From Azospirillum thermophilum (GTDB lineage: Bacteria > Pseudomonadota > Alphaproteobacteria > Azospirillales > Azospirillaceae), in contig NZ_CP029353.1 of NCBI RefSeq assembly GCF_003130795.1, forward strand, positions 1,317,501 through 1,381,500: a stretch of 64,000 nt of DNA. The letters are read 5' to 3'. How positions within the stretch are numbered: position 1 is the stretch's first letter; every line of letters begins with the position of its first letter. Below, piece after piece: positions 1 through 64,000 of this stretch. The notes beneath the pieces are model-generated. The model saw only the letters and a list, made by a program, of their open reading frames with translations, searched no databases and was not told where the DNA came from. Made by a program: the position numbers and the translations under genes.

Positions 1-2922
1 ATGGTGTCCTTCCCGCTGGAGACCATGCTGAACGGCATGCCCGGCGTGGCGCGGGTGCGCAGCTCCTCCAGCCCGGGCTTCTCGCTGATCTATGCCGAGT
101 TCCAGTGGGGCACCGACCCCTACCGCAACCGGCAGATCGTGGCGGAGCGCATCGGGATGGCGCGCGACCGGCTGCCGCCCGGCCTGTCGCCGCAGCTCGC
201 CCCGATGTCGTCGGTCGCCGGCCTCGTCATGCAGGTGGCGCTGACCTCCGACACGCTCGATTCGATGGCCCTGCGCGAGGTTGCCGACTGGACCCTGCGG
301 CCGCGGCTGATGGGGGTGGACGGCGTGTCGCAGGTCTATGTGGTGGGTGGCGACGTGCGGCAGTTCCGCTTCACCCCCAGCCTTGCCGCCATGCGCTCGC
401 TCGGTATCGGGCTGAACCAGGTGGACCATGCCCTGACGGCCTTCGGCACCAACAGCTCCGGCGGCTTCAACGACGTCCACCACTCCGAGTACATCATCCG
501 CAACGTCGCCCGCAGCCACGACCTGGACGACATCCGCAACCTGGTGGTCGCCTACCGCGACGACCGGCCGGTGCTGCTGAGCCAGCTCGGCGAGGTCAGC
601 TACGCGCCGAAGATGAAGCGCGGCGACGGCAGCTTCAACGGCAGGCCGGCGGTGCTGCTGTCGGTGCTGAAGCATCCCGGCGCCAACACGGTGCAGGTCG
701 CCGCCAACATCGAGCAGTTCCTGGCGGAGATCGCCCCCTCGCTGCCGGCGGGTGTGCGGGCGGACCAGATCAGCTACAGCCAGGCCGAGCTGATCAACGC
801 CTCCATCACCAACGTCACGCATGTGCTGCGCGACGCCATCATCATCGTGGTGATCGTCCTGCTGGCCTTCCTGCTGAACCTGCAGACGACGCTGATCGCC
901 ATGCTGTCGATCCCGGTGTCGCTGCTGGTGACGATCATCACCTTCCATCTGATGGGCGCCACCATCAACACGATGACGCTGGGCGGCATCGCCATCGGCA
1001 TCGGTCAGCTCGTCGACGATTCGGTGGTGAATGTCGAGAATGTCCTGCGCCGCCTCTACGAGAACCGGCAGCGCAAGCATCCGCGCCCCATCCTGGCGGT
1101 GATCGCCGACGCCTCGCAGGAGGTGCGGTCGGGCATCGTCTACGCCACCATGATCATCCTGCTGGTCTTCCTGCCGCTGTTCGCGCTGCCGGGCGAGCAG
1201 GGGCGGCTGTTCGGGCCGCTGGGGCTGGCCTACATCGTGTCGATCTTCGCCAGCCTCGTGGTGTCGATGACGCTGACGCCGGTGCTGTGCTCGTACCTGC
1301 TGCCGCGGATGAAGGACCTCGGCGCCTCCTACCACGGCAAGCCGGTCCTGCTGCTGAAGGCGGCCAACACGCGGGCGCTGAACTGGGCGCTCGACCATCG
1401 GAAGGCGCTGTTCGTCGCCGCCGGCGCTCTGGTGGTGCTGGCGGCGGCCACCCTGCCGTTCCTGCCGCGCAGCTTCCTTCCCCCCTTCAACGAGGGCACG
1501 CTCTACGTCCAGATCCTGAACAAGCCGGGCATCTCGCTGGCGGAATCGGTGCGCATCGGCCAGATGGCCGAGCATCTGATCCTGCAGGTGCCGGAGGTGG
1601 TGAGCGTGTCCCGCCGCACCGGCCGCAACGAGAGCGACGAGGACGCCGATCCGGTCAGCGCCAGCGAGTTTCCCGTGCGCATCGCGCTGGCCGGACGCAG
1701 CCGCGCCGAGGTGATCGAGGATCTGCGCCGCCGCCTGTCGGTTCTGCCGGTGGACCTGACGGTGACGCAGTTCCTCACCTCGCGCATGCAGGTGGCGCAG
1801 AACGGCGTGCGCGGCGCCATCGTGCTGAAGATCTACGGGCAGGACCTCGACACGCTGCGGGTCCTGGCCGACGGGATGCGCCAGAAGTTCGCCGCCATTC
1901 CCGGCCTCGTCGACCTTATGGTGGAACAGCAGGTGCGCGTGCCGCAGGTCCGCATCACCATGGACTACGGGCGGGCCAAGCTGTTCGGCGTGACGCCGGC
2001 GGAGGTGACCCAGGCGCTGGAGACGCTGGCCAACGGCCGCGTCGTCTCGCAGATCATCGACGACGGCCGGCGCTTCGACGTGCTGCTGAAGCTGTCGGAC
2101 GACGAGCGGACGCCGGAGGCCCTGCCGCAACTGCGCATCGAGACGCCGGCCGGCCATGTGCCGCTCTCCACCATCGCCACCGTGGTCAGCGGCGACGGCC
2201 CCAACCAGATCCTGCGCGAGAACGGCATGCGCCGCATCGCGGTCATCGCCAACACCGACGGGTCGGATACCGCGGCCATCGTGGCGAAGATGCGCGAGGC
2301 GGTCGCCGCGACGGCCCTGCCGCAGGGCTATGCGACCCGCCTCGAAGGCTCCTTCCGGCAGGAGGAGGAGGGGCGGCCGATGATGATCGGGCTGAGCTGC
2401 CTGTCGGCTGCCCTGGTATTCCTGGTGCTCTACCAGCGCTACCGCTCGGTGGTGCTGACCGCCATCATCATGGGCAACATCCCGCTGGCGCTGATCGGCA
2501 GCGTGGCCGCCCTGTGGCTGGCGGGCGAGGATCTCAGCCTCGCCGCCATGATCGGCTTCATCGCGGTGGCCGGCGTCGCGGTGCGCAACGGCGTGCTCAA
2601 GATCAGCCACTTCATCAACCTCGCCCTTCACGACGGCATGCCGGTCGGCCGGGCGCTGGTGGTGCGCGGCTGCGAGGAGCGGCTGATGCCGGTGCTGATG
2701 ACGGCGCTGTCCGCCGGGCTCGCCCTCATCCCGCTGCTGATCGCCTCCGACGCGCCGGGCAGCGAAATCCTGCATCCGGTGGCGCTGGTGATCTTCGGCG
2801 GGCTGGTCAGCTCGACCCTGCTGGACACGCTGACGACGCCCGTCCTCTTCCACCGCTTCGGCGAACCCGCCATCGACCGCCTGCTGGCGGCCGGCGGCGA
2901 GCTTGCCGTCGAGACCTACTGA
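1..2922 (+). CDS. RND-family efflux transporter, inner-membrane pump subunit (5' end outside window)
   Basis: Resistance-nodulation-division pump: a proton-driven exporter that works with a periplasmic adaptor and an outer-membrane channel. The 973 visible residues carry the usual duplicated layout of porter loops and membrane segments. The TM4 aspartate pair lies in GQLVDDSVV (Asp339-Asp340). AcrB has this pair at 407-408, so roughly 68 N-terminal residues lie before base 1, and the ATG at base 1 is probably internal. The opening segment (FPLETMLNGMPGV, then RSSSSPGFS) resembles the heavy-metal (CusA/CzcA-like) branch, but the substrate cannot be read from sequence. The stop is followed 31 bp later by a small gene that may belong to the same transcript. 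Confidence 0.9.
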   Translation: MVSFPLETMLNGMPGVARVRSSSSPGFSLIYAEFQWGTDPYRNRQIVAERIGMARDRLPPGLSPQLAPMSSVAGLVMQVALTSDTLDSMALREVADWTLRPRLMGVDGVSQVYVVGGDVRQFRFTPSLAAMRSLGIGLNQVDHALTAFGTNSSGGFNDVHHSEYIIRNVARSHDLDDIRNLVVAYRDDRPVLLSQLGEVSYAPKMKRGDGSFNGRPAVLLSVLKHPGANTVQVAANIEQFLAEIAPSLPAGVRADQISYSQAELINASITNVTHVLRDAIIIVVIVLLAFLLNLQTTLIAMLSIPVSLLVTIITFHLMGATINTMTLGGIAIGIGQLVDDSVVNVENVLRRLYENRQRKHPRPILAVIADASQEVRSGIVYATMIILLVFLPLFALPGEQGRLFGPLGLAYIVSIFASLVVSMTLTPVLCSYLLPRMKDLGASYHGKPVLLLKAANTRALNWALDHRKALFVAAGALVVLAAATLPFLPRSFLPPFNEGTLYVQILNKPGISLAESVRIGQMAEHLILQVPEVVSVSRRTGRNESDEDADPVSASEFPVRIALAGRSRAEVIEDLRRRLSVLPVDLTVTQFLTSRMQVAQNGVRGAIVLKIYGQDLDTLRVLADGMRQKFAAIPGLVDLMVEQQVRVPQVRITMDYGRAKLFGVTPAEVTQALETLANGRVVSQIIDDGRRFDVLLKLSDDERTPEALPQLRIETPAGHVPLSTIATVVSGDGPNQILRENGMRRIAVIANTDGSDTAAIVAKMREAVAATALPQGYATRLEGSFRQEEEGRPMMIGLSCLSAALVFLVLYQRYRSVVLTAIIMGNIPLALIGSVAALWLAGEDLSLAAMIGFIAVAGVAVRNGVLKISHFINLALHDGMPVGRALVVRGCEERLMPVLMTALSAGLALIPLLIASDAPGSEILHPVALVIFGGLVSSTLLDTLTTPVLFHRFGEPAIDRLLAAGGELAVETY

Positions 2923-2953
2923 CCCGACGACCTCCACCGGGGAGACACCGCCC

Positions 2954-3190
2954 ATGGGCTCCGCATCGCTGACCGCACTGGTGATCACGGCCTCCGTGCT
3001 GGGGTCGGTCGCCGTGGATGTCGGAATGAACACGCTGCAGGACTGGTACCAGACCTTCTACGCAGACGCCCTGTGGGGCAACCGGCCGGCGACCAGCGAG
3101 CTGGACCACCAGCTCCGCAAGGAGGAGGCGGAGATCGACCGGCTGATGCGCGAGGACAACTTCATCGTCGAGGAGGCCGAGGCCCGATGA
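2954..3190 (+). CDS. Small hypothetical protein with N-terminal membrane segment
   Basis: Seventy-eight residues. A hydrophobic N-terminus (about residues 5-25) is followed by an acidic, charged tail (ELDHQLRKEEAEIDRLMRE) likely to be helical or coiled. I do not recognise a family. The ATG at 2954 follows a GGGGAGA Shine-Dalgarno at 2939-2945. The stop overlaps the next start in an ATGA, so translation is probably coupled to the SH3 protein. Its place behind the RND pump suggests an accessory role, which is inference only. Confidence 0.6.
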   Translation: MGSASLTALVITASVLGSVAVDVGMNTLQDWYQTFYADALWGNRPATSELDHQLRKEEAEIDRLMREDNFIVEEAEAR

Positions 3191-4125
3191 CTTCCACCCC
3201 TCATTCCAGGGCCGCTCTCGCCGCCGCGCTTCTCTGCTGGTCTCTCGCCGCCGGACCCGCCCTCGCCCAGACGCCGTCCCCGACCGGCCCCGCCAGCCGG
3301 GCGGCGGTCCGGCTGGAGGCGCTGGAGGGCGAGTATGTGACGCTCGGCCGGACCAACCTGCGCCAGCAGCCGAGCCAGCAGGGAGCCCGCCTCGCCCAGA
3401 TCGACGCCGGCACCCGGCTGCGCGTCACCGGCAAGGTGGCGGACGCCCCCTGGTACGCGGTGGTCGGGCCGGACGGGCGCAGCGGCTATGTCTTCGCCGA
3501 TCTCCTGCGGCCGGCGGCGGATGCCGCGCAGCAGCCGGCGGCGGCCGGGGACGCGGTGGGCTCGGCGCTCACCAGGCGGCTCGACGCCATGGAGTCCTCG
3601 CTGAACGCCATCCGCGACCAGTTGAAGGCGCCGGCCGATGCCATGCAGTCGATGGCCGCCCGCCAGGAGTCCCTCGAAAAGGCGGTGGAGGGTCTGCGCG
3701 CCGACATCGCCGGCCTGCGCGGGGCGGCGGCCGAGGCGGCCGGGGCCGCGGTGGCGGAGGCCGACAAGCCCGGCGGGCTGATCGACCGCGTGCTGAAGCT
3801 GCAGGAGCAGATCGCCGCCCAGATCGCGGAGCAGAAGGCCGAGGTCGGCAAGCTGGCCGAGCGGCTCGACAAGACCGAGGAATGGCTGAAGCCGCTCGGT
3901 TCCTGGAGCGAGGAGACGTGGAACCGCGTCCGTCCCGAGGCCGAGAGCTGGAGCGGCTGGATCTGGAACCGCTATTCGGCGGTGAAGGGCTGGTTGACCG
4001 AGGGCTGGTGGTGGCAGCAGCCCGCCGCCCCGGCGGTGCAGCCGGCGCCGCCCGCCGAACCGCCCGCCGAACCGCCCGCCCCGGCGCCGGCCAGCCCCTC
4101 GGCCGGCCGCACGATCATGGGCTGA
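3187..4125 (+). CDS. Secreted SH3-domain, coiled-coil protein
   Basis: About 312 residues. A Sec signal peptide ends near AGPALAQ (about residue 26). A bacterial SH3-like domain follows (about 50-105; TNLRQQPSQQGARLAQI, then WYAVVGPDGRSGYV). Next come a long helical stretch rich in Ala/Glu/Lys (about 120-230) with coiled-coil character, a Trp-rich segment (about 235-275) and a Pro/Ala tail. Bacterial SH3 domains often bind cell-wall peptides, so a periplasmic or envelope role is likely. The start at 3187 overlaps the upstream stop by ATGA; an in-frame ATG at 3073 would lie inside that gene and lacks the signal peptide at its start. It may form a cluster with the RND pump. Confidence 0.7.
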   Translation: MTSTPHSRAALAAALLCWSLAAGPALAQTPSPTGPASRAAVRLEALEGEYVTLGRTNLRQQPSQQGARLAQIDAGTRLRVTGKVADAPWYAVVGPDGRSGYVFADLLRPAADAAQQPAAAGDAVGSALTRRLDAMESSLNAIRDQLKAPADAMQSMAARQESLEKAVEGLRADIAGLRGAAAEAAGAAVAEADKPGGLIDRVLKLQEQIAAQIAEQKAEVGKLAERLDKTEEWLKPLGSWSEETWNRVRPEAESWSGWIWNRYSAVKGWLTEGWWWQQPAAPAVQPAPPAEPPAEPPAPAPASPSAGRTIMG

Positions 4126-4150
4126 GCGGTCAGCGACATGGGCTGAGCGG

Positions 4151-4561
4151 TCAGGGGATGTACTCTGCCGCCTGGATGCGCAGCCGCCGGCTGTCCGGCG
4201 ACTCGCGTGCCGGCGCCGGCGCTTCCGGTGCGGGGGCGCCGGGCGGGAAGGCGGTGGCGATGAAGGCCCCCATGGTGCAGCCGGCCCCGAAGAAGGCCAG
4301 GAGCTCCGCCACCGCCGGCGCAGCGGTCGCGCCGCCGCCCGCGGTCGCCATGGTGCCGGAGGCGAGCGCCAGCCCGGTCACGCCGAGCCCGACGACGCTG
4401 CAGCCGATCGCCTGGCGCTGGGCGATCTCCGGCCGGCTCGACAGGGTCGGGAATCCTTCCGGCGCGCCGCCCGCCGCCAGGGCGGGAGAGGCGGCGAGCG
4501 TCAGCGTGACGGCACAGGCCGCGGCGAGGCGGCGAAGGGGCGAGGCGCTTTCGTGATCCAT
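4151..4561 (-). CDS. Small secreted glycine-rich membrane protein
   Basis: 136 residues with a signal peptide (about 1-30, ending ASPALAAGG). Two Gly/Ala-rich hydrophobic segments follow (about 48-70 and 80-105), each with a Cys near a GxxxG-like patch (AIGCSVVGLG, FGAGCTMGAF). No family recognised. The same plan (signal peptide, Cys-containing Gly-rich pair of hydrophobic segments, Pro/Glu-rich tail) recurs in the protein encoded at 5736-6134, on the other side of the cation exporter. Possible paralogue; function unknown. Confidence 0.6.
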   Translation of the reverse strand: MDHESASPLRRLAAACAVTLTLAASPALAAGGAPEGFPTLSSRPEIAQRQAIGCSVVGLGVTGLALASGTMATAGGGATAAPAVAELLAFFGAGCTMGAFIATAFPPGAPAPEAPAPARESPDSRRLRIQAAEYIP

Positions 4562-4660
4562 GGCGGGGGCGTCCGGAAACCGACTGAAGGCTTCCCATCA
4601 AACGCCGGGCCCCGGCCTGCGGACCGCCACTCTTCCGGCGGTCGCCGCCGTGGGTAACCG

Positions 4661-5752
4661 TCAGACCACGTTGGAGGGGGCGAGGCGGCAGAAGGCGCCG
4701 TCATGCTCCACCTGGAGGGTGGCGTGGCCGATGCCGAAGCGCTCCTTCAGCGTCTGGGCCACCTCCTTCAGCAGATCGTCGTCGGGACCGGCGCCCGGCC
4801 GGACGAGATGGGCGGTCAGCGCCACCTCGGTCGTGCTGAGCGGCCAGATATGCAGGTCATGCACCGCGGTGACGCCGGGCAGGTCGGCCAGATAGGTCTC
4901 GACGCCGGCGCGGTCGACGCTCTCCGGTACGGCGGCCAGCGCCAGCCGGATCGAATCGCGCAGCAGCCCCCAGGTGCCGACGGTGATGACGGCGGCGATG
5001 GCGAGGCCGGTCAGCGGGTCGATCCACAGCCAGCCGGTCAGCCCCACCAGGATCGCCGCGATCACCACCCCCAGCGACACCGCGGCGTCGGCCGCCATGT
5101 GCAGGTAGGCGCCCTTGACGTTCAGGTCGTGCTGGCCGCCCATGAACAGCCAGGCGGTCAGGCCGTTGATGACGATGCCGATGGCGGCGACCACGATCAC
5201 CGTGCCCTCGGCGACCGGCTCCGGCTCGACGAAGCGGCGGACCGACTCCATGGTGATGGCACCGACCGCGATCAGCAGGATCACGGCGTTCAGCAGCGAC
5301 ACCAGGATCGAGACGCTCCCGAACCCGTAGGTATAGCGCCCGGCCGGGATGCGCCGGCCGATCCAGGCGGCGCCCCAGGCGAACAGCAGCCCGGTCACAT
5401 CGCTCAGATTGTGGCCGGCGTCGGCCAGCAGGGCGGTGGAGTTCGCCAGGAACCCGTAGACCGCCTCCACCGCCACGAATCCGATGTTCAGCACCGCCCC
5501 GATGGCGAAGGCCCGGTCGTAGCTGACGGGGCCATGGGAATGACCACCATGGGAATGGCCCCCGTGGGAATGGCCTGCATGGGACTGATTGCCGTGAAAG
5601 TGCCCGCCGTGCCCGCGGCCCTCCTGCGACCGGCCGGTATGCCCGTGCCCCGCCTGCGCGCCATCCGCCTGCGCGTGGCCGTGGGCGTCGTGGCCGTGCT
5701 TGTGGCCGTCGTGCTTGTGGCTGTCGTGCCCGGGGTCAGGGGAAAGCGGCAT
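4661..5752 (-). CDS. Cation diffusion facilitator (CDF) metal exporter, CzcD-like
   Basis: 363 residues. CDF proteins exchange cytosolic Zn2+, Co2+ or Cd2+ for protons across the inner membrane. The first 75 residues are a histidine-rich metal-binding tail with three tandem GHSHG-type repeats (about 58-74). Six membrane segments follow. The two metal-site motifs are visible: HNLSD (His114, Asp118) in TM2 and HMAAD in TM5. A cytoplasmic domain of about 80 residues ends the protein. Its start lies 17 bp inside the end of the upstream small gene, so the two are probably one transcript. Zinc is the usual substrate of this subgroup; the actual specificity is not shown. Confidence 0.93.
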   Translation of the reverse strand: MPLSPDPGHDSHKHDGHKHGHDAHGHAQADGAQAGHGHTGRSQEGRGHGGHFHGNQSHAGHSHGGHSHGGHSHGPVSYDRAFAIGAVLNIGFVAVEAVYGFLANSTALLADAGHNLSDVTGLLFAWGAAWIGRRIPAGRYTYGFGSVSILVSLLNAVILLIAVGAITMESVRRFVEPEPVAEGTVIVVAAIGIVINGLTAWLFMGGQHDLNVKGAYLHMAADAAVSLGVVIAAILVGLTGWLWIDPLTGLAIAAVITVGTWGLLRDSIRLALAAVPESVDRAGVETYLADLPGVTAVHDLHIWPLSTTEVALTAHLVRPGAGPDDDLLKEVAQTLKERFGIGHATLQVEHDGAFCRLAPSNVV

Positions 5753-6134
5753 GGATCAGGGTCTCTCGCGGCCTCTCGGGCGGCAGTGGCGCGGTTGGCA
5801 GGTCTTCGATCTCCGGCTCGTCCGGCGGGGCGACGAAGCTGCGCCAGGCCCAGCTGTAGCCGGTCGCGGCAGCGGTATAGGCGACGCCGAGCCCGCAGCC
5901 CACCCCGGCGGATGCGGCGACCGCCGACGCGGCAACGCCCGTTCCGATTCCGCTGTGCGCCAGGGGAATGGCGACGAAGGCGGTGGTGACGCCGCTGATC
6001 GTCGCGCCGCTGAGGCAGGAGACGACGGCCTGCTCGGTGAAGCCGTCGCCGCTGCGGACGCGCTTGGCCTCGGCGGCCCCGGCTGTGCAGAGCGCCGCGA
6101 GAAGGATGGGGATCGCGAGGATCGGTCGGCGCAT
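5736..6134 (-). CDS. Small secreted glycine-rich protein upstream of CDF exporter
   Basis: 132 residues from ATG 6134, which has a good GGAGGA site 6-11 bases before it; a longer frame to 6239 lacks this. A signal peptide ends near AGAAEA (about residue 22). Two Ala/Gly-rich hydrophobic stretches carry Cys residues (VVSCLSGATISG, GVGCGLGVAY), then a Pro/Glu-rich C-terminus. It resembles the 4151-4561 protein in layout. Its stop overlaps the exporter start by 17 bp. Unknown function; a role in envelope metal handling is a guess from context. Confidence 0.65.
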   Translation of the reverse strand: MRRPILAIPILLAALCTAGAAEAKRVRSGDGFTEQAVVSCLSGATISGVTTAFVAIPLAHSGIGTGVAASAVAASAGVGCGLGVAYTAAATGYSWAWRSFVAPPDEPEIEDLPTAPLPPERPRETLIHAAFP

Positions 6135-6367
6135 CGAATGTCCTCCGGCGGCGATCGGCAAGGTCCCGGTCGGCCGTGCCGCACCGGCCGCTCCCGGTGG
6201 CGGGATCGACCGTTTCGCACCTGCGGCAGGCGAAACCACCCTTAGGAGATATCATCGGCGGATGAACAGCGGCAAGCCGGATTCGCCCGCCGGCGGGACT
6301 TGCGCGGCAGCCCGGCCGGGCCTAGCCTCCGCCCCATCCATTCGTTTGCACATGCGGAGATGGCACG

Positions 6368-6787
6368 ATGAAGGCGCGGGTGACCTGGGTCGACGGCAGG
6401 ATGTTCGTCGGCGAATCCGGCAGCGGGCACGCCGTGGTGATGGACGGCGCGCCGGAATCCGGCGGGCGCAACCTGGGCATCCGCCCGATGGAGATGCTGC
6501 TGATCGGCATGGGCGGCTGCACCTCCTTCGACGTGGTGATGATCCTGGAGAAGGGGCGTCAGGTCATCACCGACTGCGAGGTCTCCATCGAGGCGGAGCG
6601 GGCGGAGACCGACCCGAAGGTCTTCACCAGGATCCACGCCCATTTCGTCGTCACCGGCCGCAACCTCGACCCGGCGAAGGTCGAGCGCGCCATCGCCCTG
6701 TCGGCGGAGAAATACTGCTCCGCCTCCATCATGCTCGGGCAGACGGCGACGATCACCCACGACTTCGAGGTGCGCGAGGCGCCGTAA
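6368..6787 (+). CDS. OsmC-family protein (organic hydroperoxide/redox-type)
   Basis: 139 residues matching the OsmC/Ohr fold in its YhfA-like branch. The two conserved cysteines are visible in GMGGCTSFD (Cys51) and EKYCSASIML (Cys117), the pair that in studied members reduces organic peroxides. Length is typical. It stands alone, with the SMR exporter convergent 10 bp downstream. The exact substrate is unknown. Confidence 0.88.
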   Translation: MKARVTWVDGRMFVGESGSGHAVVMDGAPESGGRNLGIRPMEMLLIGMGGCTSFDVVMILEKGRQVITDCEVSIEAERAETDPKVFTRIHAHFVVTGRNLDPAKVERAIALSAEKYCSASIMLGQTATITHDFEVREAP

Positions 6788-6797
6788 CGGTGCCTCG

Positions 6798-7115
6798 TCA
6801 GGCGGGCACCAGCTTCAGCCCGACGATGCCGGCGGCGATCAGCGCGATGCAGGCAAGCCGCAGCGCCCCCGCCGGCTCCCCGAACAGCAGGATGCCGAGC
6901 AGTGCCGTGCCGATGGTGCCGATGCCGGTCCACACCGCATAGGCGGTACCGAGCGGCAGGCTCTTCAGCGCCACCCCCAGCAGGAGGACGCTGACCAGCA
7001 TCGCGAGGCCGGTGAACAGGCTGGGCCACAGGCGGGTGAAGCCTTCGGTGTACTTCAGTCCGACGGCCCAGCCGACCTCGAACAATCCGGCGAAGAACAG
7101 CGTAATCCATGCCAT
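6798..7115 (-). CDS. sugE: SMR-family guanidinium exporter (SugE/Gdx type)
   Basis: 105 residues and four hydrophobic helices. The conserved Glu of TM1 is in [15 protein letters not shown], the signature of the SugE/Gdx branch, which exports guanidinium in exchange for protons. The start at 7115 is preceded by GGGAGGT with good spacing; an upstream start at 7133 is less likely. The guanidine-II riboswitch at 7184-7237 on the same strand independently supports the guanidinium substrate. Confidence 0.93.
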
Positions 7116-7138
7116 CGCGGCACCTCCCAACATCTATC

Positions 7139-7174
7139 CCTGGATCTGGCCCTGGATCGGGCACTGGATCAGGG
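7139..7174. repeat. Three tandem 12-bp repeats in the sugE leader
   Basis: Three consecutive 12-mers on the plus strand, CCTGGATCTGGC, CCTGGATCGGGC and ACTGGATCAGGG, fill the leader between the second riboswitch hairpin and the sugE Shine-Dalgarno. They may form the expression platform, but no clear pairing with the ribosome-binding site was worked out. Confidence 0.7.
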
Positions 7175-7183
7175 TGTCGTGCG

Positions 7184-7237
7184 GCAGGGTCGTCCCTGCA
7201 CGGAAGGCCCCTCGGCAAAGGGCGGGGTCGTCCCCGC
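7184..7237 (-). promoter_or_regulatory. Guanidine-II (mini-ykkC) riboswitch controlling sugE
   Basis: Read on the minus strand, two hairpins each have a six-pair stem and an ACGA tetraloop: GCGGGG-ACGA-CCCCGC (7237-7222) and GCAGGG-ACGA-CCCTGC (7199-7184), 22 nt apart. Two stem-loops with ACGR loops are the defining pattern of the mini-ykkC motif, known to bind guanidinium and to turn on exporter translation. It lies about 57 nt before the sugE Shine-Dalgarno. Confidence 0.92.
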
Positions 7238-7324
7238 GGGGCAGGGCCTCCCATATGGCACCCCGACCGTGAGGGTCAAGGTTGAGGAATTCCGATCACC
7301 TCCGGCCGATCGTCCGTTTTTCCC

Positions 7325-8656
7325 CAGGGCTCCGAAGTCGGGTTAACGCTGGTTTACGAACGGCACGGTTTCTGATTCGGTGGGGCCGAACCGGATCGGG
7401 GGTGCCGTGCCATGAGTTCCATCGCAGCCGAATTTGGTCAGAAATCGCGTCTGAAGGCGCTGCTGGATCATTTTTCGCTGATCGACGATCCGCGCGATCC
7501 GTGGCGGGTGGCCTATCCCTTGCCGGAGATTCTGCTTCTGGCGGTCTGTGGGACGATCGCCGATTGTGAGGATTATGAGGCGATCGCAGCGTGGGGCGAA
7601 GCCCGGCTCGATTTTCTGCGGCGGTTTCAGCCCTACCATCACGGGGTGCCGAGCGGACGCTGGCTGACCGTGTTCATGAACCGGATCAACCCGTGCCTGT
7701 TCCAGGACTGCTTCACAGCCTGGGTGCGCGAGGCTTGGCCCGACCGCCCCGAGCTTGTCGCCATCGACGGCAAGACCTCGCGGCGCAGCCATGACCGCAG
7801 CCGCGCTCAAGCCCCTCTCCACTTGGTGTCGGCCTTCGCCACCACCAGCCGTCTGGTGCTCGGGCAGGAAGCCGTCGAAGACAAGGCTGGCGAACTCGCG
7901 GCCATTCCCGTTCTTCTGGAGCGCCTGGCGGCCGACGGCGGCCTCACGGGAGCGATCGTGACCATCGACGCCATCGCCTGCAACGCCACCATCGCCCAAG
8001 CCATCCGCGACGCCGGGGCCGACTACCTGCTGGCGGTCAAGGCCAACCAGCCGACCCTGCGCGATGAGATCGAAACTTACTTCGCCGAGGCCCCGGACGT
8101 GGCCCTCGAGCACGCCACCGACATCGACAAGGGCCATGGCCGGATCGAGCAGCGCACGGTCACGGTCGCCCGCGAGGTCGATTGGCTGACCGGCGAGCGC
8201 CGCTTCCCCGGCGAGGTGCGTCTGCCCGCCGTCGCCTCGATCATTCGGGTTGGCAGCAAAGCCGAGTTGAAGGACCGCTGCCGCTTCGACACCCGCTACT
8301 ACGTTTCTTCCGCCACGCTGAGCGCCCAGGCAGCGGCTGAGGCCATTCGGGGGCATTGGGGCATCGAGAACCGGCTGCATTGGGTTCTCGACGTCGTCTT
8401 CACCGACGACCAGTCCCGCTTGCGCAAGGGACATGGCGCTCAGAACATGGCCGTCGTCCGCCATTTCGCCATCAATCTCGTCCGCAAGGCCGAGGAACCC
8501 GCCCGGCCGCGCTCGGGACTGCGGCGCGCCACCAAAAAACCGGCCAAACCCAAAGCGACAAGCATCAAGCTCCGACGAAAGCTGGCGGGATGGGACACCG
8601 ATTACCTCGACGCCATCCTTGCCGCCAAAATCCGTTAACCTGGATTCGGAGCCCTG
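7325..8656 (+). mobile_element. ISAs1-family insertion sequence, intact, 1332 bp
   Basis: Terminal inverted repeats are clear: the left end starts CAGGGCTCCGAA and the reverse complement of the right end starts with the same 12 bases; both then reach GTTAACG after a five-base mismatch. A perfect 10-bp target duplication, CGTTTTTCCC, flanks it at 7315-7324 and 8657-8666. The full transposase lies inside. The intact duplication and open frame point to a recent insertion. It separates the sugE riboswitch from the trpL control region. Confidence 0.95.
7412..8638 (+). CDS. ISAs1-family transposase
   Basis: 408 residues, a DDE transposase of the ISAs1 (H-repeat) family. Visible catalytic contexts are Asp in ELVAIDGKTSRRS, Asp in IVTIDAIACN, and Glu in the GIENRLHWVLDVVF segment near the C-terminus. 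The ATG at 7412 is 87 bp inside the left end, and the frame stops 18 bp before the right end. Full length, so probably active. Confidence 0.95.
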   Translation: MSSIAAEFGQKSRLKALLDHFSLIDDPRDPWRVAYPLPEILLLAVCGTIADCEDYEAIAAWGEARLDFLRRFQPYHHGVPSGRWLTVFMNRINPCLFQDCFTAWVREAWPDRPELVAIDGKTSRRSHDRSRAQAPLHLVSAFATTSRLVLGQEAVEDKAGELAAIPVLLERLAADGGLTGAIVTIDAIACNATIAQAIRDAGADYLLAVKANQPTLRDEIETYFAEAPDVALEHATDIDKGHGRIEQRTVTVAREVDWLTGERRFPGEVRLPAVASIIRVGSKAELKDRCRFDTRYYVSSATLSAQAAAEAIRGHWGIENRLHWVLDVVFTDDQSRLRKGHGAQNMAVVRHFAINLVRKAEEPARPRSGLRRATKKPAKPKATSIKLRRKLAGWDTDYLDAILAAKIR

Positions 8657-8734
8657 CGTTTTTCCCGGCAGCCTTGCGCCGCCTGCGTCGTGACGATAGC
8701 CTTCTCCTGTCGGAGGCCGGAGCGCGCCCCGGCC

Positions 8735-8755
8735 ATTGTGCAGCCGACGCACAAC
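8735..8755. promoter_or_regulatory. Distal dyad of the trpL upstream module
   Basis: ATTGTGC (8735-8741), seven-base spacer, GCACAAC (8749-8755). The same dyad with the same spacer occurs upstream of the Kef-type antiporter (29204-29224). Candidate operator for an unidentified regulator. Confidence 0.5.
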
Positions 8756-8818
8756 GGACGTACCCGGACGATCTCCGGCAAGTCCTTGACTATCCTCTGA
8801 AAATGACGGGTGAAGCGC

Positions 8819-8852
8819 ATTGTGCGGCAAATGAGGTCCGCACAACGCGCAC
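8819..8852 (+). promoter_or_regulatory. Proximal 34-bp element of the trpL upstream module
   Basis: ATTGTGCGGC, 11 variable bases, then GCACAACGCGCAC. All 23 fixed bases and the spacing recur on the minus strand at 29142-29109 upstream of the Kef-type gene. It ends 69 bp before the trpL start and lies 63 bp downstream of the distal dyad. Read as an inverted repeat it is ATTGTGC-N14-GCACAAC. Confidence 0.55.
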
Positions 8853-8884
8853 CATCCGGCACGGGAACGGACCCGGCGGACCTG

Positions 8885-8914
8885 CTTGACAAGCGGCAGG
8901 CCCTGTGGCGAAGT
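8885..8914 (+). promoter_or_regulatory. Candidate trpL promoter
   Basis: CTTGAC at 8885-8890, followed by A, matches the alphaproteobacterial -35 consensus. The -10 region about 17 bases on is poor. Placed this way, transcription would begin at or very near the trpL ATG at 8922, giving a leaderless message, as described for rhizobial trpL. Only the -35 is convincing. Confidence 0.4.
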
Positions 8915-8921
8915 CGGGGCC

Positions 8922-8972
8922 ATGACGACGTTTGCGCTCCTCCTGTCGCACCGCTGGTGGTGGCCCGCTTAA
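8922..8972 (+). CDS. trpL: trp leader peptide
   Basis: A 16-residue reading frame, MTTFALLLSHRWWWPA, with three consecutive Trp codons. Ribosome stalling here under Trp shortage is the sensor of transcription attenuation. The stop codon lies inside a hairpin (GGCCCG 8962-8967 with CGGGCC 8974-8979), and a terminator hairpin follows at 9029-9055. This is the layout known for trpE(G) in rhizobia and Azospirillum. No strong Shine-Dalgarno is seen. Confidence 0.88.
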   Translation: MTTFALLLSHRWWWPA

Positions 8973-9028
8973 CCGGGCCGGCCAGGCGATGCGCGTGAGC
9001 GCGATACCGATCGAAGAGACGATCATCA

Positions 9029-9059
9029 GGCCGCCCGGGGGTTCCCGGAGCGGCCTTTT
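9029..9059 (+). terminator. trp attenuator terminator
   Basis: Outer stem GGCCGC (9029-9034) pairs with GCGGCC (9050-9055). An inner CCGGG/CCCGG stem sits inside it, and TTTT follows at 9056-9059. It lies between trpL and trpE(G), about 80 bp before the structural gene start. Confidence 0.85.
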
Positions 9060-9136
9060 CCTTGTGCGGGAAGCGGGGTGTCGGGCGGGGATCTCCAGGC
9101 GGTTCATCCAGGAACGACGAACCGCGGAGCCATTCG

Positions 9137-11332
9137 ATGTTCTCCCCCAGCTTCTTCCTCGCCGATCCCGGGCATCTGGAGCCCCTGACCTTCCGGACCG
9201 CCGGCGGTCTGACCGTGCTGCGGACGGCCGAGCCGCTCGATCCGGCCGATGCGGTGGAACCGCTGATCGACGCGCTCGACAGCCGCCGCGGCCTCCTGCT
9301 GTCGAGCGGGGTCGAGGCGCCCGGCCGCTATCGCCGCTGTGCGCTCGGCTTCGTCGATCCGCCGCTGTCGGTGACCGCCCGCGGGCGGACGGTCCGGATC
9401 GACGCTCTCAACGCGCGGGGTAGGCTGCTCCTGCCGGCGGTGGCCACAGCGATGGAAGCGCTGCCCGCCGCCAGGGCCGTCGAGGTGGCGCCGGCCCGCG
9501 TCTCGGTGCTGGTGCGCAAGCCGGCCCATCCCTTCCCGGAGGAGGAGCGCAGCCGCCAGCCCTCGGTCTTCTCCGTGCTGCGCGGGCTGACCGGGCTGTT
9601 CGGTGCGGAGGCGGATCCGCTGCTTGGGCTGTTCGGCGCCTTCGGCTACGACCTCGCCTTCCAGTTCGAGCCGATCCGGCGGCGGCTGGAGCGGCCGGAC
9701 GACCAGCGCGACCTCGTCCTCTACCTGCCCGACGAACTCGTGGCCGTCGATCCCGCCGCCGGCGTGGCCCGCCGCTTCCGCTACGACTTCGCGGTGGGGG
9801 AGGCGGGCACGGCCGGCCTGCCGCGGGACGGGCGGCCGCACCCCTACCGCCGCGAGACCAACGCTCCGGCCGAGGGAGACCACGCGCCGGGGGAGTATTG
9901 CGCGGTGGTCGAGGCGGCGAAGCAGGCCTTCCGCCGAGGCGACCTGTTCGAGGTGGTGCCCGGCCAGACCTTCGCCGAGCCCTGCGCCGACACGCCCTCG
10001 ACCGTCTTCCGCCGGCTGCGCGCCGCCAACCCGGCCCCCTATGAGGCGCTGGCGAATCTCGGCCGCGGCGAGTTCCTGGTGGCGGCCAGTCCGGAGATGT
10101 ATGTGCGGGTCGGCGGCCGTCGGGTGGAGACCTGTCCGATCTCCGGGACCGTGGCCCGTGGGGCCGACGCGCTGGAGGATGCCGACCGCATCCTGTCCCT
10201 GCTCAACTCCGCCAAGGACCGGGCGGAGCTGACCATGTGCACCGACGTCGACCGCAACGACAAGGCAAGGGTGTGCGAGCCCGGCTCGGTCCGCGTGGTG
10301 GGGCGGCGGATGCTGGAGCTCTACTCCCGCCTGATCCACACGGTGGACCATGTGGAAGGGCGGCTGCGCGAGGGGTTCGATGCGCTGGACGCCTTCCTGA
10401 CCCATACCTGGGCGGTGACGGTGACCGGCGCGCCCAAGCGCTGGGCCATGCAGTTCCTCGAGGATACGGAGAAGTCGGCCCGCCGCTGGTATGGCGGAGC
10501 CTTCGGGCGGATCGGGTTCGACGGCGGCCTGGATACCGGGCTGACGCTGCGCACCATCCGGATGCAGGACGGCGTCGCCTATGTCCGGGCCGGCGCCACC
10601 CTGCTGTCCGACAGCGACCCGCGGGCGGAGGATGCCGAGTGCCGGCTGAAGGCGGCGGCCTTCCTCGGCGCCATCCGGGGCGAGCCGGTGGCCGGCCGTG
10701 CCGTGACCGCACCGCGCGGCGGCCTGGGGCAGCGGGTGCTGCTGGTCGATCATGACGACAGCTTCGTCCATACGCTGGCCGACTATCTGCGCCAGACCGG
10801 GGCGGAGATCACCACCCTGCGCCATGGCCATGCGCGTGCGGCTCTCGCCGCCGACCCGCCGGACCTGCTGGTGCTGTCGCCGGGACCGGGCCGGCCGGCC
10901 GATTTCGACGTGGCCGGGACGATCGACGCCGCGCTGGCGCTCGGCGTGCCGGTGTTCGGGGTCTGTCTCGGGCTGCAAGGCATGGCCGAACGGTTCGGCG
11001 GCAGCCTGGGGCAGCTTCCGGAGCCGGTGCACGGCAAGGCGTCGGAGGTTCGGGTATTGGGCGGTCGGCTGTTTGCCGGTCTGCCGGAGCGTCTGACGGT
11101 CGGCCGTTACCACTCGCTGGTCGCGCGGCGGGAAACGCTGCCGGCCGAACTGCTGGTGACGGCGGAGACGGCGGACGGGCAGGTGATGGCGATCGAGCAT
11201 CGCGCGCTGCCGCTGGCCGCGGTGCAGTTCCACCCGGAGTCGATCCTGACCCTGGAGGGTGGGGTCGGGCTGGCGCTGATCGGGAACGTGATGGCGGGCC
11301 TCGCCGGCCGGCTGCGGGCGGAGGCCGCATGA
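9137..11332 (+). CDS. trpE(G): Anthranilate synthase, fused TrpE-TrpG
   Basis: 731 residues. It converts chorismate and glutamine to anthranilate, the first committed step of tryptophan synthesis. Residues 1 to about 510 are the TrpE domain, with the chorismate-site segments CPISGTVARG and TVTGAPKRWAMQ. After a linker, residues about 535-725 form the TrpG glutamine amidotransferase with nucleophile Cys610 (GVCLGLQG), His699 and Glu701 (QFHPES). The fused form and this length match rhizobial and Azospirillum TrpE(G). ATG 9137 is chosen because homologues begin here; the frame to 9062 would run into the attenuator. Controlled by trpL attenuation. Confidence 0.96.
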   Translation: MFSPSFFLADPGHLEPLTFRTAGGLTVLRTAEPLDPADAVEPLIDALDSRRGLLLSSGVEAPGRYRRCALGFVDPPLSVTARGRTVRIDALNARGRLLLPAVATAMEALPAARAVEVAPARVSVLVRKPAHPFPEEERSRQPSVFSVLRGLTGLFGAEADPLLGLFGAFGYDLAFQFEPIRRRLERPDDQRDLVLYLPDELVAVDPAAGVARRFRYDFAVGEAGTAGLPRDGRPHPYRRETNAPAEGDHAPGEYCAVVEAAKQAFRRGDLFEVVPGQTFAEPCADTPSTVFRRLRAANPAPYEALANLGRGEFLVAASPEMYVRVGGRRVETCPISGTVARGADALEDADRILSLLNSAKDRAELTMCTDVDRNDKARVCEPGSVRVVGRRMLELYSRLIHTVDHVEGRLREGFDALDAFLTHTWAVTVTGAPKRWAMQFLEDTEKSARRWYGGAFGRIGFDGGLDTGLTLRTIRMQDGVAYVRAGATLLSDSDPRAEDAECRLKAAAFLGAIRGEPVAGRAVTAPRGGLGQRVLLVDHDDSFVHTLADYLRQTGAEITTLRHGHARAALAADPPDLLVLSPGPGRPADFDVAGTIDAALALGVPVFGVCLGLQGMAERFGGSLGQLPEPVHGKASEVRVLGGRLFAGLPERLTVGRYHSLVARRETLPAELLVTAETADGQVMAIEHRALPLAAVQFHPESILTLEGGVGLALIGNVMAGLAGRLRAEAA

Positions 11333-11340
11333 GGTGGCAG

Positions 11341-11372
11341 AAAAGGGCGTCCGGCAGCGATGCCGGACGCCC
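11341..11372 (-). terminator. Rho-independent terminator after gapR
   Basis: A perfect 12-pair stem, GGGCGTCCGGCA / TGCCGGACGCCC (11345-11356, 11361-11372), has a four-base loop. On the minus strand it is followed by TTTT (11344-11341), so it ends the gapR transcript. It also lies just past the trpE(G) stop, but lacks a T tract in that direction. Confidence 0.85.
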
Positions 11373-11389
11373 CCTGGAGGCGGCGGAGC

Positions 11390-11638
11390 CTACTCCGCCA
11401 TCCCCAGCGCTTCCTTGTAGAGGTCGAGCAGGGCCTCCTGCTCCTGGCGGTCGGCCTTGTCCATCTTCCGCAGGCGGATGATCTGGCGGATGATCTTGGT
11501 GTCGAACCCGGTGCCCTTGGCCTCGGCGTAGACTTCCTTGATGTCCTCCTGCAGGCCGCGCTTCTCCTCCTCCAGGCGCTCGATGCGCTCCACGAAGGAT
11601 TTCAGTCGATCCGCCGCAATGCCGCCGACGTCGGACAT
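11390..11638 (-). CDS. gapR: GapR-like nucleoid protein (DUF2312/UPF0335)
   Basis: 82 residues, nearly all helical, with the family core RLKSFVERIERLEEEK and GFDTKIIRQIIRLRKMD. The Caulobacter homologue GapR binds overtwisted AT-rich DNA ahead of replication and transcription and supports topoisomerase activity. Length and sequence are typical. The start at 11638 is the family start. An ISAs1-type element is inserted 97 bp upstream (11736), which may have changed its promoter. Confidence 0.92.
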   Translation of the reverse strand: MSDVGGIAADRLKSFVERIERLEEEKRGLQEDIKEVYAEAKGTGFDTKIIRQIIRLRKMDKADRQEQEALLDLYKEALGMAE

Positions 11639-11735
11639 GATCGGGTACCTCACTCGAATTTTCGGGATATCGGGAAATCGGGGGCGGACGATATCCGGCC
11701 GAGCGGGGCCCTGACAAGTGCCGCCTGCCCGGCGG

Positions 11736-12950
11736 CCACGGCTATCGCATTTGAGCGAGGATTGAACGGGCGTAGTCGTCGGACCATCCGGCGCGCTTGC
11801 GTCTGGCGCGGATGGAGTCGTCGTTTTTCGCGGCGCGCACGACGTTGAGGGCGAGCTTTCGCAGGATGGCGAGGTTTTCGGGGCCATGGTCCTTGCGGTT
11901 GCGGGCGCGGTCCTCGTCAAAGCTGGTGTCGAGCACCCAATGGACGGCGGCCTCGATGCTCCAATGGGCGCGCACGGCGCGGGCCAGGGCTTTGGCATCC
12001 AGTCGAGCGGAGGAGAGATAGAGGGTGCGGGTGGTCGTCGTGCGCTGGTCGGCCGCGGTGACGGTGCGCTCGATCAGGCCCAGGGTCTTCAGGCCCGGCA
12101 GGGCGGCCTCGTCGGGAAAGCGGCGGTCGGAGGCCAGCCACGCCACCTCCGGGCTGGTCCAGTGCCGGCGAACCTCGATGCGGCCGTGATCGGCGTCGGT
12201 GGTGACGTGGGCGTCGCCCAACGCCGCCGCCGGGTCGGCGAAGTAGCGCTCCACCTCGGCCCGCAGCGCCGGGCGGTTGTCCTTGAGCGGGAACAGCCAG
12301 TCGCCACCCCGCTCCAGAATGGTCTGCGCGGTCTGCGCCTGACAATGAAGGGCGTCGCCGGTGACCAGCACGCCGTTGAGGTCGAACAGTTCCAGCAACG
12401 CCCGCGCCGCGGTGATCTCGTTCTCGCCCGCCGCCACCGCCCGCTGCCCCACCACCATCCGGGCGCCGGAGGCAAACGCGGTGACGACATGCAGGGCCGA
12501 GCGGCCGGCGGCCCGATCGAAGGAGCCGCGCAGCGTCTTGCCGTCGATCGCCAGCACTCCGGCGCCATCCTCGCCCAACTGGCCGAGAAATTGCTCAAAG
12601 CAGCGCGCGAGCGCCGCCGGGTCCAGCAAGCGGAAGATGCGTGAGAAGGTGTCGTGGCTGGGCAACCCGCCCGCCAGTTCCAGAAACTCCGCGAACAGCG
12701 CCCGCCGGTCGCGGGCGAACAGGGCGAAGTCCACGCAGCTTTCCGCCCCGCAGATCGATGCCGTCAGCGCGATGGTCAGCACCTCCAGCAGGTCGTGACG
12801 ACGGGCATTGCCCGTTCGCGGATCGGGTAGCCCTTGAAAGGAAATGCGAAACACACCGGCCATCGACACAGTTCCTCTGCCTTGGGCCGATAGTCAGAAT
12901 CCATTTCCACCCACGACGCTACTCCTCTTTTTCAAATGCGATTCCCGTGG
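11736..12950 (-). mobile_element. Second ISAs1-family insertion sequence, intact, 1215 bp
   Basis: Ends are an imperfect inverted repeat: CCACGGCTATCGCATTTGA on the left and, as reverse complement of the right end, CCACGGGAATCGCATTTGA. A perfect 8-bp target duplication CCCGGCGG flanks it (11728-11735 and 12951-12958). Its ends and transposase differ from the element at 7325-8656, so the two are separate insertions. It splits the gap between gapR and pntAA. Confidence 0.93.
11742..12863 (-). CDS. ISAs1-family transposase
   Basis: About 373 residues, a DDE transposase with Asp in GVLAIDGKTLRGSFD, Asp in LVTGDALHCQAQT and Glu in HWSIEAAVHWVLDTSFDED. Start is the ATG at 12863 with GAGGAA ten bases upstream; a GTG at 12869 is also possible. 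The stop lies six bases inside the left end of the element. It shares the family fold with the other transposase here but is clearly a different lineage. Confidence 0.94.
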   Translation of the reverse strand: MAGVFRISFQGLPDPRTGNARRHDLLEVLTIALTASICGAESCVDFALFARDRRALFAEFLELAGGLPSHDTFSRIFRLLDPAALARCFEQFLGQLGEDGAGVLAIDGKTLRGSFDRAAGRSALHVVTAFASGARMVVGQRAVAAGENEITAARALLELFDLNGVLVTGDALHCQAQTAQTILERGGDWLFPLKDNRPALRAEVERYFADPAAALGDAHVTTDADHGRIEVRRHWTSPEVAWLASDRRFPDEAALPGLKTLGLIERTVTAADQRTTTTRTLYLSSARLDAKALARAVRAHWSIEAAVHWVLDTSFDEDRARNRKDHGPENLAILRKLALNVVRAAKNDDSIRARRKRAGWSDDYARSILAQMR

Positions 12951-13271
12951 CCCGGCGGCCGGCGCGGGGCAGGTAGCTGGGCGCTGCGGCCAACTGTCGC
13001 GCAAGGAGGCGGAAAGCGGACTTGACAGAGGGTGGGTTCCGAAATGCCGCGGTTGTCGGAGATTTCACAACAATCCTGCTGCAATTGCCAGCTCGAACAT
13101 GGCTTTGTTGCGACGCGAAGGAGAGGCTGGTAGTACCATCAACCTGTGTGGCTTCACAAAGCCGCTCAAATCCGGCATGTATGCCGGTCGTCGTGGCGGA
13201 GCGCCGCAAAGACGGCCTGGGGATTTGGCCGTTGCGGGGCGTTGTGCCCTTTTGAGGCAGGGGAGTGGAAA
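12951..13271. other. Intergenic region upstream of pntAA
   Basis: 321 bp between the second insertion sequence and pntAA, with no convincing gene. It starts with the 8-bp target duplication. A CTTGACA at 13021-13027 could be a -35 box, but no good -10 follows at the usual distance. A GGGGAG Shine-Dalgarno precedes pntAA. Before the insertion this was part of a divergent gapR/pntAA gap of about 400 bp. Confidence 0.5.
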
Positions 13272-14423
13272 ATGAAGGTCGCCGTACCCAAGGAGCGACG
13301 CGCGGGAGAACTCCGCGTAGCGGCGTCTCCCGAAACGGTGAAGAAGCTGAAGGGGCTCGGACTCGACGTCGTGGTGGAACAGGGAGCCGGCCTCGGCTCC
13401 AGCATCACCGACGCGGCTTTCGAGGCCGCCGGCGCTTCCATCGTGGCCGATCCCGCGGCGCTGCTGCGGGACGCCGACATCGTGCTGAAAGTACAGCGTC
13501 CGCTCGCTTCGGGGGAAGGTGAGCTGGACGAGCTGTCGCTGATGAAGCGCGGAGCGCTGCTGTTCGCCATCCTGAATCCGTACAACAGCCGCGACCTGGT
13601 GAAGGCCTATGCCGACGCCGGCGTCAACGCCTTCGCCATGGAATTCATGCCGCGCATCACGCGCGCCCAGGTGATGGACGTGCTGTCGAGCCAGGCGAAC
13701 CTCGCCGGCTACAAGGCGGTGGTGGATGCCGCCGGCGAGTATGGCCGCGCCTTCCCGATGATGATGACCGCCGCCGGCACCGTTCCGCCGGCGCGCGCCT
13801 TCATCATGGGCGTCGGCGTCGCCGGCCTGCAGGCCATCGCGACCGCCAAGCGCCTCGGTGCCATCGTGTCGGCCACCGACGTGCGTCCGGCGGTGAAGGA
13901 GCAGGTGCAGTCGCTCGGCGGCACCTTCGTCGCCGTCGAGAACGAGGAGTTCAAGCAGGCCGAGACGGCCGGCGGTTACGCCAAGGAGATGTCCGACGAC
14001 TACAAGCGCCAGCAGGCCGCGCTGGTCGCCGAGCATATCAAGAAGCAGGACATCGTCATCACCACCGCGCTGATCCCCGGCCGCAAGGCGCCGATCCTGG
14101 TGACGCGCGAGCATGTCGCCTCGATGAAGCCCGGGTCGGTCATCGTCGACCTGGCGGTCGAGCAGGGCGGCAACGTCGAGGGGGCGGAACTGGGCAAGGT
14201 CGTCACCACCACGAATGGGGTGAAGATCGTCGGTCACGCCAACTACCCGAGCCGCATCGCCGAGTCCGCCTCGCTGCTCTATGCCAAGAACCTGCTGGCC
14301 CTGCTGCAGGTGCTGCACGACAAGGAGGCCAAGGGCATCCTGGTCAACTGGGACGACGAGATCGTGAAGGCCATCGCGCTGACCCGCGACGGCGCGGTCG
14401 TCCATCCCGCCTTCGCCGGCTGA
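13272..14423 (+). CDS. pntAA: NAD(P) transhydrogenase subunit alpha-1 (NAD-binding)
   Basis: 383 residues. Soluble domain I of the proton-translocating transhydrogenase, which moves hydride from NADH to NADP+ using the proton gradient. The start [13 protein letters not shown] is typical; the longer frame to 13146 has unrelated sequence. Visible segments include [26 protein letters not shown] and the Rossmann motif [18 protein letters not shown]. Length matches the separate PntAA of Rhodospirillum rubrum. First of three genes with short gaps. Confidence 0.97.
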
Positions 14424-14446
14424 GCGGCCTCGAGGAGATCTCCTTC

Positions 14447-14866
14447 ATGGATCAGACCCAAGTTTCCGCCCAGATCAACGATCTGATGGCGAAGGTTCAA
14501 GTGCTGAAGCAGCAGGCGGACGCCGTCACGGCGCAGCTTGCCGCCCACGCCCAGCCGGTCGCCGACGCGGCCGGCGGCCATGGCAGCTTCTTCATCACCG
14601 GCCTGACCGTCTTCGTCCTGGCCTGCTTCGTCGGCTATTACGTGGTCTGGCGCGTGACGCCGGCTCTCCACTCGCCGCTGATGGCGGTCACCAACGCGGT
14701 GTCCTCGGTCATCATCGTCGGCGCCTTGATCGCGGCGGGTCCGGCCGACTTCGGCTTTTCCAAGATGATGGGCTTCCTCGCCGTCATCCTGGCCAGCGTC
14801 AACATCTTCGGCGGCTTCCTGGTCACCCAGCGCATGCTGAGCATGTTCAAGAAGAAGGGCAAGTAA
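14447..14866 (+). CDS. pntAB: NAD(P) transhydrogenase subunit alpha-2 (membrane)
   Basis: 139 residues. The small membrane part of the alpha subunit, as in the three-polypeptide Rhodospirillum enzyme. A polar N-terminal 45 residues is followed by three or four hydrophobic helices (about 48-67, 78-98, 105-125) and a lysine-rich end. GAGGAG precedes the ATG. It lies 23 bp after pntAA and 4 bp before pntB. Confidence 0.95.
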
Positions 14867-14870
14867 ACCC

Positions 14871-16268
14871 ATGGAAACGCTGTCCGCCCTTCTCTATCTG
14901 GTCGCCTCGATCTGCTTCATCATGGCGTTGAGGGGCCTGTCCTCGCCCGAGACCTCGCGTCAGGGCAACATCTACGGCATGGTCGGCATGACCATCGCCA
15001 TCGTCACCACGCTGGCCTCGCCCTTCGTCCAGTCCTACTGGATGATCGTGCTGGGCATCGCGATCGGCGGCGCCATCGGCTATGTCGTGGCGAAGAAGAT
15101 CGAGATGACGGCCCTGCCGCAGCTCGTCGCCGCCTTCCACTCGCTGGTCGGTCTGGCCGCCGTGTTCGTGGCGCTGGCCGCCTTCTACTCGCCGGAGGCC
15201 TACGGCATTGGCGTGCGGGGAGCCATCGCCAAGGGCTCGCTGGTCGAAATGGCGCTGGGAACCGCCATCGGCGCGATCACCTTCACCGGCTCGATCGTCG
15301 CCTTCGCCAAGCTGCAGGGACTGGTGACCGGCAAGCCGCTGGTCTTCCCGATGCAGCACCCGCTGAACGCCGCGCTCGGCGTGCTGACGGTGCTGCTGAT
15401 CATCTGGCTGGTACAGTCGAACTCGGCCGCCGCCATGTGGCTGATCATCCTGGTGGCGCTGGCGCTGGGTTTCCTGCTGATCCTGCCGATCGGCGGCGCC
15501 GACATGCCGGTCGTCATCTCCATGCTGAACAGCTATTCCGGCTGGGCGGCCTGCGGCATCGGCTTCACGCTGCAGAACAACCTGCTGATCATCACGGGCG
15601 CCCTTGTGGGCTCCTCGGGTGCGATCCTGTCCTACATCATGTGCAAGGGCATGAACCGCTCGATCTTCAACGTGATCCTCGGCGGCTTCGGCGGCGAGGG
15701 TGCGGCCGCCGCCGCCGGCGGTGGCGGCGGTCCGAAGGGTTCGGTGAAGGCCGGCTCGCCCGAGGACGCCGCCTACATCATGAAGAACGCCCAGTCGGTG
15801 ATCATCGTCCCCGGCTACGGCATGGCGGTCGCCCAGGCGCAGCACGCGCTGCGCGAGATGGCCGACCACCTGAAGAAGGAAGGGGTGGAGGTCAAGTACG
15901 CCATCCATCCCGTTGCCGGCCGCATGCCGGGCCACATGAACGTGCTGCTGGCGGAAGCCAACGTGCCGTATGACGAGGTGTTCGAGCTGGAGGACATCAA
16001 CCGCGACTTCGGCACCGCCGACGTGGCCTTCGTCATCGGCGCCAACGACGTGACCAACCCTGCGGCCAAGACCGACCCCGCCTCGCCGATCTACGGCATG
16101 CCGATCCTGGACGTCGAGAAGGCGAAGACGGTGTTCTTCATCAAGCGCTCCATGGCCTCGGGCTATGCCGGCGTCGAGAACGAGCTGTTCTTCCGCCCGA
16201 ACACCATGATGCTGTTCGGCGACGCCAAGAAGGTCACCGAAGAGGTGGTGAAGGCCATGGAGGCCTGA
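14871..16268 (+). CDS. pntB: NAD(P) transhydrogenase subunit beta
   Basis: 465 residues. The N-terminal half is a bundle of about nine membrane helices that forms the proton path with PntAB. A Gly-rich linker (about 275-290) leads to the NADP-binding domain III, with the Rossmann motif PGYGMAVAQAQ and the segment HPVAGRMPGHMNVLLAEA. Last gene of the pnt operon; a terminator follows 28 bp later. Confidence 0.97.
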   Translation: METLSALLYLVASICFIMALRGLSSPETSRQGNIYGMVGMTIAIVTTLASPFVQSYWMIVLGIAIGGAIGYVVAKKIEMTALPQLVAAFHSLVGLAAVFVALAAFYSPEAYGIGVRGAIAKGSLVEMALGTAIGAITFTGSIVAFAKLQGLVTGKPLVFPMQHPLNAALGVLTVLLIIWLVQSNSAAAMWLIILVALALGFLLILPIGGADMPVVISMLNSYSGWAACGIGFTLQNNLLIITGALVGSSGAILSYIMCKGMNRSIFNVILGGFGGEGAAAAAGGGGGPKGSVKAGSPEDAAYIMKNAQSVIIVPGYGMAVAQAQHALREMADHLKKEGVEVKYAIHPVAGRMPGHMNVLLAEANVPYDEVFELEDINRDFGTADVAFVIGANDVTNPAAKTDPASPIYGMPILDVEKAKTVFFIKRSMASGYAGVENELFFRPNTMMLFGDAKKVTEEVVKAMEA

Positions 16269-16295
16269 TCCTCCCGGCCCAGCTTATACGCGCTG

Positions 16296-16333
16296 AACCC
16301 GCCGACTCCCCGGGGCCGGCGGGTTTCTTTTTT
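16296..16333 (+). terminator. Rho-independent terminator after pntB
   Basis: AACCCGCCG (16296-16304) pairs with CGGCGGGTT (16317-16325), followed by a T-rich tail (TCTTTTTT). It closes the pnt operon. Confidence 0.9.
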
Positions 16334-16394
16334 GCCCCGGCCGGTGGCGCGCTACAGTGGGCGCCCTTGAGGCCCAACGCAGGAATCCGCCGTC

Positions 16395-16682
16395 ATGCCC
16401 GCCTACGTCATCGTCGATGCCAAGGTCACCGATCCCGTCGCCTATGAGGCCTACAAGTCGCTGAGCCCGGCGGCGATTGCCGCCTACAACGGGCGCTTCC
16501 TCAGCCGGGGAGGGGCGACGGAGGTGCTGGAGGGTGATTGGCAGCCGAACCGCATCGTCGTGGTGGAGTTCCCCGACATGGCCGCCGCCAGGGCCTTCTA
16601 CGACAGCCCGCAGTACCTCGCGGCACGGGAAGCGCGCAAGGACGCCGCCGAGTTCCGCATGATCGTGGTGGAGGGGCTGTAG
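16395..16682 (+). CDS. DUF1330 protein
   Basis: 95 residues of the small dimeric alpha-beta barrel family DUF1330. Recognised by the start PAYVIVDAKVTDPVAYEAYK and the segment VVVEFPDMAAARAFYDSPQY. The biochemical role of the family is not established. It stands alone after the pnt terminator. Confidence 0.88.
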   Translation: MPAYVIVDAKVTDPVAYEAYKSLSPAAIAAYNGRFLSRGGATEVLEGDWQPNRIVVVEFPDMAAARAFYDSPQYLAAREARKDAAEFRMIVVEGL

Positions 16683-16809
16683 CCGGCCGGCTCCCGCCGC
16701 TGAACCCCGCTGTTACCATCCGTTACACAAGGCCCGACTCCGGGACACATGTCCGCAACAGCCCGGCGCTATTCCGGACGTGTCGACCAATCAACAGAGA
16801 GTTCGGGCC

Positions 16810-16962
16810 ATGGAACAGTGGGAAAAGGCGGTCGAGGAGCCATACCCCGACGATCGGATCGAAGGCCAGTTGAACTGGTGGACGCGGGTGGCCTGCGGGC
16901 TGCTGCTGGTCGGGATGTGGCTGTGCGCCGCGTCGATCTACCTGATGGTCCGCCAGGCGTGA
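16810..16962 (+). CDS. Small single-pass membrane protein
   Basis: 50 residues. An acidic N-terminus (EEPYPDDRIEGQLNWW) is followed by one hydrophobic helix (about 26-46). No family recognised. An in-frame GTG at 16780 would add ten residues; neither start has a strong Shine-Dalgarno. Convergent with panB, 9 bp apart. Coding status is likely but not certain. Confidence 0.5.
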   Translation: MEQWEKAVEEPYPDDRIEGQLNWWTRVACGLLLVGMWLCAASIYLMVRQA

Positions 16963-16971
16963 CGGCCGGCC

Positions 16972-17808
16972 TCAGCCCGTCTCCGCCGGTGCCTTGACGC
17001 CGAAACAGTGCTCCGGACCGGGGAAGCGGCGGCTGCGCACCTCGTCCGCATAGGTCGCGACCGCCTGGCCGACAGTCTCGGCGAGGTTAGCGTAGCGCTT
17101 GACGAATTTCGGCTTGAACTCGCCGAACAGGCCCAGCAGGTCGTCGCTGACCAGAACCTGCCCGTCGCAGGCGGGAGAACCGCCGATGCCGATGGTGGGG
17201 ATGGCGACGTCCTGCGTGATCTGCCGGGCGAGCGGCTCCATCGTGCCTTCGATGACCAGGGAGAAGGCACCGGCCTCGGCGATGGCGCAGGCGTCGGCGC
17301 GAATCCGCTCGGCCGACGCCGTGTCCCGGCCCACCGCCTTGTAGCCGCCGAGCGCGTTCACCGACTGCGGCAGCAGTCCGACATGGCCCATGACGGGCAC
17401 GCCGCGGCTGGTGAGGAAGGCGACCGTCTCCGCCATCTCCAACCCGCCTTCCAGCTTCACCGCCTGGGCGCCGGTCTCCGCCATCACGCGGGCCGCGTTG
17501 CGGTAGGCCGTCTGCGGGCTCTCCTGATAGCTGCCGAAGGGCAGGTCGACCACCACGCAGGCCGTGGACGAGCCGCGCACCACGGCGCCGCCATGGGCGA
17601 TCATCAGGTCGAGCGTGACCGGCAGCGTGCTGTCGAAGCCGTAGATCACCATTCCCAGCGAATCGCCGACCAGCAGCAGATCGACATGCGGGTCGAGCAG
17701 GCGCGCCATCGGCGCCGTATAGGCGGTCAGGCAGACGATGGGCTCGCCACCCTTGCGGGCACGCAGGCTGGGGACAGAGGTGCGGGTGATCGCCTTGGAC
17801 GCGCTCAT
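16972..17808 (-). CDS. panB: Ketopantoate hydroxymethyltransferase
   Basis: 278 residues. Adds a hydroxymethyl group from methylene-tetrahydrofolate to 2-ketoisovalerate, the first step of pantothenate and CoA synthesis. Family segments: [42 protein letters not shown] and [15 protein letters not shown]. Start at 17808 matches the family ([12 protein letters not shown]); the frame to 17886 adds unrelated residues. panC is not adjacent. Confidence 0.97.
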
Positions 17809-17898
17809 GGGGTCGGCCTTTCGCTGGGTCGACGCGCAGATACACCAAAACCGCCCGCGCGAAACATCACGGGGCGGTCGGTGCAAGACACAAAGGGG

Positions 17899-17950
17899 TC
17901 TCTGGCGCTTTGCGGGCGCCTCAACTCTGCCGGCGCGGGTGCGCCAGAGA
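17899..17950 (-). terminator. Inverted repeat after rpsU, possible terminator
   Basis: TCTCTGGCGC (17899-17908) and GCGCCAGAGA (17941-17950) form a perfect ten-pair stem around a GC-rich loop, directly after the rpsU stop. The minus-strand tail is only CCCCTTTG, so termination may be weak. Confidence 0.5.
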
Positions 17951-17951
17951 A

Positions 17952-18155
17952 TTAATAGCCCTCACGCTCCATGCGCTTGCGCAGCAGCTTGCGGGTGCGA
18001 CGCACCGCCTCGGCCTTCTCGCGCGCACGCTTCTCCGAGGGCTTCTCGTAGTTCCGGCGCAGCTTCATTTCGCGGAAGATACCCTCGCGCTGCATCTTCT
18101 TCTTGAGCGCGCGGAGGGCCTGATCGACGTTGTTGTCTCGGACCAGAACTTGCAC
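17952..18155 (-). CDS. rpsU: 30S ribosomal protein S21
   Basis: 67 residues, highly basic. Core: [19 protein letters not shown], then [17 protein letters not shown]21 sits near the 3' end of 16S rRNA and aids initiation. The start is GTG at 18155, with AGGGTG nine bases upstream; the family begins right at QVLV. The longer frame to 18254 is non-homologous. Confidence 0.95.
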
Positions 18156-18370
18156 GTTAACCGTCACCCTTTCTAAAGAGCCGTGTCGCTTTTCAGCAAC
18201 GAACGGGCATGCGCATGCGGGCGCACCCCCTTGTGTGGGAGCAGTGTGTATCACGCTCCTTCACGCTTGTGAAGGGGGGAGTGCCGTGCGAAATGGCCGC
18301 AAGACGGCAAGAAGGAGGGAAATGGAGCGAAATGATTGCCGGCCTACCCTCCCGTCCCAGATAATAGGGC

Positions 18371-18910
18371 ATGGCACTCCTCAAGATCGCCCGCATGGGA
18401 CATCCGGTGCTGCGCACCGTCGCGTCACCCGTTTCCGACCCGACCGCCCCGGCCATCCGCCGGCTGGCGGAGGATATGATTGAGACGATGCTGGACGCCC
18501 CCGGAGTCGGACTTGCCGCTCCCCAGGTCCACGAGTCGAAGCGGATCATCGTCTTCCGGGTTCCGGCGGACCGCTCCGGCGGCGAGTCGGTCGGCATCAC
18601 CGTTCTGATCAATCCGGTGATCGAGCCGCTGGGCGACGGGATGGAACTGGGGCCGGAAGGCTGCCTGTCGATTCCCGGCCTGCGTGGCATGGTCCCGCGC
18701 TGGAGCCGCATCCGCTACCGCGGCTACGGCCTCGACGGCGAGTTGGTCGAGCGGGAGGCGGACGGGTTCCACGCCCGCGTCGTGCAGCACGAGACGGATC
18801 ATCTGGACGGGGTTCTCTACCTGGACCGCATGACGGATCTGAGGCTGCTGGCCTTCACCGAGGAACTGCATTACATCGCCGATGCCCTGCGCCAGCAGGA
18901 GCAGGGCTGA
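18371..18910 (+). CDS. def: Peptide deformylase
   Basis: 179 residues. Removes the formyl group from nascent N-terminal methionine. The three motifs are present: GVGLAAPQ (about 45-52), EGCLS with metal ligand Cys98, and HETDH with His140, Glu141 and His144. Not next to fmt here; the neighbour is coq9, 21 bp downstream. Confidence 0.96.
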   Translation: MALLKIARMGHPVLRTVASPVSDPTAPAIRRLAEDMIETMLDAPGVGLAAPQVHESKRIIVFRVPADRSGGESVGITVLINPVIEPLGDGMELGPEGCLSIPGLRGMVPRWSRIRYRGYGLDGELVEREADGFHARVVQHETDHLDGVLYLDRMTDLRLLAFTEELHYIADALRQQEQG

Positions 18911-18931
18911 CCGGAAGGAGACGAGGTTCCC

Positions 18932-19642
18932 ATGCCCGCCATCAACCCAACCATCGACGACCTGCGCGACGAGATCCTGCTGTCGACCCTGCCGAACGTC
19001 GTGTTCGACGGCTGGACCATGCAGGCCCTGCGGGACGGGGCCACCATGGCCGGCCATGACGGCACGGCCGTCTACCGCGCCTTCCCCGGCGGGATCCCTG
19101 ATCTGGTGGAGCATTTCGTCGACTGGACGAACCGCCGGATGCTGGCGGCGCTGGAGGCCCACCCGCTGGAGGAGATGAAGGTCCGCGACAAGATCGCGCT
19201 GGCCGTCCGCACGCATTTCCAGGTGCTGGAGCCCCACCGTGAGGCGAAGCGCCGGCTGATGGCGTGGCTGGCCCTGCCGCAGAACGTCGGGCTGGGGATG
19301 CGGCTGCTGTACCGCACGGTGGATGCCATGTGGTTCGCCGCCGGCGACACCTCCACCGACTACAACCACTATACCAAGCGGGCCCTGCTGTCGGCCGTGG
19401 TCAGTTCCTCCACCTTCTACTGGCTGGACGACCAGTCGGAGGAACATGTTGAGACCTGGGCGTTCATCGACCGCCGCCTTGCCGACGTGATGACCATCGG
19501 CCGGGCCACCGCCTCTTTCGGCAAGGTGGGAACCCTGCTGTCGCACCTGCCGAATCCGGTCCGCTTCGCCCGGCAGCTTCGCCAGCGCACGACCGCGGCC
19601 CAGGCCGACAACGCGACCGTCCACATGGCCGAGAACATCTGA
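18932..19642 (+). CDS. coq9: COQ9-family ubiquinone biosynthesis protein
   Basis: 236 residues. COQ9 proteins have a TetR-like fold, bind lipids, and assist the COQ7 hydroxylation step of ubiquinone synthesis. Family hallmarks: LEPHREAKRRLMAWLALPQN, RTVDAMWFAAGDTSTDYN and FYWLDDQSEEHVETWAFIDR. Start follows a GGAAGGAGA site. Probably co-transcribed with def. Confidence 0.93.
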   Translation: MPAINPTIDDLRDEILLSTLPNVVFDGWTMQALRDGATMAGHDGTAVYRAFPGGIPDLVEHFVDWTNRRMLAALEAHPLEEMKVRDKIALAVRTHFQVLEPHREAKRRLMAWLALPQNVGLGMRLLYRTVDAMWFAAGDTSTDYNHYTKRALLSAVVSSSTFYWLDDQSEEHVETWAFIDRRLADVMTIGRATASFGKVGTLLSHLPNPVRFARQLRQRTTAAQADNATVHMAENI

Positions 19643-19663
19643 AGGGCTGAGGAAATCTGAAGA

Positions 19664-20062
19664 TCAGGACCCGGCGCCGGCCTTCCGGCGCCGTCCGGCC
19701 GAAGCGGGCGGCTTCTTCGCCCGCGCCCGCAACGCCGCCTCCAAGGCCGGTCTCGCCCAGGCCAGCATCTCCTCCGGATCGTCGAAGACGCTGTCGGGCG
19801 GCGTGTGGTAGGGCATGACCATCGGCCGGGGATCCGGCCGGTCCGCGAAGGGGCGGAAGGGCTGGAGCCCCAGCGATTCGTAAGCCGGCCGGTTGGTTTC
19901 GTCAGTTCGGAAGAACAGCGTGTCGAAGGCCACCAGGGCGAAGGGTACCCCGTCGCAGGAAATGCCGTAACCGCCGAACATGCGCCGGGCCCGGACATCG
20001 CCGAGCCGGGCTAGCGATTCGCAGATCATCGCGACGAACTCGTTCGACGCGACGGCGGCCAT
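19664..20062 (-). CDS. TfoX/Sxy N-terminal domain protein
   Basis: 132 residues. TfoX_N domain (RRMFGGYGISCDGVPFALV, LFFRTDETNRPAYE, MPYHTPPDSVFDDPEEML) followed by a basic tail. TfoX/Sxy is a competence regulator in gammaproteobacteria, but single-domain versions are common in alphaproteobacteria without proven function. It starts 6 bp after the sspB stop, so the two are probably one transcript. Confidence 0.88.
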   Translation of the reverse strand: MAAVASNEFVAMICESLARLGDVRARRMFGGYGISCDGVPFALVAFDTLFFRTDETNRPAYESLGLQPFRPFADRPDPRPMVMPYHTPPDSVFDDPEEMLAWARPALEAALRARAKKPPASAGRRRKAGAGS

Positions 20063-20068
20063 GGTAGC

Positions 20069-20584
20069 TTACTTCTTGCGGAAAGCGTCGAGCGCAACGA
20101 CCTCGCCGCGTTTCGGCTCCTCGGCCGGACCGGCGGACTTGTCGTCGGATTTCTCCCCCTTCTCGGCACCCTTGTCCGCGCTGCCGGCGCGGGAGGGCAG
20201 GGGGGCGACCTCGGCCGATTCTGCCGGGATCATCGGCTGGAACTGCAGGGCGAAGTTCACCGACGGATCGGCGAAGGTGCTGATGGCGGCGAAGGGTATC
20301 ACCAGCCGCTCATGCACGTTGTTGAAGCTCAGCGTCACCTCGAACCGGTCGTCGTGCACCTCCAGCCCGTAATACTGGAACTGCAGGACGATGGTCATCT
20401 CGTTCGGGTACTGGGCCGAGAGATAATCCGGGATGGAGACGCCCGGATAGCCGGTGCGGAAGGTGAGGTAGAAGTGATGGTTGCCGGGCAATCCCCGTTC
20501 CGCCACCTGGGTCAGTGCCTCGCGGACGACACCGCGAAGGGCGGATTCGACCATCAGGTCGTAGCGGAGCTGCTCTCTCGACAT
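20069..20584 (-). CDS. sspB: SspB-type ClpXP adaptor for ssrA-tagged proteins
   Basis: 171 residues. Binds the ssrA tag and delivers tagged proteins to ClpXP. The N-terminal domain (about 1-115) has the alphaproteobacterial pattern LPGNHHFYLTFRTGYPGV and LQFQYYGLEVHDDRFEVTLSF. A charged flexible linker leads to the C-terminal ClpX-binding peptide GEVVALDAFRKK. ATG 20584 is the family start. The tmRNA gene that makes the tag lies immediately upstream on the same strand. Confidence 0.95.
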   Translation of the reverse strand: MSREQLRYDLMVESALRGVVREALTQVAERGLPGNHHFYLTFRTGYPGVSIPDYLSAQYPNEMTIVLQFQYYGLEVHDDRFEVTLSFNNVHERLVIPFAAISTFADPSVNFALQFQPMIPAESAEVAPLPSRAGSADKGAEKGEKSDDKSAGPAEEPKRGEVVALDAFRKK

Positions 20585-20634
20585 AATCACGCGGGTCCTC
20601 GGAGCGCACCGGGTCAGGCGCAGGCTGGTAAGGT

Positions 20635-20953
20635 GTGGGCCTTCTGTTGCTAGGCGGCCCACGGCCCCACCCTTGGGCGCTAACCCGCGGGGATTAGGTT
20701 TAGGCTACCAGCCGCCGTTAGGCAGCGAGGCGAGCCTGAGCAACGTTGTCGTTGGCAACTATTGCAACGGCCCGATAACGGCGGAACCATGCCGGGCGAA
20801 GACCATGCCTTTACTACGCGTGTCGATCCTATTTCGCCCCCAACGATCCCGGTCAACGAAGCCGGTTTACGATTGGTGGAGGCGCCGGGTACCGCCCCCG
20901 GGTCCACAACGCTTATTCCGCAAGGCGTTTATCGCCATAGTCGGCGAACCGAC
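20635..20953 (-). ncRNA. ssrA: Transfer-messenger RNA, circularly permuted two-piece form
   Basis: Minus strand, in permuted order. The acceptor piece (about 20953-20874) ends GCGCCTCCACCA with encoded CCA. After a spacer of about 32 nt, the coding piece starts at 20841 with GGGGGCGAAATAGGATCGAC. Its GGGGGCG pairs with CGCCTCC of the acceptor piece, keeping the G3-U70 pair read by alanyl-tRNA synthetase. The tag frame at 20756-20718 reads ANDNVAQARLAA then TAA. A nine-pair helix (20776-20784 with 20712-20720) closes the tag region. The T-loop GGCGGTA is not canonical. The 5' and 3' limits are approximate; the 3' edge is placed at a hairpin (20662-20635). Confidence 0.93.
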
Positions 20954-20959
20954 GATGCC

Positions 20960-20987
20960 AATATAGGCATTCGCGCCGGGCATGCAA
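20960..20987 (-). promoter_or_regulatory. Candidate tmRNA promoter
   Basis: TTGCAT (20987-20982), 16-base spacer, TATATT (20965-20960) on the minus strand. This would start transcription near 20953, about 80 nt before the acceptor-piece 3' end, a fitting size. Confidence 0.55.
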
Positions 20988-21050
20988 AGGGGATTGAGAG
21001 GGGTGGGGCCAGCCCGTTAGAGTGCCGCCCGACAGAACCCCGGAGCTACC

Positions 21051-21989
21051 ATGCCGATCACGCCCGAGCAGCGCGACGAAATCGATCGCCTGCGCGCCGC
21101 CACCTACACCACCCGCCGCGCGACCGTTCCGGCGCTGGAGGAGATCCTCTACCAGCCGATCGAGGTGCTCGATCACGGATTCGTGCGAGTCGTCGACTAC
21201 ATGGGCGACGACTCGGCCGTGGTCCAGGCCGCCCGCGTGTCCTATGGCAAGGGTACGAAGAAGGTCTCGGAGGATGCCGGGCTCATCAAGTACCTGATGC
21301 GCCACCGCCACTCGACCCCGTTCGAGATGTGCGAGATCAAGTTCCACGTCAAGCTTCCGATCTTCGTGGCACGCCAGTGGATCCGCCACCGTACGGCCAA
21401 CGTGAACGAGTACTCCGCCCGCTACTCGATCCTCGACCGCGAGTTCTACGTCCCGGCGCCGGAGAACCTGGGCGCCCAGGCCGTCGTCAATCGCCAGGGG
21501 CGCGGCGACCTGCTGGAGGGCGAGGAGGCGGCCGGCGTCCTCAAGCTGCTGCGCGACGATGCCGAGCAGGTCTACGGCCACTATGAGGAGATGCTGAACC
21601 ACCGGGAGGACGGCACCCAGATCGACCCGTCCCGCCAGGGGCTGGCGCGCGAGCTGGCGCGGATGAACCTGACGCTGAACTACTACACCCAGTGGTACTG
21701 GAAGGTGGACCTGCACAACCTGCTCCACTTCCTCAGCCTGCGGGCGGACACCCATGCCCAGTACGAGATCCGCGTCTATGCGGAGGCCATGCTGGACGTC
21801 GTCCGCCGCTGGGTGCCCGCGGTGTTCGAGGCCTTCAGCGAGTACCGCCTGGGTGGCACCAGCCTGTCCAGGACCGGTATGGAGGTGGTCAAGCGTCTGC
21901 TGGCCGGCGAACCGGTGACGCAGGAGACGAGCGGCCTGTCCAAGCGCGAATGGCGCGAGTTGATGGACCAGCTCGGCCGGGCCGAGTAA
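21051..21989 (+). CDS. thyX: Flavin-dependent thymidylate synthase
   Basis: 312 residues. Makes dTMP from dUMP using methylene-tetrahydrofolate and FADH2. The ThyX signature [14 protein letters not shown] starts at Arg112. The C-terminal [17 protein letters not shown] segment is also typical. Divergent from the tmRNA. Followed 35 bp later by the glycosyltransferase gene. Confidence 0.96.
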
Positions 21990-22024
21990 GTCCGGCAGAC
22001 CTGCCGCTCGAAGAAGGGGACCGC

Positions 22025-23920
22025 ATGACGCCGCAAGAGGCCGAAGCACTTCACCGCCGAGGCCTGGTTGCGGCGCAGGCGGGGCGCCTGGACGAGGCGC
22101 TGGATCTGATCGCCCGCTCCATCGCCGCCTGCCCGACCGAGGCGCCCTGGTGGGCCAACTACGGGCTGGTGATGGAAAGCGCCGGCGATGCCGTCGGCGC
22201 GGCACAGGCCTACGCCGGGGCGCTGAATCTCGACGGCGGACTGGCCCTGGCGCTCGAAGGACTGCTGGTGGTTGCCGATCGGCTGCGCAGCGCAGGCCGG
22301 GCCGACGTGGCGGAGTCCTGCTACCGCCGCGCCATCGTCCTGGCGCCGCAGTCGGCGGCGGCGCTTGCCAACGGCGGCGTACTGCTCCGGGCCCAGGGCC
22401 GGCGGGAAGAGGCGGCGACGCTCTACCGCCGTGCCGGGCGACTCGACTCTGCCAACTGGGTGCATCCCTACAACCTCGGCAATGCACTCGCCGAACTGAA
22501 CCGCCTGGACGAGGCCGATTCGGCCTACCGGGAGGCGCTGGACCGCGACCCTGCCCGGGCCGAGGTGATGGCGAATCGGGCAACGAGGGTCCTTGCCCTG
22601 CAGGGACGCATCGCCGAGGCCATCGCGGCGCTGGAGCAGGCGCTGCGAGGTCACCCCGACGCCGATCCGCTGCACAGCGCGCTGCTCTACCTGATGCAGT
22701 TCGACCCGGCGCGATCGATGGAGCAGATCGCAAAAGCCCATGCCGACTGGGGCGCCCGCTATCCGGATCGTCCGGCCGCTTCCGCGCCGGCTCCGGCGCC
22801 GCGGCTGAAGATCGGCTATGTCTCCCCCGATTTCCGCGCCCATCCCGTCGGCTATTTCCTGGAGCCGGTGCTGGCGGCCCATGACCGCGCGGCCGTGGAA
22901 ATCACCTGCTATGCCAATACCGCCAACCCCGACTGGAAGACGCAGCGCCTGCAAGGGCTGGCCGACCGCTGGGTGTGGACCGCGGGGATGGATGATGAGG
23001 CGTTGAGCCGCCGGATTCGGGAGGACGGCATCCACATCCTGGTCGATCTGGCCGGGCATACCTTCGGCAACCGGCTCGGGGTCTTCGCCCGGCGGCCGGC
23101 GCCGGTCCAGGCCACCTGGGCCGGCTATGTCGGCACGACCGGCCTGCCGGCAATGGACTATCTGATCTCCGACTCCCGGCAGAGCCCTGAGGGTGCGGAC
23201 GGCTGGGCGATCGAGGGGATCGTGCGCATGCCGGACGCCTATGTCCCCTGGGGACCGCCGGACGATGCCCCGGATGTCGCTCCGCTGCCGATGCTGGAGC
23301 GCGGATTTCCGACCTTCGGCAGCTTCAACGCCCTGCCGAAGCTGAACGCGGAGGTCGCGGCGCTGTGGGGGCGGGTCCTGGCCGCGGTGCCGGGATCGCG
23401 GCTGTTGCTCCGCACGCCGGGATTGGACGATCCGGCGCAGCAGGTCCGGACCCTCGCCCTCTTCGAGTCGGCCGGGGCCGACCCCGGACGGCTGGACGTC
23501 CGGGGCGGCGCGCCGCACCGGGAGTTTCTCGCCGGCTATGGCGAGATCGACGTGGCGCTGGATCCATTTCCCTATTCCGGCGGCCTGACCACGCTGGAGG
23601 CACTGTGGATGGGCGTGCCGGTGGTGACGCTGGGTGGCGACCGCTTCTGCGCGCGTCATTCCGTCACGCACCTGACCTCCGCCCGGCTGGCGCCGCTGGC
23701 GGTCGAGGGGCCGGACGCCTATGTCGCCATGGCCGCCGCGCTGGTCTCGGACCCGGCGTCGCTTTCGGCGCTGCGGGGTACGATGCGGGACCGGCTGCGG
23801 TCGTCGCCGGCACTGGACGGCGTGCGCTTCACGCGGGCGCTGGAGGCGGCCTATGGCGTGATGTGGCAACGCTTCGCGGCCGGCGCCGGCCGGGCCTCCT
23901 TCTCGCTCAGCTTCGATTGA
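22025..23920 (+). CDS. TPR protein with SPINDLY-type O-GlcNAc transferase domain
   Basis: 631 residues. Tetratricopeptide repeats fill about residues 1-265. The C-terminal half is the glycosyltransferase family 41 (SPINDLY/OGT) domain: IGYVSPDFRAHPVGYFLEPV, LVDLAGHTFGNRLGVFARRPAPVQ, then ALDPFPYSGGLTTLEALWMGVPVVTL. Such proteins transfer a sugar from a nucleotide sugar to Ser/Thr of proteins; the bacterial target is unknown. ATG 22025 follows GAAGGGG; the upstream frame overlaps thyX and is unrelated. A second gene of this family is at 60872-62853. Confidence 0.92.
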   Translation: MTPQEAEALHRRGLVAAQAGRLDEALDLIARSIAACPTEAPWWANYGLVMESAGDAVGAAQAYAGALNLDGGLALALEGLLVVADRLRSAGRADVAESCYRRAIVLAPQSAAALANGGVLLRAQGRREEAATLYRRAGRLDSANWVHPYNLGNALAELNRLDEADSAYREALDRDPARAEVMANRATRVLALQGRIAEAIAALEQALRGHPDADPLHSALLYLMQFDPARSMEQIAKAHADWGARYPDRPAASAPAPAPRLKIGYVSPDFRAHPVGYFLEPVLAAHDRAAVEITCYANTANPDWKTQRLQGLADRWVWTAGMDDEALSRRIREDGIHILVDLAGHTFGNRLGVFARRPAPVQATWAGYVGTTGLPAMDYLISDSRQSPEGADGWAIEGIVRMPDAYVPWGPPDDAPDVAPLPMLERGFPTFGSFNALPKLNAEVAALWGRVLAAVPGSRLLLRTPGLDDPAQQVRTLALFESAGADPGRLDVRGGAPHREFLAGYGEIDVALDPFPYSGGLTTLEALWMGVPVVTLGGDRFCARHSVTHLTSARLAPLAVEGPDAYVAMAAALVSDPASLSALRGTMRDRLRSSPALDGVRFTRALEAAYGVMWQRFAAGAGRASFSLSFD

Positions 23921-24317
23921 GCGGAGGGGCTTCGGCGGCCTCCTCCGGCTCGTCATCGTGGGCGCCGGTGCTCCACATGATGCCGAGGATCAGGCCCTTG
24001 AAGCGCGGCAGCAGGATCAGGGTCAGAACGAGGGCCAGCAACGGCCAGACCGCCATATGCAGCCACATAGGCCATTCCCAGGTCTGCTCGACATGCAGCA
24101 GGGCCGGAATGACGATATGGCCGACCACCAGGATGGTCAGCCAGGGCGGGGCGTCATCGGCGCGCAGGTGGCCATAGGGCTCGCCGCAGACAGCGCAGCG
24201 GTCCACCGGCTTCAGGTAGTTGCGCAGCAGCTTCCCCAGCCCGCAGTGGGGGCACCGGCCCATGAGGCCGCGCATCGCGGCGGTGAATTTGGAGGGTGTC
24301 TCCGCCACGGGGGCCAT
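23907..24317 (-). CDS. DUF983 zinc-ribbon membrane protein
   Basis: 136 residues. A zinc-ribbon of two CxxC pairs (GRCPHCGLG and CAVCGEPYG) is followed by two membrane helices (about 58-78 and 83-105), as in DUF983. ATG 24317 has GGAAGGAA upstream; the frame to 24356 would use a TTG. Its end overlaps the convergent glycosyltransferase by 14 bp. Confidence 0.88.
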   Translation of the reverse strand: MAPVAETPSKFTAAMRGLMGRCPHCGLGKLLRNYLKPVDRCAVCGEPYGHLRADDAPPWLTILVVGHIVIPALLHVEQTWEWPMWLHMAVWPLLALVLTLILLPRFKGLILGIMWSTGAHDDEPEEAAEAPPLNRS

Positions 24318-24398
24318 GCCGATTCCTTCCGCCGGTTTCCGTTGGTGTGCCCACAATATAGGCGGTCAAGCGATCCGCACCACCCCGCTTCCGTACCG

Positions 24399-24510
24399 CC
24401 CGGCATATTCGCCGGGAGGGGTGCAGGGCTGCGGCACGCCGAGCCTCGTTGACGAGGACCATCCCGGCGGTCTACGGGAGGGGTAACGACCGGACAGGAA
24501 GGGGAATGCC
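24399..24510 (+). promoter_or_regulatory. Structured leader before the ABC transporter, unassigned
   Basis: Two clean hairpins, CCCGGC-ATATTC-GCCGGG (24399-24416) and CCTCG-TTGA-CGAGG, plus two copies of GGGAGGGGT (after each of two GC-rich segments). It does not match a riboswitch class I can recall. It may be a leader RNA or only GC-rich spacer. Confidence 0.25.
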
Positions 24511-25491
24511 ATGCCGATCACGCGTCTGATGTGCGCCGCGCTTGCCGTTGCGGCCTTCGCCGCTCCCATGGCTCCGGCGGCTTATGCGCAGAGCCAGAGC
24601 AAGACGGTAGCGATCACCGCGATCGTCGAGCATCCGTCGCTGGACGCCATCCGTGCGGGAGTGATCGAGTCGCTGAAGGCGGCCGGCTGGACCCCCGGCC
24701 AGAACCTGAAGGTCGAGTTCCAGAGCGCCCAGGGCAACCCCGCCACCGCCGCGCAGATCGCCCGCCAGTTCGCCGGCTCCAAGCCCGATCTCATCGTTCC
24801 CATCACCACCCCATCGGCGCAGACCGTCGCGGCGGCGACCAAGGACATCCCGGTGGTCTTCGCCGCGGTGACCGATCCGGTCGGCGCGCAACTCGTCAAG
24901 TCGATGGACAAGCCGGGCGCCAACATCACCGGCGTGTCCGACATGGCTCCGGTCGCCGAGCATGTCGCCCTGATCCGCGAGATCGTGCCGGCCGTCAAGC
25001 GCATCGGCGTGCTCTACAACCCCGGCGAGGCGAACTCGGTAGCGCTGGTGAGCAAGCTGAAGGAAGAGGCCGGCAAGGCCGGACTCGCCGTCGTCGAGGC
25101 CACCGCCACCAAGTCCGCCGACGCGCAGGCCGCCGCCCGCGGTCTGGTCGGCAAGGTCGAGGCCGTCTACGTGCCGCTGGACAACACCGTCGTCTCGGCG
25201 CTGGAAAGCGTGATCGCGGTCGGTCAGCAGTCGAAGCTTCCGGTCTTCTCCGCCGACACCGACAGCGTCGGCCGCGGCACGGTCGCCTCCATCGGCTTCG
25301 ACTACACCCAGGTCGGCCGGCAGGCCGGCGATCTCGCCGCCCGCGTCCTGAAGGGGGAGAAGCCGGGGGACATGCCGGCCGTCCTCGCCAAGGGCACCGA
25401 CCTGTACGTCAACCCCAAGGCCGCCGCGGCCCAGGGCGTTACCCTGCCGGACGCGGTGGTGAAGCGGGCGACCAAGGTGGTCGGCCAGTAA
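24511..25491 (+). CDS. ABC transporter substrate-binding protein (TrpX-like, PF04392-type)
   Basis: 326 residues. A Sec signal peptide ends near PAAYAQ (about residue 26). The two-lobed periplasmic fold shows AITAIVEHPSLDAIRAGV, DLIVPITTPSAQTV, VTDPVGAQLV, RIGVLYNPGEANSV and LPVFSADTDSV. Firmicute members (TrpX) bind tryptophan or related aromatic compounds; the ligand here is not known. First of a three-gene binding protein, permease, ATPase set. Confidence 0.9.
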   Translation: MPITRLMCAALAVAAFAAPMAPAAYAQSQSKTVAITAIVEHPSLDAIRAGVIESLKAAGWTPGQNLKVEFQSAQGNPATAAQIARQFAGSKPDLIVPITTPSAQTVAAATKDIPVVFAAVTDPVGAQLVKSMDKPGANITGVSDMAPVAEHVALIREIVPAVKRIGVLYNPGEANSVALVSKLKEEAGKAGLAVVEATATKSADAQAAARGLVGKVEAVYVPLDNTVVSALESVIAVGQQSKLPVFSADTDSVGRGTVASIGFDYTQVGRQAGDLAARVLKGEKPGDMPAVLAKGTDLYVNPKAAAAQGVTLPDAVVKRATKVVGQ

Positions 25492-25560
25492 CGGGGCCGG
25501 GGCGCTCGGGCAACCGGGCAGGGAAGGGGCAGGCGGCAAGGCCTGGGGTGTCTGCAGTTC

Positions 25561-26445
25561 ATGAGTGAGATCGCCTTTTTCGGCGCCATAGAGATCGGAC
25601 TGGTCTACGCGCTGGTCGCCCTTGGCGTGTACCTGTCGTTCCGGGTGCTCGACTTCCCCGACCTGACGGTCGACGGCAGTTTCCCGCTGGGGGCTGCCGT
25701 CGCCGCGGCCCTGCTGGTGGCCGGAGCCAATCCCTGGCTCGCCAGCTTCGCCGCCGCGCTGGCCGGTGCCGCTGCCGGCCTGGTGACGGCGACGCTGAAC
25801 GTGCGGTTCCGCATCCTGCATCTGCTGGCGAGCATCCTGACGATGATCGCCCTCTTCTCCGTCAACCTGCGGGTGATGGGGCGACCGAACGTGGCGCTTC
25901 TGACGCAGGAGACGGTGCTGACTCCCTTCTACGGGTTGGGACTGCCCGACCATCTGGTGCGGCCGCTGGTGGTCCTGGTCATCGTGGTGGCGGTGGTCCT
26001 GCTGCTGGCGCGGTTCCTGGCGAGCGAGTTCGGGCTCGCCATGCGGGCGACCGGGGCGAACGCCCGGATGGCGCGGGCGCAGGGGGTCGACACCGACGCC
26101 CACATCTATGCCGGCATGGCGCTGTCCAACGGGCTGTGCGGTCTGGCCGGCGCGCTGTTCGCCCAGACCAACGGCTTCGCCGACGTCACCACCGGGCTTG
26201 GCACCATCGTCGTCGGGCTGGCGGCGGTCATCGTCGGGGAGACGGTGCTGCCGGCCCGCATGCTGGTGCTGGCCCTGATCGGCTGCGTCGTCGGGTCGAT
26301 CCTCTACCGGCTGGCGGTGCAGGTCGCCCTGTCGGCCGACGCCATCGGGCTGCAGGCCTCCGACCTCAACCTCGTGACGGCCGTGCTGGTGGCGGTGGCG
26401 CTGATCCTGCCGCGGCTGAAGGCCGCCGCGGGAGGGGCCCGATGA
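25561..26445 (+). CDS. ABC transporter permease
   Basis: 294 residues, eight or nine membrane helices, of the branched-chain amino acid-like permease type (FPDLTVDGSFPLGAAVAA, AMRATGANARMARAQGVD). It pairs with the binding protein upstream, and its stop overlaps the ATPase start by ATGA. Confidence 0.9.
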   Translation: MSEIAFFGAIEIGLVYALVALGVYLSFRVLDFPDLTVDGSFPLGAAVAAALLVAGANPWLASFAAALAGAAAGLVTATLNVRFRILHLLASILTMIALFSVNLRVMGRPNVALLTQETVLTPFYGLGLPDHLVRPLVVLVIVVAVVLLLARFLASEFGLAMRATGANARMARAQGVDTDAHIYAGMALSNGLCGLAGALFAQTNGFADVTTGLGTIVVGLAAVIVGETVLPARMLVLALIGCVVGSILYRLAVQVALSADAIGLQASDLNLVTAVLVAVALILPRLKAAAGGAR

Positions 26446-27239
26446 TCACCGTCCAGGGTATCCACGTCACCTTCGGCCGCGGCACGCCGCTGGAGAAGAA
26501 GGCGCTGCGCGGGGTGGACCTGACCATCCCCGAGGGGCAGTTCGTCACGGTCATCGGCTCCAACGGCGCCGGCAAGTCGACCCTGCTGGGCGCGCTGGCC
26601 GGGGACGTGCTGGCCGAGCGCGGGACGATCGCCATCGACGGCACGGACGTCACGCGCTGGACCACGCCCAGGCGGTCCGCCCTGGTCGCCCGCGTCTTCC
26701 AGGACCCCATGGCGGGGAGCTGCGCCAACCTCACCATCGAGGAGAACATGGCGCTGGCTGCGGCGCGCGGGCGGCGGCGCGGCCTGGGGCTGGCGCTGCG
26801 CTCCGACCGCCGCCACCAGTTCCGCGAGCGGATCGCCGAGCTGGGGCTGGGGCTGGAACGGCGGCTGCACGACCGGATGGGCCTGCTGTCCGGCGGGCAG
26901 CGGCAGGCGGTCAGCCTGCTGATGGCCACGCTGTCCGGGTCCAAGATCCTGCTGCTCGACGAGCATACGGCGGCGCTGGACCCGGCGACGGCCGACTTCG
27001 TTCTGGACCTCACGCGCCGGATCGTCCGCGAGAACCGGCTGACCACGCTGATGGTCACCCATTCCATGCGCCAGGCGCTCGACTATGGCGACCGCACCGT
27101 CATGCTCCACGAGGGGCAGGTGGTGCTGGACGTCGCGGGGGAGGAGCGCGCCGGGCTGGACGTGCCCCACCTGCTCGCCCTGTTCGCCCGGCAGCGCGGC
27201 GGGGTGGAGATCAGCGACGACAGCCTGCTGATCGACTGA
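26442..27239 (+). CDS. ABC transporter ATP-binding protein
   Basis: 265 residues. Walker A GSNGAGKST, signature LSGGQRQAVSL, Walker B ILLLDEHTAALDP, H-loop VTHSMRQ. Note HTAALD in place of the common PTSALD. ATG 26442 overlaps the permease stop, so translation is coupled. Third gene of the uptake system. Confidence 0.95.
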   Translation: MITVQGIHVTFGRGTPLEKKALRGVDLTIPEGQFVTVIGSNGAGKSTLLGALAGDVLAERGTIAIDGTDVTRWTTPRRSALVARVFQDPMAGSCANLTIEENMALAAARGRRRGLGLALRSDRRHQFRERIAELGLGLERRLHDRMGLLSGGQRQAVSLLMATLSGSKILLLDEHTAALDPATADFVLDLTRRIVRENRLTTLMVTHSMRQALDYGDRTVMLHEGQVVLDVAGEERAGLDVPHLLALFARQRGGVEISDDSLLID

Positions 27240-27252
27240 GGCCCCCGCGCCG

Positions 27253-29028
27253 TCACCGCTCGTCCCGGTCCGCCTCGAAGAGGGCCTGGAGCTCGGCTGC
27301 GGCCTGCCGCGAGGTCTGGATGAGCCGGGTCTCGTCATGGTGGACGGCGTGCTGGCGGAGGAGCGTCCGTTCGTCATGGGCGCGGAAGGTGTCGAGCGTG
27401 CGGGCGACCTCGTCCTGCGGCAGGCCCAGCGTCTGCAGCACGTCCCCGGTCAGCCGCAGGCTCGAGTCGAGGGTTTCCCGGACGATGTGGGTGACGCCGC
27501 GGTCCATCAGGTAATGGGCGTGGCGCCGGTTGCGGGCGCGGGCCAGGATGGTCAGGTTGGGGAAGTGGCGCCGGGCGATCTCCACGACGCGCAGCGATTC
27601 CTCCACATCGGCCAGCGCCACCACCAGCACCCTGGCGGTCTCCGCCCCGGCGGCGCGCAGCAGTTCGGGCCGGGTGGGGTCGCCGTAGAAGACCTTGTTG
27701 CCGAAGCGCCGGACGAAATCGACCTGCGCCGCGTCCTTCTCCAGCGCGGTGAAGGGGATGCCGCGCAGGCGCAGGATGCGGCCGACGATCTGGCCGACCC
27801 GGCCGAAGCCGCAGATGAGGACCGGCGAGCCGTCGGTCTCGATCCGGTCGAAGGGCCGCGGCGACTTGACGATCAGCCGCGGTGCCAGCCAGCGCTCCTC
27901 CGCCGAGAAGAGGAAGGGGGTGGCGAGCATCGACAGGGTGACGACCAGCATGGCGGCCGAGGCCTGCGCCTGGGTCATCGCCCCGACCGAGACGGCGAGG
28001 CCGAAGAGGACGAAGCCGAACTCGCCGCCCTGGCTCAGCACCGTCGCCATGCGGACCGAGCCGCCGATGCGCAGGCCGCCGAACCGGCCCAGCCCGACCA
28101 GAACCGCCGCCTTCACCAGCATCAGCCCGAGGGCCAGCGCGATGAAGCGCACCGGCTCGGCCAGCAGGGCCGGGATGTCGGCGGCCATGCCGACCGACAC
28201 GAAGAACAGGCCGAGCAGCAGCCCCTCGAACGGCTCGATGTCGGCACGGACCTCGTGCCGGTATTCCGAATCGGACAGCAGCACGCCGGCCATGAAGGCG
28301 CCGAGCGACATGGACAGCCCGGCGGCCTGGACGAAGACGGCGGTGCCGATGACGATCAGCAGGACCGTCGCCGTGAAGATCTCCGGCGACTTGGCGCTGT
28401 CGGCGGCGCGGAAGGCCGGCCGTACCAGATAGCGGCCGCCGACCAGCACCAGGGCGATCGCGCCCACCCCCTTGGCGACCGCCAGCCAGGCCCCGTCGGC
28501 GTCCGGCATCGCGCCGCTGTTGCCGAGCAGGGGCAGCAGGGCCACCGCCGGGATGATCGCGAGGTCCTGGAACAGCAGGATCGAGAAGGCGTTGCGGCCC
28601 GACAGGCCGGCCAGCAGCTCCCGCTCCGCCAGCATGGGCAGCACCATGGCGGTGGAGGAGAGCGCCAGCCCGAACCCCAGCACGACCGCCGCCGGCAGCG
28701 GCAGGCCGAGCCCGAATGCGGCGAGCGCCCCGACCACCACCGCGGTGACGATCACCTGTGCCCCGCCCAGCCCCAGCACGGCCTTGCGCATCACCCACAG
28801 GCGGGCCGGCCGCAGCTCCAGCCCGATCAGGAACAGCAGGAGGACGACGCCGAGCTCCGAGGCGTGGGCGATGGCGCCGACGTCGGTGACGAGCCCCAGC
28901 CCCGCCGGCCCGACCACCAGCCCGGCCGCGAGGTAGCCCAGCGGCGCCCCGAACCCGAATCGCTTCGCCACCGGCACGGCGACCACCATCGCCGCCAGCA
29001 GCACGACCACCGTAACCAGCTCCGCCAT
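27253..29028 (-). CDS. CPA2 cation:proton antiporter with RCK domain (KefB/KefC type)
   Basis: 591 residues. About twelve membrane helices (1-380) carry typical antiporter segments (LGYLAAGLVVGPAGLGL, FLIGLELRPARLWVM, LFQDLAIIPAVALLPL). A TrkA/RCK NAD-binding domain follows at about 400-520 (VLICGFGRVGQIVGRIL, with NKVFYGDPTRPELLRAAGA). Expected role: potassium or other monovalent cation efflux in exchange for protons. ATG 29028 is the family start; the frame to 29250 would cover the upstream dyad module. Regulation by that module is inferred. Confidence 0.93.
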   Translation of the reverse strand: MAELVTVVVLLAAMVVAVPVAKRFGFGAPLGYLAAGLVVGPAGLGLVTDVGAIAHASELGVVLLLFLIGLELRPARLWVMRKAVLGLGGAQVIVTAVVVGALAAFGLGLPLPAAVVLGFGLALSSTAMVLPMLAERELLAGLSGRNAFSILLFQDLAIIPAVALLPLLGNSGAMPDADGAWLAVAKGVGAIALVLVGGRYLVRPAFRAADSAKSPEIFTATVLLIVIGTAVFVQAAGLSMSLGAFMAGVLLSDSEYRHEVRADIEPFEGLLLGLFFVSVGMAADIPALLAEPVRFIALALGLMLVKAAVLVGLGRFGGLRIGGSVRMATVLSQGGEFGFVLFGLAVSVGAMTQAQASAAMLVVTLSMLATPFLFSAEERWLAPRLIVKSPRPFDRIETDGSPVLICGFGRVGQIVGRILRLRGIPFTALEKDAAQVDFVRRFGNKVFYGDPTRPELLRAAGAETARVLVVALADVEESLRVVEIARRHFPNLTILARARNRRHAHYLMDRGVTHIVRETLDSSLRLTGDVLQTLGLPQDEVARTLDTFRAHDERTLLRQHAVHHDETRLIQTSRQAAAELQALFEADRDER

Positions 29029-29108
29029 CTGTTCCCGCCCGTTGTCTTGCCCCGCTCCAGTATGAGGCAAATCGTCGCAGAGCAGGTAGGGGGCGGATGG
29101 CCGGCGTT

Positions 29109-29142
29109 GTGCGCGTTGTGCAGCGTTCTTCCGCCGCACAAT
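29109..29142 (-). promoter_or_regulatory. Proximal 34-bp element upstream of the Kef-type gene
   Basis: Minus strand: ATTGTGCGGC (29142-29133), 11 bases, GCACAACGCGCAC (29121-29109). Identical at all 23 fixed positions to the element at 8819-8852 before trpL. It ends 80 bp before the gene start. Confidence 0.55.
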
Positions 29143-29203
29143 GGATTCTGGTCGAGATTGTATTGTGAAATCAACGCATTGGCGGAACCGTTCGTCCACG
29201 GTC

Positions 29204-29224
29204 ATTGTGCGCGGGATGCACAAT
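29204..29224. promoter_or_regulatory. Distal dyad upstream of the Kef-type gene
   Basis: ATTGTGC (29204-29210), seven bases, GCACAAT (29218-29224). It lies 61 bp from the 34-bp element, compared with 63 bp at the trpL locus. Between them a TTGA sits 32 bases before the element, as a TTGAC does at 33 bases before trpL. The rest of 29029-29372 holds no gene; a long imperfect hairpin at about 29288-29346 has no T tract. Confidence 0.5.
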
Positions 29225-29372
29225 GCAGACGTGAGGGGTGCCGGGCGCACCTATCGCGTTGATGGAACGACTGTATCAGCCTGATCGGGATGGGGCAAGC
29301 CGGTGCGCTTCGAGCGACCGGGGCTGCCCCTCGCATCCCATCCCCTCTCCACCGGAGCGTGTGGTCCGCCCC

Positions 29373-30503
29373 TTACTGCACCACGATCCGCGGCGCGGCA
29401 CGGCTGGGACCGGTGGCGCCGGAGATCTTCTCCCAGACGCGGGCGGCGATCCGGCGATAGGCCTTGGCGTGCTCGCTGTCCGGCTGCGACACGACGATGG
29501 GCTGGCCCTGGTCGGAGGTCTCGCGGATCGACAGGTGCAGCGGAATCTCGCCGAGGAACTCCATGCCGAGCTGCTCGGCCTCCCGCTTCGCGCCGCCGTG
29601 GCTGAAGATGTCGGTGCGGTGGCCGCAGTTCGGGCAGCAGAAATAGCTCATGTTCTCGACGATGCCGAGGACGGGCACGTCGACCCGGCGGAACATGTTC
29701 AGCCCCTTGCGGGCGTCCAGCAGGGCGATGTCCTGCGGCGTGGAGACGATGACGGCGCCGGCCAGCGGCACCGACTGCGCCATGGTGAGCTGGGCGTCGC
29801 CGGTGCCCGGCGGCATGTCCACCACCAGCACGTCGAGCTCGCCCCAGTTCACGTCGCGCAGCATCTGCTGGAGCGCGCTCATCACCATGGGGCCGCGCCA
29901 GATCATCGGCGTATCCTCGGCCACCAGGAACCCCATGGACATGACCTTGATGCCGTAATTCTCCATCGGCTCCAGCCGGCGCCCGTCCGGGCTGCCGGGG
30001 CGGCCGGCGATGCCGAGCATGCGGGGCATGGAGGGGCCGTAGATGTCGGCGTCGAGCAGCCCGACCCGCTGTCCGTTGGCGGCCAGCCCCAGCGCCAGGT
30101 TCACGGCGGTGGTCGACTTGCCGACGCCGCCCTTGCCGGACGCGACGGCGACGATCGCCTTGACGCCGGGGACCATCGCCTTCTGCTCTCCGGCGCCATG
30201 GGCGTGACCATGGCCGTGCCCCTGCTGCGGGGCGGCCTGCCCGGCGGGGGCGGCACGGTGGGCGGTCAGCACGGCGGTCACCGACAGGACGCCGGGAATC
30301 GCCTCCACCGCCTTCTCGGCGGCATGGCGCACCGGCTCGGCCTGGGCGCCGCGTTTGGGGTCCACCTCGATGGAGAAAGCGACGTGCCCGTCACGCACCA
30401 CCAGACCGGACAACATGCCGAGACCGACGATGTCGCGGCCCCGTTCCGGATCGATCACGGACTTGAGCGCGTCCAGAACTTGAGCTTCGCTGACCTGCAC
30501 CAT
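29373..30503 (-). CDS. apbC: Mrp/ApbC-family iron-sulfur carrier P-loop ATPase
   Basis: 376 residues. A DUF59/MIP18-like domain (about 1-80) is followed by a His-rich linker (GHGHGHAHG, about 96-104). The Mrp ATPase then has the deviant Walker [11 protein letters not shown] (122-131), [11 protein letters not shown] and the cluster-binding CPNC motif (about 288). It binds and passes on Fe-S clusters. ATG 30503 is the family start. Stands alone, divergent from hflK. Confidence 0.94.
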
Positions 30504-30670
30504 GGTTGAAAACTCCGCTGCCTTCCCGATATTGGCGGATATCCGTTGGTGGATCCCTGCCCTGATCGGCGGGGGCACTATAGGACCGAGGAATAACAAT
30601 GGTAAAGGGAGCCGGCCGCTTACCGGTTCCCTCGACCTGACGAGAGTGTGAGGAAGGGGGACTGAACGGA

Positions 30671-31906
30671 ATGCCGTGGAGCAATCAAGGCGGGGGCGGT
30701 GGAGGTGGCGGCCCCTGGGGTCCTCCGCCGGGTGGTGGCCAGAATCCGTGGGGACGGCCGCCCGGCGGCGGCAACGGGGGCGGGGGCGGGGGCGGTCCGC
30801 AGCCTCCCGACCTTGAGGATCTCCTGCGCAGGAGCCAGGACCGTCTGCGGCGCGTGATGCCCGGCGGCGTCGGCAGCGGCCGCGGGATCGCCCTGGTGGT
30901 CGGCGTGCTGGCGCTCGTCTGGCTCGCCAGCGGCATCTATCGGGTGGAGGCGGACGAGCAGGGCGTGGTGATGCGGTTCGGCCAGTGGGTGCGAACCGAG
31001 CAGCCCGGCCTGCGCTACCGCCTGCCGTCGCCGATCGAATCGGTGCTGCTGCCGAAGGTCACCCGCGTCAACCGCATCGAGGTCGGCTACCGCTCCGCCG
31101 GCGACGGACGCCGCGGCGACCGCGACGTGACGGACGAGTCGATGATGCTGACCGGCGACGAGAACATCATCGACATCGACTTCACGGTGTTCTGGGTGAT
31201 CAAGGACGCGGGCCAGTTCCTGTTCAAGATCCGCGAGCCCGAGGTGACGGTGAAGAAGGCGGCCGAGAGCGCGATGCGCGAGGTGATCGGCCGGACCGAG
31301 CTGCAGCCCGCCCTGACCGAGGCCCGCCAGCAGATCGAATCCTCCACCCGGCAGCTCCTGCAGGCGATGCTCGACGACTATCAGGCGGGCATCGAGATCA
31401 CGCAGGTCCAGCTCCAGAAGGCCGACCCGCCGTCGCCGGTCATCGACGCCTTCAACGACGTGCAGCGTGCCCGCTCCGACCGCGAGCGCGCCCGCAACGA
31501 GGCGGAAGCCTACCGCAACGACATCATTCCGCGCGCCCGAGGCGAAGCGGAGCGCCTGATCCAGGAGGCCTCGGCCTACCGCGAGCAGGTGGTGAGCCTG
31601 GCCCAGGGTGACGCCGACCGGTTCCGCAAGGTGCACGAGGCCTACAGCCTGTCCAAGGACGTGACCGCCCGCCGTCTCTACCTGGAGACGATGGAGGAGA
31701 TCCTGCGCGGCCGGAACAAGGTGATCGTCGACGGCAACGCGCAGGGCGTCGTGCCCTACCTGCCGCTGAGCCAGCTCCACCCGGCCTCGCCGCCGGCGCC
31801 GGGGCAGATCCCGATGCGCAGCGGCGGCCCGATCGCGCAGCCCGGCAGCCAGTCGTCCGGCGCGACGACCCTTCCCGGCGCCCAGTCGTTGCAGAGCAAC
31901 CGGTAA
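30671..31906 (+). CDS. hflK: Membrane protease modulator HflK
   Basis: 411 residues. A Gly/Pro-rich cytoplasmic N-terminus (1-55) is followed by one membrane helix (about 73-93) and a periplasmic SPFH/band-7 domain ([19 protein letters not shown], then a long helical stretch), with a Pro/Ser/Gln tail. HflK and HflC form a large cage around FtsH and adjust its proteolysis. hflC starts 14 bp later. Confidence 0.96.
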
Positions 31907-31920
31907 GGGGGAGAGACGCC

Positions 31921-32793
31921 ATGAACCGTACCCTTGCCATCGCCGGCCTCGGCATCGTCGCCGCCGCCGTCGTCGCCTCGTCCGCCCTGTTCACCGTGAA
32001 CGAGGCGCAGCAGGCGCTGGTCCTGCAGTTCGGCGAACCGCGCCGGGTCATCCAGACACCGGGCCTGCAGGTGAAGATCCCCTTCATCCAGGAGGTCCGG
32101 ATCCTCGACCGCCGCGTGCTGGACCTCGACCCGCCGGTCGAACAGGTGATCCTGGCCGACCAGAAGCGCCTGGATGTCGACGCCTTTGCCCGCTACCGCA
32201 TCCACGATCCGCTGAAGTTCTACCAGACCGCGGGAACCGAGGCGGTCGCCGAGACGCGGATGAACTCGATCGTCAACTCCTCGCTGCGCCGCGTGCTGGG
32301 CAGCGTCACCCTGCTGGCCGTGCTGTCGGAGGAGCGCGCGCGGATCATGAACGACATCCGCGGCCAGGTGAACGGCGAGGCCCAGCGCTTCGGCATCGAG
32401 ATCGTCGATGTCCGCATCCGCCGCGCCGACCTGCCGGAGGAGACCAGCCAGTCGATCTTCGCCCGCATGCGGTCCGAGCGCGAACGTGAGGCCGCCGAGG
32501 CCCGCGCCCAGGGCCAGGAGCAGTCGCAGCAGATCCGCTCCCGCGCCGAGCGCGAACGCACGGTCATCCTGGCCGAGGCGCAGCGCGACGCGCAGATCCT
32601 GCGCGGTGAGGGCGACAACCAGGCGATCAAGCTGATCGGCGAGGCGACCTCGATCGATCCGCAGTTCTACAGCTTCTACCGGTCGCTGGAAGCCTACCGG
32701 AAGGCCCTGAACAAGGACGACACCACCCTCGTCCTGAGCCCCACCGGCGAGTTCTTCCGCTATTTCGGCGCCGGCAGCACTCCGGAGAAGTAA
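31921..32793 (+). CDS. hflC: Membrane protease modulator HflC
   Basis: 290 residues. N-terminal membrane anchor (about 5-23), then the SPFH domain (VNEAQQALVLQFGEPRRVI) and a helical region (RSERERE, RAQGQEQSQQIRSRAER). Partner of HflK. Followed by degP after a long hairpin at 32805-32833, so degP may be in the same or a separate transcript. Confidence 0.96.
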   Translation: MNRTLAIAGLGIVAAAVVASSALFTVNEAQQALVLQFGEPRRVIQTPGLQVKIPFIQEVRILDRRVLDLDPPVEQVILADQKRLDVDAFARYRIHDPLKFYQTAGTEAVAETRMNSIVNSSLRRVLGSVTLLAVLSEERARIMNDIRGQVNGEAQRFGIEIVDVRIRRADLPEETSQSIFARMRSEREREAAEARAQGQEQSQQIRSRAERERTVILAEAQRDAQILRGEGDNQAIKLIGEATSIDPQFYSFYRSLEAYRKALNKDDTTLVLSPTGEFFRYFGAGSTPEK

Positions 32794-32804
32794 CGGAAGC
32801 GGCA

Positions 32805-32833
32805 CCTCCTCCGCCCGATGGGGGCGGAGGAGG
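32805..32833. other. Strong hairpin between hflC and degP
   Basis: CCTCCTCCGCCC (32805-32816) pairs perfectly with GGGCGGAGGAGG (32822-32833). No T tract follows on the plus strand, so it is more likely an mRNA-stability or processing structure than a Rho-independent terminator. Confidence 0.6.
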
Positions 32834-33117
32834 AACCCGCAAAAAATCCCCCTTTCCCGGCAATGAAACGGGACTCCGCCGTTTCCTCCGCGCCATTTTA
32901 AGGCCATAGTCGCCAACGAATACTCGTACGACCAGGAGATCGGCGCCGGGGCGGATCCGGCCGCTTCGGACGGTTGCCCCGGGGCTTGGACCCAGCGGCA
33001 GTTGCTTGAAGCGATGTGGTGGATGCCCTAGATCCGCTGCCATCGGATCGGGCGTGCCTTCCGGCCGCCGTTCCGCATGACCGCGACCAGGGCCGGTCGT
33101 CTGGCAGGGAGAAGCAG

Positions 33118-34683
33118 TTGATTCGCACCGACAACACCGGTTCGGCCGCTTTCGTTTCGGCCGCCCCTTTCCTCACCCGGCGGCTCCGCCCGTCCGCCCT
33201 GCTGTCCGGCGTCCGCATGCTGGTCACCGCGGCGGTCTGCGCGGTGACGCTGGCCGCCGGCACCCCGGCTCTCGCCCAGGGGCGCAGCAACGCGCCGGGC
33301 AGCTTCGCCGATCTGGCGGAAAAGCTGCTGCCGGCCGTCGTGAACATCTCCACCAGCCAGGCCGCGCCGCAGCGCCAGCCGGGCCAGCGTCCGGAGGTGC
33401 CGCAGTTCCCGCCGGGCTCGCCGTTCGAGGAGTTCTTCCGTGACTTCTTCGACCGCCAGCAGCAGGACCAGCCGCAGCGCAAGGCCACCTCTCTGGGGTC
33501 GGGATTCGTCATCGACGCCAAGAACGGCTATGTGGTGACCAACAACCACGTCATCCAGGACGCCGACGAGGTCACGGTCATCCTGCAGGACGACACCAAC
33601 ATCAAGGCGGAGGTCGTCGGCAAGGACAGCAAGACCGACCTCGCCCTGCTGAAGATCAAGACCAACCATCCGCTGGTCGCCGTGCCCTTCGGCGACAGCG
33701 ACGCCATGCGGGTGGGCGACTGGGTGCTGGCGATCGGCAACCCGTTCGGGCTCGGCGGCTCGGTCACCGCGGGCATCATCTCGGCCCGGCAGCGCGACAT
33801 CAACGCCGGCCCCTATGACGACTTCCTGCAGACCGACGCCTCGATCAACCGCGGCAACTCCGGCGGCCCGATGTTCAACCTGAACGGCGAGGTGATCGGC
33901 ATCAACACCGCCATCTTCTCGCCCTCGGGCGGGTCGGTCGGCATCGGCTTCGCCATCCCGTCGAACCTCGCCAAGCAGGTCGTGGCCCAGCTCCGCGACT
34001 ATGGCAAGACGCGGCGCGGCTGGCTGGGCGTCCGTATTCAGGCGGTCACGCCGGAGATCGCGGAGAGCCTGGGCCTGCCGGCGCACAAGGGCGCTCTGGT
34101 CGCCTCGGTCACGCCGGACGGCCCGGCCGCGAAGAGCGGAATCCAGGCCGGCGATGTCGTGACCAAGTTCGACGGCAAGGAGATCAACGAGATGCGGCGC
34201 CTGCCGCGCGTGGTTGCCGAAACCGCCATCGACAAGGCCGTCCCGGTCGAGGTCTGGCGCAAGGGCAAGACCATGAACGTGCAGGTCAAGGTCGGCGAGC
34301 TGGAGGCTGCCGAGGAATCGGGCCTGCTGGCCGCCGGTCCGGAAGAGCGCGCGCCGAAGGACAAGGGGCCGGCCCCGAAGGCGACCGAGGCGCTGGGCCT
34401 GAAGCTGACCGCCATCACGCCGGAACTGCGCCAGCAGTACGAGATCAAGCCCGAGCTGAAGGGCGTGGTCGTGACCGAGGTGCAGAGCGGTTCCACCGCC
34501 GGCGAGAAGGGCGTTCGCCCGGGCGACGTGATCGTCGAGGTCGGCCAGGAGGAGGTCCGCAAGCCGGAGGACGTCACCGGCAAGATCCAGAAGGCCAAGG
34601 AGCAGGGCAAGAAGTCGATCCTGCTGCTGATCGACCGCAAGGGCGACCTGCGCTTCGTCGCCATCCCGCTCGGCCAGGGCTGA
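33118..34683 (+). CDS. degP: Periplasmic serine protease Do (DegP/HtrA)
   Basis: 521 residues. Signal peptide (ending PALAQG), trypsin-like protease domain with triad His144 (NNHVI), Asp174 (KTDLALL) and Ser248 (RGNSGGP), then two PDZ domains (about 300-390 and 425-515). Degrades or refolds damaged envelope proteins. I chose the TTG at 33118 because AGGGAG lies six bases before it; an in-frame ATG further in (SGVRMLVT) would shorten the signal region. Downstream, its terminator is separated from it by a group II intron. Confidence 0.94.
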   Translation: MIRTDNTGSAAFVSAAPFLTRRLRPSALLSGVRMLVTAAVCAVTLAAGTPALAQGRSNAPGSFADLAEKLLPAVVNISTSQAAPQRQPGQRPEVPQFPPGSPFEEFFRDFFDRQQQDQPQRKATSLGSGFVIDAKNGYVVTNNHVIQDADEVTVILQDDTNIKAEVVGKDSKTDLALLKIKTNHPLVAVPFGDSDAMRVGDWVLAIGNPFGLGGSVTAGIISARQRDINAGPYDDFLQTDASINRGNSGGPMFNLNGEVIGINTAIFSPSGGSVGIGFAIPSNLAKQVVAQLRDYGKTRRGWLGVRIQAVTPEIAESLGLPAHKGALVASVTPDGPAAKSGIQAGDVVTKFDGKEINEMRRLPRVVAETAIDKAVPVEVWRKGKTMNVQVKVGELEAAEESGLLAAGPEERAPKDKGPAPKATEALGLKLTAITPELRQQYEIKPELKGVVVTEVQSGSTAGEKGVRPGDVIVEVGQEEVRKPEDVTGKIQKAKEQGKKSILLLIDRKGDLRFVAIPLGQG

Positions 34684-34695
34684 CCGGCCGGCGCA

Positions 34696-36536
34696 ATCGG
34701 CATAGGGGGCGACCCGAGAAGGTCGCACCCCTGCCACACCACCCGGCATGCGGGTCCGCACCGGGCGGTTCGGGGGATTGAGGTCATGCGAGCCTGGGCA
34801 GTCCGAGTTGGTCTGCCCATTTGATCGTGAGGACTGCATTGAGAAGCTTGCCGCTGTTGCCCCACCAGGGTCGGCCATTGGCCGCGATTTGTTGGGCGAC
34901 GGCGGGCTTGGCCCCTCTGGCCGTCAGTTCCCGGAAGATGGTCTTCCCCCGCTTCCACTGCTTGAGCTGAATGGCCCGCAGCCGGTGGCGTATCCATTCG
35001 TCCAGCGTTCGCCGGACCTTTGGAGTTTGCGCCAGTCGGAAGTAGGCTTTCCAGCCCAGCAGGAAATCGCGCAGCCTCGCCACCACCGCGGCCATCGACC
35101 GTCCCGTCAGCCGGGGCGTCAGGTCGCGGATGTGGTCCTTGAACGCCGTGATCGCCTTGTCGGCGACCCTCCGCCTGACCTCTCCCTTCGGTCCGGCCCA
35201 GAAGGCATAGCCGAGGAATTTGCGGCCGAAGACGGGGGCCACGGCGCTCTTGGCTTCGTTCACCGTCAGGTGCAACCGGCCATGGAGGCGCCGCAGCAGG
35301 GCCATCACCCGCTCTCCCGCCCGACGCGACCGCACATGGACGTTGCAGTCGTCGGCGTAGCGGCAGAAGGCATGGCCCCGGCGTTCCAGTTCCTTGTCCA
35401 CCTCGTCCAGGATCAGATTGGCCAGCAGCGGCGACAGCGGTCCCCCTTGCGGGGAACCCGTCCGACGCCGTGCGACCGCCCCATCGTCCTCCATGACGCC
35501 GGCATCCAGGTAGGCCCGCACCAGCCGGATGATGGCCGGGTCCGGGACCCTCTTGGACAGACGGTCGATCGGAAGGTCATGGTCGATCCGGTCGAAGAAC
35601 TTCTCCAGGTCCACATCCACGACGATCCGCCGGCCGGACTGCACGAAGCTTTGCGCCGCAAGGACGGCGTCGTGCGCACTCCGGCCGGGACGGAAGCCGT
35701 AACTGTGGTCGCTGAAGCCGGGATCGAGGATCGGCTGGAGAACTTGCAGCATCGCCTGTTGGATCAGGCGGTCCGTCACCGGGGGAATGCCGAGTTCGCG
35801 CTCGCCACCCCCAGGTTTCGGGATCATCACGCGACGCACCGGCTGCGGCCGGTACGTCCCCTCCCGCAGGCTGTCGCGGATCGCCGGCCAGCGGCTCTTC
35901 AGCAGTGCGGCGGTCTGGTCGATGTCCAGGCCGTCCACTCCCGCTGCACCCCCGTTGGCCCGCACCTTCCTCAACGCTCGCAGAAGGTTCTCTCGCGCCA
36001 GGACCGCATCCAGCAGCCCCGGCCCCATGGCGTCCGTGTCCCGGCGCGGGCGCTCGGCTTCGTCAAGACGGGCCTCCGGACGGGCTTCACCCGTCCTCCT
36101 CTCCCGCCTCCCGGATCGCTCCGGCATCTGACGCATGGCCTCACGCATCGTCGGGTGGACTCCATTCTCCCTCGTTCGGCCCTTCGGTCCGGCTCGCGCC
36201 TCGCCTACTATGGCCTCTGCTGACTTCCCGCTCCGGCTCGACGCCGTCGCCCTTTCAGGCGCAAGGCGGGATCTCCCCAGGTAAGAACGCGTTCCTTCGC
36301 TGCACGACCGCCGGATTTACGCCACCGACCCTTGGTCACAAGAGCTTCGCGGTTCCATGCCCGCTCGCCCTGGTCGGCACCGCCTCATATCCGGTTCTTG
36401 TTCATCGGCCCGCAGCTGCGATCCACGCTTCCTTCCCACGGTCGGTTGCCCTTCCGCAGTTGCGCTTCTCTTCGTTCGCCGTGATCAGCTTACGGAGGGA
36501 CTTACACCCTCAAGAACGCGCCCATGCTGGGCGCAC
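34696..36536 (-). mobile_element. Group II intron, about 1841 nt
   Basis: Minus strand. The 5' end GTGCGCCCAGCATGGGCGCG at 36536 is the bacterial group II intron start (GUGCGCC). Near the 3' end lie a domain V-like hairpin (about 34772-34734; ACCGCCCGGTGCGGACCCGC with GCCGGGTGGTGTGG) and a domain VI stem (GGGGTGCGACC/GGGTCGCCCC) with the bulged-A context CTATGCC, ending CCGAT at 34696. The maturase frame lies in domain IV. It was inserted in the short space between the degP stop and the shared degP/hutG terminator. Exact 3' end may vary by a base or two. Confidence 0.92.
34784..36148 (-). CDS. ltrA: Group II intron reverse transcriptase/maturase
   Basis: 454 residues. Reverse transcriptase motifs RRVMIPKPGGGERELGIP, SYGFRPGRSAHDAV, VDVDLEKFFDRIDHD, SPQGGPLSPLLANL and the catalytic YADD (264-267). 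The maturase X domain (GIIM) follows (YFRLAQTPKVRRTLDEWIRHRLR). No HNH endonuclease domain is visible, so mobility would rely on reverse splicing at exposed single-stranded DNA. An ATG at 36136 is an alternative start. Uninterrupted. Confidence 0.95.
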   Translation of the reverse strand: MREAMRQMPERSGRRERRTGEARPEARLDEAERPRRDTDAMGPGLLDAVLARENLLRALRKVRANGGAAGVDGLDIDQTAALLKSRWPAIRDSLREGTYRPQPVRRVMIPKPGGGERELGIPPVTDRLIQQAMLQVLQPILDPGFSDHSYGFRPGRSAHDAVLAAQSFVQSGRRIVVDVDLEKFFDRIDHDLPIDRLSKRVPDPAIIRLVRAYLDAGVMEDDGAVARRRTGSPQGGPLSPLLANLILDEVDKELERRGHAFCRYADDCNVHVRSRRAGERVMALLRRLHGRLHLTVNEAKSAVAPVFGRKFLGYAFWAGPKGEVRRRVADKAITAFKDHIRDLTPRLTGRSMAAVVARLRDFLLGWKAYFRLAQTPKVRRTLDEWIRHRLRAIQLKQWKRGKTIFRELTARGAKPAVAQQIAANGRPWWGNSGKLLNAVLTIKWADQLGLPRLA

Positions 36537-36540
36537 ACGG

Positions 36541-36577
36541 AAAAGCCCTTCCCCCTGCTCGGGGGAAGGGCTTTTTT
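36541..36577. terminator. Bidirectional Rho-independent terminator (degP / hutG)
   Basis: AAAAGCCCTTCCCCC (36541-36555) pairs perfectly with GGGGGAAGGGCTTTT (36561-36575). T6 follows on the plus strand and TTTT on the minus strand. It ends hutG from the right and originally ended degP from the left. The intron 5' junction lies four bases beyond the minus-strand tail. Confidence 0.93.
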
Positions 36578-36609
36578 CTTTGCCGCGGGCGATGGGCTGG
36601 AGGGATGGC

Positions 36610-37431
36610 CTAGAGGAAGGCCGCGCGGCGGGTCGAGGCGTTCTCCCACGCCCATTCGACCAGGACGCTGACCAGCCGCTCCAGGCAGGGCTTCACGTCG
36701 CCGGCAAGATCGGGGCGGAAGCCGAAGGGCGGCTCCTCGTCCATGTAGATGGACTGGGCCAGTTCCAGTTGGATGGCGTGGATGTTCTCCTTCGGCCGGC
36801 CGTAGCGGCGGGTGATGAAGCCGCCGTTGAAGCTGCCGTTCAGCACCGACGAGTAGCGGCCGTTGGCGCTCAGCACATTCATCAGCCGGCTGACCAGGGC
36901 GGGAGCGGCGGTGGTGCCGTCGCCGGTGCCGAGGCTGAAGTCGGGCAGCGCGCCGCCGAAGAAGCGCGGGACCTGCCGCCGGATCGAATGGGCGTCCAGC
37001 AGGACGGCGACGCCGAAGCGGTCGCGCAGGCTCCGCAGTTCGGCGTCGAGCTGCTCGTGGTAGGGGCGCCAGAAGGCGCCGACGCGGCGCTCCACCTCCG
37101 CCGCGTCGGGCGCGCGGCCGGGCTGGTAGAGCGGCTGGAAATCGAAGCTGGTCAGCGGGCAGAGCTCGGTGTTGCTGATCTCCGGGTAGGAGGCGGCGCC
37201 GGCCGGGTCGCGGTTGAGGTCGACGACGTAGCGGGACAGCACCGGCCGCAGGAAGCCGATGCCGAGCGCCGGGGCGAAGTGGTAGAGGCGGTCGAGGTGG
37301 CGGTCGGCATCCGGCTGGGCCAGCGCCGCTTCGGTCATGCAGGCCTCGATATCGGAAGGAATAACCGTCCCGACATGGGGAATGCTGAGCAGGACCGGCG
37401 TCTCGCCGGGCTGAAAGCGAAAGGAATCCAT
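36610..37431 (-). CDS. hutG: N-formylglutamate amidohydrolase
   Basis: 273 residues. Hydrolyses N-formylglutamate to glutamate and formate, the last step of one histidine-degradation route. Family segments: LLSIPHVGTVIPSDI, SRYVVDLNRDP, LLDAHSIRRQVP and GGFITRRYGRPKENIHAIQL. ATG 37431 begins the conserved region (MDSFRFQPGETPVLLSIPH). No other hut genes nearby. Confidence 0.92.
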   Translation of the reverse strand: MDSFRFQPGETPVLLSIPHVGTVIPSDIEACMTEAALAQPDADRHLDRLYHFAPALGIGFLRPVLSRYVVDLNRDPAGAASYPEISNTELCPLTSFDFQPLYQPGRAPDAAEVERRVGAFWRPYHEQLDAELRSLRDRFGVAVLLDAHSIRRQVPRFFGGALPDFSLGTGDGTTAAPALVSRLMNVLSANGRYSSVLNGSFNGGFITRRYGRPKENIHAIQLELAQSIYMDEEPPFGFRPDLAGDVKPCLERLVSVLVEWAWENASTRRAAFL

Positions 37432-37749
37432 GTCCCGACCCGTAGGTGAAGTCGCGGCTCCACGGCTGGGAAGCTGCCCAGCGTGCGCTGCAACATGAAG
37501 ACTATGGTACGAATGAAACTTCCGGGTCAAACGGATTGCAGATTCCAGGAACGATTTTTCATCGCTCCGGGAAAGCTTCTTTCGCGCGGGCGGCGATGAC
37601 GACCTGCACCACCCGGCGGGCCGCGGTCCAACTGGGTGGTTGACCTCGGCCGCCGCCTTCGCAACACTTGCCGCCGTATCGGCAAGGCCCGGCAAGAGGC
37701 CGCGAGGGTCCCCGAAGAGGGACCGGGAAACGACCAGGGGAGATTGCCC
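37432..37749. other. Intergenic region between hutG and the DUF3299-like gene
   Basis: 318 bp between divergent genes. A TTGACC at about 37640 lacks a matching -10. AGGGGAG before 37750 is the Shine-Dalgarno of the next gene. No RNA gene or repeat seen. Confidence 0.4.
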
Positions 37750-38223
37750 ATGAACACGCGCCGACAGCTTCTGCTGCCGCTGGCATTGGCACCCGTCGCC
37801 GGTTGGGCCATTTGGGCCGGCGGAGCCGAAGCCCCTCCCGCCCATGCGGTGGGCCCGTTTCATCTTCCGCTCGACGACTCGACCGCCCTGTGGCGCGACC
37901 TGATCCAGGTCCGGCTGTCCGGGCCGGACGGCGCTCCGCAGTTCCCGGCGCGCGTCGCGGCCCTGGACGGCAAGCCGGTGACGGTGCGCGGCTTCATGGT
38001 GCCGCTGGAGGAGGCGGTGGCGCACCGGCGCTTCATCCTCGCCGCAAACCCGGTGAGCTGCCCGGCCTGCCAGAGTCCGGCGCCGGCCACCATGCTGCAG
38101 GTGCAGAGCCTGCGGCCGGTGGCGGAGACGCAGGCGCCGGTGCTGCTGACCGGCACGCTGCGGCTGCGGCCCAACGACGGGCTGTTCTACCGGCTGGAGC
38201 GGGCGGAGCTGCGCGCGGCCTGA
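37750..38223 (+). CDS. Periplasmic protein with CPAC motif (DUF3299-like)
   Basis: 157 residues. The N-terminus MNTRRQLLLPLALAPVAG has an Arg pair and hydrophobic core like a Tat or Sec signal. The mature part has VTVRGFMVPLEEA and NPVSCPACQSPAP, a CxxC in the arrangement seen in DUF3299 proteins, some of which accompany metal transport genes. AGGGGAG precedes the ATG at 37750; the frame to 37636 has no such signal. Function not established. Confidence 0.75.
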   Translation: MNTRRQLLLPLALAPVAGWAIWAGGAEAPPAHAVGPFHLPLDDSTALWRDLIQVRLSGPDGAPQFPARVAALDGKPVTVRGFMVPLEEAVAHRRFILAANPVSCPACQSPAPATMLQVQSLRPVAETQAPVLLTGTLRLRPNDGLFYRLERAELRAA

Positions 38224-38255
38224 GCGGACCGTCCGCCCGGCCGGCGCCGAACAGC

Positions 38256-39400
38256 TCAGTCGAACAGCAGGCCGCTTCCCTCGGCGGCCAGCGGCTCGCG
38301 TCCGGCGATGGAGGCGACGAGGTCGCCGCGCCCGGCGAAGCGGACATTGCTGCGCGCCATCACCAGCCCGGCGACCGGGCTGCGCAGGGAGAGGCGCCCC
38401 TGCGCCGGGTCGGCGGCGGTGGGATCGACGATGTCCGCCACCACGTCTCCGGCGGCGACCCGCTCGCCGACCTGGCGGTGGAAGGCGATGACGCCCGAGC
38501 CCGGCGCGACCACGCGGGCGAGGCCGGACAGCGGAGTCGCCTCGCAGGGCAGGGGCGGCAGCGGCTCCGGCGTGCCGGAAACCAGCCCGCGCCGCATCAG
38601 GAACTGCACCAGCGCATCGGCGTCGCCCGCCGCCTGCGCATCGTCGACGTCCGCCTTGCCGCGCAGCTCGATGGTGGTGGCGGCGCAGGCCGGCGGGATC
38701 GGCCCCTGGGCGGCGAAGCGGTTCGCCAGCACCCACCAGGGGCCGAGCAGGCCTCGTCGAACGGGTCGCCGCCCGACTCGCTGGCGAGCAGCACCGCCCG
38801 CGCCCCGAGCAGGGCCGCGAGGTCGGAAAGGTCCGGCCACAGCGCGTCGCCGGTGTAGAGGTGCGGCACCGCCTCCAGATCGCAGTGGAGGTCGAGGACA
38901 TAGTCGGCATCCAGCGCCATGCTCTGCAGCAGGCGGCGCAGTGCCGCCACCTCGTCCCGCGGCTGCGGCAGCGCGGCATGGGCGGCGCGCAGGGCGGCGC
39001 GCACCTCGGCGACGTTGGCCGCCGCGTCGGGCCCGATCCGGCCGTCGAGCAGGGCGGCGGCGCGGTCGGTCAGGTTGGCGAAGGAACGGTTGAAGTTGCC
39101 GCCTCCCTCCAGCCCGTAGCGGCCGACATGCACCCCCTCCACCACCTGCGACAGGCCGATCGGGTTGGCGGCGGGCACCACCACCAGGTCACCCGCGATG
39201 CGGCCTGCGGCGTCGAGGTCGCGCAGCCGGCGGATCAGGTGGTGGGCGACCAGCAGGCCGGGCGTCTCGTCGGCATGCAGCGCCGCCTGGATGTAGGCCT
39301 TCGGCCGGGCGCCGGGCGTGCCGAAATGGTGGACCGTCAGGCTGCGGCTCGTCCCCAGCCGGCCTGAGGGCAGCGGCACCGGCTCCACGCGGTGGGTCAC
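38256..39400 (-). pseudogene. Succinylglutamate desuccinylase/aspartoacylase family protein, frameshifted
   Basis: M14-type zinc hydrolase. Start GTG 39400, with an excellent AAAGGAG upstream. Zinc-site segments HADETPG, NFNRSF and DLHCDLEA are intact in the first frame. After GGDPFDEACSAP the frame is lost at a G4 run (38739-38742), and homology continues in another frame (WWVLANRFAAQGPIPP to the end at 38256). Adding one base gives a whole protein of 381 residues. Both halves look fully conserved, so a base missing from the assembly is more likely than real decay. Confidence 0.85.
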
Positions 39401-39489
39401 GGGATGGCTCCTTTCGTCGCGTTGAATCCTGCCGCCAGTCTGCCACAAGGAGATGCGGGTGCGGGACGTGCGATGACGGAGGGACAGGG

Positions 39490-40746
39490 GTGACGGCAAT
39501 GCCGCTTGCGCCGGCCGGGGGACGCGGTCTCGCCAGGGCGGCGGCGCTGTCGCTGGCACTGGTCCTGTATGGCGGGCTGAGCGCGCCGGCGCCTGTCGCG
39601 GTCGGTCCGCGGGAGATGGCGGTGGCGGCGGCGCTGGTGCTGGCGGTGGGCTGGCGGAGGCCGCTCGCCGTCTTCAGCGGGCAGGCCCTGCGGTCGCCCG
39701 GCCTGCCGGCCTGGGAAGCCGCCGCGATCCTGGCCTTTTCGTGGCTGCTGTGGGTGCCGACGCTGCGGGGGGCGGCGCAGGGGCGGGACCTCGGGGAGAT
39801 GGCGCGGGACCTCGTGCCGCTGGTCTATCTGTTCCTGCCGCTGCTGCTGGTTCCGCCGCTGCGCCGCACGGGGCCGTGGGGGCTGCGGCTGCTGTGCGGC
39901 GGTCTGGCCCTGGCCGGGCTGCTCTTCGCGCTGCGCTGGTGGGACAAGGCCCGGTGGGGATTCGGGGCGGTCGGGACGCGCGTGATGGAGGAGGGCGGCG
40001 CCTATCTGCTGAACGCGCCGGCGGTGCTGTTCGCCGCCGTGGCGCTGCCGCTGGCCGGGCTGGGGCTGTGGCGGCGGGGCGGGCTGTGGCGGTGGCTGCC
40101 GGCGCCGGCCTGTGCTGTCGGCGGGCTGCTTTGCGCGACCGCCCTTGCCGGTACGGTGCATCGCACGGCGGTCGGCTTGGCGGCGGCCTCCGCCGTCGCC
40201 GCTGTCCTGTGGTGGGCGAGGCGGACCCCGCGGGCGGCGCTGCTGCTCCTGGTCCCGCTGCTGGCGGTGGCCGCCGCCTATGGCGAACCGCTGGCGGGAG
40301 CGGTGGCGCTGGCGCTGGAGAAGACACGGCTGACCGGCGGCAACGCCCGCTGGGAGGAGGCCGCCGCGGTGCTGGAACAGGCCGGACGGACGCCCGGGTC
40401 CCTGCTGTTCGGCGAGGGGTGGGGCGGGCTGATCGCCAACCCGGCGGTCGGCGGCTGGCGGGTCTCCTACACGCATCTGCTGGCCAGCTACGCGCTGTTC
40501 AAGGCGGGACTGACCGGGCTGCTGGCCGTGGCGGCCTATCTCCTGGCCCTGCTGCCGGCGGTGCCGAGGCTGCTGCGCACCGACCCGCCGCTGGCCTGGG
40601 CGTTGCTGCCCCCGCTGGTCATGGCGCTCGGCCTTCACACGAGCTTCAAGTATCTCGACACCGGCGTTCTGCTGACGATTCTGCTCCTCGGCGCCGGGGC
40701 CGGATCCGTCCCGGCGGAGAAGCGGTTGTCGGCGCCATCCGCCTGA
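39490..40746 (+). CDS. O-antigen ligase/polymerase-like membrane protein
   Basis: 418 residues, about ten to twelve membrane helices with a large loop holding GNARWEEAAAVLEQAGRTPGSLLFGEGWGG, as in Wzy/WaaL-type proteins. It would polymerise or transfer polysaccharide repeat units at the periplasmic face. Start is GTG 39490, with GGAGGGACAGGG upstream. First gene of a tight four-gene operon for a surface polysaccharide; the next start overlaps its stop. Confidence 0.75.
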   Translation: MTAMPLAPAGGRGLARAAALSLALVLYGGLSAPAPVAVGPREMAVAAALVLAVGWRRPLAVFSGQALRSPGLPAWEAAAILAFSWLLWVPTLRGAAQGRDLGEMARDLVPLVYLFLPLLLVPPLRRTGPWGLRLLCGGLALAGLLFALRWWDKARWGFGAVGTRVMEEGGAYLLNAPAVLFAAVALPLAGLGLWRRGGLWRWLPAPACAVGGLLCATALAGTVHRTAVGLAAASAVAAVLWWARRTPRAALLLLVPLLAVAAAYGEPLAGAVALALEKTRLTGGNARWEEAAAVLEQAGRTPGSLLFGEGWGGLIANPAVGGWRVSYTHLLASYALFKAGLTGLLAVAAYLLALLPAVPRLLRTDPPLAWALLPPLVMALGLHTSFKYLDTGVLLTILLLGAGAGSVPAEKRLSAPSA

Positions 40747-42005
40747 TGCATACTTTCGCGTGTCATTGTCAGAATGGCACGCCCGATATGCGCGACAGAC
40801 CATCGATCATGCTCGTGAACCGCGTGTTTCCGCCGGAGCGCGGAGCGACCGGGCGTTGCCTTGCCGATCTGGCGGGACGGCTGGCCGCCGCAGGCTGGCA
40901 GGTCACCGTGCTGCGCGACGGCAGGGCCGGGGAGGGCACGGCGGGTGGCGTCACCGTGGCGGAGACGGGGGTGGCGCTTCCTGCCGGCGGGCCGCCGCGG
41001 GCGCGATCCTATCTGGACAGCCTGCGCCGGCTGGTGGTCCGCGGGCTGAGATTGCCGCGGCACGACGTGGTGGTGACGATGACCGATCCGCCGCTGCTGG
41101 CACTCGCCGGGCCGCTGCTGGCCGCTCGTCACGGGGCGGCGGCGATCCACTGGTGCCAGGATCTCTATCCGGAGCTGCTGCCGGTGCTGGGCATCCGCCC
41201 GCCCGTCCCCCTGATGCGGCTGATGCAGGGCGCCGCCGCCAGGGCCATGGCGCGGCACGACCGCATCCTCGCCATCGGCCATTGCATGGCCCGGCGCATC
41301 GCCGCGCTGGGCGTAGCGGAGGAGCGGATCACGGTCCTGCCCAACTGGCCCGACCCGCGGATCCGGCCGGTGCCGCGGCAAGTCGACCGCTTTCGTGCCG
41401 AACATGGGCTGCAGGGCCGTTTCGTCGTCGCCTATTCCGGCAATCTCGGCCTTGCCCATCCGATCGCCGGCATCCTGGAGGCGGCGGAGCGGCTGGCGAC
41501 CGAGGCGCCGGAGGTGCTGGTCCTGGTGATCGGCGAGGGGCGGCGCCATGCCGGGCTGACGGCGGCAGCGGCGGTGCGGCGGCTCGGCAACCTGCGCACC
41601 CTGCCGCTTCAGCCAGGCGAGCGGCTGGCCGAGAGCCTGTCGGCCGCCGACCTGCACCTCGCCGCCATGGAGCCCGATGCCTGCGGCCTGCTGGTGCCGA
41701 GCAAGGTGGCGGGGGCGCTGGCCGCCGGCCGGCCCTGCCTGTTCCTGGGGCCGGCGGGGAGCGATGCCGCCCGTCTGGTCGCGGGGTGCGGCGCCGTGCT
41801 GGATCCGGCGGATGGAGCGGCGCTTGCCCGGATGATCCGGGACTATGCCGGCGATCCCGCGCGATGCGCTGCGGAGGGGGCTGCCGCCGCCATCCGCGCC
41901 GCGGGCTGGGATGCCGACCGTGCGGCGGCGCGGTTCGGCGCGCTGGCGGCCGGGCTGCTGGCGCCGGCCCGGTCGGCCGGATGGCGGCGCGCGCCCCATG
42001 CCTGA
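40746..42005 (+). CDS. Glycosyltransferase family 4
   Basis: 419 residues, GT-B fold. N-terminal acceptor domain (MLVNRVFPPERGATGRCLADLA, HWCQDLYPELLPVLG), then the donor domain (FVVAYSGNLGLAHPI, VIGEGRRHAGL, CGLLVPSKVAGALAAGRPC). Resembles WbuB-like enzymes. ATG 40746 shares bases with the upstream stop; an internal ATG at 40788 is also possible because neither has a clear Shine-Dalgarno. Confidence 0.88.
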   Translation: MHTFACHCQNGTPDMRDRPSIMLVNRVFPPERGATGRCLADLAGRLAAAGWQVTVLRDGRAGEGTAGGVTVAETGVALPAGGPPRARSYLDSLRRLVVRGLRLPRHDVVVTMTDPPLLALAGPLLAARHGAAAIHWCQDLYPELLPVLGIRPPVPLMRLMQGAAARAMARHDRILAIGHCMARRIAALGVAEERITVLPNWPDPRIRPVPRQVDRFRAEHGLQGRFVVAYSGNLGLAHPIAGILEAAERLATEAPEVLVLVIGEGRRHAGLTAAAAVRRLGNLRTLPLQPGERLAESLSAADLHLAAMEPDACGLLVPSKVAGALAAGRPCLFLGPAGSDAARLVAGCGAVLDPADGAALARMIRDYAGDPARCAAEGAAAAIRAAGWDADRAAARFGALAAGLLAPARSAGWRRAPHA

Positions 42006-42981
42006 TACGCGGCTGAGCTTCATCGGGCCGCCGCCGGCTGCCGACCTCGACCTGCACGAGCTGGTCCGCACCCTGCGCGAGGGCTGGCGGCTGGTGCTGG
42101 CCTGCGGGCTCGCCGGGCTGCTGCTGGCGCTGGCCGGCATCTGGCTGGTGCCGCCGGAGTTCACCGCGACCATGGTGGTCGGCCCGACCGCGCGGGTGGG
42201 GGCGGCGGCGATGGGGGCGCGGACCCCCGTTCCGGCCGGGCGGGAGGCGGCGCAGAGCGTCGCGGAGCCGGGACCCGGCGAGGAACTGCTGTCCGACTTC
42301 GCCCGCTATCTGGAGCTGTTCGGCTCCACCGCCGTTGCGGAGCGGCTGATGGCCGATCCCGGCCTGCTCCGCGCCGTCTATCCCGGCCGCTGGGACGAGG
42401 AGGCGCAGCGCTGGCGTCCGGCGCCCGGGCTGGGCGGCATGGTGAAGCGCCTGCTGCTGGCGCTCGTCGGGCGGGAGGATTGGGAGGAACCCGACGCCGA
42501 CCGCTTCGCCCGCTGGCTGCGCAGCCGCATCGCGGTGGACATGGTCCGCTCCGGGCCGATGCGGCGGATCACGCTGCGCCACCGTGACCGGGCATTCGCG
42601 CTCGACCTGCTCGGCCGGGTGGCGGTGGCGACGGATGCGCATCTGCGCGCCGAGGCGCAGCGGCGCAGCGCGGCGCAGATCGCCCATGTCCGGTCCCGGC
42701 TGGCGGCGGTGACGGTGACCGAGCATCGCCGGGCGCTCGCCGATCTGCTGGCCGACCAGGAACGGCTCGCCATGATGATCGAGGTGGAACTGCCCTTCGC
42801 CGCCGACCTGATCGATCCGCCCCACGCGGCGCGCCTGCCCGACTGGCCCGATCCCACGGTGATCGTTCCGCTGTCGGCGGCGGCCGGGCTGGTCGCCGGC
42901 GGCTTCCTGCTGGCCGTCCGCGGGGTCTGGCGTCGGGAAGGGATCCGGCAGGGAGGAACCGGGAGAGGGGGCGGGCCGTGA
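41998..42981 (+). CDS. Wzz-type chain-length / polysaccharide co-polymerase protein
   Basis: 327 residues. Two membrane helices near the ends (about 32-52 and 292-310) flank a periplasmic helical domain, the Wzz/PCP layout. Starts LHELVRTLREGWRLVLACG. No C-terminal tyrosine-kinase domain. Overlaps the preceding gene by 8 bp and the following one by 4 bp. Expected to set polysaccharide chain length with the Wzy-like protein. Confidence 0.8.
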   Translation: MPDTRLSFIGPPPAADLDLHELVRTLREGWRLVLACGLAGLLLALAGIWLVPPEFTATMVVGPTARVGAAAMGARTPVPAGREAAQSVAEPGPGEELLSDFARYLELFGSTAVAERLMADPGLLRAVYPGRWDEEAQRWRPAPGLGGMVKRLLLALVGREDWEEPDADRFARWLRSRIAVDMVRSGPMRRITLRHRDRAFALDLLGRVAVATDAHLRAEAQRRSAAQIAHVRSRLAAVTVTEHRRALADLLADQERLAMMIEVELPFAADLIDPPHAARLPDWPDPTVIVPLSAAAGLVAGGFLLAVRGVWRREGIRQGGTGRGGGP

Positions 42982-43841
42982 CCATTCCGGTGTCGGTCGT
43001 GGTGATGACCCGCAACGAGGCGGCGAACCTGCCGCACTGCCTGCCGCGCCTCTCCCGCTTCGCCGAGATCTTCGTGGTGGACAGCGACAGCGAGGATGGG
43101 ACGCAGGCGCTGGCGGCGGCGCTGGGCATCCCGGTGGTGCCCTTCCGCTGGGACGGCCGCTATCCGAAGAAGAAGCAGTGGTGCCTCGACCGGCTGCCCT
43201 TCGCCTATGACTGGGTGCTGTTCGTCGATGCGGACGAGCGCCCGACGCCGGCCCTGGTGGAGGAGATCGCCCGGCTGATGGCGCGGGGACCGCGTCACGC
43301 CGCCTATTTCATCGCCGGCCGTCCGGTGGTGGCGGGCCGGCCGCTGCGGTTCGGCGCCTGGAACCGCAAGCTGGCCCTGCTGGACCGCCGCCGCGCCCGC
43401 TTTCCGGAGGTGCGCGATCTCGACGTGGCCGCCATGGGGGAGGTCGAGGGGCACTATCAGCCGGTGGTGGACGGCCCGGTCGGGGCGCTGCGCCACCCGA
43501 TGGACCATGCCGACGAGAAGCCGCCGTCGGCATGGTTCGACCGGCACAACCGCTACTCCGACTGGGAGGCGGCGCTGCGGTCGGACGGGCGGATGGCCGC
43601 GCTGATCGGGCGGGAGCGGGGGTGGCGCCGGATGGCCAAGCTCTGCCTGCACCGGACGCCCTGCCGTCCGCTGGTCGCCTTCCTCCATGCCTATGTGGCG
43701 CGGCTGGGCATGCTCGACGGACGGGCCGGCTTCGACCATGCCGTCGCCCGCGCCTTCTATTACTGGCAGGTCGGCGTGAAGATGCGGGCGGCGGCAGGCC
43801 GGCCCGCCGTGGAGCAGGCCGGCCCGGCATCGCGGCGCTGA
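42978..43841 (+). CDS. Glycosyltransferase family 2
   Basis: 287 residues, GT-A fold of the WaaE/KdtX-like type. VSVVVMTRNEAANLPHCL, IFVVDSDSEDGTQ and FVDADERPTPALVEEI hold the nucleotide-sugar and DxD-like metal sites. The GTG start at 42978 overlaps the upstream stop (GTGA). Last gene of the plus-strand polysaccharide operon, convergent with the XRE gene 7 bp away. Confidence 0.9.
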   Translation: MTIPVSVVVMTRNEAANLPHCLPRLSRFAEIFVVDSDSEDGTQALAAALGIPVVPFRWDGRYPKKKQWCLDRLPFAYDWVLFVDADERPTPALVEEIARLMARGPRHAAYFIAGRPVVAGRPLRFGAWNRKLALLDRRRARFPEVRDLDVAAMGEVEGHYQPVVDGPVGALRHPMDHADEKPPSAWFDRHNRYSDWEAALRSDGRMAALIGRERGWRRMAKLCLHRTPCRPLVAFLHAYVARLGMLDGRAGFDHAVARAFYYWQVGVKMRAAAGRPAVEQAGPASRR

Positions 43842-43848
43842 GGAGCGG

Positions 43849-44316
43849 TTATTCCTCGCCGCCACCCGGCTTGTCGCCGCCGAGAGCCTTCACGAGGTCG
43901 AAGGTCCGTTTGCGCACGCCGGCATCGTCGATCCGGTAATAGGCGCGGACCAGCTCCAGCGTCTCGCGCCGGGCCATGGACTCGAACTCGTCCGGCTCGC
44001 CCCCTTCCTCGGCGATCTCTTCCTGGATCACGTTGCCGGGGGCCGGCATGTCGTCGAAGAAGTAGCTGACCGGCACGCCGAGAACCTGCGAGAGGTTGAA
44101 GAGGCGGCTGGCGCTGATGCGGTTCGACCCGCGCTCGTACTTCTGCAACTGCTGGAAGGTGATGCCGACGGCCTCACCGAGCTTTTCCTGGCTGAGACCC
44201 AGCAGGGTCCGCCGCAATCGCAGCCGGGCTCCGACATGGATGTCGATCGGATTGGGACCCTCGCCCCGTCGCGACAGGGTGTGGGCGGGACCGAGCTTGG
44301 ACTTAGGCGCACTCAT
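43849..44316 (-). CDS. XRE-family transcriptional regulator
   Basis: 155 residues. Helix-turn-helix at about 25-80 (LRLRRTLLGLSQEKLGEAVGI, FQQLQKYERGSNRISASRL), then an acidic region and a helical C-terminus (ETLELVRAYYRIDDAGVRKR) of the type common in alphaproteobacterial XRE regulators. ATG 44316 has GAGG seven to ten bases upstream; ATG 44319 is too close. Its place among polysaccharide genes suggests, but does not show, that it controls them. Confidence 0.9.
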   Translation of the reverse strand: MSAPKSKLGPAHTLSRRGEGPNPIDIHVGARLRLRRTLLGLSQEKLGEAVGITFQQLQKYERGSNRISASRLFNLSQVLGVPVSYFFDDMPAPGNVIQEEIAEEGGEPDEFESMARRETLELVRAYYRIDDAGVRKRTFDLVKALGGDKPGGGEE

Positions 44317-44357
44317 CATCTACCTCGAAGGGGCCGGGGGCGAGAACCAGCAGTCGA

Positions 44358-44387
44358 TACTTAGTTCAGGAAGTAAATTCTATGCAA
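44358..44387 (-). promoter_or_regulatory. Candidate XRE promoter with overlapping dyad
   Basis: Minus strand: TTGCAT (44387-44382), 18-base spacer, TAAGTA (44363-44358). A dyad TACTT-N8-AAGTA (44358-44375) overlaps the -10. The stretch is AT-rich compared with its surroundings. Self-repression by the XRE protein is a plausible reading. Confidence 0.45.
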
Positions 44388-44416
44388 CTTTTCGTGCGCA
44401 TCAACCTTTTGAATCA

Positions 44417-45243
44417 TCAGTCAGGGTGCAGGGAGTCGGAAAGACCGACTGTTTCCGCGTCGCGGTAACGCCATTTCGCATACGCACGCGGAAATTGCCG
44501 GCGGACACTACCCGCGAGCCATTGAACGCCGTTTATTGCGTAGCTAAACCACAATCCGTGGTTCAGAACGTCGCGCCTGATCCGCGACTGTTCGCTGCGC
44601 CCCAATGCCGGACTCCTCTGCGACAGGCCGCCGGAGGCGAAGCGGCAGACGGAAAAGGGAAGGCGGACGGCACTCGCCCCGGTGCGCAACAGCCGCAGGG
44701 TGAGGTCGTAATCGGCAGCGACTCGATACCGTCCGTCGTAGCGCAGGCCGGCGAGGGCGTCGCAGCGATAGAGCATCGCCTGATGGTGGGTGAACATGCC
44801 GTAGGGCGCCGTCCGATGGGACCGCGCCCGTTTCAGAACCGGCCGGCCGTCCCATCCCGTCTCCAGCGCGTCGCCGTAGAGCAGGGCGGCCTCCGGCCGG
44901 TCGAATGCCGCCCGGCGGAGAAGTCCCGCCGTCCCCGGCCCGGCCAGCCGGTCGCCGGCATTGAGGAACAGCACGTGGCTGGTGCCGAGGCGCAGGGCCG
45001 CCTCCAGCCCGGTGTTCATGGCATCGAACGGGCCGTCGTCGGGGCGGAGCGCCACCAGTGCGGCTCGCCGCCATGGGCGCGCAGCCAGCCGGCGGTCCCG
45101 TCGGTCGACCCGCCGTCGACCACGATCCAGGCGAAATCCTGCCGCCGCTGGATGCGCAGGCTGTCGCGGGTGGCGAGCAGGCCGGGAAGGTCGTCGCGGA
45201 CGACGGTGACGAAGGCGATGACGGGACGCGGCGGGCCGCTCAT
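44417..45243 (-). pseudogene. Glycosyltransferase family 2, frameshifted
   Basis: Start ATG 45243 overlaps the SLBB-gene stop (ATGA). The first frame gives IAFVTVVRDDLPGLL and WIVVDGGSTDGTAGWLRAHGG. The frame breaks at a G4 run (45041-45044), and the rest follows in another frame (PDDGPFDAMNTGLEAAL, VLFLNAGD). One added base restores WRSAPDDGPFDAMN and a 275-residue protein. Likely an assembly or sequencing error, otherwise a very recent mutation. Role: sugar transfer in polysaccharide synthesis. Confidence 0.85.
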
Positions 45244-48155
45244 CGCGTGATGACCGCGATGGACGCGGCGGTGATGGCGAGCTGGCTGAAGATGCTGCCG
45301 AGCGTCTTGGAGAGGTCGAGGAACTCGAAGGGCTTGGGGTCGCGCGGCACGACCAGGACCGATCCCGGCGGAATCACCTCCACCCGGTGGTTCCAGGAGG
45401 ACAGCGACAGAGGCTGCGCCCGCCCGTCCGGCAGGACGAGGTAGGCGCGGCCGGTATCGGCGTTGCGGGTCGGCCCGCCCGCCTCGGCGATGTACGCGGA
45501 GGCGTCCTTGCCGCTGATGAACTGGACGGCGGCGGGATGCTGCACCTCTCCCGCGACGGCGACGGTCAGCGGGCGCTTCGGGATCACGATGCGGTCGCCG
45601 GCCTCCAGCAGGACGTCGAGTTCCGGCCGGCTGCGCAGGACCACGGGATCGGCTTCCACCACGATGCGGCCGAGCGGCTCCATGCCGCGGAGCTGGGCGG
45701 CGAGCTGATGGGCCAGCGCGGCGTTGCCGGAGCTGACCTGTTCGCCCTTCTCCAGTTCCAGGGTCAGCGCCCGTTCGAGTTCGCGCGCCTGCTGGGCGAA
45801 GCTCTCCTTCTCGCGGCGCCTCTCGCTTTCCCGGGTGAAGACGGCGCCGGCCGGGTAGGCATCCTCGGTCAGGCCGCCGGCCCGCGCGATCAGCGAGGAC
45901 AAGACCTCGCCACGGCCGACGTCATAGCTGCCGGGCCGGCGGACGGCGCCCTCGATGGCGACGCTGCGCGGCTCCAGCGCCTGGGCGATCGGGTTCACGC
46001 GCAGGGCGTCGCCCGGCCCGACCGTGCGCCGCGCTTCGGCCGGTCTGCCGAGGTCGAGGGTGGACCGCACCCCGTCGGCCATGGTCACCTCCACCGCCGC
46101 CGGGTCGGCATCGCTCGACAGGCCGCCGGCCGCGGCCAGCACCGCCTCCACCGGCGTGGCGTCGGCGACGGGATAGGCGCCGGGTTGCAGGACGGCGCCG
46201 CGCACCTGCACCCGCCGCTCGGTCACCAGAGCCAGGATGGCGGGATCCGGCGCCTCCTCCGCCTCCTGCACCCTGTCCTTGGGCGTGAGGAGGTCGCGGA
46301 TGCGGGAGGCGGCGAACAGATGGATGCGGTCGCCGTCGGCGAGGCGGCGGTTGCTGCGTCCGGCCCGCACCTCCTGCGGCGAGAAGGGGATCAGGCTGCG
46401 CGTGAGGCTGTGGCGGTCGAACCGCTCGATGACGCCGAGAAGCGGATAGACGTCGCGCTTCACCTCTCCTTCGCCACCCAACGCCGAACGCAGGGTGGCC
46501 CCCTGGACCAGCGGCCGGATGCCGGGTCGGCGGACATGGCCGACCAGCTCGTAGGACGGCGCCTTGTCCTCCTGGATGGCGGCGCCCGGACCGGCGCCTT
46601 CCTCGTCCGGCCCGGCCGCTCCGCCGGTGCGGGGATAGAAGCCGGGGCGGGGGACGCCGGTCAGCATCAGGACGGAGTGGCGAAGGGCGAAGGGCAGCAG
46701 GTCCGGCACTTGGGCGAACAGGGCGGGGCAGGCCTGCCGTCCGCCGGTCAGGCCGGTGGCGGCGCGGGCCTGCGGTCCGGCGGCCAGCGGTCCGTCCGGG
46801 GCGGCATCGAGCGTGCGGGCGAGCAGGAGCAGGCCGGGGCAGGCGTCGGGAGGCGGCGGCCGGGTGCCGCGCAGCAGATCCAGCACCGGCTCGCTGGTCA
46901 GGTAGCCGACCTCCTCGCTGCCGAAGACATGGAGCGTGTCGCCTTCGGACAGGCGGCGGCCGTCCCGCCCCTTCAGCACCGCGGCGAGGTCGACGGCCTG
47001 CAGGCGCCGGCCGCGTCCGGCGCCATCCGGCGAGGACAGCACGGCGAAGGGCAGATAGGCGTCCGGCCGCAGGTCCGGCCGGCCGACCAGCGCGTCCAGA
47101 CTGCGGGCGTGCGCCAGGGCACGCGGGCCGGGCCGCCGCACATGGCCTTCCAGCCGGACCTCGTTGCGGCGGTCCTCGCGCTCCGGGGCGAGCATCAGCA
47201 GGTCGCCGTCGCCGAAGCGGGGAGAGTCGGGATCCGCGATCTCCTCCACCGTCTCCTCGCCGGCGGGGCCGATGCCGAAGCGCAGGGCCCGGTGCGCGCC
47301 GGGGCGCAGCAGGCCGCCGGCCAGCATGCGCAGATCCGCCACCGCCTGGATGGGGCGGTCGGGCGGCAGCTCGTAGATGGCCGGGCGCTTGACGGCGCCG
47401 GCCACCGCGACGGCCGCGCCGAGCGGCGGGACGAACAGCCGGTCGCCATCGCGCAGACGCAGGTCGGCGGCCCCGCCTCCGGCCAGCAGAAGGTCGTAGA
47501 GGTCGACCGGCTGCCCGCCCCCGGGCGTGCCGGCGCGGATCAGCCGGATGCGGCGGAGCGACCCCGTCGGCGCGACGCCCCCGGCGGCCGACAGGGCATC
47601 CAGCACCGTCGCGAAGGCGTGGAGGTCGTGCCGCCCCGGCCGCGGCACGGAACCGGTGACGAGCACGCCGATGCGGCGGACCTCGGCCAGCGAGACGAAG
47701 GTCTCGGTGTTCGGCAGGGCGGCGGAGACGGCCGCCGCCAGTTCCCCCCGCAGGACCGAGAGAGGGAGCCCGGCGGCGGTGACCGGCGCCACCTCGTCGA
47801 CGATCAGCAGGCCGGCGCTGTCGACGGCGAAGCGCTTGCTGAAGGACTTCTGCCCGCGCAGCGTCACCAGCAGCTCGTCGCCGGTGTTCAGCACATAGTC
47901 GCCCTGGATGCCGCCGGGCGGCTGGCGGGGATCGGCCGGCCTGCCGAACAGCTCAAGCCCGAACAGGCGCAGCGTCTCCCCGGCCCGGGCGGAGAAGGCG
48001 GCTTCCAGCGGGGAAATCCCGTGCTCCGCCGCGAACGGCGGTTGGGCAGGCGGACCGGGGGACGCCGGCTCCGCTGCCCGGACGGCGATGGCCCACAGCA
48101 AAGGTGCCATGAGCGGCACCATGAGGATGAGGAGTCGGCACGCGGTTGCGAACAT
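45240..48155 (-). CDS. Large polysaccharide export protein with eight SLBB-type repeats
   Basis: 971 residues, more than twice the usual Wza-like length. Signal peptide (FATACRLLILMVPLMAPLLWAIAVRA), then a Poly_export start (GDYVLNTGDELLVTLRG). Eight SLBB-type segments follow, for example VTGSVPRPGRHDL, VAGAVKRPAIYEL, LEGHVRRPGPRAL, LTGVPRPGFYPR, VGHVRRPGIRPL, RGAVLQPGAYPV, EGAVRRPGSYDV and AGEVQHPAAVQF. No lipobox Cys is seen. It ends in a hydrophobic helix (LGSIFSQLAITAASIAVI). Probably the outer-envelope conduit for the polysaccharide made by this locus. ATG 48155 starts at the signal peptide. Confidence 0.88.
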   Translation of the reverse strand: MFATACRLLILMVPLMAPLLWAIAVRAAEPASPGPPAQPPFAAEHGISPLEAAFSARAGETLRLFGLELFGRPADPRQPPGGIQGDYVLNTGDELLVTLRGQKSFSKRFAVDSAGLLIVDEVAPVTAAGLPLSVLRGELAAAVSAALPNTETFVSLAEVRRIGVLVTGSVPRPGRHDLHAFATVLDALSAAGGVAPTGSLRRIRLIRAGTPGGGQPVDLYDLLLAGGGAADLRLRDGDRLFVPPLGAAVAVAGAVKRPAIYELPPDRPIQAVADLRMLAGGLLRPGAHRALRFGIGPAGEETVEEIADPDSPRFGDGDLLMLAPEREDRRNEVRLEGHVRRPGPRALAHARSLDALVGRPDLRPDAYLPFAVLSSPDGAGRGRRLQAVDLAAVLKGRDGRRLSEGDTLHVFGSEEVGYLTSEPVLDLLRGTRPPPPDACPGLLLLARTLDAAPDGPLAAGPQARAATGLTGGRQACPALFAQVPDLLPFALRHSVLMLTGVPRPGFYPRTGGAAGPDEEGAGPGAAIQEDKAPSYELVGHVRRPGIRPLVQGATLRSALGGEGEVKRDVYPLLGVIERFDRHSLTRSLIPFSPQEVRAGRSNRRLADGDRIHLFAASRIRDLLTPKDRVQEAEEAPDPAILALVTERRVQVRGAVLQPGAYPVADATPVEAVLAAAGGLSSDADPAAVEVTMADGVRSTLDLGRPAEARRTVGPGDALRVNPIAQALEPRSVAIEGAVRRPGSYDVGRGEVLSSLIARAGGLTEDAYPAGAVFTRESERRREKESFAQQARELERALTLELEKGEQVSSGNAALAHQLAAQLRGMEPLGRIVVEADPVVLRSRPELDVLLEAGDRIVIPKRPLTVAVAGEVQHPAAVQFISGKDASAYIAEAGGPTRNADTGRAYLVLPDGRAQPLSLSSWNHRVEVIPPGSVLVVPRDPKPFEFLDLSKTLGSIFSQLAITAASIAVITR

Positions 48156-48292
48156 GGAGTGTCTACAGGATGCCACGGCCAGCCGCCTGCGGGTGCGGCG
48201 GTTGCCTGAATACACTCATGCGTGTGTTTTCGAGGAAATGCAACCTGATCCTGCCGGCCGGCGGCGGGCAGCCCGGTGGCGTCGGTCGGGGC

Positions 48293-49350
48293 TCAGGCCA
48301 CCCCGACCGCAGGCTCCCGGCCCATCGCGAGGTCGTCGTAGAGCGTGAGGTAGCGCTCCGCCATCACGTCGATGGAGTGGCGGGTGCGGGCGGCGGCGCG
48401 GCAGGCGTCGGGGTCGATGGTCGCGGCGGCCTCCACCGCCTTGACGAAGCCCTCGACATCCTCGGCGAGGAAGCCGGTCACGCCGGGCTCGACGATCCCG
48501 GGAAGCGGGCCGGCGGGGTAGCCGACGACGGGCGTGCCGCAGGCCAGCGCCTCCAGCGCCGCCAGCGAGGTCGGCTCGACGCTGCGGCGCGGCGAGATCA
48601 GGCAGCGCGCCGCACCCAGCATCCAGCGCTTGCGCGCGAAGCCGATCGGGCCGAGGAAGCGCCGGCGCTGGTCGAGGCGCGGGCGGATGACGTCCTGGAA
48701 ATAGCTGCGCGCCTCCGCCGTCGCCGGCACCTCGCCGCTGAGGACGAGCTGCATGTCGCTGGCGTGCGCGGCCTCCAGCGCGAGGTCGAAGCCGCTGTCG
48801 GGATCGACGCTGCCGAGCCCGACGACGAAGTTGCGCTTGGGAATGCGGATGTAGAGCCGGTCGACCGCGACCCCGATCTCGATCGGCGGCAGCAGGGGGG
48901 CGGCGGGCGGGGCGTCGCGCATTTGCCAGGCGGACAGGCCGGTCAGCCAGACGTCGGGCCGGTCGGGCGTCAGGGCGTCCGCGGATAGTCGTCCAGCGGA
49001 CGGTGGAGCGTGACCAAGGTGGGGAGCCCCGTCGCCGGCAGGCAGACGGGAAAATCCTCGAGATGCAGATGGACCAGATCGACCGGATGGCGCTCCAGCG
49101 TCGAGGCGATGGTCGCCGCGACGCGCTTCGCGACGATGCCGCGCGCCCGCTGGTTCACCGCCCCCGCGACGCGCGGCAGCGGGATCAGCGATCCCGACAC
49201 GGCCGACCCTTCGACCCCGATCACCAGGGAGCGATGACCTGCCCTGACCAGCGCCGCGTCCAGGGCCGCGACCATGAGCCCGTCCGTGGCACCGGAATCC
49301 GGATCGACCGGCGCATAGGGTGATGCAACGCTGAGGATCGTAAGGGTCAT
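48293..49350 (-). pseudogene. Glycosyltransferase family 4, frameshifted
   Basis: ATG 49350 starts LTILSVASPYAPVDPDSGATDG; the first frame runs to LVTLHRPLDDYP and stops. The second frame carries the rest (ALTPDRPDVWLTGLSAWQ, NFVVGLGSVDPDSGFDLAL, SVEPTSLAALEALACGTPVVG). One base added near 48983-48984 joins them as DDYPADALTPDRP, a 352-residue protein. Donor-site motifs are intact. Confidence 0.82.
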
Positions 49351-49438
49351 CACACCGCCTTTAACCGTTCAGGGTATGGGTGGTGAGGAGGCGCCGGGAA
49401 TGGAAGGCTCCCGAAAGGAGAGGTCGCCGGAAGAACGC

Positions 49439-50542
49439 TCAGTCGTCGCCGCCGCCTCCCTTGAGGTCGAGCAGGCTGCGCAGGTCCTGCACCCGCCGCT
49501 CCGCGCTGTGCTCCGCCAGGACGCGGCGGCGGGCGCGGGCGCCGAGATCGGCGAGATGGCTGCGCGGCAGCATCAGGGCGGTGGTGACGTCGTCGCTCTG
49601 CGACGCGGCGAGGATCTCGCGGCCGGGATCGAAGAAGCTGTCCAGCCCCTCCCAGCGGTCGGAGACGATGGGCACGCCGCAGGCCGCGGCCTCCAGCAGC
49701 CGGGCGGGCGGGCACCAGCCGGCATCCCGCGCGTCGTCGCGCACCAGGGCCAGCGTCAGGGTGGAGGAGGCGAGGAAGGCCGGCCGGTCCCGCGGCGGCA
49801 GGTCGGGCACGGTCTTGATGTTGGCGGTGCGCCCCACCTCGTCCGGCAGGCCGGATCCGGCGATGACGAACCGGCGGCGCGACAGCCGCTGCGCCGGGTC
49901 GAGGAACAGCCGCTCCAGCCCCTTGCGCAGGACCGTCCCGTCCGGGGCGAGGCAGCAGAGGTCGCCGAGGAACTCCTGACGGGCATCTGCAGGTCGATGC
50001 AGATCCGGAACGATCCACGGGTAGAGCGGCGCCACATCGCGTGCACCGGTTCGGATGCGCAACGAGTCGAGAAGGGAGCCGCCGGCCGCCGCCAGGACCA
50101 TGTCGAAGCCGGAAAGACCGTCGGCGGGAAGATGCGCCGCCTGCTCCCCGGCAGCCAGCGCCGCGACGGTCGAGGGCGTTTCGGGGTCGTAAAGAACCTT
50201 GCGCGCCGCCTGGGAGTTCAGGACCAGCCCGGCCGCGGCGACGGCGTCGGGTCCATGGGCGACGACCAGCGCGACGGCCGCGTCGTCGCTCTGCCGGGCG
50301 GCCTCGGCGGAGATCTCGTCCCAGTCGCGATAGGCCAGCCGGTCGCCGCCGGGGATCGCCCAATCGACCGCCGCCCCTCCCGCCATGGGATCGGCGGACT
50401 GGGCGGCAGGATCGGCGAGCCGTTCCACGGCGACCACGCGATGACCGCGGCTGGCGAGCGCCTGGACCAGGGCGCGCCATCTGGCGCCGTGGCCGGTCTC
50501 CTCGCGATAGCCGTTGGTCAGTCCGAAAATCACGATCTTCAT
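49439..50542 (-). CDS. Glycosyltransferase family 1, CgeB-like
   Basis: 367 residues. Starts IVIFGLTNGYREETGHGARWRALVQAL. C-terminal GT-B donor domain has RFVIAGSGLPDE, RLLEAAACGVPIVSDRWEGLDSFFDPGREIL. Leads the minus-strand group of polysaccharide genes. Intact, unlike the next two glycosyltransferases. Sugar specificity unknown. Confidence 0.85.
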   Translation of the reverse strand: MKIVIFGLTNGYREETGHGARWRALVQALASRGHRVVAVERLADPAAQSADPMAGGAAVDWAIPGGDRLAYRDWDEISAEAARQSDDAAVALVVAHGPDAVAAAGLVLNSQAARKVLYDPETPSTVAALAAGEQAAHLPADGLSGFDMVLAAAGGSLLDSLRIRTGARDVAPLYPWIVPDLHRPADARQEFLGDLCCLAPDGTVLRKGLERLFLDPAQRLSRRRFVIAGSGLPDEVGRTANIKTVPDLPPRDRPAFLASSTLTLALVRDDARDAGWCPPARLLEAAACGVPIVSDRWEGLDSFFDPGREILAASQSDDVTTALMLPRSHLADLGARARRRVLAEHSAERRVQDLRSLLDLKGGGGDD

Positions 50543-50650
50543 TGCGTCGGCACCCCGCTGCAGCCCGTCTGGCTGCCCTCGGTTTCGGTTGCAGGCCGAT
50601 GGGTCCCGGTTCCCGTTCCCCGCTATTCGTCTGCTGTTCCTATAATCCGA

Positions 50651-51001
50651 TCAATGAACGGCAGCCGCGGTGCCCGTGTTCCGCGAACAAGCGTGGAACA
50701 GGGGCATCTCTTTCGACAGGCTGCCCTTCGCGCGCAGGGCCTTGTCCCGCTCGTACAGCGGCCGGTACTTCCCGACATAGCCCTTGCGGCAAGCCCGGTG
50801 GAACCGCTCGCCGGCGGTCCTCCAGTCGTCGCCGGGCCGCACCCAGCTCACATAGGTGGTGCCGGTCCGCGGATCGGTGCGGAGATAGCGGCCGCTGCCC
50901 TTGCCGCCCCGCACCCATTGGCCGGGGTTCAGCCGCAGCATGCCGCGCGCCAGCAGCATGGAGACCTGAGGCGTCAGGTCGATGGTCGGGACATAGGGCA
51001 T
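50651..51001 (-). CDS. Hypothetical basic protein
   Basis: 116 residues, no family recognised. Starts at ATG 51001 with GGAGGAG upstream. Mid-protein, WVRGGKGSGRYLRTDPRTGTTYVSWV looks like a beta-hairpin region rich in Gly and Arg; Cys residues occur at CRKGY and HACSRN. Soluble, no signal peptide. It stands alone between the glycosyltransferases and the transglycosylase. Confidence 0.6.
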   Translation of the reverse strand: MPYVPTIDLTPQVSMLLARGMLRLNPGQWVRGGKGSGRYLRTDPRTGTTYVSWVRPGDDWRTAGERFHRACRKGYVGKYRPLYERDKALRAKGSLSKEMPLFHACSRNTGTAAAVH

Positions 51002-51264
51002 CGCAACTCCTCCGGGCCGGGCAGGGGCCGGCCGCGATCTGATCTTCCGCTTGTTTCGGTATGCAAACCATATGGTGCCGCGACGTCTTCCGTTCAAGGT
51101 TCGTTCCCGGTTCCACGGCCGCCGGAAACCAGGATTCCCAAGCCTTGCGCAGTTGTCCGTTGAGCCGGGGAGCGGAGCGTCCTAGGGTCTGCGGATCCGG
51201 TCTTCCCGGTCCGGCCCCGCCGGTTCGGGAGGGGCAATCCCCAAGCAACGGCTTCGACACGCGC

Positions 51265-52593
51265 ATGCGCATCCAGTTTCCTGCCCTCGTCCGCCATCGC
51301 CCGTCCCGGCTGCTGATGGCGGCGCTCCTGCTCGCCGGCTGCCAGACCACCGGCGCCTCCTCGCAAGCGACGGCGACGACCGCCGGCACGGCTGCCGCGG
51401 CGCCGGCCCTCTCCGCCGCCCAGACCGCCGCACAGCCAGCATCCTTCGACGACTGGCTGCGCGGGCTGCGCGCCGAGGCGCTGGCCCAGGGCATCCGGCC
51501 GCAGACCTTCGACCGCGCCTTCCAGAAGGTGAAGCTGTCCGACCGGGTGGTCGAGCTGGACCGCAGCCAGCCGGAGTTCACGCGCCAGCCCTGGCAGTAT
51601 CTCGACAGCGCGGTCAACGAGCGTCGGGTGCAGGCCGGCCGCCAGCGGATCCAGGAGAACGCCGCGCTGCTGCAGCGGATCAACCAGCGCACCGGCGTCC
51701 CGCCCGAGATCCTGATGGGGTTCTGGGCGGTGGAGAGCGACTTCGGCAACTCCATGGGCAATTTCCCGGTCATCGACGCCCTGACCACGCTGGCCTTCGA
51801 GGGGCGTCGCGCCGCCTATTTCCGGACGGAGCTGCTGGCGGCTCTGCGCATCCTCGATGCCGGCGACATCCCGCTGGAGCGGATGAACGGTTCCTGGGCC
51901 GGCGCGATGGGCCAGACGCAGTTCATGCCGACCGTGTTCCTGAAGAACGCGGTGGACGAGGACGGCGACGGCCGCCGCGACATCTGGGGCAGCATGCCCG
52001 ACGTGCTGGCCTCCACCGCCAAGTTCGTCCTGGCCAACGGCTGGCGCGCCGGCGAACGCTGGGGCGAGGAGGTGCGGCTCCCCTCCGGCTTCCCCTACGA
52101 GCTGGCGGAGCTGAACGTGACGCGGCCGGTATCGGAATGGCGCCGGATGGGCGTCGTCCCGGCGGCCGGCAGCGACCTGTCGGGCGACGACCCCGCCGCG
52201 ATCCTGGTGCTGGCCGGCCATCGCGGGCCGGCCTTCCTGGTGCGGGAGAATTTCCGCGCCATCATGCGCTACAACCCCTCCACCAGCTATGCGCTGGCGG
52301 TGGCGCTGCTGGCCGACCGCATGTCGGGCCGTCCGGGCATCATCGGAATCTGGCCGCGGGAGGAACAGGCGCTGAGCCGCGACGAGCGGATGGAACTGCA
52401 GCAGCGGCTCGCCTCGCTCGGCTACGAGCCGGGAACGCCGGACGGCATCGTCGGCGCCAACACGCGCAACGCCGTCCGCCGCTTCCAGAAGTCGGTGGGC
52501 GCCATTCCCGACGGCTTCGCGACCAAGGGCCTGCTCGACCGCCTGCGCCAGTCGGGCACCGGCACACCGGCGCCGGGCGCCACCCCGGGCTGA
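51265..52593 (+). CDS. Lytic murein transglycosylase, MltB family, lipoprotein
   Basis: 442 residues. Lipoprotein signal with lipobox LLLAGC (Cys26), an Ala/Thr linker, and an SLT_2 domain with the catalytic Glu157 in FWAVESDFGNSMG and the segment GSWAGAMGQTQFMPT. A C-terminal PG_binding_1 domain (about 375-430; LQQRLASLGYEPGTPDGIVGANT) binds peptidoglycan. Cleaves glycan strands with anhydro-muropeptide formation. Confidence 0.93.
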   Translation: MRIQFPALVRHRPSRLLMAALLLAGCQTTGASSQATATTAGTAAAAPALSAAQTAAQPASFDDWLRGLRAEALAQGIRPQTFDRAFQKVKLSDRVVELDRSQPEFTRQPWQYLDSAVNERRVQAGRQRIQENAALLQRINQRTGVPPEILMGFWAVESDFGNSMGNFPVIDALTTLAFEGRRAAYFRTELLAALRILDAGDIPLERMNGSWAGAMGQTQFMPTVFLKNAVDEDGDGRRDIWGSMPDVLASTAKFVLANGWRAGERWGEEVRLPSGFPYELAELNVTRPVSEWRRMGVVPAAGSDLSGDDPAAILVLAGHRGPAFLVRENFRAIMRYNPSTSYALAVALLADRMSGRPGIIGIWPREEQALSRDERMELQQRLASLGYEPGTPDGIVGANTRNAVRRFQKSVGAIPDGFATKGLLDRLRQSGTGTPAPGATPG

Positions 52594-52607
52594 ACCGCGC
52601 GAGGGCG

Positions 52608-53035
52608 TCAGGCCGCGCCGCGCAGCCGCGCCACCTCCTCGTTGAGGGCGGCGAGGTCCGGTCCGGCCAGAACATCGCGGATCAGGGGGAGGAGAACCGT
52701 CTCCTCCCGTCCGCACTGGTATCGAACAGGGCGCGCAACGTCTCGAAATCGGCGAGCCAGCGGTGATCGGCGTCGCGCTGCGGCGCGCGGCGGGCGAGGT
52801 CATCGGCCATCGCCGCGACGCGGCGGCTGCCCTCGGCCACCGAGGTCACCCGCTCGTCGGCCGGCAGGCGGCGCAGCACGGCCTGCTCCAGCATCGCCGT
52901 GTGGGCCTGCCAGCGCCCGGCGAGCGCCCGCATCTCCCCCTCACGCTCCGCCCAGGCCTGCTGGGGCGCGTTTCCCACCGCGGCGAAGAGTTCGCGTCCG
53001 GCCCGGTGGTCGGATTGGATGAGGTCGGCGATCAT
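52608..53035 (-). pseudogene. Hemerythrin-like HHE domain protein, frameshifted
   Basis: ATG 53035 starts IADLIQSDHRAGRELFAAVG, and the first frame has RWQAHTAMLEQAVLRRLPADE and ADHRWLADFETLRALFDT. After DT the frame changes near 52718. With one base added, the protein continues QCGREETVLLPLIRDVLAGPDLAALNEEVARLRGAA to 52608, 142 residues. The spaced His and Glu residues fit a di-iron HHE fold. The metal site is inferred, not proven. Confidence 0.72.
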
Positions 53036-53100
53036 GGCCCGGTCTCCGCTGGCTTGGTTTCAGCGGAAAACCGGGCGGAGGACGCCGGGGTTCCCGTGGA

Positions 53101-53814
53101 TCAGTCCTTCGGCGGCACGACGGTGGAGCTGGAGAGATCCTCCTTGTGCCGCTCCTCGCTCGGCAGGCGGCCCTTGACGAGGAAGCAGACATTCTCCGCC
53201 ACGTTGGTCGCGTGGTCGCCGATGCGCTCGATCGACTTGGCGGCGAACAGCAGGTGCGTGCAGCCGCTGATCTGCTGCGGCGTCTCCATCATGTAGGTCA
53301 GCACCTCGCGGAACAGGCTGGTGTAGGCGGCATCCACCTCGCCGTCGCGGTCGCGCACCGCGGTGGCGAGCGCCGCGTCCTGCTCGGCGTAGGCGCGCCG
53401 CATGTCGCGGATCATGCCCAGCACCATCTGCCCCATCCAGGACAGCGAGGAGAGCGGCGGCGCCACCGGCAGGCCGGCGAGCGTGATGGCACGCTTGGCG
53501 ACGGAGCCGGCGAAGTCGCCCATCCGTTCCAGGTTGGAGGCGATCTTGAGGGCCGAGACGATCTCCCGCAGATCCTTCGCCATGGGCTGGCGCAGGGCCA
53601 GCATGCGTACGACCATCGCCTCCACCTCGGCCTCCAGCCGGTCGATGGCGGCGTCCTCCTTGACGATGGCGGCGGCGCGGACGGAGTCGCGGGCGGCCAG
53701 CGCCTCGATCGCATCGCCGACCTGACGTTCCACCAGCTCCGCCATGCTGTCGATGGTCCGGCGCAGAGCGGCAAGTTCCGCATCGAAGGCCGCTACGGTG
53801 TGGCTGGTCGTCAT
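53101..53814 (-). CDS. phoU: Phosphate-specific transport accessory protein PhoU
   Basis: 237 residues, two PhoU three-helix repeats. Each has the metal-binding pattern (ASNLERMGDFAGSVAKRA; KSIERIGDHATNVAENVC). PhoU damps Pst uptake and PhoR signalling. No pst or phoB gene is in the window on this side; an operon upstream of 53814 is not present. Confidence 0.95.
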   Translation of the reverse strand: MTTSHTVAAFDAELAALRRTIDSMAELVERQVGDAIEALAARDSVRAAAIVKEDAAIDRLEAEVEAMVVRMLALRQPMAKDLREIVSALKIASNLERMGDFAGSVAKRAITLAGLPVAPPLSSLSWMGQMVLGMIRDMRRAYAEQDAALATAVRDRDGEVDAAYTSLFREVLTYMMETPQQISGCTHLLFAAKSIERIGDHATNVAENVCFLVKGRLPSEERHKEDLSSSTVVPPKD

Positions 53815-54020
53815 GCCTGATCCCCCTCAACGCGTTTCGCCGGAGCATAGATGGCGGCGGCGGCGGCCGGCTGCCATGGCCCCACCCCCCTTAACCTTTG
53901 GAATAGATTATTTCGGGAGAGTGGTCTATCGATTGGAGTGACCTTGCAGCCATCCTCGACCGGTACCGGCCCAGCGGGCTGGCAGCCCCATGTCGAGGCG
54001 GCGGAAACCGGACCGGGCCC

Positions 54021-55340
54021 ATGACGCCACATGAGTTGGTCGCCGTGCTCGAAAAGCACGAGCGCTGGCTGAAGAACAAGCCGGGCGGATCGCGCGCCAA
54101 CCTGACCATGGTCAACCTGGAGGGGGCCAACCTGTCCGGCGTCGACCTGACCCAGGGCAAGCTGTCCGGGGCCGTCCTGACCCATTGCGATTTCAGCCGG
54201 GCCAACCTCAGCCATGCCGACCTGTTCGCCGCCCACCTGACCAAGGCGGACCTGACCGGCTGCAACCTGTTCCGCGCCGACCTGCGCGGCGCCCATATGC
54301 GGGGCGCCAAGCTGAAGGGCGCCATCCTGAAGGAAGCCGACCTGCGCGGCGGCGCGCTGCTCTACGGCGGCGGCGCCCCCGGCACCGGCGCCGGGGCGAA
54401 GGGGCTGGACTTCGTCCGCTCCGACCTGTCCGGCACCAATTTCGACGACGCGTCGATGACCAACGCGAACCTGTCGGGCGCCGACCTGACGGACGTGTCG
54501 ATGAACGGGGCGGACTGCGAGGGGGCGCTGCTGACCGGCGCCACGCTGCTGCGCTCCACCATGAAGAACTGCAACCTCGCCCGCGCCGACCTGCGGAGCT
54601 GCAACCTGTCCGGGGTGAACCTGCAGGGGGCGGTGCTGCGCGACGCCAATCTGGCCGGGGCGCATCTGACCGGGGCCAACCTGCGCAACGCCGACCTGCA
54701 GGGCGCCAAGCTGGAGGGGGCGGACCTGTCGGGCGCCGACACGACGGGGGCCAACCTCGCCCGCTCGGCCGACAATTTCTCGATCCAGATCCAGCACGCG
54801 CTGCACGACCACTACAACTGGATCAACACCAACGGCTCGCTGGGCGCACGGGCCGACCTCAGCGGCGCCGACCTGTCGCACATCGACCTGCACGGCGTGA
54901 ACCTGTCGGGCGCCAGCCTGAAGGGCGTGAACCTGTCCGGCGCCAAGATGGGCGAGGCGCTGCTGATCATGTGCGACCTGTCGGAAGCCAACCTGTCCGG
55001 CGCCGATTTCGCCGGGGCGATCCTCGACGGGTCGAACCTGCGCGGCGCCAACTTCAATGGGGCGCGGCTGGACGGGGCGGGGATCGGCTGGGTGGACATA
55101 AAGGGGCCGGACGGCAAGCCCACCGGGCGGCTGTGGGCGGCCAACCTGACCGGCTGCAGCTTCGTCGGGGCGTCCTGCGTGCGGACAAACATGCGCGGGG
55201 CCAATCTGGCGGGCAGCAACTTCGCCAATGCGAACCTGACCGGCGCCATCCTGAGCGACGCCAACATCCGCGACGCCGGCTTCACCAACGCCAACCTGAC
55301 CGGCGCCAGCCTGCCGCCGCCGCCCGACCCCGACGACTGA
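54021..55340 (+). CDS. Pentapeptide-repeat protein
   Basis: 439 residues, mostly A(D/N)LXX repeats from about residue 26 to the end, predicting a long right-handed quadrilateral beta-helix. An insert with few repeats (about 250-275; NFSIQIQHALHDHYNWINTN) divides it in two. The N-terminus (MTPHELVAVLEKHERWLKN) is a short helix seen in related proteins. No signal peptide. Function of such proteins varies (some mimic DNA and block gyrase); none is shown here. Confidence 0.93.
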   Translation: MTPHELVAVLEKHERWLKNKPGGSRANLTMVNLEGANLSGVDLTQGKLSGAVLTHCDFSRANLSHADLFAAHLTKADLTGCNLFRADLRGAHMRGAKLKGAILKEADLRGGALLYGGGAPGTGAGAKGLDFVRSDLSGTNFDDASMTNANLSGADLTDVSMNGADCEGALLTGATLLRSTMKNCNLARADLRSCNLSGVNLQGAVLRDANLAGAHLTGANLRNADLQGAKLEGADLSGADTTGANLARSADNFSIQIQHALHDHYNWINTNGSLGARADLSGADLSHIDLHGVNLSGASLKGVNLSGAKMGEALLIMCDLSEANLSGADFAGAILDGSNLRGANFNGARLDGAGIGWVDIKGPDGKPTGRLWAANLTGCSFVGASCVRTNMRGANLAGSNFANANLTGAILSDANIRDAGFTNANLTGASLPPPPDPDD

Positions 55341-55391
55341 GCCCGAGGACTGATCCCGACGGCCGGCCGCGACAATCGGGAATTTTCCCTG

Positions 55392-55427
55392 GGTAAAAAC
55401 TTTACCGGTATTTGACCCGGGTATAAA
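55392..55427 (+). promoter_or_regulatory. Palindrome and candidate promoter before the GIY-YIG gene
   Basis: GGTAAA-AAC-TTTACC (55392-55406) is a perfect dyad, followed 15 bases later by TATAAA (55422-55427). The TTTACC arm could serve as a weak -35. AT-rich against its surroundings. Possibly an operator for a local regulator such as the nearby MarR protein; untested. Confidence 0.4.
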
Positions 55428-55474
55428 TCTCCCGGCGCGGCGTGTCCTTTGCGCCGCCCGGGAAGGAGCGGGTC

Positions 55475-55816
55475 ATGAAGGGTGAAGAGCGGCGGGCCGC
55501 CGTATCGGCCTACAAGGAGCGCAAGGTGTCCGCCGGCGTCTATGCGGTGCGCTGCGCCGCCAGCGGGCAGGTCTGGGTCGGCACGGCGCCGGACCTGGCC
55601 ACCATCCGGAACCGGCTGTGGTTCCAGCTCCGCATGGGGGTGAGCCCGCACCGCGACCTGCAGGCGGCCTGGACGGCACACGGTCCCGACGGCCTGGCGT
55701 TCGAGGTGGTGGACCCCGTCGAGTTCAAGGAGGAGGAGCCGGCCTATGCCCGTGCCGCCACGCTGAAGGAGCGCCTCGCGCACTGGTCGCGGACGCTGGA
55801 GGCGGGAAGGCTGTGA
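55475..55816 (+). CDS. GIY-YIG domain protein
   Basis: 113 residues. GVYAVRCAASGQVWVGTAP matches the GIY-YIG start (GVY for GIY, WVG for YIG), with an Arg in TIRNRLWFQL and Glu in LAFEVVDPVE at the usual places. ATG 55475 has GGAAGGAG upstream. Small stand-alone GIY-YIG proteins may be nucleases or inactive relatives; the altered motif leaves this open. Convergent with the MarR gene. Confidence 0.75.
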   Translation: MKGEERRAAVSAYKERKVSAGVYAVRCAASGQVWVGTAPDLATIRNRLWFQLRMGVSPHRDLQAAWTAHGPDGLAFEVVDPVEFKEEEPAYARAATLKERLAHWSRTLEAGRL

Positions 55817-55832
55817 TCCGCGTCCGGCGGGC

Positions 55833-56366
55833 TCAGTCCTGGTCGAGGGCGAAGGGGGAGCGCTCGCCCGCCGTGACGCCCAGGTTGGTGCCGATGCGGC
55901 GCAGGATGTCGATCGCCTGCGCGATCTCCTGCGACTCGACCCCCCGGGTCGCCTGGGTGGCGATGTCGGCCACTCCCGGAAGCACCTCGTCGCGCAGGGC
56001 GCGGCCCTTGGCGGTGAGGAAGACGTTGACCTTGCGGCGGTCGTGGGCGTTGCGCACGCGCTGGACGAGGTCCTGTTCCTCCATCGCGTTGATGGCGGTG
56101 ACGGTGGTGGGCTCCATCATGCCGGCGCGGTGGCTCAACTGCCGCTGGGTCAGCCCGTCCTCCTCCCACAGCGCGCGCAGGAAGAACCAGTGGCCCATGC
56201 TGACGCCATAGCTGGCGATCCGCGCCTGGACGGTGCGCGCGAAGGCACGGTTCACGTCGCGCACCACCTGCAGAAGGGTGTCGTCCTGCCGTACCGGAAC
56301 GCAAGGCGCAAGCGTCTCCGCCCCCTCGACATTCTTCGGCCCGGCGCTCTTGAAACTCGCCACCAT
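55833..56366 (-). CDS. MarR-family transcriptional regulator
   Basis: 177 residues. Winged helix at about 65-130: LTQRQLSHRAGMMEPTTVTAINAMEEQDLVQR, then the wing NAHDRRKVNVFLTAKGRAL. N- and C-terminal helices form the dimer interface. Targets unknown; a perfect dyad lies beyond the adjacent GIY-YIG gene. Confidence 0.92.
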   Translation of the reverse strand: MVASFKSAGPKNVEGAETLAPCVPVRQDDTLLQVVRDVNRAFARTVQARIASYGVSMGHWFFLRALWEEDGLTQRQLSHRAGMMEPTTVTAINAMEEQDLVQRVRNAHDRRKVNVFLTAKGRALRDEVLPGVADIATQATRGVESQEIAQAIDILRRIGTNLGVTAGERSPFALDQD

Positions 56367-56838
56367 CCCGACAATCTCTCAGCCGTCATTGGCCCGGCCG
56401 TGCGGCGATCGACAGGACGATCTGCCACCTTGGCATGAACGGGCGCCCTGGTTTCTCCCGATCATAACGGGCAGGAGCCAAAGAGCAAAGAAATTGCGCC
56501 AAGCAAACGTTGTGGCCGCAGTGACCGGAGCATCGGCACGCGACGTCGCGCGGCCGGACGCAGTCGAAACCATGGTTGCGGGTGGAACAGCTTTCGCCCG
56601 CGGGGTGGAAGAGGGGGCGAGCTGCGACCGTTCCGGTCATATTGGGATATGTAGTTCAATGGAATGGATACGAGTTCTTCCCCGGTGACCGCGATACCTC
56701 CGATGTCTACACGGGTTTCGTGACAGCCGGATGAAATCAGCAGGGGCCGGTGCGCAGGGCTGTTGCGCTGCCGGCGGTTCGACGCCAAACAGCACGCAGT
56801 TTCCGTCTTCCAGACGCATTCCAGGAGATGCCAGCGCC
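56367..56838. other. Intergenic region between marR-type gene and aguB
   Basis: 472 bp between divergent genes, no convincing gene. A perfect short dyad CATAT-TGGG-ATATG is at 56638-56651. CCAGGAGA gives the aguB Shine-Dalgarno. No tRNA or known RNA motif was recognised. Confidence 0.45.
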
Positions 56839-57732
56839 ATGACCACCGCGTCCCGCACCGTCACCGTCGCCGCCACCCAGACGTCCTGCAGTTGGGACCG
56901 CGACGCCAACGTGGCCTCGGTCGAGCGCCTGGTCCGCGAGGCGGCTGGCCGTGGCGCGCAGATCATCCTGCCGCAGGAGCTGTTCGAGACTCCGTACTTC
57001 TGCAAGGACCAGAAGCAGTCGCTCTTCTCGCTGGCCGCCCCGGTCGAGGACCATCCGGTCATCGCGCGGATGAGCGCGCTCGCCCGCGAGCTGTCGGTGG
57101 TGATTCCCGTCAGCTTCTTCGAGAAGGCGCGCAACGCCTATTACAATTCGGTCGCCATCGTCGACGCCGACGGCACGGTGCTGGGCGTCTACCGCAAGTC
57201 CCACATCCCCGACGGGCCGGGCTACCAGGAGAAGTTCTATTTCAGCCCCGGCGACACCGGCATCCAGGTCTACAAGACCCGCTACGCCACCATCGGCTGC
57301 GCCATCTGCTGGGACCAGTGGTTCCCGGAGACCGCGAGGGTCATGGCGCTGAAGGGGGCGGAGGTGCTGCTCTATCCGACCGCCATCGGGTCGGAGCCGC
57401 AGGATTCCGGCATCGACAGCCAGGGCCACTGGACCCGCGTGATGCAGGGCCATGCCGGGGCGAACCTGATGCCGCTCGTCGCCTCCAACCGCATCGGGCG
57501 CGAGGAGGGGGAGACCTGCGGGATCACCTTCTACGGCTCGTCCTTCATCGCCGGGCCGCAGGGCGAGATCGTCGCCCAGGCCGACCGGGAGAGCGAGACG
57601 GTGCTGACGGCGACCTTCGACCTCGACCGGATCGCCCTGCAGCGGGCGTCCTGGGGCGTATTCCGCGACCGCCGGCCGGAGCTGTACGGCCCGCTGCTGA
57701 CGCTCGACGGCGAGACGCCGGTCCGGCGATAG
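56839..57732 (+). CDS. aguB: N-carbamoylputrescine amidase
   Basis: 297 residues, nitrilase superfamily. Hydrolyses N-carbamoylputrescine to putrescine, CO2 and ammonia in the agmatine route. Triad Glu47 (LPQELFETPYF), Lys120 (YRKSHIPDGPGY) and Cys157 (CAICWDQWFPE). ATG 56839 is the family start; the frame to 56731 is unrelated. The agmatine deiminase gene is not nearby. Confidence 0.94.
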   Translation: MTTASRTVTVAATQTSCSWDRDANVASVERLVREAAGRGAQIILPQELFETPYFCKDQKQSLFSLAAPVEDHPVIARMSALARELSVVIPVSFFEKARNAYYNSVAIVDADGTVLGVYRKSHIPDGPGYQEKFYFSPGDTGIQVYKTRYATIGCAICWDQWFPETARVMALKGAEVLLYPTAIGSEPQDSGIDSQGHWTRVMQGHAGANLMPLVASNRIGREEGETCGITFYGSSFIAGPQGEIVAQADRESETVLTATFDLDRIALQRASWGVFRDRRPELYGPLLTLDGETPVRR

Positions 57733-57741
57733 GGACGGCGG

Positions 57742-58413
57742 CTATACCACGAGGCCGGCGCCGCGATTCGGCGCCGCGCCGAGGCCCTGGGCAGACGAAT
57801 AGGCGGCGATGCCCCTGGCCATGGCCGCCATGCCGCCTGCGGGGCCATCGGTCTCCCGCGAGCCGGACCCCGGCGAACCACCGGCCTGGGTTCCGTTCGC
57901 CTGGGTTCCGTTCGCCTGGGATTGGGCGCGGCTGAGTTCCTGCCGGGCCTGCGCCTTGGTGGCGTCGGCCTGGGCGGCCACGCGGAGATCCTGCGGCGAC
58001 GGGTCGGCGGGGGCGAGGGCGGCGGCCTTGACCTGCTCCATCTTGGCGATGGTGGCCTGCGGGTCGGCTTCCCTGCTGATGTCGATGGGGACCTCGCCGC
58101 CGGTGGCGTAGGTCTTGCCGTCCGGTCCGCGGGTCGTGGTGAAGGACGCGCCGCCGGCCAGCCCGCCGCCGGCCGCCTGATGCGCCGCCTCGTGCTGGCG
58201 GACGCGGCTGTCCGTCTCCTTCAGCTTCTGGATCTGCTGCTGGATCTCCGGCGACTGCAGATCCGGCGACTGCGGGCCGCCGGCGGCCTGCGTGGCCGCC
58301 TCCCGGTCCGTTTCCTGGCCGCCCTTGCCGGCACGCGCTTCCGCCCCGCCGCCGAGGCGCGGCAGGCCGTAGGAGGCCGCAAGCGGCGACAGGGAGGACA
58401 GGCCGCCAACCAT
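57742..58413 (-). CDS. Putative metalloprotease, SprA-related (CJM1_0395-like)
   Basis: 223 residues. Core: KLKETDSRVRQHEAAHQAAGG with the zinc-type HEAAH motif, then TYATGGEVPIDISRE and an Ala/Gln-rich helical part (KAQARQELSRAQ). Low-complexity N- and C-terminal parts, including NGTQANGTQAGG repeats. The family is predicted to be zinc proteases without proven activity. ATG 58413 is the first in-frame start after a stretch without family similarity. Confidence 0.8.
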   Translation of the reverse strand: MVGGLSSLSPLAASYGLPRLGGGAEARAGKGGQETDREAATQAAGGPQSPDLQSPEIQQQIQKLKETDSRVRQHEAAHQAAGGGLAGGASFTTTRGPDGKTYATGGEVPIDISREADPQATIAKMEQVKAAALAPADPSPQDLRVAAQADATKAQARQELSRAQSQANGTQANGTQAGGSPGSGSRETDGPAGGMAAMARGIAAYSSAQGLGAAPNRGAGLVV

Positions 58414-58583
58414 GGTCCGGGCGTTCCGCCAGAGTCGATCCGTTATGGAAATTACTCCGACTCGCGCCCCGCCGCAATCGGCTGTGGCGAAGCTCTGGCC
58501 GGATCGGCTACCCACCAAAGGTCACGGACGAAACGGATGGATCCCGGCGTTCATGTCGGCAGACCGATGGGAGGAGGCGGACC

Positions 58584-60248
58584 GTGCGGCAGACGGGGAA
58601 GTGGCGGAAGAGGCTGCGGTGGAGCGCGCTGGGCGTCGTGACGCTCGGCGCGGCCGGCGTCCTGTTCGCCAGGCCCTTGGCCGAGGCCATCGCGACCGCC
58701 GCTCTGCGCGACTCCGGCTTTCCGGAGGCGCGGGTGTCGATTGCCGGCATCGGGCTGGACGGGGCGCGGCTTCGGCTGGACAGCCTGGTCGCGTTCGGCG
58801 CTCTCGGCCCGGCGGGGGAGCGCTATGGGCTGGCGCTGGCGGGGCGCGGGACGCTTTCCGGACCGTTGCTGATCGGGTTGACGCCGGAGGGCGTCGTGGC
58901 GAGCCCGCTCGGCTGTCTGGAGGGAAGCGTCGAGGGGCTGGAGGTGGCGGGCGAGGCGGTCGCCGCGCCGCAGGGCCTGCGCGTCTGCACGCCGGCCGCC
59001 GGGGAGGTGCTGCGCTGGGGATCGGCCGGATTGCGGCTCGCCGCCCGGATCGAGAGCCCGCGGATCGAGCTGACCGGCCGCAGAATTCTGGCCGAAGGGG
59101 TGGAGGCCGATCTGGCGCAGGACGCCGCCGCCCAGGCGGCCGACCTGCGCGTCGCCTCCCTCCGGCCGACCGGCAAGCCGGCCGACTTCGCCCCGCTGGC
59201 GCTTGCCGTCCGGGCGGAACAGCCGGCGGGGCAGGCGATCGCGCTCACCGCCACGGTGACCGGCGCCGACGGGGTGTTGTCCGCCGGCGGAGAGGGCCGG
59301 CACGATCCGGCGAGCGGCGAGGGGCGGTTCGTCCTGACCGCGAAGCCGATCCGGCTGAAGCCCGGCGGGCCGGGGCTAGGCGCCCTGTCGCCGCGGCTGG
59401 CGGCCCTGGTCGACGAGGCCGCGGGGACGATCGGCGGCAGCGCGACCTTCGCCTGGACCGGGAAGGGGTTGCGATCCGGCGCCCAGGTGAAGCTCGCCGG
59501 AGTGACGGGGCGGGTGGGGCCGGTGACGGTCGCGGCGGCCAGCGGCACCATCGCGCTCACCAGCCTGCTGCCGCCGGAGGTGCCGGCCGGGCAGATTCTG
59601 AAGATCGGGCTGCTCGACGTCGGGGTTCCGCTGACCGACGGGACGGTGCGCTTCGGCTACGGCCGCGACGGACGTCTGTCCATCGAGGAGGCGCAGTGGC
59701 ATTGGGCCGGCGGCCTCCTGCGCTCCGACCCCGTCGCCTTCCGGCCGGAGGCGCCGAAGGGAGCGGTGACGCTGCATGCCGAGGGGGTGGACCTCGCCCG
59801 GCTCTTCGCGATGATCGACGTCGACGGGCTGGAGGCCAGCGGACGGCTTGGCGGCTCGTTGCCGGTCACGCTGGCCGGCGACGTGGTCCGGGTCGACGGC
59901 GGGATTCTCGAATCGGCCGGACCGGGAACGCTGCGCTATGATCCCGAGAAGCCGCCGAGCGCCCTGCAGGGCGATCCCGGCAGCCCCACCGGCATGCTGC
60001 TGGGCGCGCTGACCGACTTCCGCTATGAGAGCCTGCGCCTGACGGTGGACGGGCAGGCGGGCGGCGAGCTCAGCGTCGGCGTCGCGGTGCGCGGCGCCAA
60101 CCCGGCATTCTACGATGGCTATCCGGTCGCGCTTAACCTTAAGCTCTCCGGCGCGCTCGACCGGATCCTGCGCCAGAGCCTGGACGCTGCCCGCATTCCC
60201 GACGCCGTGCGGGAAGGCATGACCGATTTCGGACGAAAGGACCGCTGA
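58584..60248 (+). CDS. ydbH: YdbH-family envelope lipid-transport protein
   Basis: 554 residues. N-terminal membrane anchor (about 13-30), then a long beta-rich AsmA-like periplasmic domain ending in the conserved ALTDFRYESLRLTVDGQAGGEL segment. In E. coli, YdbH forms a bridge that moves phospholipids between membranes, with YnbE at the outer membrane. GTG 58584 has GGAGGAGG upstream. The YnbE- and YdbL-like genes follow directly, supporting the assignment. Confidence 0.85.
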   Translation: MRQTGKWRKRLRWSALGVVTLGAAGVLFARPLAEAIATAALRDSGFPEARVSIAGIGLDGARLRLDSLVAFGALGPAGERYGLALAGRGTLSGPLLIGLTPEGVVASPLGCLEGSVEGLEVAGEAVAAPQGLRVCTPAAGEVLRWGSAGLRLAARIESPRIELTGRRILAEGVEADLAQDAAAQAADLRVASLRPTGKPADFAPLALAVRAEQPAGQAIALTATVTGADGVLSAGGEGRHDPASGEGRFVLTAKPIRLKPGGPGLGALSPRLAALVDEAAGTIGGSATFAWTGKGLRSGAQVKLAGVTGRVGPVTVAAASGTIALTSLLPPEVPAGQILKIGLLDVGVPLTDGTVRFGYGRDGRLSIEEAQWHWAGGLLRSDPVAFRPEAPKGAVTLHAEGVDLARLFAMIDVDGLEASGRLGGSLPVTLAGDVVRVDGGILESAGPGTLRYDPEKPPSALQGDPGSPTGMLLGALTDFRYESLRLTVDGQAGGELSVGVAVRGANPAFYDGYPVALNLKLSGALDRILRQSLDAARIPDAVREGMTDFGRKDR

Positions 60249-60256
60249 CCCAGACC

Positions 60257-60523
60257 ATGACGACCCGCCTTTTCCGCCGCGGCCCCGCCGGGCTTGCCGT
60301 GACGACCCTGCTGGCGCTCGCCGCCTGCGCCCCGACGGTGAAGATCGAAGCGCCCGACAAGCCGATCGAGATCAACCTGAACGTCCGGATCGAACAGGAG
60401 GTCCGCGTGAAGCTGGAACGCGACGTGGACAAGGCCATCGCCAGCGATCCCGCCCTGTTCGGCCTGCCGCCGGCCGCCGTGAAGGAAGCGGCCGAGAAGA
60501 GCGGAAAGGAGAAGACGAAATGA
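60257..60523 (+). CDS. ynbE: YnbE-like lipoprotein
   Basis: 88 residues. Lipobox LAAC (Cys24), then CAPTVKIEAPDKPIEINLNV, the conserved YnbE core. Partner of YdbH in E. coli. A charged Lys/Glu tail is longer than in E. coli. It starts 8 bp after ydbH and overlaps ydbL by 4 bp. Confidence 0.88.
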   Translation: MTTRLFRRGPAGLAVTTLLALAACAPTVKIEAPDKPIEINLNVRIEQEVRVKLERDVDKAIASDPALFGLPPAAVKEAAEKSGKEKTK

Positions 60524-60855
60524 AGCGCCTGATCGCTCCGGTCCTCATCGCGCTGTCGCTGGCCGGCGCGCCGGCCTTGGCGCCGGCCCAGGACGCCCTG
60601 TCCGCCGCCAAGGCCGCCGGCCAGATCGGCGAGCGGCCGGACGGGCTGGTCGGCGCGGTGCCGGGTGCGCCCGCCGCCGCCCAGAGCCTCGCCGCCGAGA
60701 TCAACGGCCAGCGCCTCGCCCGCTACCGCGACATCGCCCAGACCAACGGCACGGCGCTGGACAAGGTGCAGGCGGTGGCCGGCAAGCAGTTGATCGACCT
60801 GACGCCGCCGGGCCAGTTCGTCATGACGCCGGCCGGCCAGTGGCAGCGCAAGTGA
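60520..60855 (+). CDS. ydbL: YdbL-like protein (DUF1318)
   Basis: 111 residues. Signal peptide ending ALAPAQ. DUF1318 core: AAKAAGQIGERPDGLVGAV and INGQRLARYRDIAQTNGTALDKVQAVAGKQLI. Periplasmic; in E. coli it helps YdbH-YnbE assembly. Overlaps ynbE (ATGA), so the three are co-translated. Confidence 0.9.
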   Translation: MKRLIAPVLIALSLAGAPALAPAQDALSAAKAAGQIGERPDGLVGAVPGAPAAAQSLAAEINGQRLARYRDIAQTNGTALDKVQAVAGKQLIDLTPPGQFVMTPAGQWQRK

Positions 60856-60871
60856 GGGGGCACCCCCCGAC

Positions 60872-62853
60872 GTGACCAGCGAGGCCAGCCTGCGCGCCGC
60901 CGTCGCCCTGCACCGCCGCACCCTGGCGACCCGCCCGGACGATGCGGCGGCGCTGGCCGGCCTGTTCGACGCGCTCGACGCGCTGGGCGAGCCCGGCCGG
61001 CCGGAGGAGGCGGTGGCCCGCACCAACTTCGGGGAGGCGCTGCGCCGACAGGGCCGGGTGACGGAGGCGGAGGCACATCACCGCAAGGCCCTCGGCTGGC
61101 TGCCGGGCTTCGGCGGCATCCACTTCAACCTCGGCGTCGTGCTGCAGGCGCGGGGCTGCTCGCCGAGGCTGCCGAGTGCTATGGCGAGGCGGCGCGGCTG
61201 ATGCCGGCCTTCGCCGCCGCCCCCTGCAACCAGGGCGCCATGCTGCGCGACCTGGGCCGGCTGGCGGAGGCGGAGGCGGCGCTGCGCCGCGCGCTCGCCG
61301 TCGACGCCGGGCTGGTTCCGGCCTGGCTGAACCTCGCCGCCGTGCTGCGCGACCGCGGCGACATCCAGGGCGCTGTCGGTGGCGTCCGCATCGCGCTGGC
61401 CCTCAAGCCCGATCTGGCGGAGGGGCATGCGACCCTGGCGCTGGCGCAGCGCGACGCCGGCCGTCTGGCGCAGGCGGTCGCCGGCCTCACCCGCGCGCTG
61501 GCGCTCGGTCTGCCCGATCCGGGCGGGGCGCTCGCCCAACTGATCCAGCAGAAGCGTCACCTCTGCCGCTGGGGCGGGCTGGCGGATCTGTCCGCCCGGC
61601 TGGTCGCGCTGGTCGCGGAGGGACGGACGCAGCAGGCCCATCCCTGGATCTTTCTCGGCGAGGGGGCCGGGCCGGCGCTGGAGCGGGTCTGCGCCGAGCG
61701 CTACAGCGCCTGGAAGACGCGCGGCATCGTCCCGGCCGTCCACCACACGGCGGGACCTCGGGAGCGGCTGCGCATCGGCTATCTCTCCGCCGACTTCCAC
61801 GAGCACGCCACCGCAATCCTGATCGCCGAACTGATCGAGCGGCACGACCGGGCGCGCGTCGAGCCGGTCGGCTGCTCCTACGGGCCGGACGACGGCGGGC
61901 CGCTGCGCCGCCGGCTCAAGGGGGCCTTCGACCGATTCCTCGACCTCTCGACGCTGCCGGACGACGAGGCGGCGCGGGCGATCCGGGTGGCCGGCGTCGA
62001 CATCCTGGTCGACCTGAAGGGCCACACCAACCACGCCCGGCCCGGCATTGCGGCGCGCCGTCCGGCACCGGTGCAGGCGCAGTGGCTGGGCTATCCCGGC
62101 ACCATGGGGGCGCCCTTCATCGACCATGTCATCGCCGATCCGGTGGTGGCGCCGCCCTGGCTGCAGCCCGCCTTCAGCGAGCGGATCGTCGCTCTGCCCG
62201 ACTGCTATCAGCCGAACGACCGCAGCCGGCCCATCGGCACCACCCCGCCCAGGAGCGCCTGCGGCCTGCCGGAGGACGGCTTCGTCTTCTGCTGCTTCAA
62301 CGCCGCCTACAAGATCACCCCCGTCTGGTTCGATCTGTGGGCCCGCCTGCTGGCCGCCGTGCCGGGCAGCGTGCTGTGGCTGCTGGAGAGCCATCCGGAG
62401 GTGCCGGGCAACCTGCGGCGGGAGGCGGTGCGGCGCGGCCTGTCGCCGGAGCGGCTGGTCTTCTCGCCGCGCCTGCCCTTGCCGGACTATCTCGCGCGCT
62501 ACCGGCTGGCCGACCTGTTCCTCGATACGTCGCCGGTCGGCGCCCACACCACGGCCAGCGATGCGCTGTGGGCCGGCCTGCCGGTGCTGACGATGGCCGG
62601 CGACAGCTTCGCTTCGCGGGTCGGGGCCAGCCTGCTGACGGCGGTGGGGCTGCCGGAGCTGGTGACCGCCGGCCCGGCCGGCTACGAGGCGGCGGCGCTG
62701 GACCTCGCGTCGCGGCCCGAGGTCCTGGCGGCGCTCAAGGCCCGCCTCGCGGCTGCGCGTGACACGGCCCCGCTGTTCGATACCGATCGCCTCGCCCGCG
62801 CGCTGGAGGAGGCCTATGCGGCGATGTGGCGCGAGAGGATGGGGCGGCCATGA
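60872..62853 (+). pseudogene. TPR / SPINDLY-type O-GlcNAc transferase-like protein, frameshifted
   Basis: GTG 60872 starts a TPR region (LRAAVALHRRTLATRPDDAA, GEALRRQGRVTEAEAHHRKA). The frame breaks after VVLQARG at a G4 run (61152-61155) and resumes as LLAEAAECYGEAARLMPAF; one base restores a 660-residue protein. The catalytic half is intact: IGYLSADFHEHATAILIAEL, LVDLKGHTNHARPGIAARRPAPVQ, DTSPVGAHTTASDALWAGLPVLT. Second family-41 type gene in the window, distinct from 22025-23920. The next gene overlaps its stop by 4 bp. Confidence 0.85.
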
Positions 62854-63579
62854 GCCTGGTCGCCTACCCGCTGTCCGGAGTGATGCCGGCGATCCGGCCG
62901 GCCCGCCCGACCCGCGACTGGATCGACGCGCTGCCCGACCAGTACGGCTACCGCTGCCTGCCGCTGAACATGGCGAGCATGCATGGCTGGGAGATCCTGT
63001 GCCCGGTGCGGGTCACGGCGGTGTGGGACGGCGGGACGGGCACCGAGGCCATCACCGTCACGGAGGACGCGCCGCATCCGCTGCTGCCGGCCAGCCATTT
63101 CGGGGCGGGCATCCTGACCTTCCACGTCGCGGTGCTGTTCCGCACGCCGCCGGGGATCAACCTGATGGTCACCGGACCGGTCAACCACCCAAGCACGGCA
63201 TCGCCGGCCTGTCCGGCATCATCGAGACGGACTGGTCGCCCTATCCCTTCACCATGAACTGGAAGTTCACCGCCCCCGACACGCCGGTGACCTGGGAGAC
63301 GGGGAGCCCTTCGCGACGCTGATGCCGATCCAGCGCACGTTGATCGAGAGCCTTGAGCCGGAGGTGCGCGACCTCGACAGCGATCCCGAGCTGGCAGCGC
63401 GCTACCGGCTGTGGGCGGGATCCCGCGCGCAGTTCAACGAGGATCTGCAAAGCCCCGGCAGCGAGGCGGCACAGGCACGCTGGCAGAAGGGTTATTACCG
63501 CGGCCGGCAGCCCGACGGCGGCGACGGTCCGCCGGACCATCAGACGAAGGTGAGGCCGAAACCGTTTCCCGGCCCCTGA
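62850..63579 (+). pseudogene. DUF6065-like protein, two frameshifts
   Basis: ATG 62850 overlaps the upstream stop (ATGA). Frame one: YPLSGVMPAIRPARPTRDWID, YRCLPLNMASMHGWEILCPV. A base is missing in a C3 run (63188-63190), after which KHGIAGLSGIIETDWSPYP follows. A second is missing in a G4 run (63301-63304), after which GEPFATLMPIQRTLIE continues to 63579. Repaired length 243 residues. DUF6065-type family by overall look; function unknown. Coupling to the SPINDLY-type gene suggests they work together. Confidence 0.75.
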
Positions 63580-63610
63580 TTGGCGGATGCCTGACCGGAG
63601 CGGCGCGGGG

Positions 63611-64000
63611 TCAGCCGGCCGTCCGCAACTGCGCCAGCAGGTCCGGCGTGTCGACGTCGAACAGGACGCCGGCATCGTCCACCGGCACCTCGCACAGCCG
63701 GTCGGCGTGGGCGCCGATCAGCCGCTTGGCCCCGGCATCGCCGCTCAGCGCCGCCATCTCGGCGAAGAAGCCGCGGTCCCACAGGACGGGGTTGCCCTGC
63801 TTTCCCTGGATCGTCGGGATGCAGATCGCCCGGCCCTCCAGGGGGTTGTAGGCGGCGATCAGCCGGTCGATCACCGCGGCGGATACCAGCGGCATGTCGC
63901 CCAGGCACACCACCACCCCGTCGGCATCGCCGGGCACGGCGGCCAGCCCGGCGCGCAGCGAACTGCTCAGCCCCTCGGCGAAGGAGGGGTTGTGGACCAG
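63611..64000 (-). CDS. MobA/MocA-type nucleotidyltransferase (5' end outside window)
   Basis: 130 C-terminal residues visible. NPSFAEGLSSSLRAGL, VVVCLGDMPLVSAAVIDRL, GNPVLWDRGFF and DVDTPDLLAQL are typical of the NTP_transf_3 group that includes molybdopterin cytidylyl- and guanylyltransferases. The Asp of GDMP binds metal and nucleotide. The N-terminal GxG loop lies beyond base 64000, so MocA and MobA cannot be told apart. Confidence 0.88.
   Translation of the reverse strand: MVHNPSFAEGLSSSLRAGLAAVPGDADGVVVCLGDMPLVSAAVIDRLIAAYNPLEGRAICIPTIQGKQGNPVLWDRGFFAEMAALSGDAGAKRLIGAHADRLCEVPVDDAGVLFDVDTPDLLAQLRTAG

Follow-up and report, generated by a model that had tools for sequence, protein, structure and literature searches.

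REP and BIME elements are dispersed intergenic palindromes with non-autonomous copies, whose partner, a RAYT gene (for an IS200/IS605-type tyrosine transposase), lies beside its cognate repeat; protein and repeat are described as co-evolving and species-specific (PMC2817692). The element described here has a similar arrangement, with a partner gene, for a helix-turn-helix (HTH) protein of an undescribed family, beside its site cluster and co-variation between the two (18 of 31 HTH loci). Unlike in REP-RAYT, the partner protein has no more than weak Pfam matches, to HTH domains, and the element is asymmetric, about 126 nt long, equipped with a promoter motif and present in 61 copies rather than over 100. 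Membership of that system was rejected because no Y1_Tnp transposase (Y1/HUH, PF01797) was detected in either of the two genomes searched, its own and that of A. soli, in a search whose control was positive in 5/14 genomes. A phage small terminase (TerS) with its packaging site offers a second comparison, as the partner gene adjoins a DNA cluster of several half-sites and its best fold matches are phBC6A51 and viral terminase small subunits (all E > 0.001); unlike a TerS/pac pair, there are many chromosomal copies. With a repressor and its dispersed operators, the family shares rigid half-site clusters near promoters and a likely regulator gene. In contrast to such a regulon, the core lies 29-141 bp downstream of the promoter motif, the genes scanned have no functional theme, and position is little conserved between species. 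Like MITEs, the units are short, dispersed and without a gene, but they have a conserved promoter motif and no young copies. Among the papers listed by the one open library searched, none was recognisable as describing this element.

The window, the whole stretch of 64,000 nucleotides that was analysed (C2:1317501-1381500 of the Azospirillum thermophilum genome), contains two copies. The preliminary description had reported a repeated two-part module before trpL and before a Kef-type antiporter gene, and direct reading at both sites found the parts as given. At trpL, on the plus strand, the first part is ATTGTGC (8735-8741), N7 and GCACAAC (8749-8755), and the second, 63 bp later, is ATTGTGCGGC (8819-8828), N11 and GCACAACGCGCAC (8840-8852). 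The same parts occupy 29224-29109 of the minus strand before kef. Its further details also hold: the 23 fixed bases of the second part agree between the copies, the start of TTGA precedes the second part by 33 bases at trp (8786) and by 32 at kef (29174), and the module ends 69 bp before the trpL ATG (8922) and 80 bp before the kef ATG (29028). Both modules extend beyond the ends first given, since a third half-site (R3) can be added, and the TTGA of each is a portion of a conserved CAA-N4/5-TTGA motif. Matches to TTGTGC-N5..13-GCACAA number two in the window, against none expected (100 shuffles).

In a search with model R1, whose seed alignment includes both copies, the core element at trp spans 8734-8861 on the plus strand (G000:C2:1326234-1326361, E 3.7e-20). 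It consists of dyad 1 (8736-8754: L1 TTGTGC 8736-8741, N7, R1 GCACAA 8749-8754), a conserved middle motif, CAAGTCCTTGA, at 8779-8789 (alignment A1, 26 copies), and dyad 2 (8820-8854: L2 TTGTGC 8820-8825, N14, R2 GCACAA 8840-8845), which ends in the third half-site, R3 (GCACCA, 8849-8854), N3 after R2. The promoter-like motif upstream, found by expectation maximisation (EM), comprises GTTTTTCCC, TTGCGC (8674-8679), N17 and TAGCCT (8697-8702), together 8658-8702. Outside the element lie TTGACA (8886-8891) and the trpL leader peptide (8922-8972), both on the plus strand. The kef core spans 29100-29225 on the minus strand (G000:C2:1346600-1346725, E 7.3e-22), with dyad 1 at 29205-29223, dyad 2 at 29107-29141 (L2 29141-29136, R2 29121-29116, R3 29112-29107) and the EM motif at 29270-29298, read as TTGCCC (29298-29293), N17 and TACAGT (29275-29270).

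These two modules are members of a family of 61 full-length copies in the A. thermophilum genome (6.78 Mb, nine contigs), distributed over seven of the contigs (C1, C2, C3, C5, C6, C7 and C8). The model, built from 26 aligned copies, gave 70 matches at E 0.1 or better, of which the 61 at E 1.1e-7 or better were kept; the other nine (E 2e-4 or worse) overlap kept copies. Likewise, ATTGTGC-N7-GCACAA with up to two mismatches matched 83+73 times on the two strands, against 5+7 for the reversed-pattern control. The supposed control module common to trpL and the Kef-type gene is indeed a repeated two-part module with half-sites of DNA type, but with 61 copies it is not particular to those two genes.

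The core has the order L1-N7-R1, middle, L2-N14-R2-N3-R3, with half-sites TTGTGC/GCACAA. Its middle carries conserved aCGaACG and CAA-N4/5-TTGA motifs; in alignment A1 (26 copies), no variation occurs at the AA of CAA or at the TG of TTGA. Of the half-sites, R1 and L2 hardly vary, and L1 and R3 are less strictly kept. Spacing is rigid, with an L2-R2 gap of N14 in 59/59 copies measured (13-15 allowed; two of the 61 not fitted) and a span of 108-110 nt for L1 through R2 among the 26 seed copies; the N7 of dyad 1 was set by the search pattern in both of these measurements, and N6 occurs in its place in own copy L113 and in several A. soli copies. Conservation sets in abruptly at L1 and stops about 16 nt past R2. 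Pairwise identity among the 61 copies averages 58% and reaches at most 77%, so near-identical recent copies are absent. Since core and promoter motif have been kept even though there are no young duplicates, their persistence through this divergence probably reflects selection.

The promoter-like motif was recovered by EM over the 61 upstream regions as GTTTcc-N8-CTTGCC-N18-TAnnCT. In leave-one-out scoring it exceeds the 95th percentile of controls, three sets drawn from the same loci, in 53/61 copies, and in these 53 it ends 29-141 bp before the core. A strict sigma-70 scan (TTGACA/TATAAT) of the trp copy region returned no promoter, either for the element or for trp. The EM motif from A. soli is a -10-like TAnnCT with a CCATCAACGnCCGA leader, scoring at least 10 in 32/39 copies, three of them inside an HTH gene (an uncontrolled count). 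An apparent second dyad lies between leader and TTGTGC core in nine A. soli copies (L065, L117, L119, L126, L133, L136, L144, L145 and L150), in which, by eye, variants of TGCAAC or TGCGAC go with GTTGCA or GTCGCA, so units may be modular.

Gene calls from a home-made gene finder leave 60 of the 61 cores clear of predicted genes, the exception, L110, overlapping one by 38 nt. With the element as E and neighbouring genes as arrowheads, the arrangements are >E> at 28 copies, <E> at 15, >E< at 10 and <E< at 7, with one lacking a left gene. Between tandem genes, 28 copies are co-directional and 7 opposed (p 0.0005). The right-hand gene is co-directional at 44/61 copies (p 0.0007), and the remaining 17/61 face a convergent gene. 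Of the 44 co-directional genes downstream, 20 were scanned in Pfam and have no functional theme in common; given these unrelated functions, a gene-specific regulon was rejected.

The model matched in five of 61 genomes: A. thermophilum itself, A. soli (49 matches, 39 kept after leaving out ten with E 1.8e-4 or worse), Azospirillum sp. SYSU D00513 (7), G022 (1) and G009, whose match (E 0.005) resembles coding sequence and is probably false. The other 32 Azospirillum and 24 further genomes gave no match in this search, whose filters lose weak matches. An exact-pattern scan of genome_contigs, which represents 84,980 species by a single genome each and possibly lacks the A. thermophilum genome, returned 13 stretches, 10 from A. 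soli CC-LY788 and 3 from SYSU D00513. A near-mode search of a plasmid collection with L035 gave three records with short matches. When masked flanks of 1.5 kb on each side were compared with those of the A. soli copies, only 2 of the 61 own copies had orthologous flanks (L114-L142 and L052-L136).

Conservation at trpL and kef orthologues, which the preliminary description had named as support for its proposal, was not found. The TTGTGC core is absent from all 28 readable trpE(G) loci of relatives (L267, with only 111 bases upstream, is left out of this count) and from all 29 mrp-side loci of the mrp-kef junction; either count would overlook cores that have other half-sites. Among the mrp-side loci, kef aligned in seven, where mrp and kef are close neighbours. 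TTGACA and the trpL leader, 3' of the element site, recur in 7/7 relatives printed. An empty site was sought at kef, where the intergenic DNA of relatives is too diverged for a clean reading. By the mark that the preliminary description itself gave, absence from the trpL and kef orthologues, the family is a dispersed repeat, although it has retained core and promoter motif. Such modules should not be taken for gene-specific operators. Other GC-rich palindromic repeats, of the CCCTCTCCC or CCCTCCCC type, are present in intergenic regions of relatives (L165, L167, L171, L173, L177, L179 and L185), including mrp-kef.

A homologous HTH gene lies upstream of the core at two own loci (L093, L114) and three in A. 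soli (L121, L140, L147). The stretch that is homologous among these loci stops some 70-195 nt short of the core. The protein matches HTH_23 (E about 5e-5), just under the Pfam cut-off. The two own genes are imperfect: L114 has HTH-A and HTH-B frames, the latter without three recognition-helix residues and without an ATG at the homologous start, and L093 is frame-shifted. The A. soli gene at L140 has a stop. HTH relatives occur in 25/41 Azospirillum genomes, with up to 12 matches each, and in 6/289 genomes of the class, A. thermophilum included. Database relatives of a 238-aa member number 257. The 120 of these that were listed have no precomputed Pfam domain, go by names such as hypothetical or homeodomain-like if they are named at all, and come, where the organism is visible, from Azospirillum. 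At the HTH-B start, the frame reads Ile in L121, L140, L147 and L114 and ATG in L093 and G028. CATCACC is present in the leaders of gene-less (orphan) copies too, which suggests that these may derive from the gene start.

The half-sites appear to have been re-matched by lineage. Most A-type loci printed have TGGAAC-N14/15-GTTCCA-N4-GTTCCA, or a variant, no more than tens of bases past the stop codon, and TGGAAC-N10..18-GTTCCA-N4-GTTCCA occurs in 15/41 Azospirillum genomes, with no match for reversed controls. At two loci of G028, an HTH-B-like gene, whose protein is about 50% identical, is followed by a core whose middle is the same as that of the TTGTGC core but whose half-sites are TGCGAC/GTCGCA throughout, with a spacing of 23. 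Of the loci printed from a sister genus in this family, 2/6 carry TGCAAC-N15-GTTGCA-N4-GTTGCA; the other four have two half-sites, TGAAAC..GTTTCA (2), a partial cluster (1) or none (1). No half-site cluster was seen by eye in four loci of three other genera. Automated scoring found a lineage-type X..X'..X' cluster in 18 of 31 HTH loci (TGGAAC 10, TTGTGC 4, TGCGAC 2, TGAAAC 2), ten having none and three being off-type; in the scoring control, any match occurred in 21/280 base-shuffled stretches of 650 nt. The recognition helix changes with the half-site: HRTTIW or AHKTIW accompanies TTGTGC (4 loci), GPDALRNAW accompanies TGCGAC (2 loci), and SRTTLWRAY or SRSTLWRAY accompanies TGGAAC or TGAAAC (12 loci). 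The helices and half-sites form only about three groups by lineage, so this match is correlative.

Substitutions within the core bear on whether the half-sites are read as DNA or as RNA. In the own genome, the three commonest changes, read as DNA, are the same on left and right (T2C, T1C, T4G), the two spectra correlate (rho 0.72, p 0.0009), and tolerance is strand-symmetric, a transversion included. The own pairs (60/61 copies) have 0-2 Watson-Crick, 5-102 broken and 4-31 G.T cells each, with 0, 42 and 4, respectively, for L1-R1. For A. soli (36/39 copies), rho is 0.30 (p 0.23), pairs have 0-6 Watson-Crick-compensated cells, and L2-R3 has none compensated, three G.T and one broken. Over both genomes, a pair has 1-31 G.T and 1-102 broken cells. 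The pair counts leave out one own and three A. soli copies, whose patterns were not fitted. RNAalifold found both sides changed in 0/13 pairs among 26 copies, and an Rfam search of the whole window gave no match at either module at gathering cut-offs; without covariation or an Rfam family, an RNA hairpin was rejected. A scan that also missed the trp attenuator there reported no terminator for the trp copy. The symmetry of the own-genome spectra, the rarity of compensation and the concerted change between lineages together favour recognition by a trans-acting protein of double-stranded DNA rather than of an RNA stem. Symmetric tolerance, almost no compensation and rigid spacing likewise make a multi-subunit DNA-binding protein at the module plausible, and the neighbouring HTH protein would be the obvious candidate for recognising the half-sites.

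The preferred reading, held tentatively, is that the modules are dispersed gene-less ('orphan') derivatives of a unit made up of an HTH gene and its binding site, each transcribed across its own site. The full unit, represented in Azospirillum and the sister genus, would comprise the HTH gene and an X..X'..X' cluster of near-fixed spacing at or just past its 3' end; the orphan form would comprise the promoter, about 30-140 bp of free sequence and the core. The protein presumably acts as an oligomer that binds these half-sites on double-stranded DNA, its recognition helix setting the half-site. Least certain is the effect of binding, which might control, by blocking or looping, transcription begun at the element's own promoter; the elements would have spread as non-autonomous units. 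Counting against the orphan-unit reading are the few own HTH genes for 61 sites, the G.T cells (4-31 per own pair), which would keep an RNA pair, the HTH loci with no automated match (10 of 31) or an off-type one (3), the HTH-B frames open through the core, the A. soli spectra (rho 0.30, p 0.23), the unreadable empty site at kef, the negative strict promoter scan at the trp copy and the fold matches, none of which reaches E < 0.001. If it holds, this would be a dispersed-element system whose partner is no known transposase, in a well-studied plant-associated genus, and the protein helices and DNA half-sites would form a natural series of re-matched pairs. It opens the questions of how specificity shifts jointly in a multi-copy DNA-binding protein and the genomic sites that go with it, and how short elements spread with no recognised transposase gene beside them.

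The strongest competitor to orphan units, although itself rather unlikely, is a family of paralogous small RNA genes, each with a promoter, a variable 5' part and 3' hairpins that pair or bind protein, the product being the RNA. Small RNAs of A. brasilense are the subject of a published report (PMC7685610). Retention of the promoter motif in 53/61 copies and the fixed orientation, with 28 copies running with and 7 against the genes of tandem pairs, would suit such genes, as would the extended complementarity in A. soli, for example TTGTGCAGATT..AATCTGCACAA (by eye), and the A. soli L2-R3 cells, of which only one is broken. Within genomes, however, changed half-site pairs are almost never compensated, own-genome tolerance is strand-symmetric down to a transversion, and Rfam has no match at either site. 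It is quite unlikely that the modules are MITE relics moved by some transposase, with L1 and R3 as terminal inverted repeats and the promoter incidental. Their intergenic and mostly non-orthologous positions fit relics of this kind, as do the A. soli ends ATCGTTGTGCA..TGCACAACGAT (by eye), but near-identical copies are absent (maximum 77%), core motif and promoter were retained while the remainder diverged, and the promoter stands outside the core at a variable distance.

An operator whose regulator serves trp, kef and some other genes would account for the co-directional downstream gene at 44/61 copies (p 0.0007) and for half-sites of DNA type. It is nonetheless very unlikely, with the core missing from readable orthologous loci (0/28 trpE(G), 0/29 mrp-side), 17/61 copies convergent and no common theme in the 20 of 44 downstream genes scanned. 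The HTH-B frames raise a different issue, because those of L114, L121 and L147 are open through the core and the database proteins P0121 and P0122 include it, so that the core could be coding there. One frame also gives [IV]V[HQ]P.HN in many copies (by eye). That the core is the decayed 3' coding end of HTH-B, peptide-conserved in units that kept the gene, is still highly improbable: core length differs by 1-2 nt, orphans have in-frame stops, A-type loci have their stop codon before the dyad, and the half-sites change in concert between lineages.

For the HTH protein P0001, AlphaFold2 gave a model in which confidence is limited to about residues 31-125, an HTH followed by a long helix. Foldseek against the PDB ranks nine chains of 2ao9 (phBC6A51) first (E 0.03-0.1), and terminase small subunits are among its viral matches (E 0.0086 or worse); no PDB or viral match reached E < 0.001, and a profile search of PDB sequences turned up no convincing match. 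The structure of phBC6A51 is counted among those of small terminases (PMC11331095). It is conceivable, if unlikely, that an ancestor of the Azospirillaceae captured a phage small-terminase-like protein, which with its adjacent packaging-like site became a self-spreading system of protein plus site. Units bearing the HTH gene would then be autonomous and the 61 orphan promoter-core units their non-autonomous dependents, with helix and half-site matched anew time and again in each lineage, much as in an arms race.

Apparently gene-less TGGAAC-type units were also seen by eye in other Azospirillum (L214, L218, L219, L221/L235, L222 and L228). The 230 bp printed upstream contain no HTH gene end in, for example, L214, L218, L221, L222 and L228, and L214 has three tandem units of about 77 bp. 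Several such units have an upstream motif resembling AGGA..CCTA or TCCTATA (by eye). At least two TGGAAC matches (L229, L232) lie inside a coding gene.

The window also contains matches to Group II intron D1-D4 (36179-36455, minus strand). The TTGTGCG of dyad 2 resembles a group II 5' end; no link was drawn, as A. soli copies read TTGTGCA. Two DDE_Tnp_1 transposase genes (Pfam), presumably ISAs1-like, bracket the trpE(G) region at 7412-8638 (plus strand) and 11742-12869 (minus strand), and the first of them ends just 5' of the trp copy of the element.
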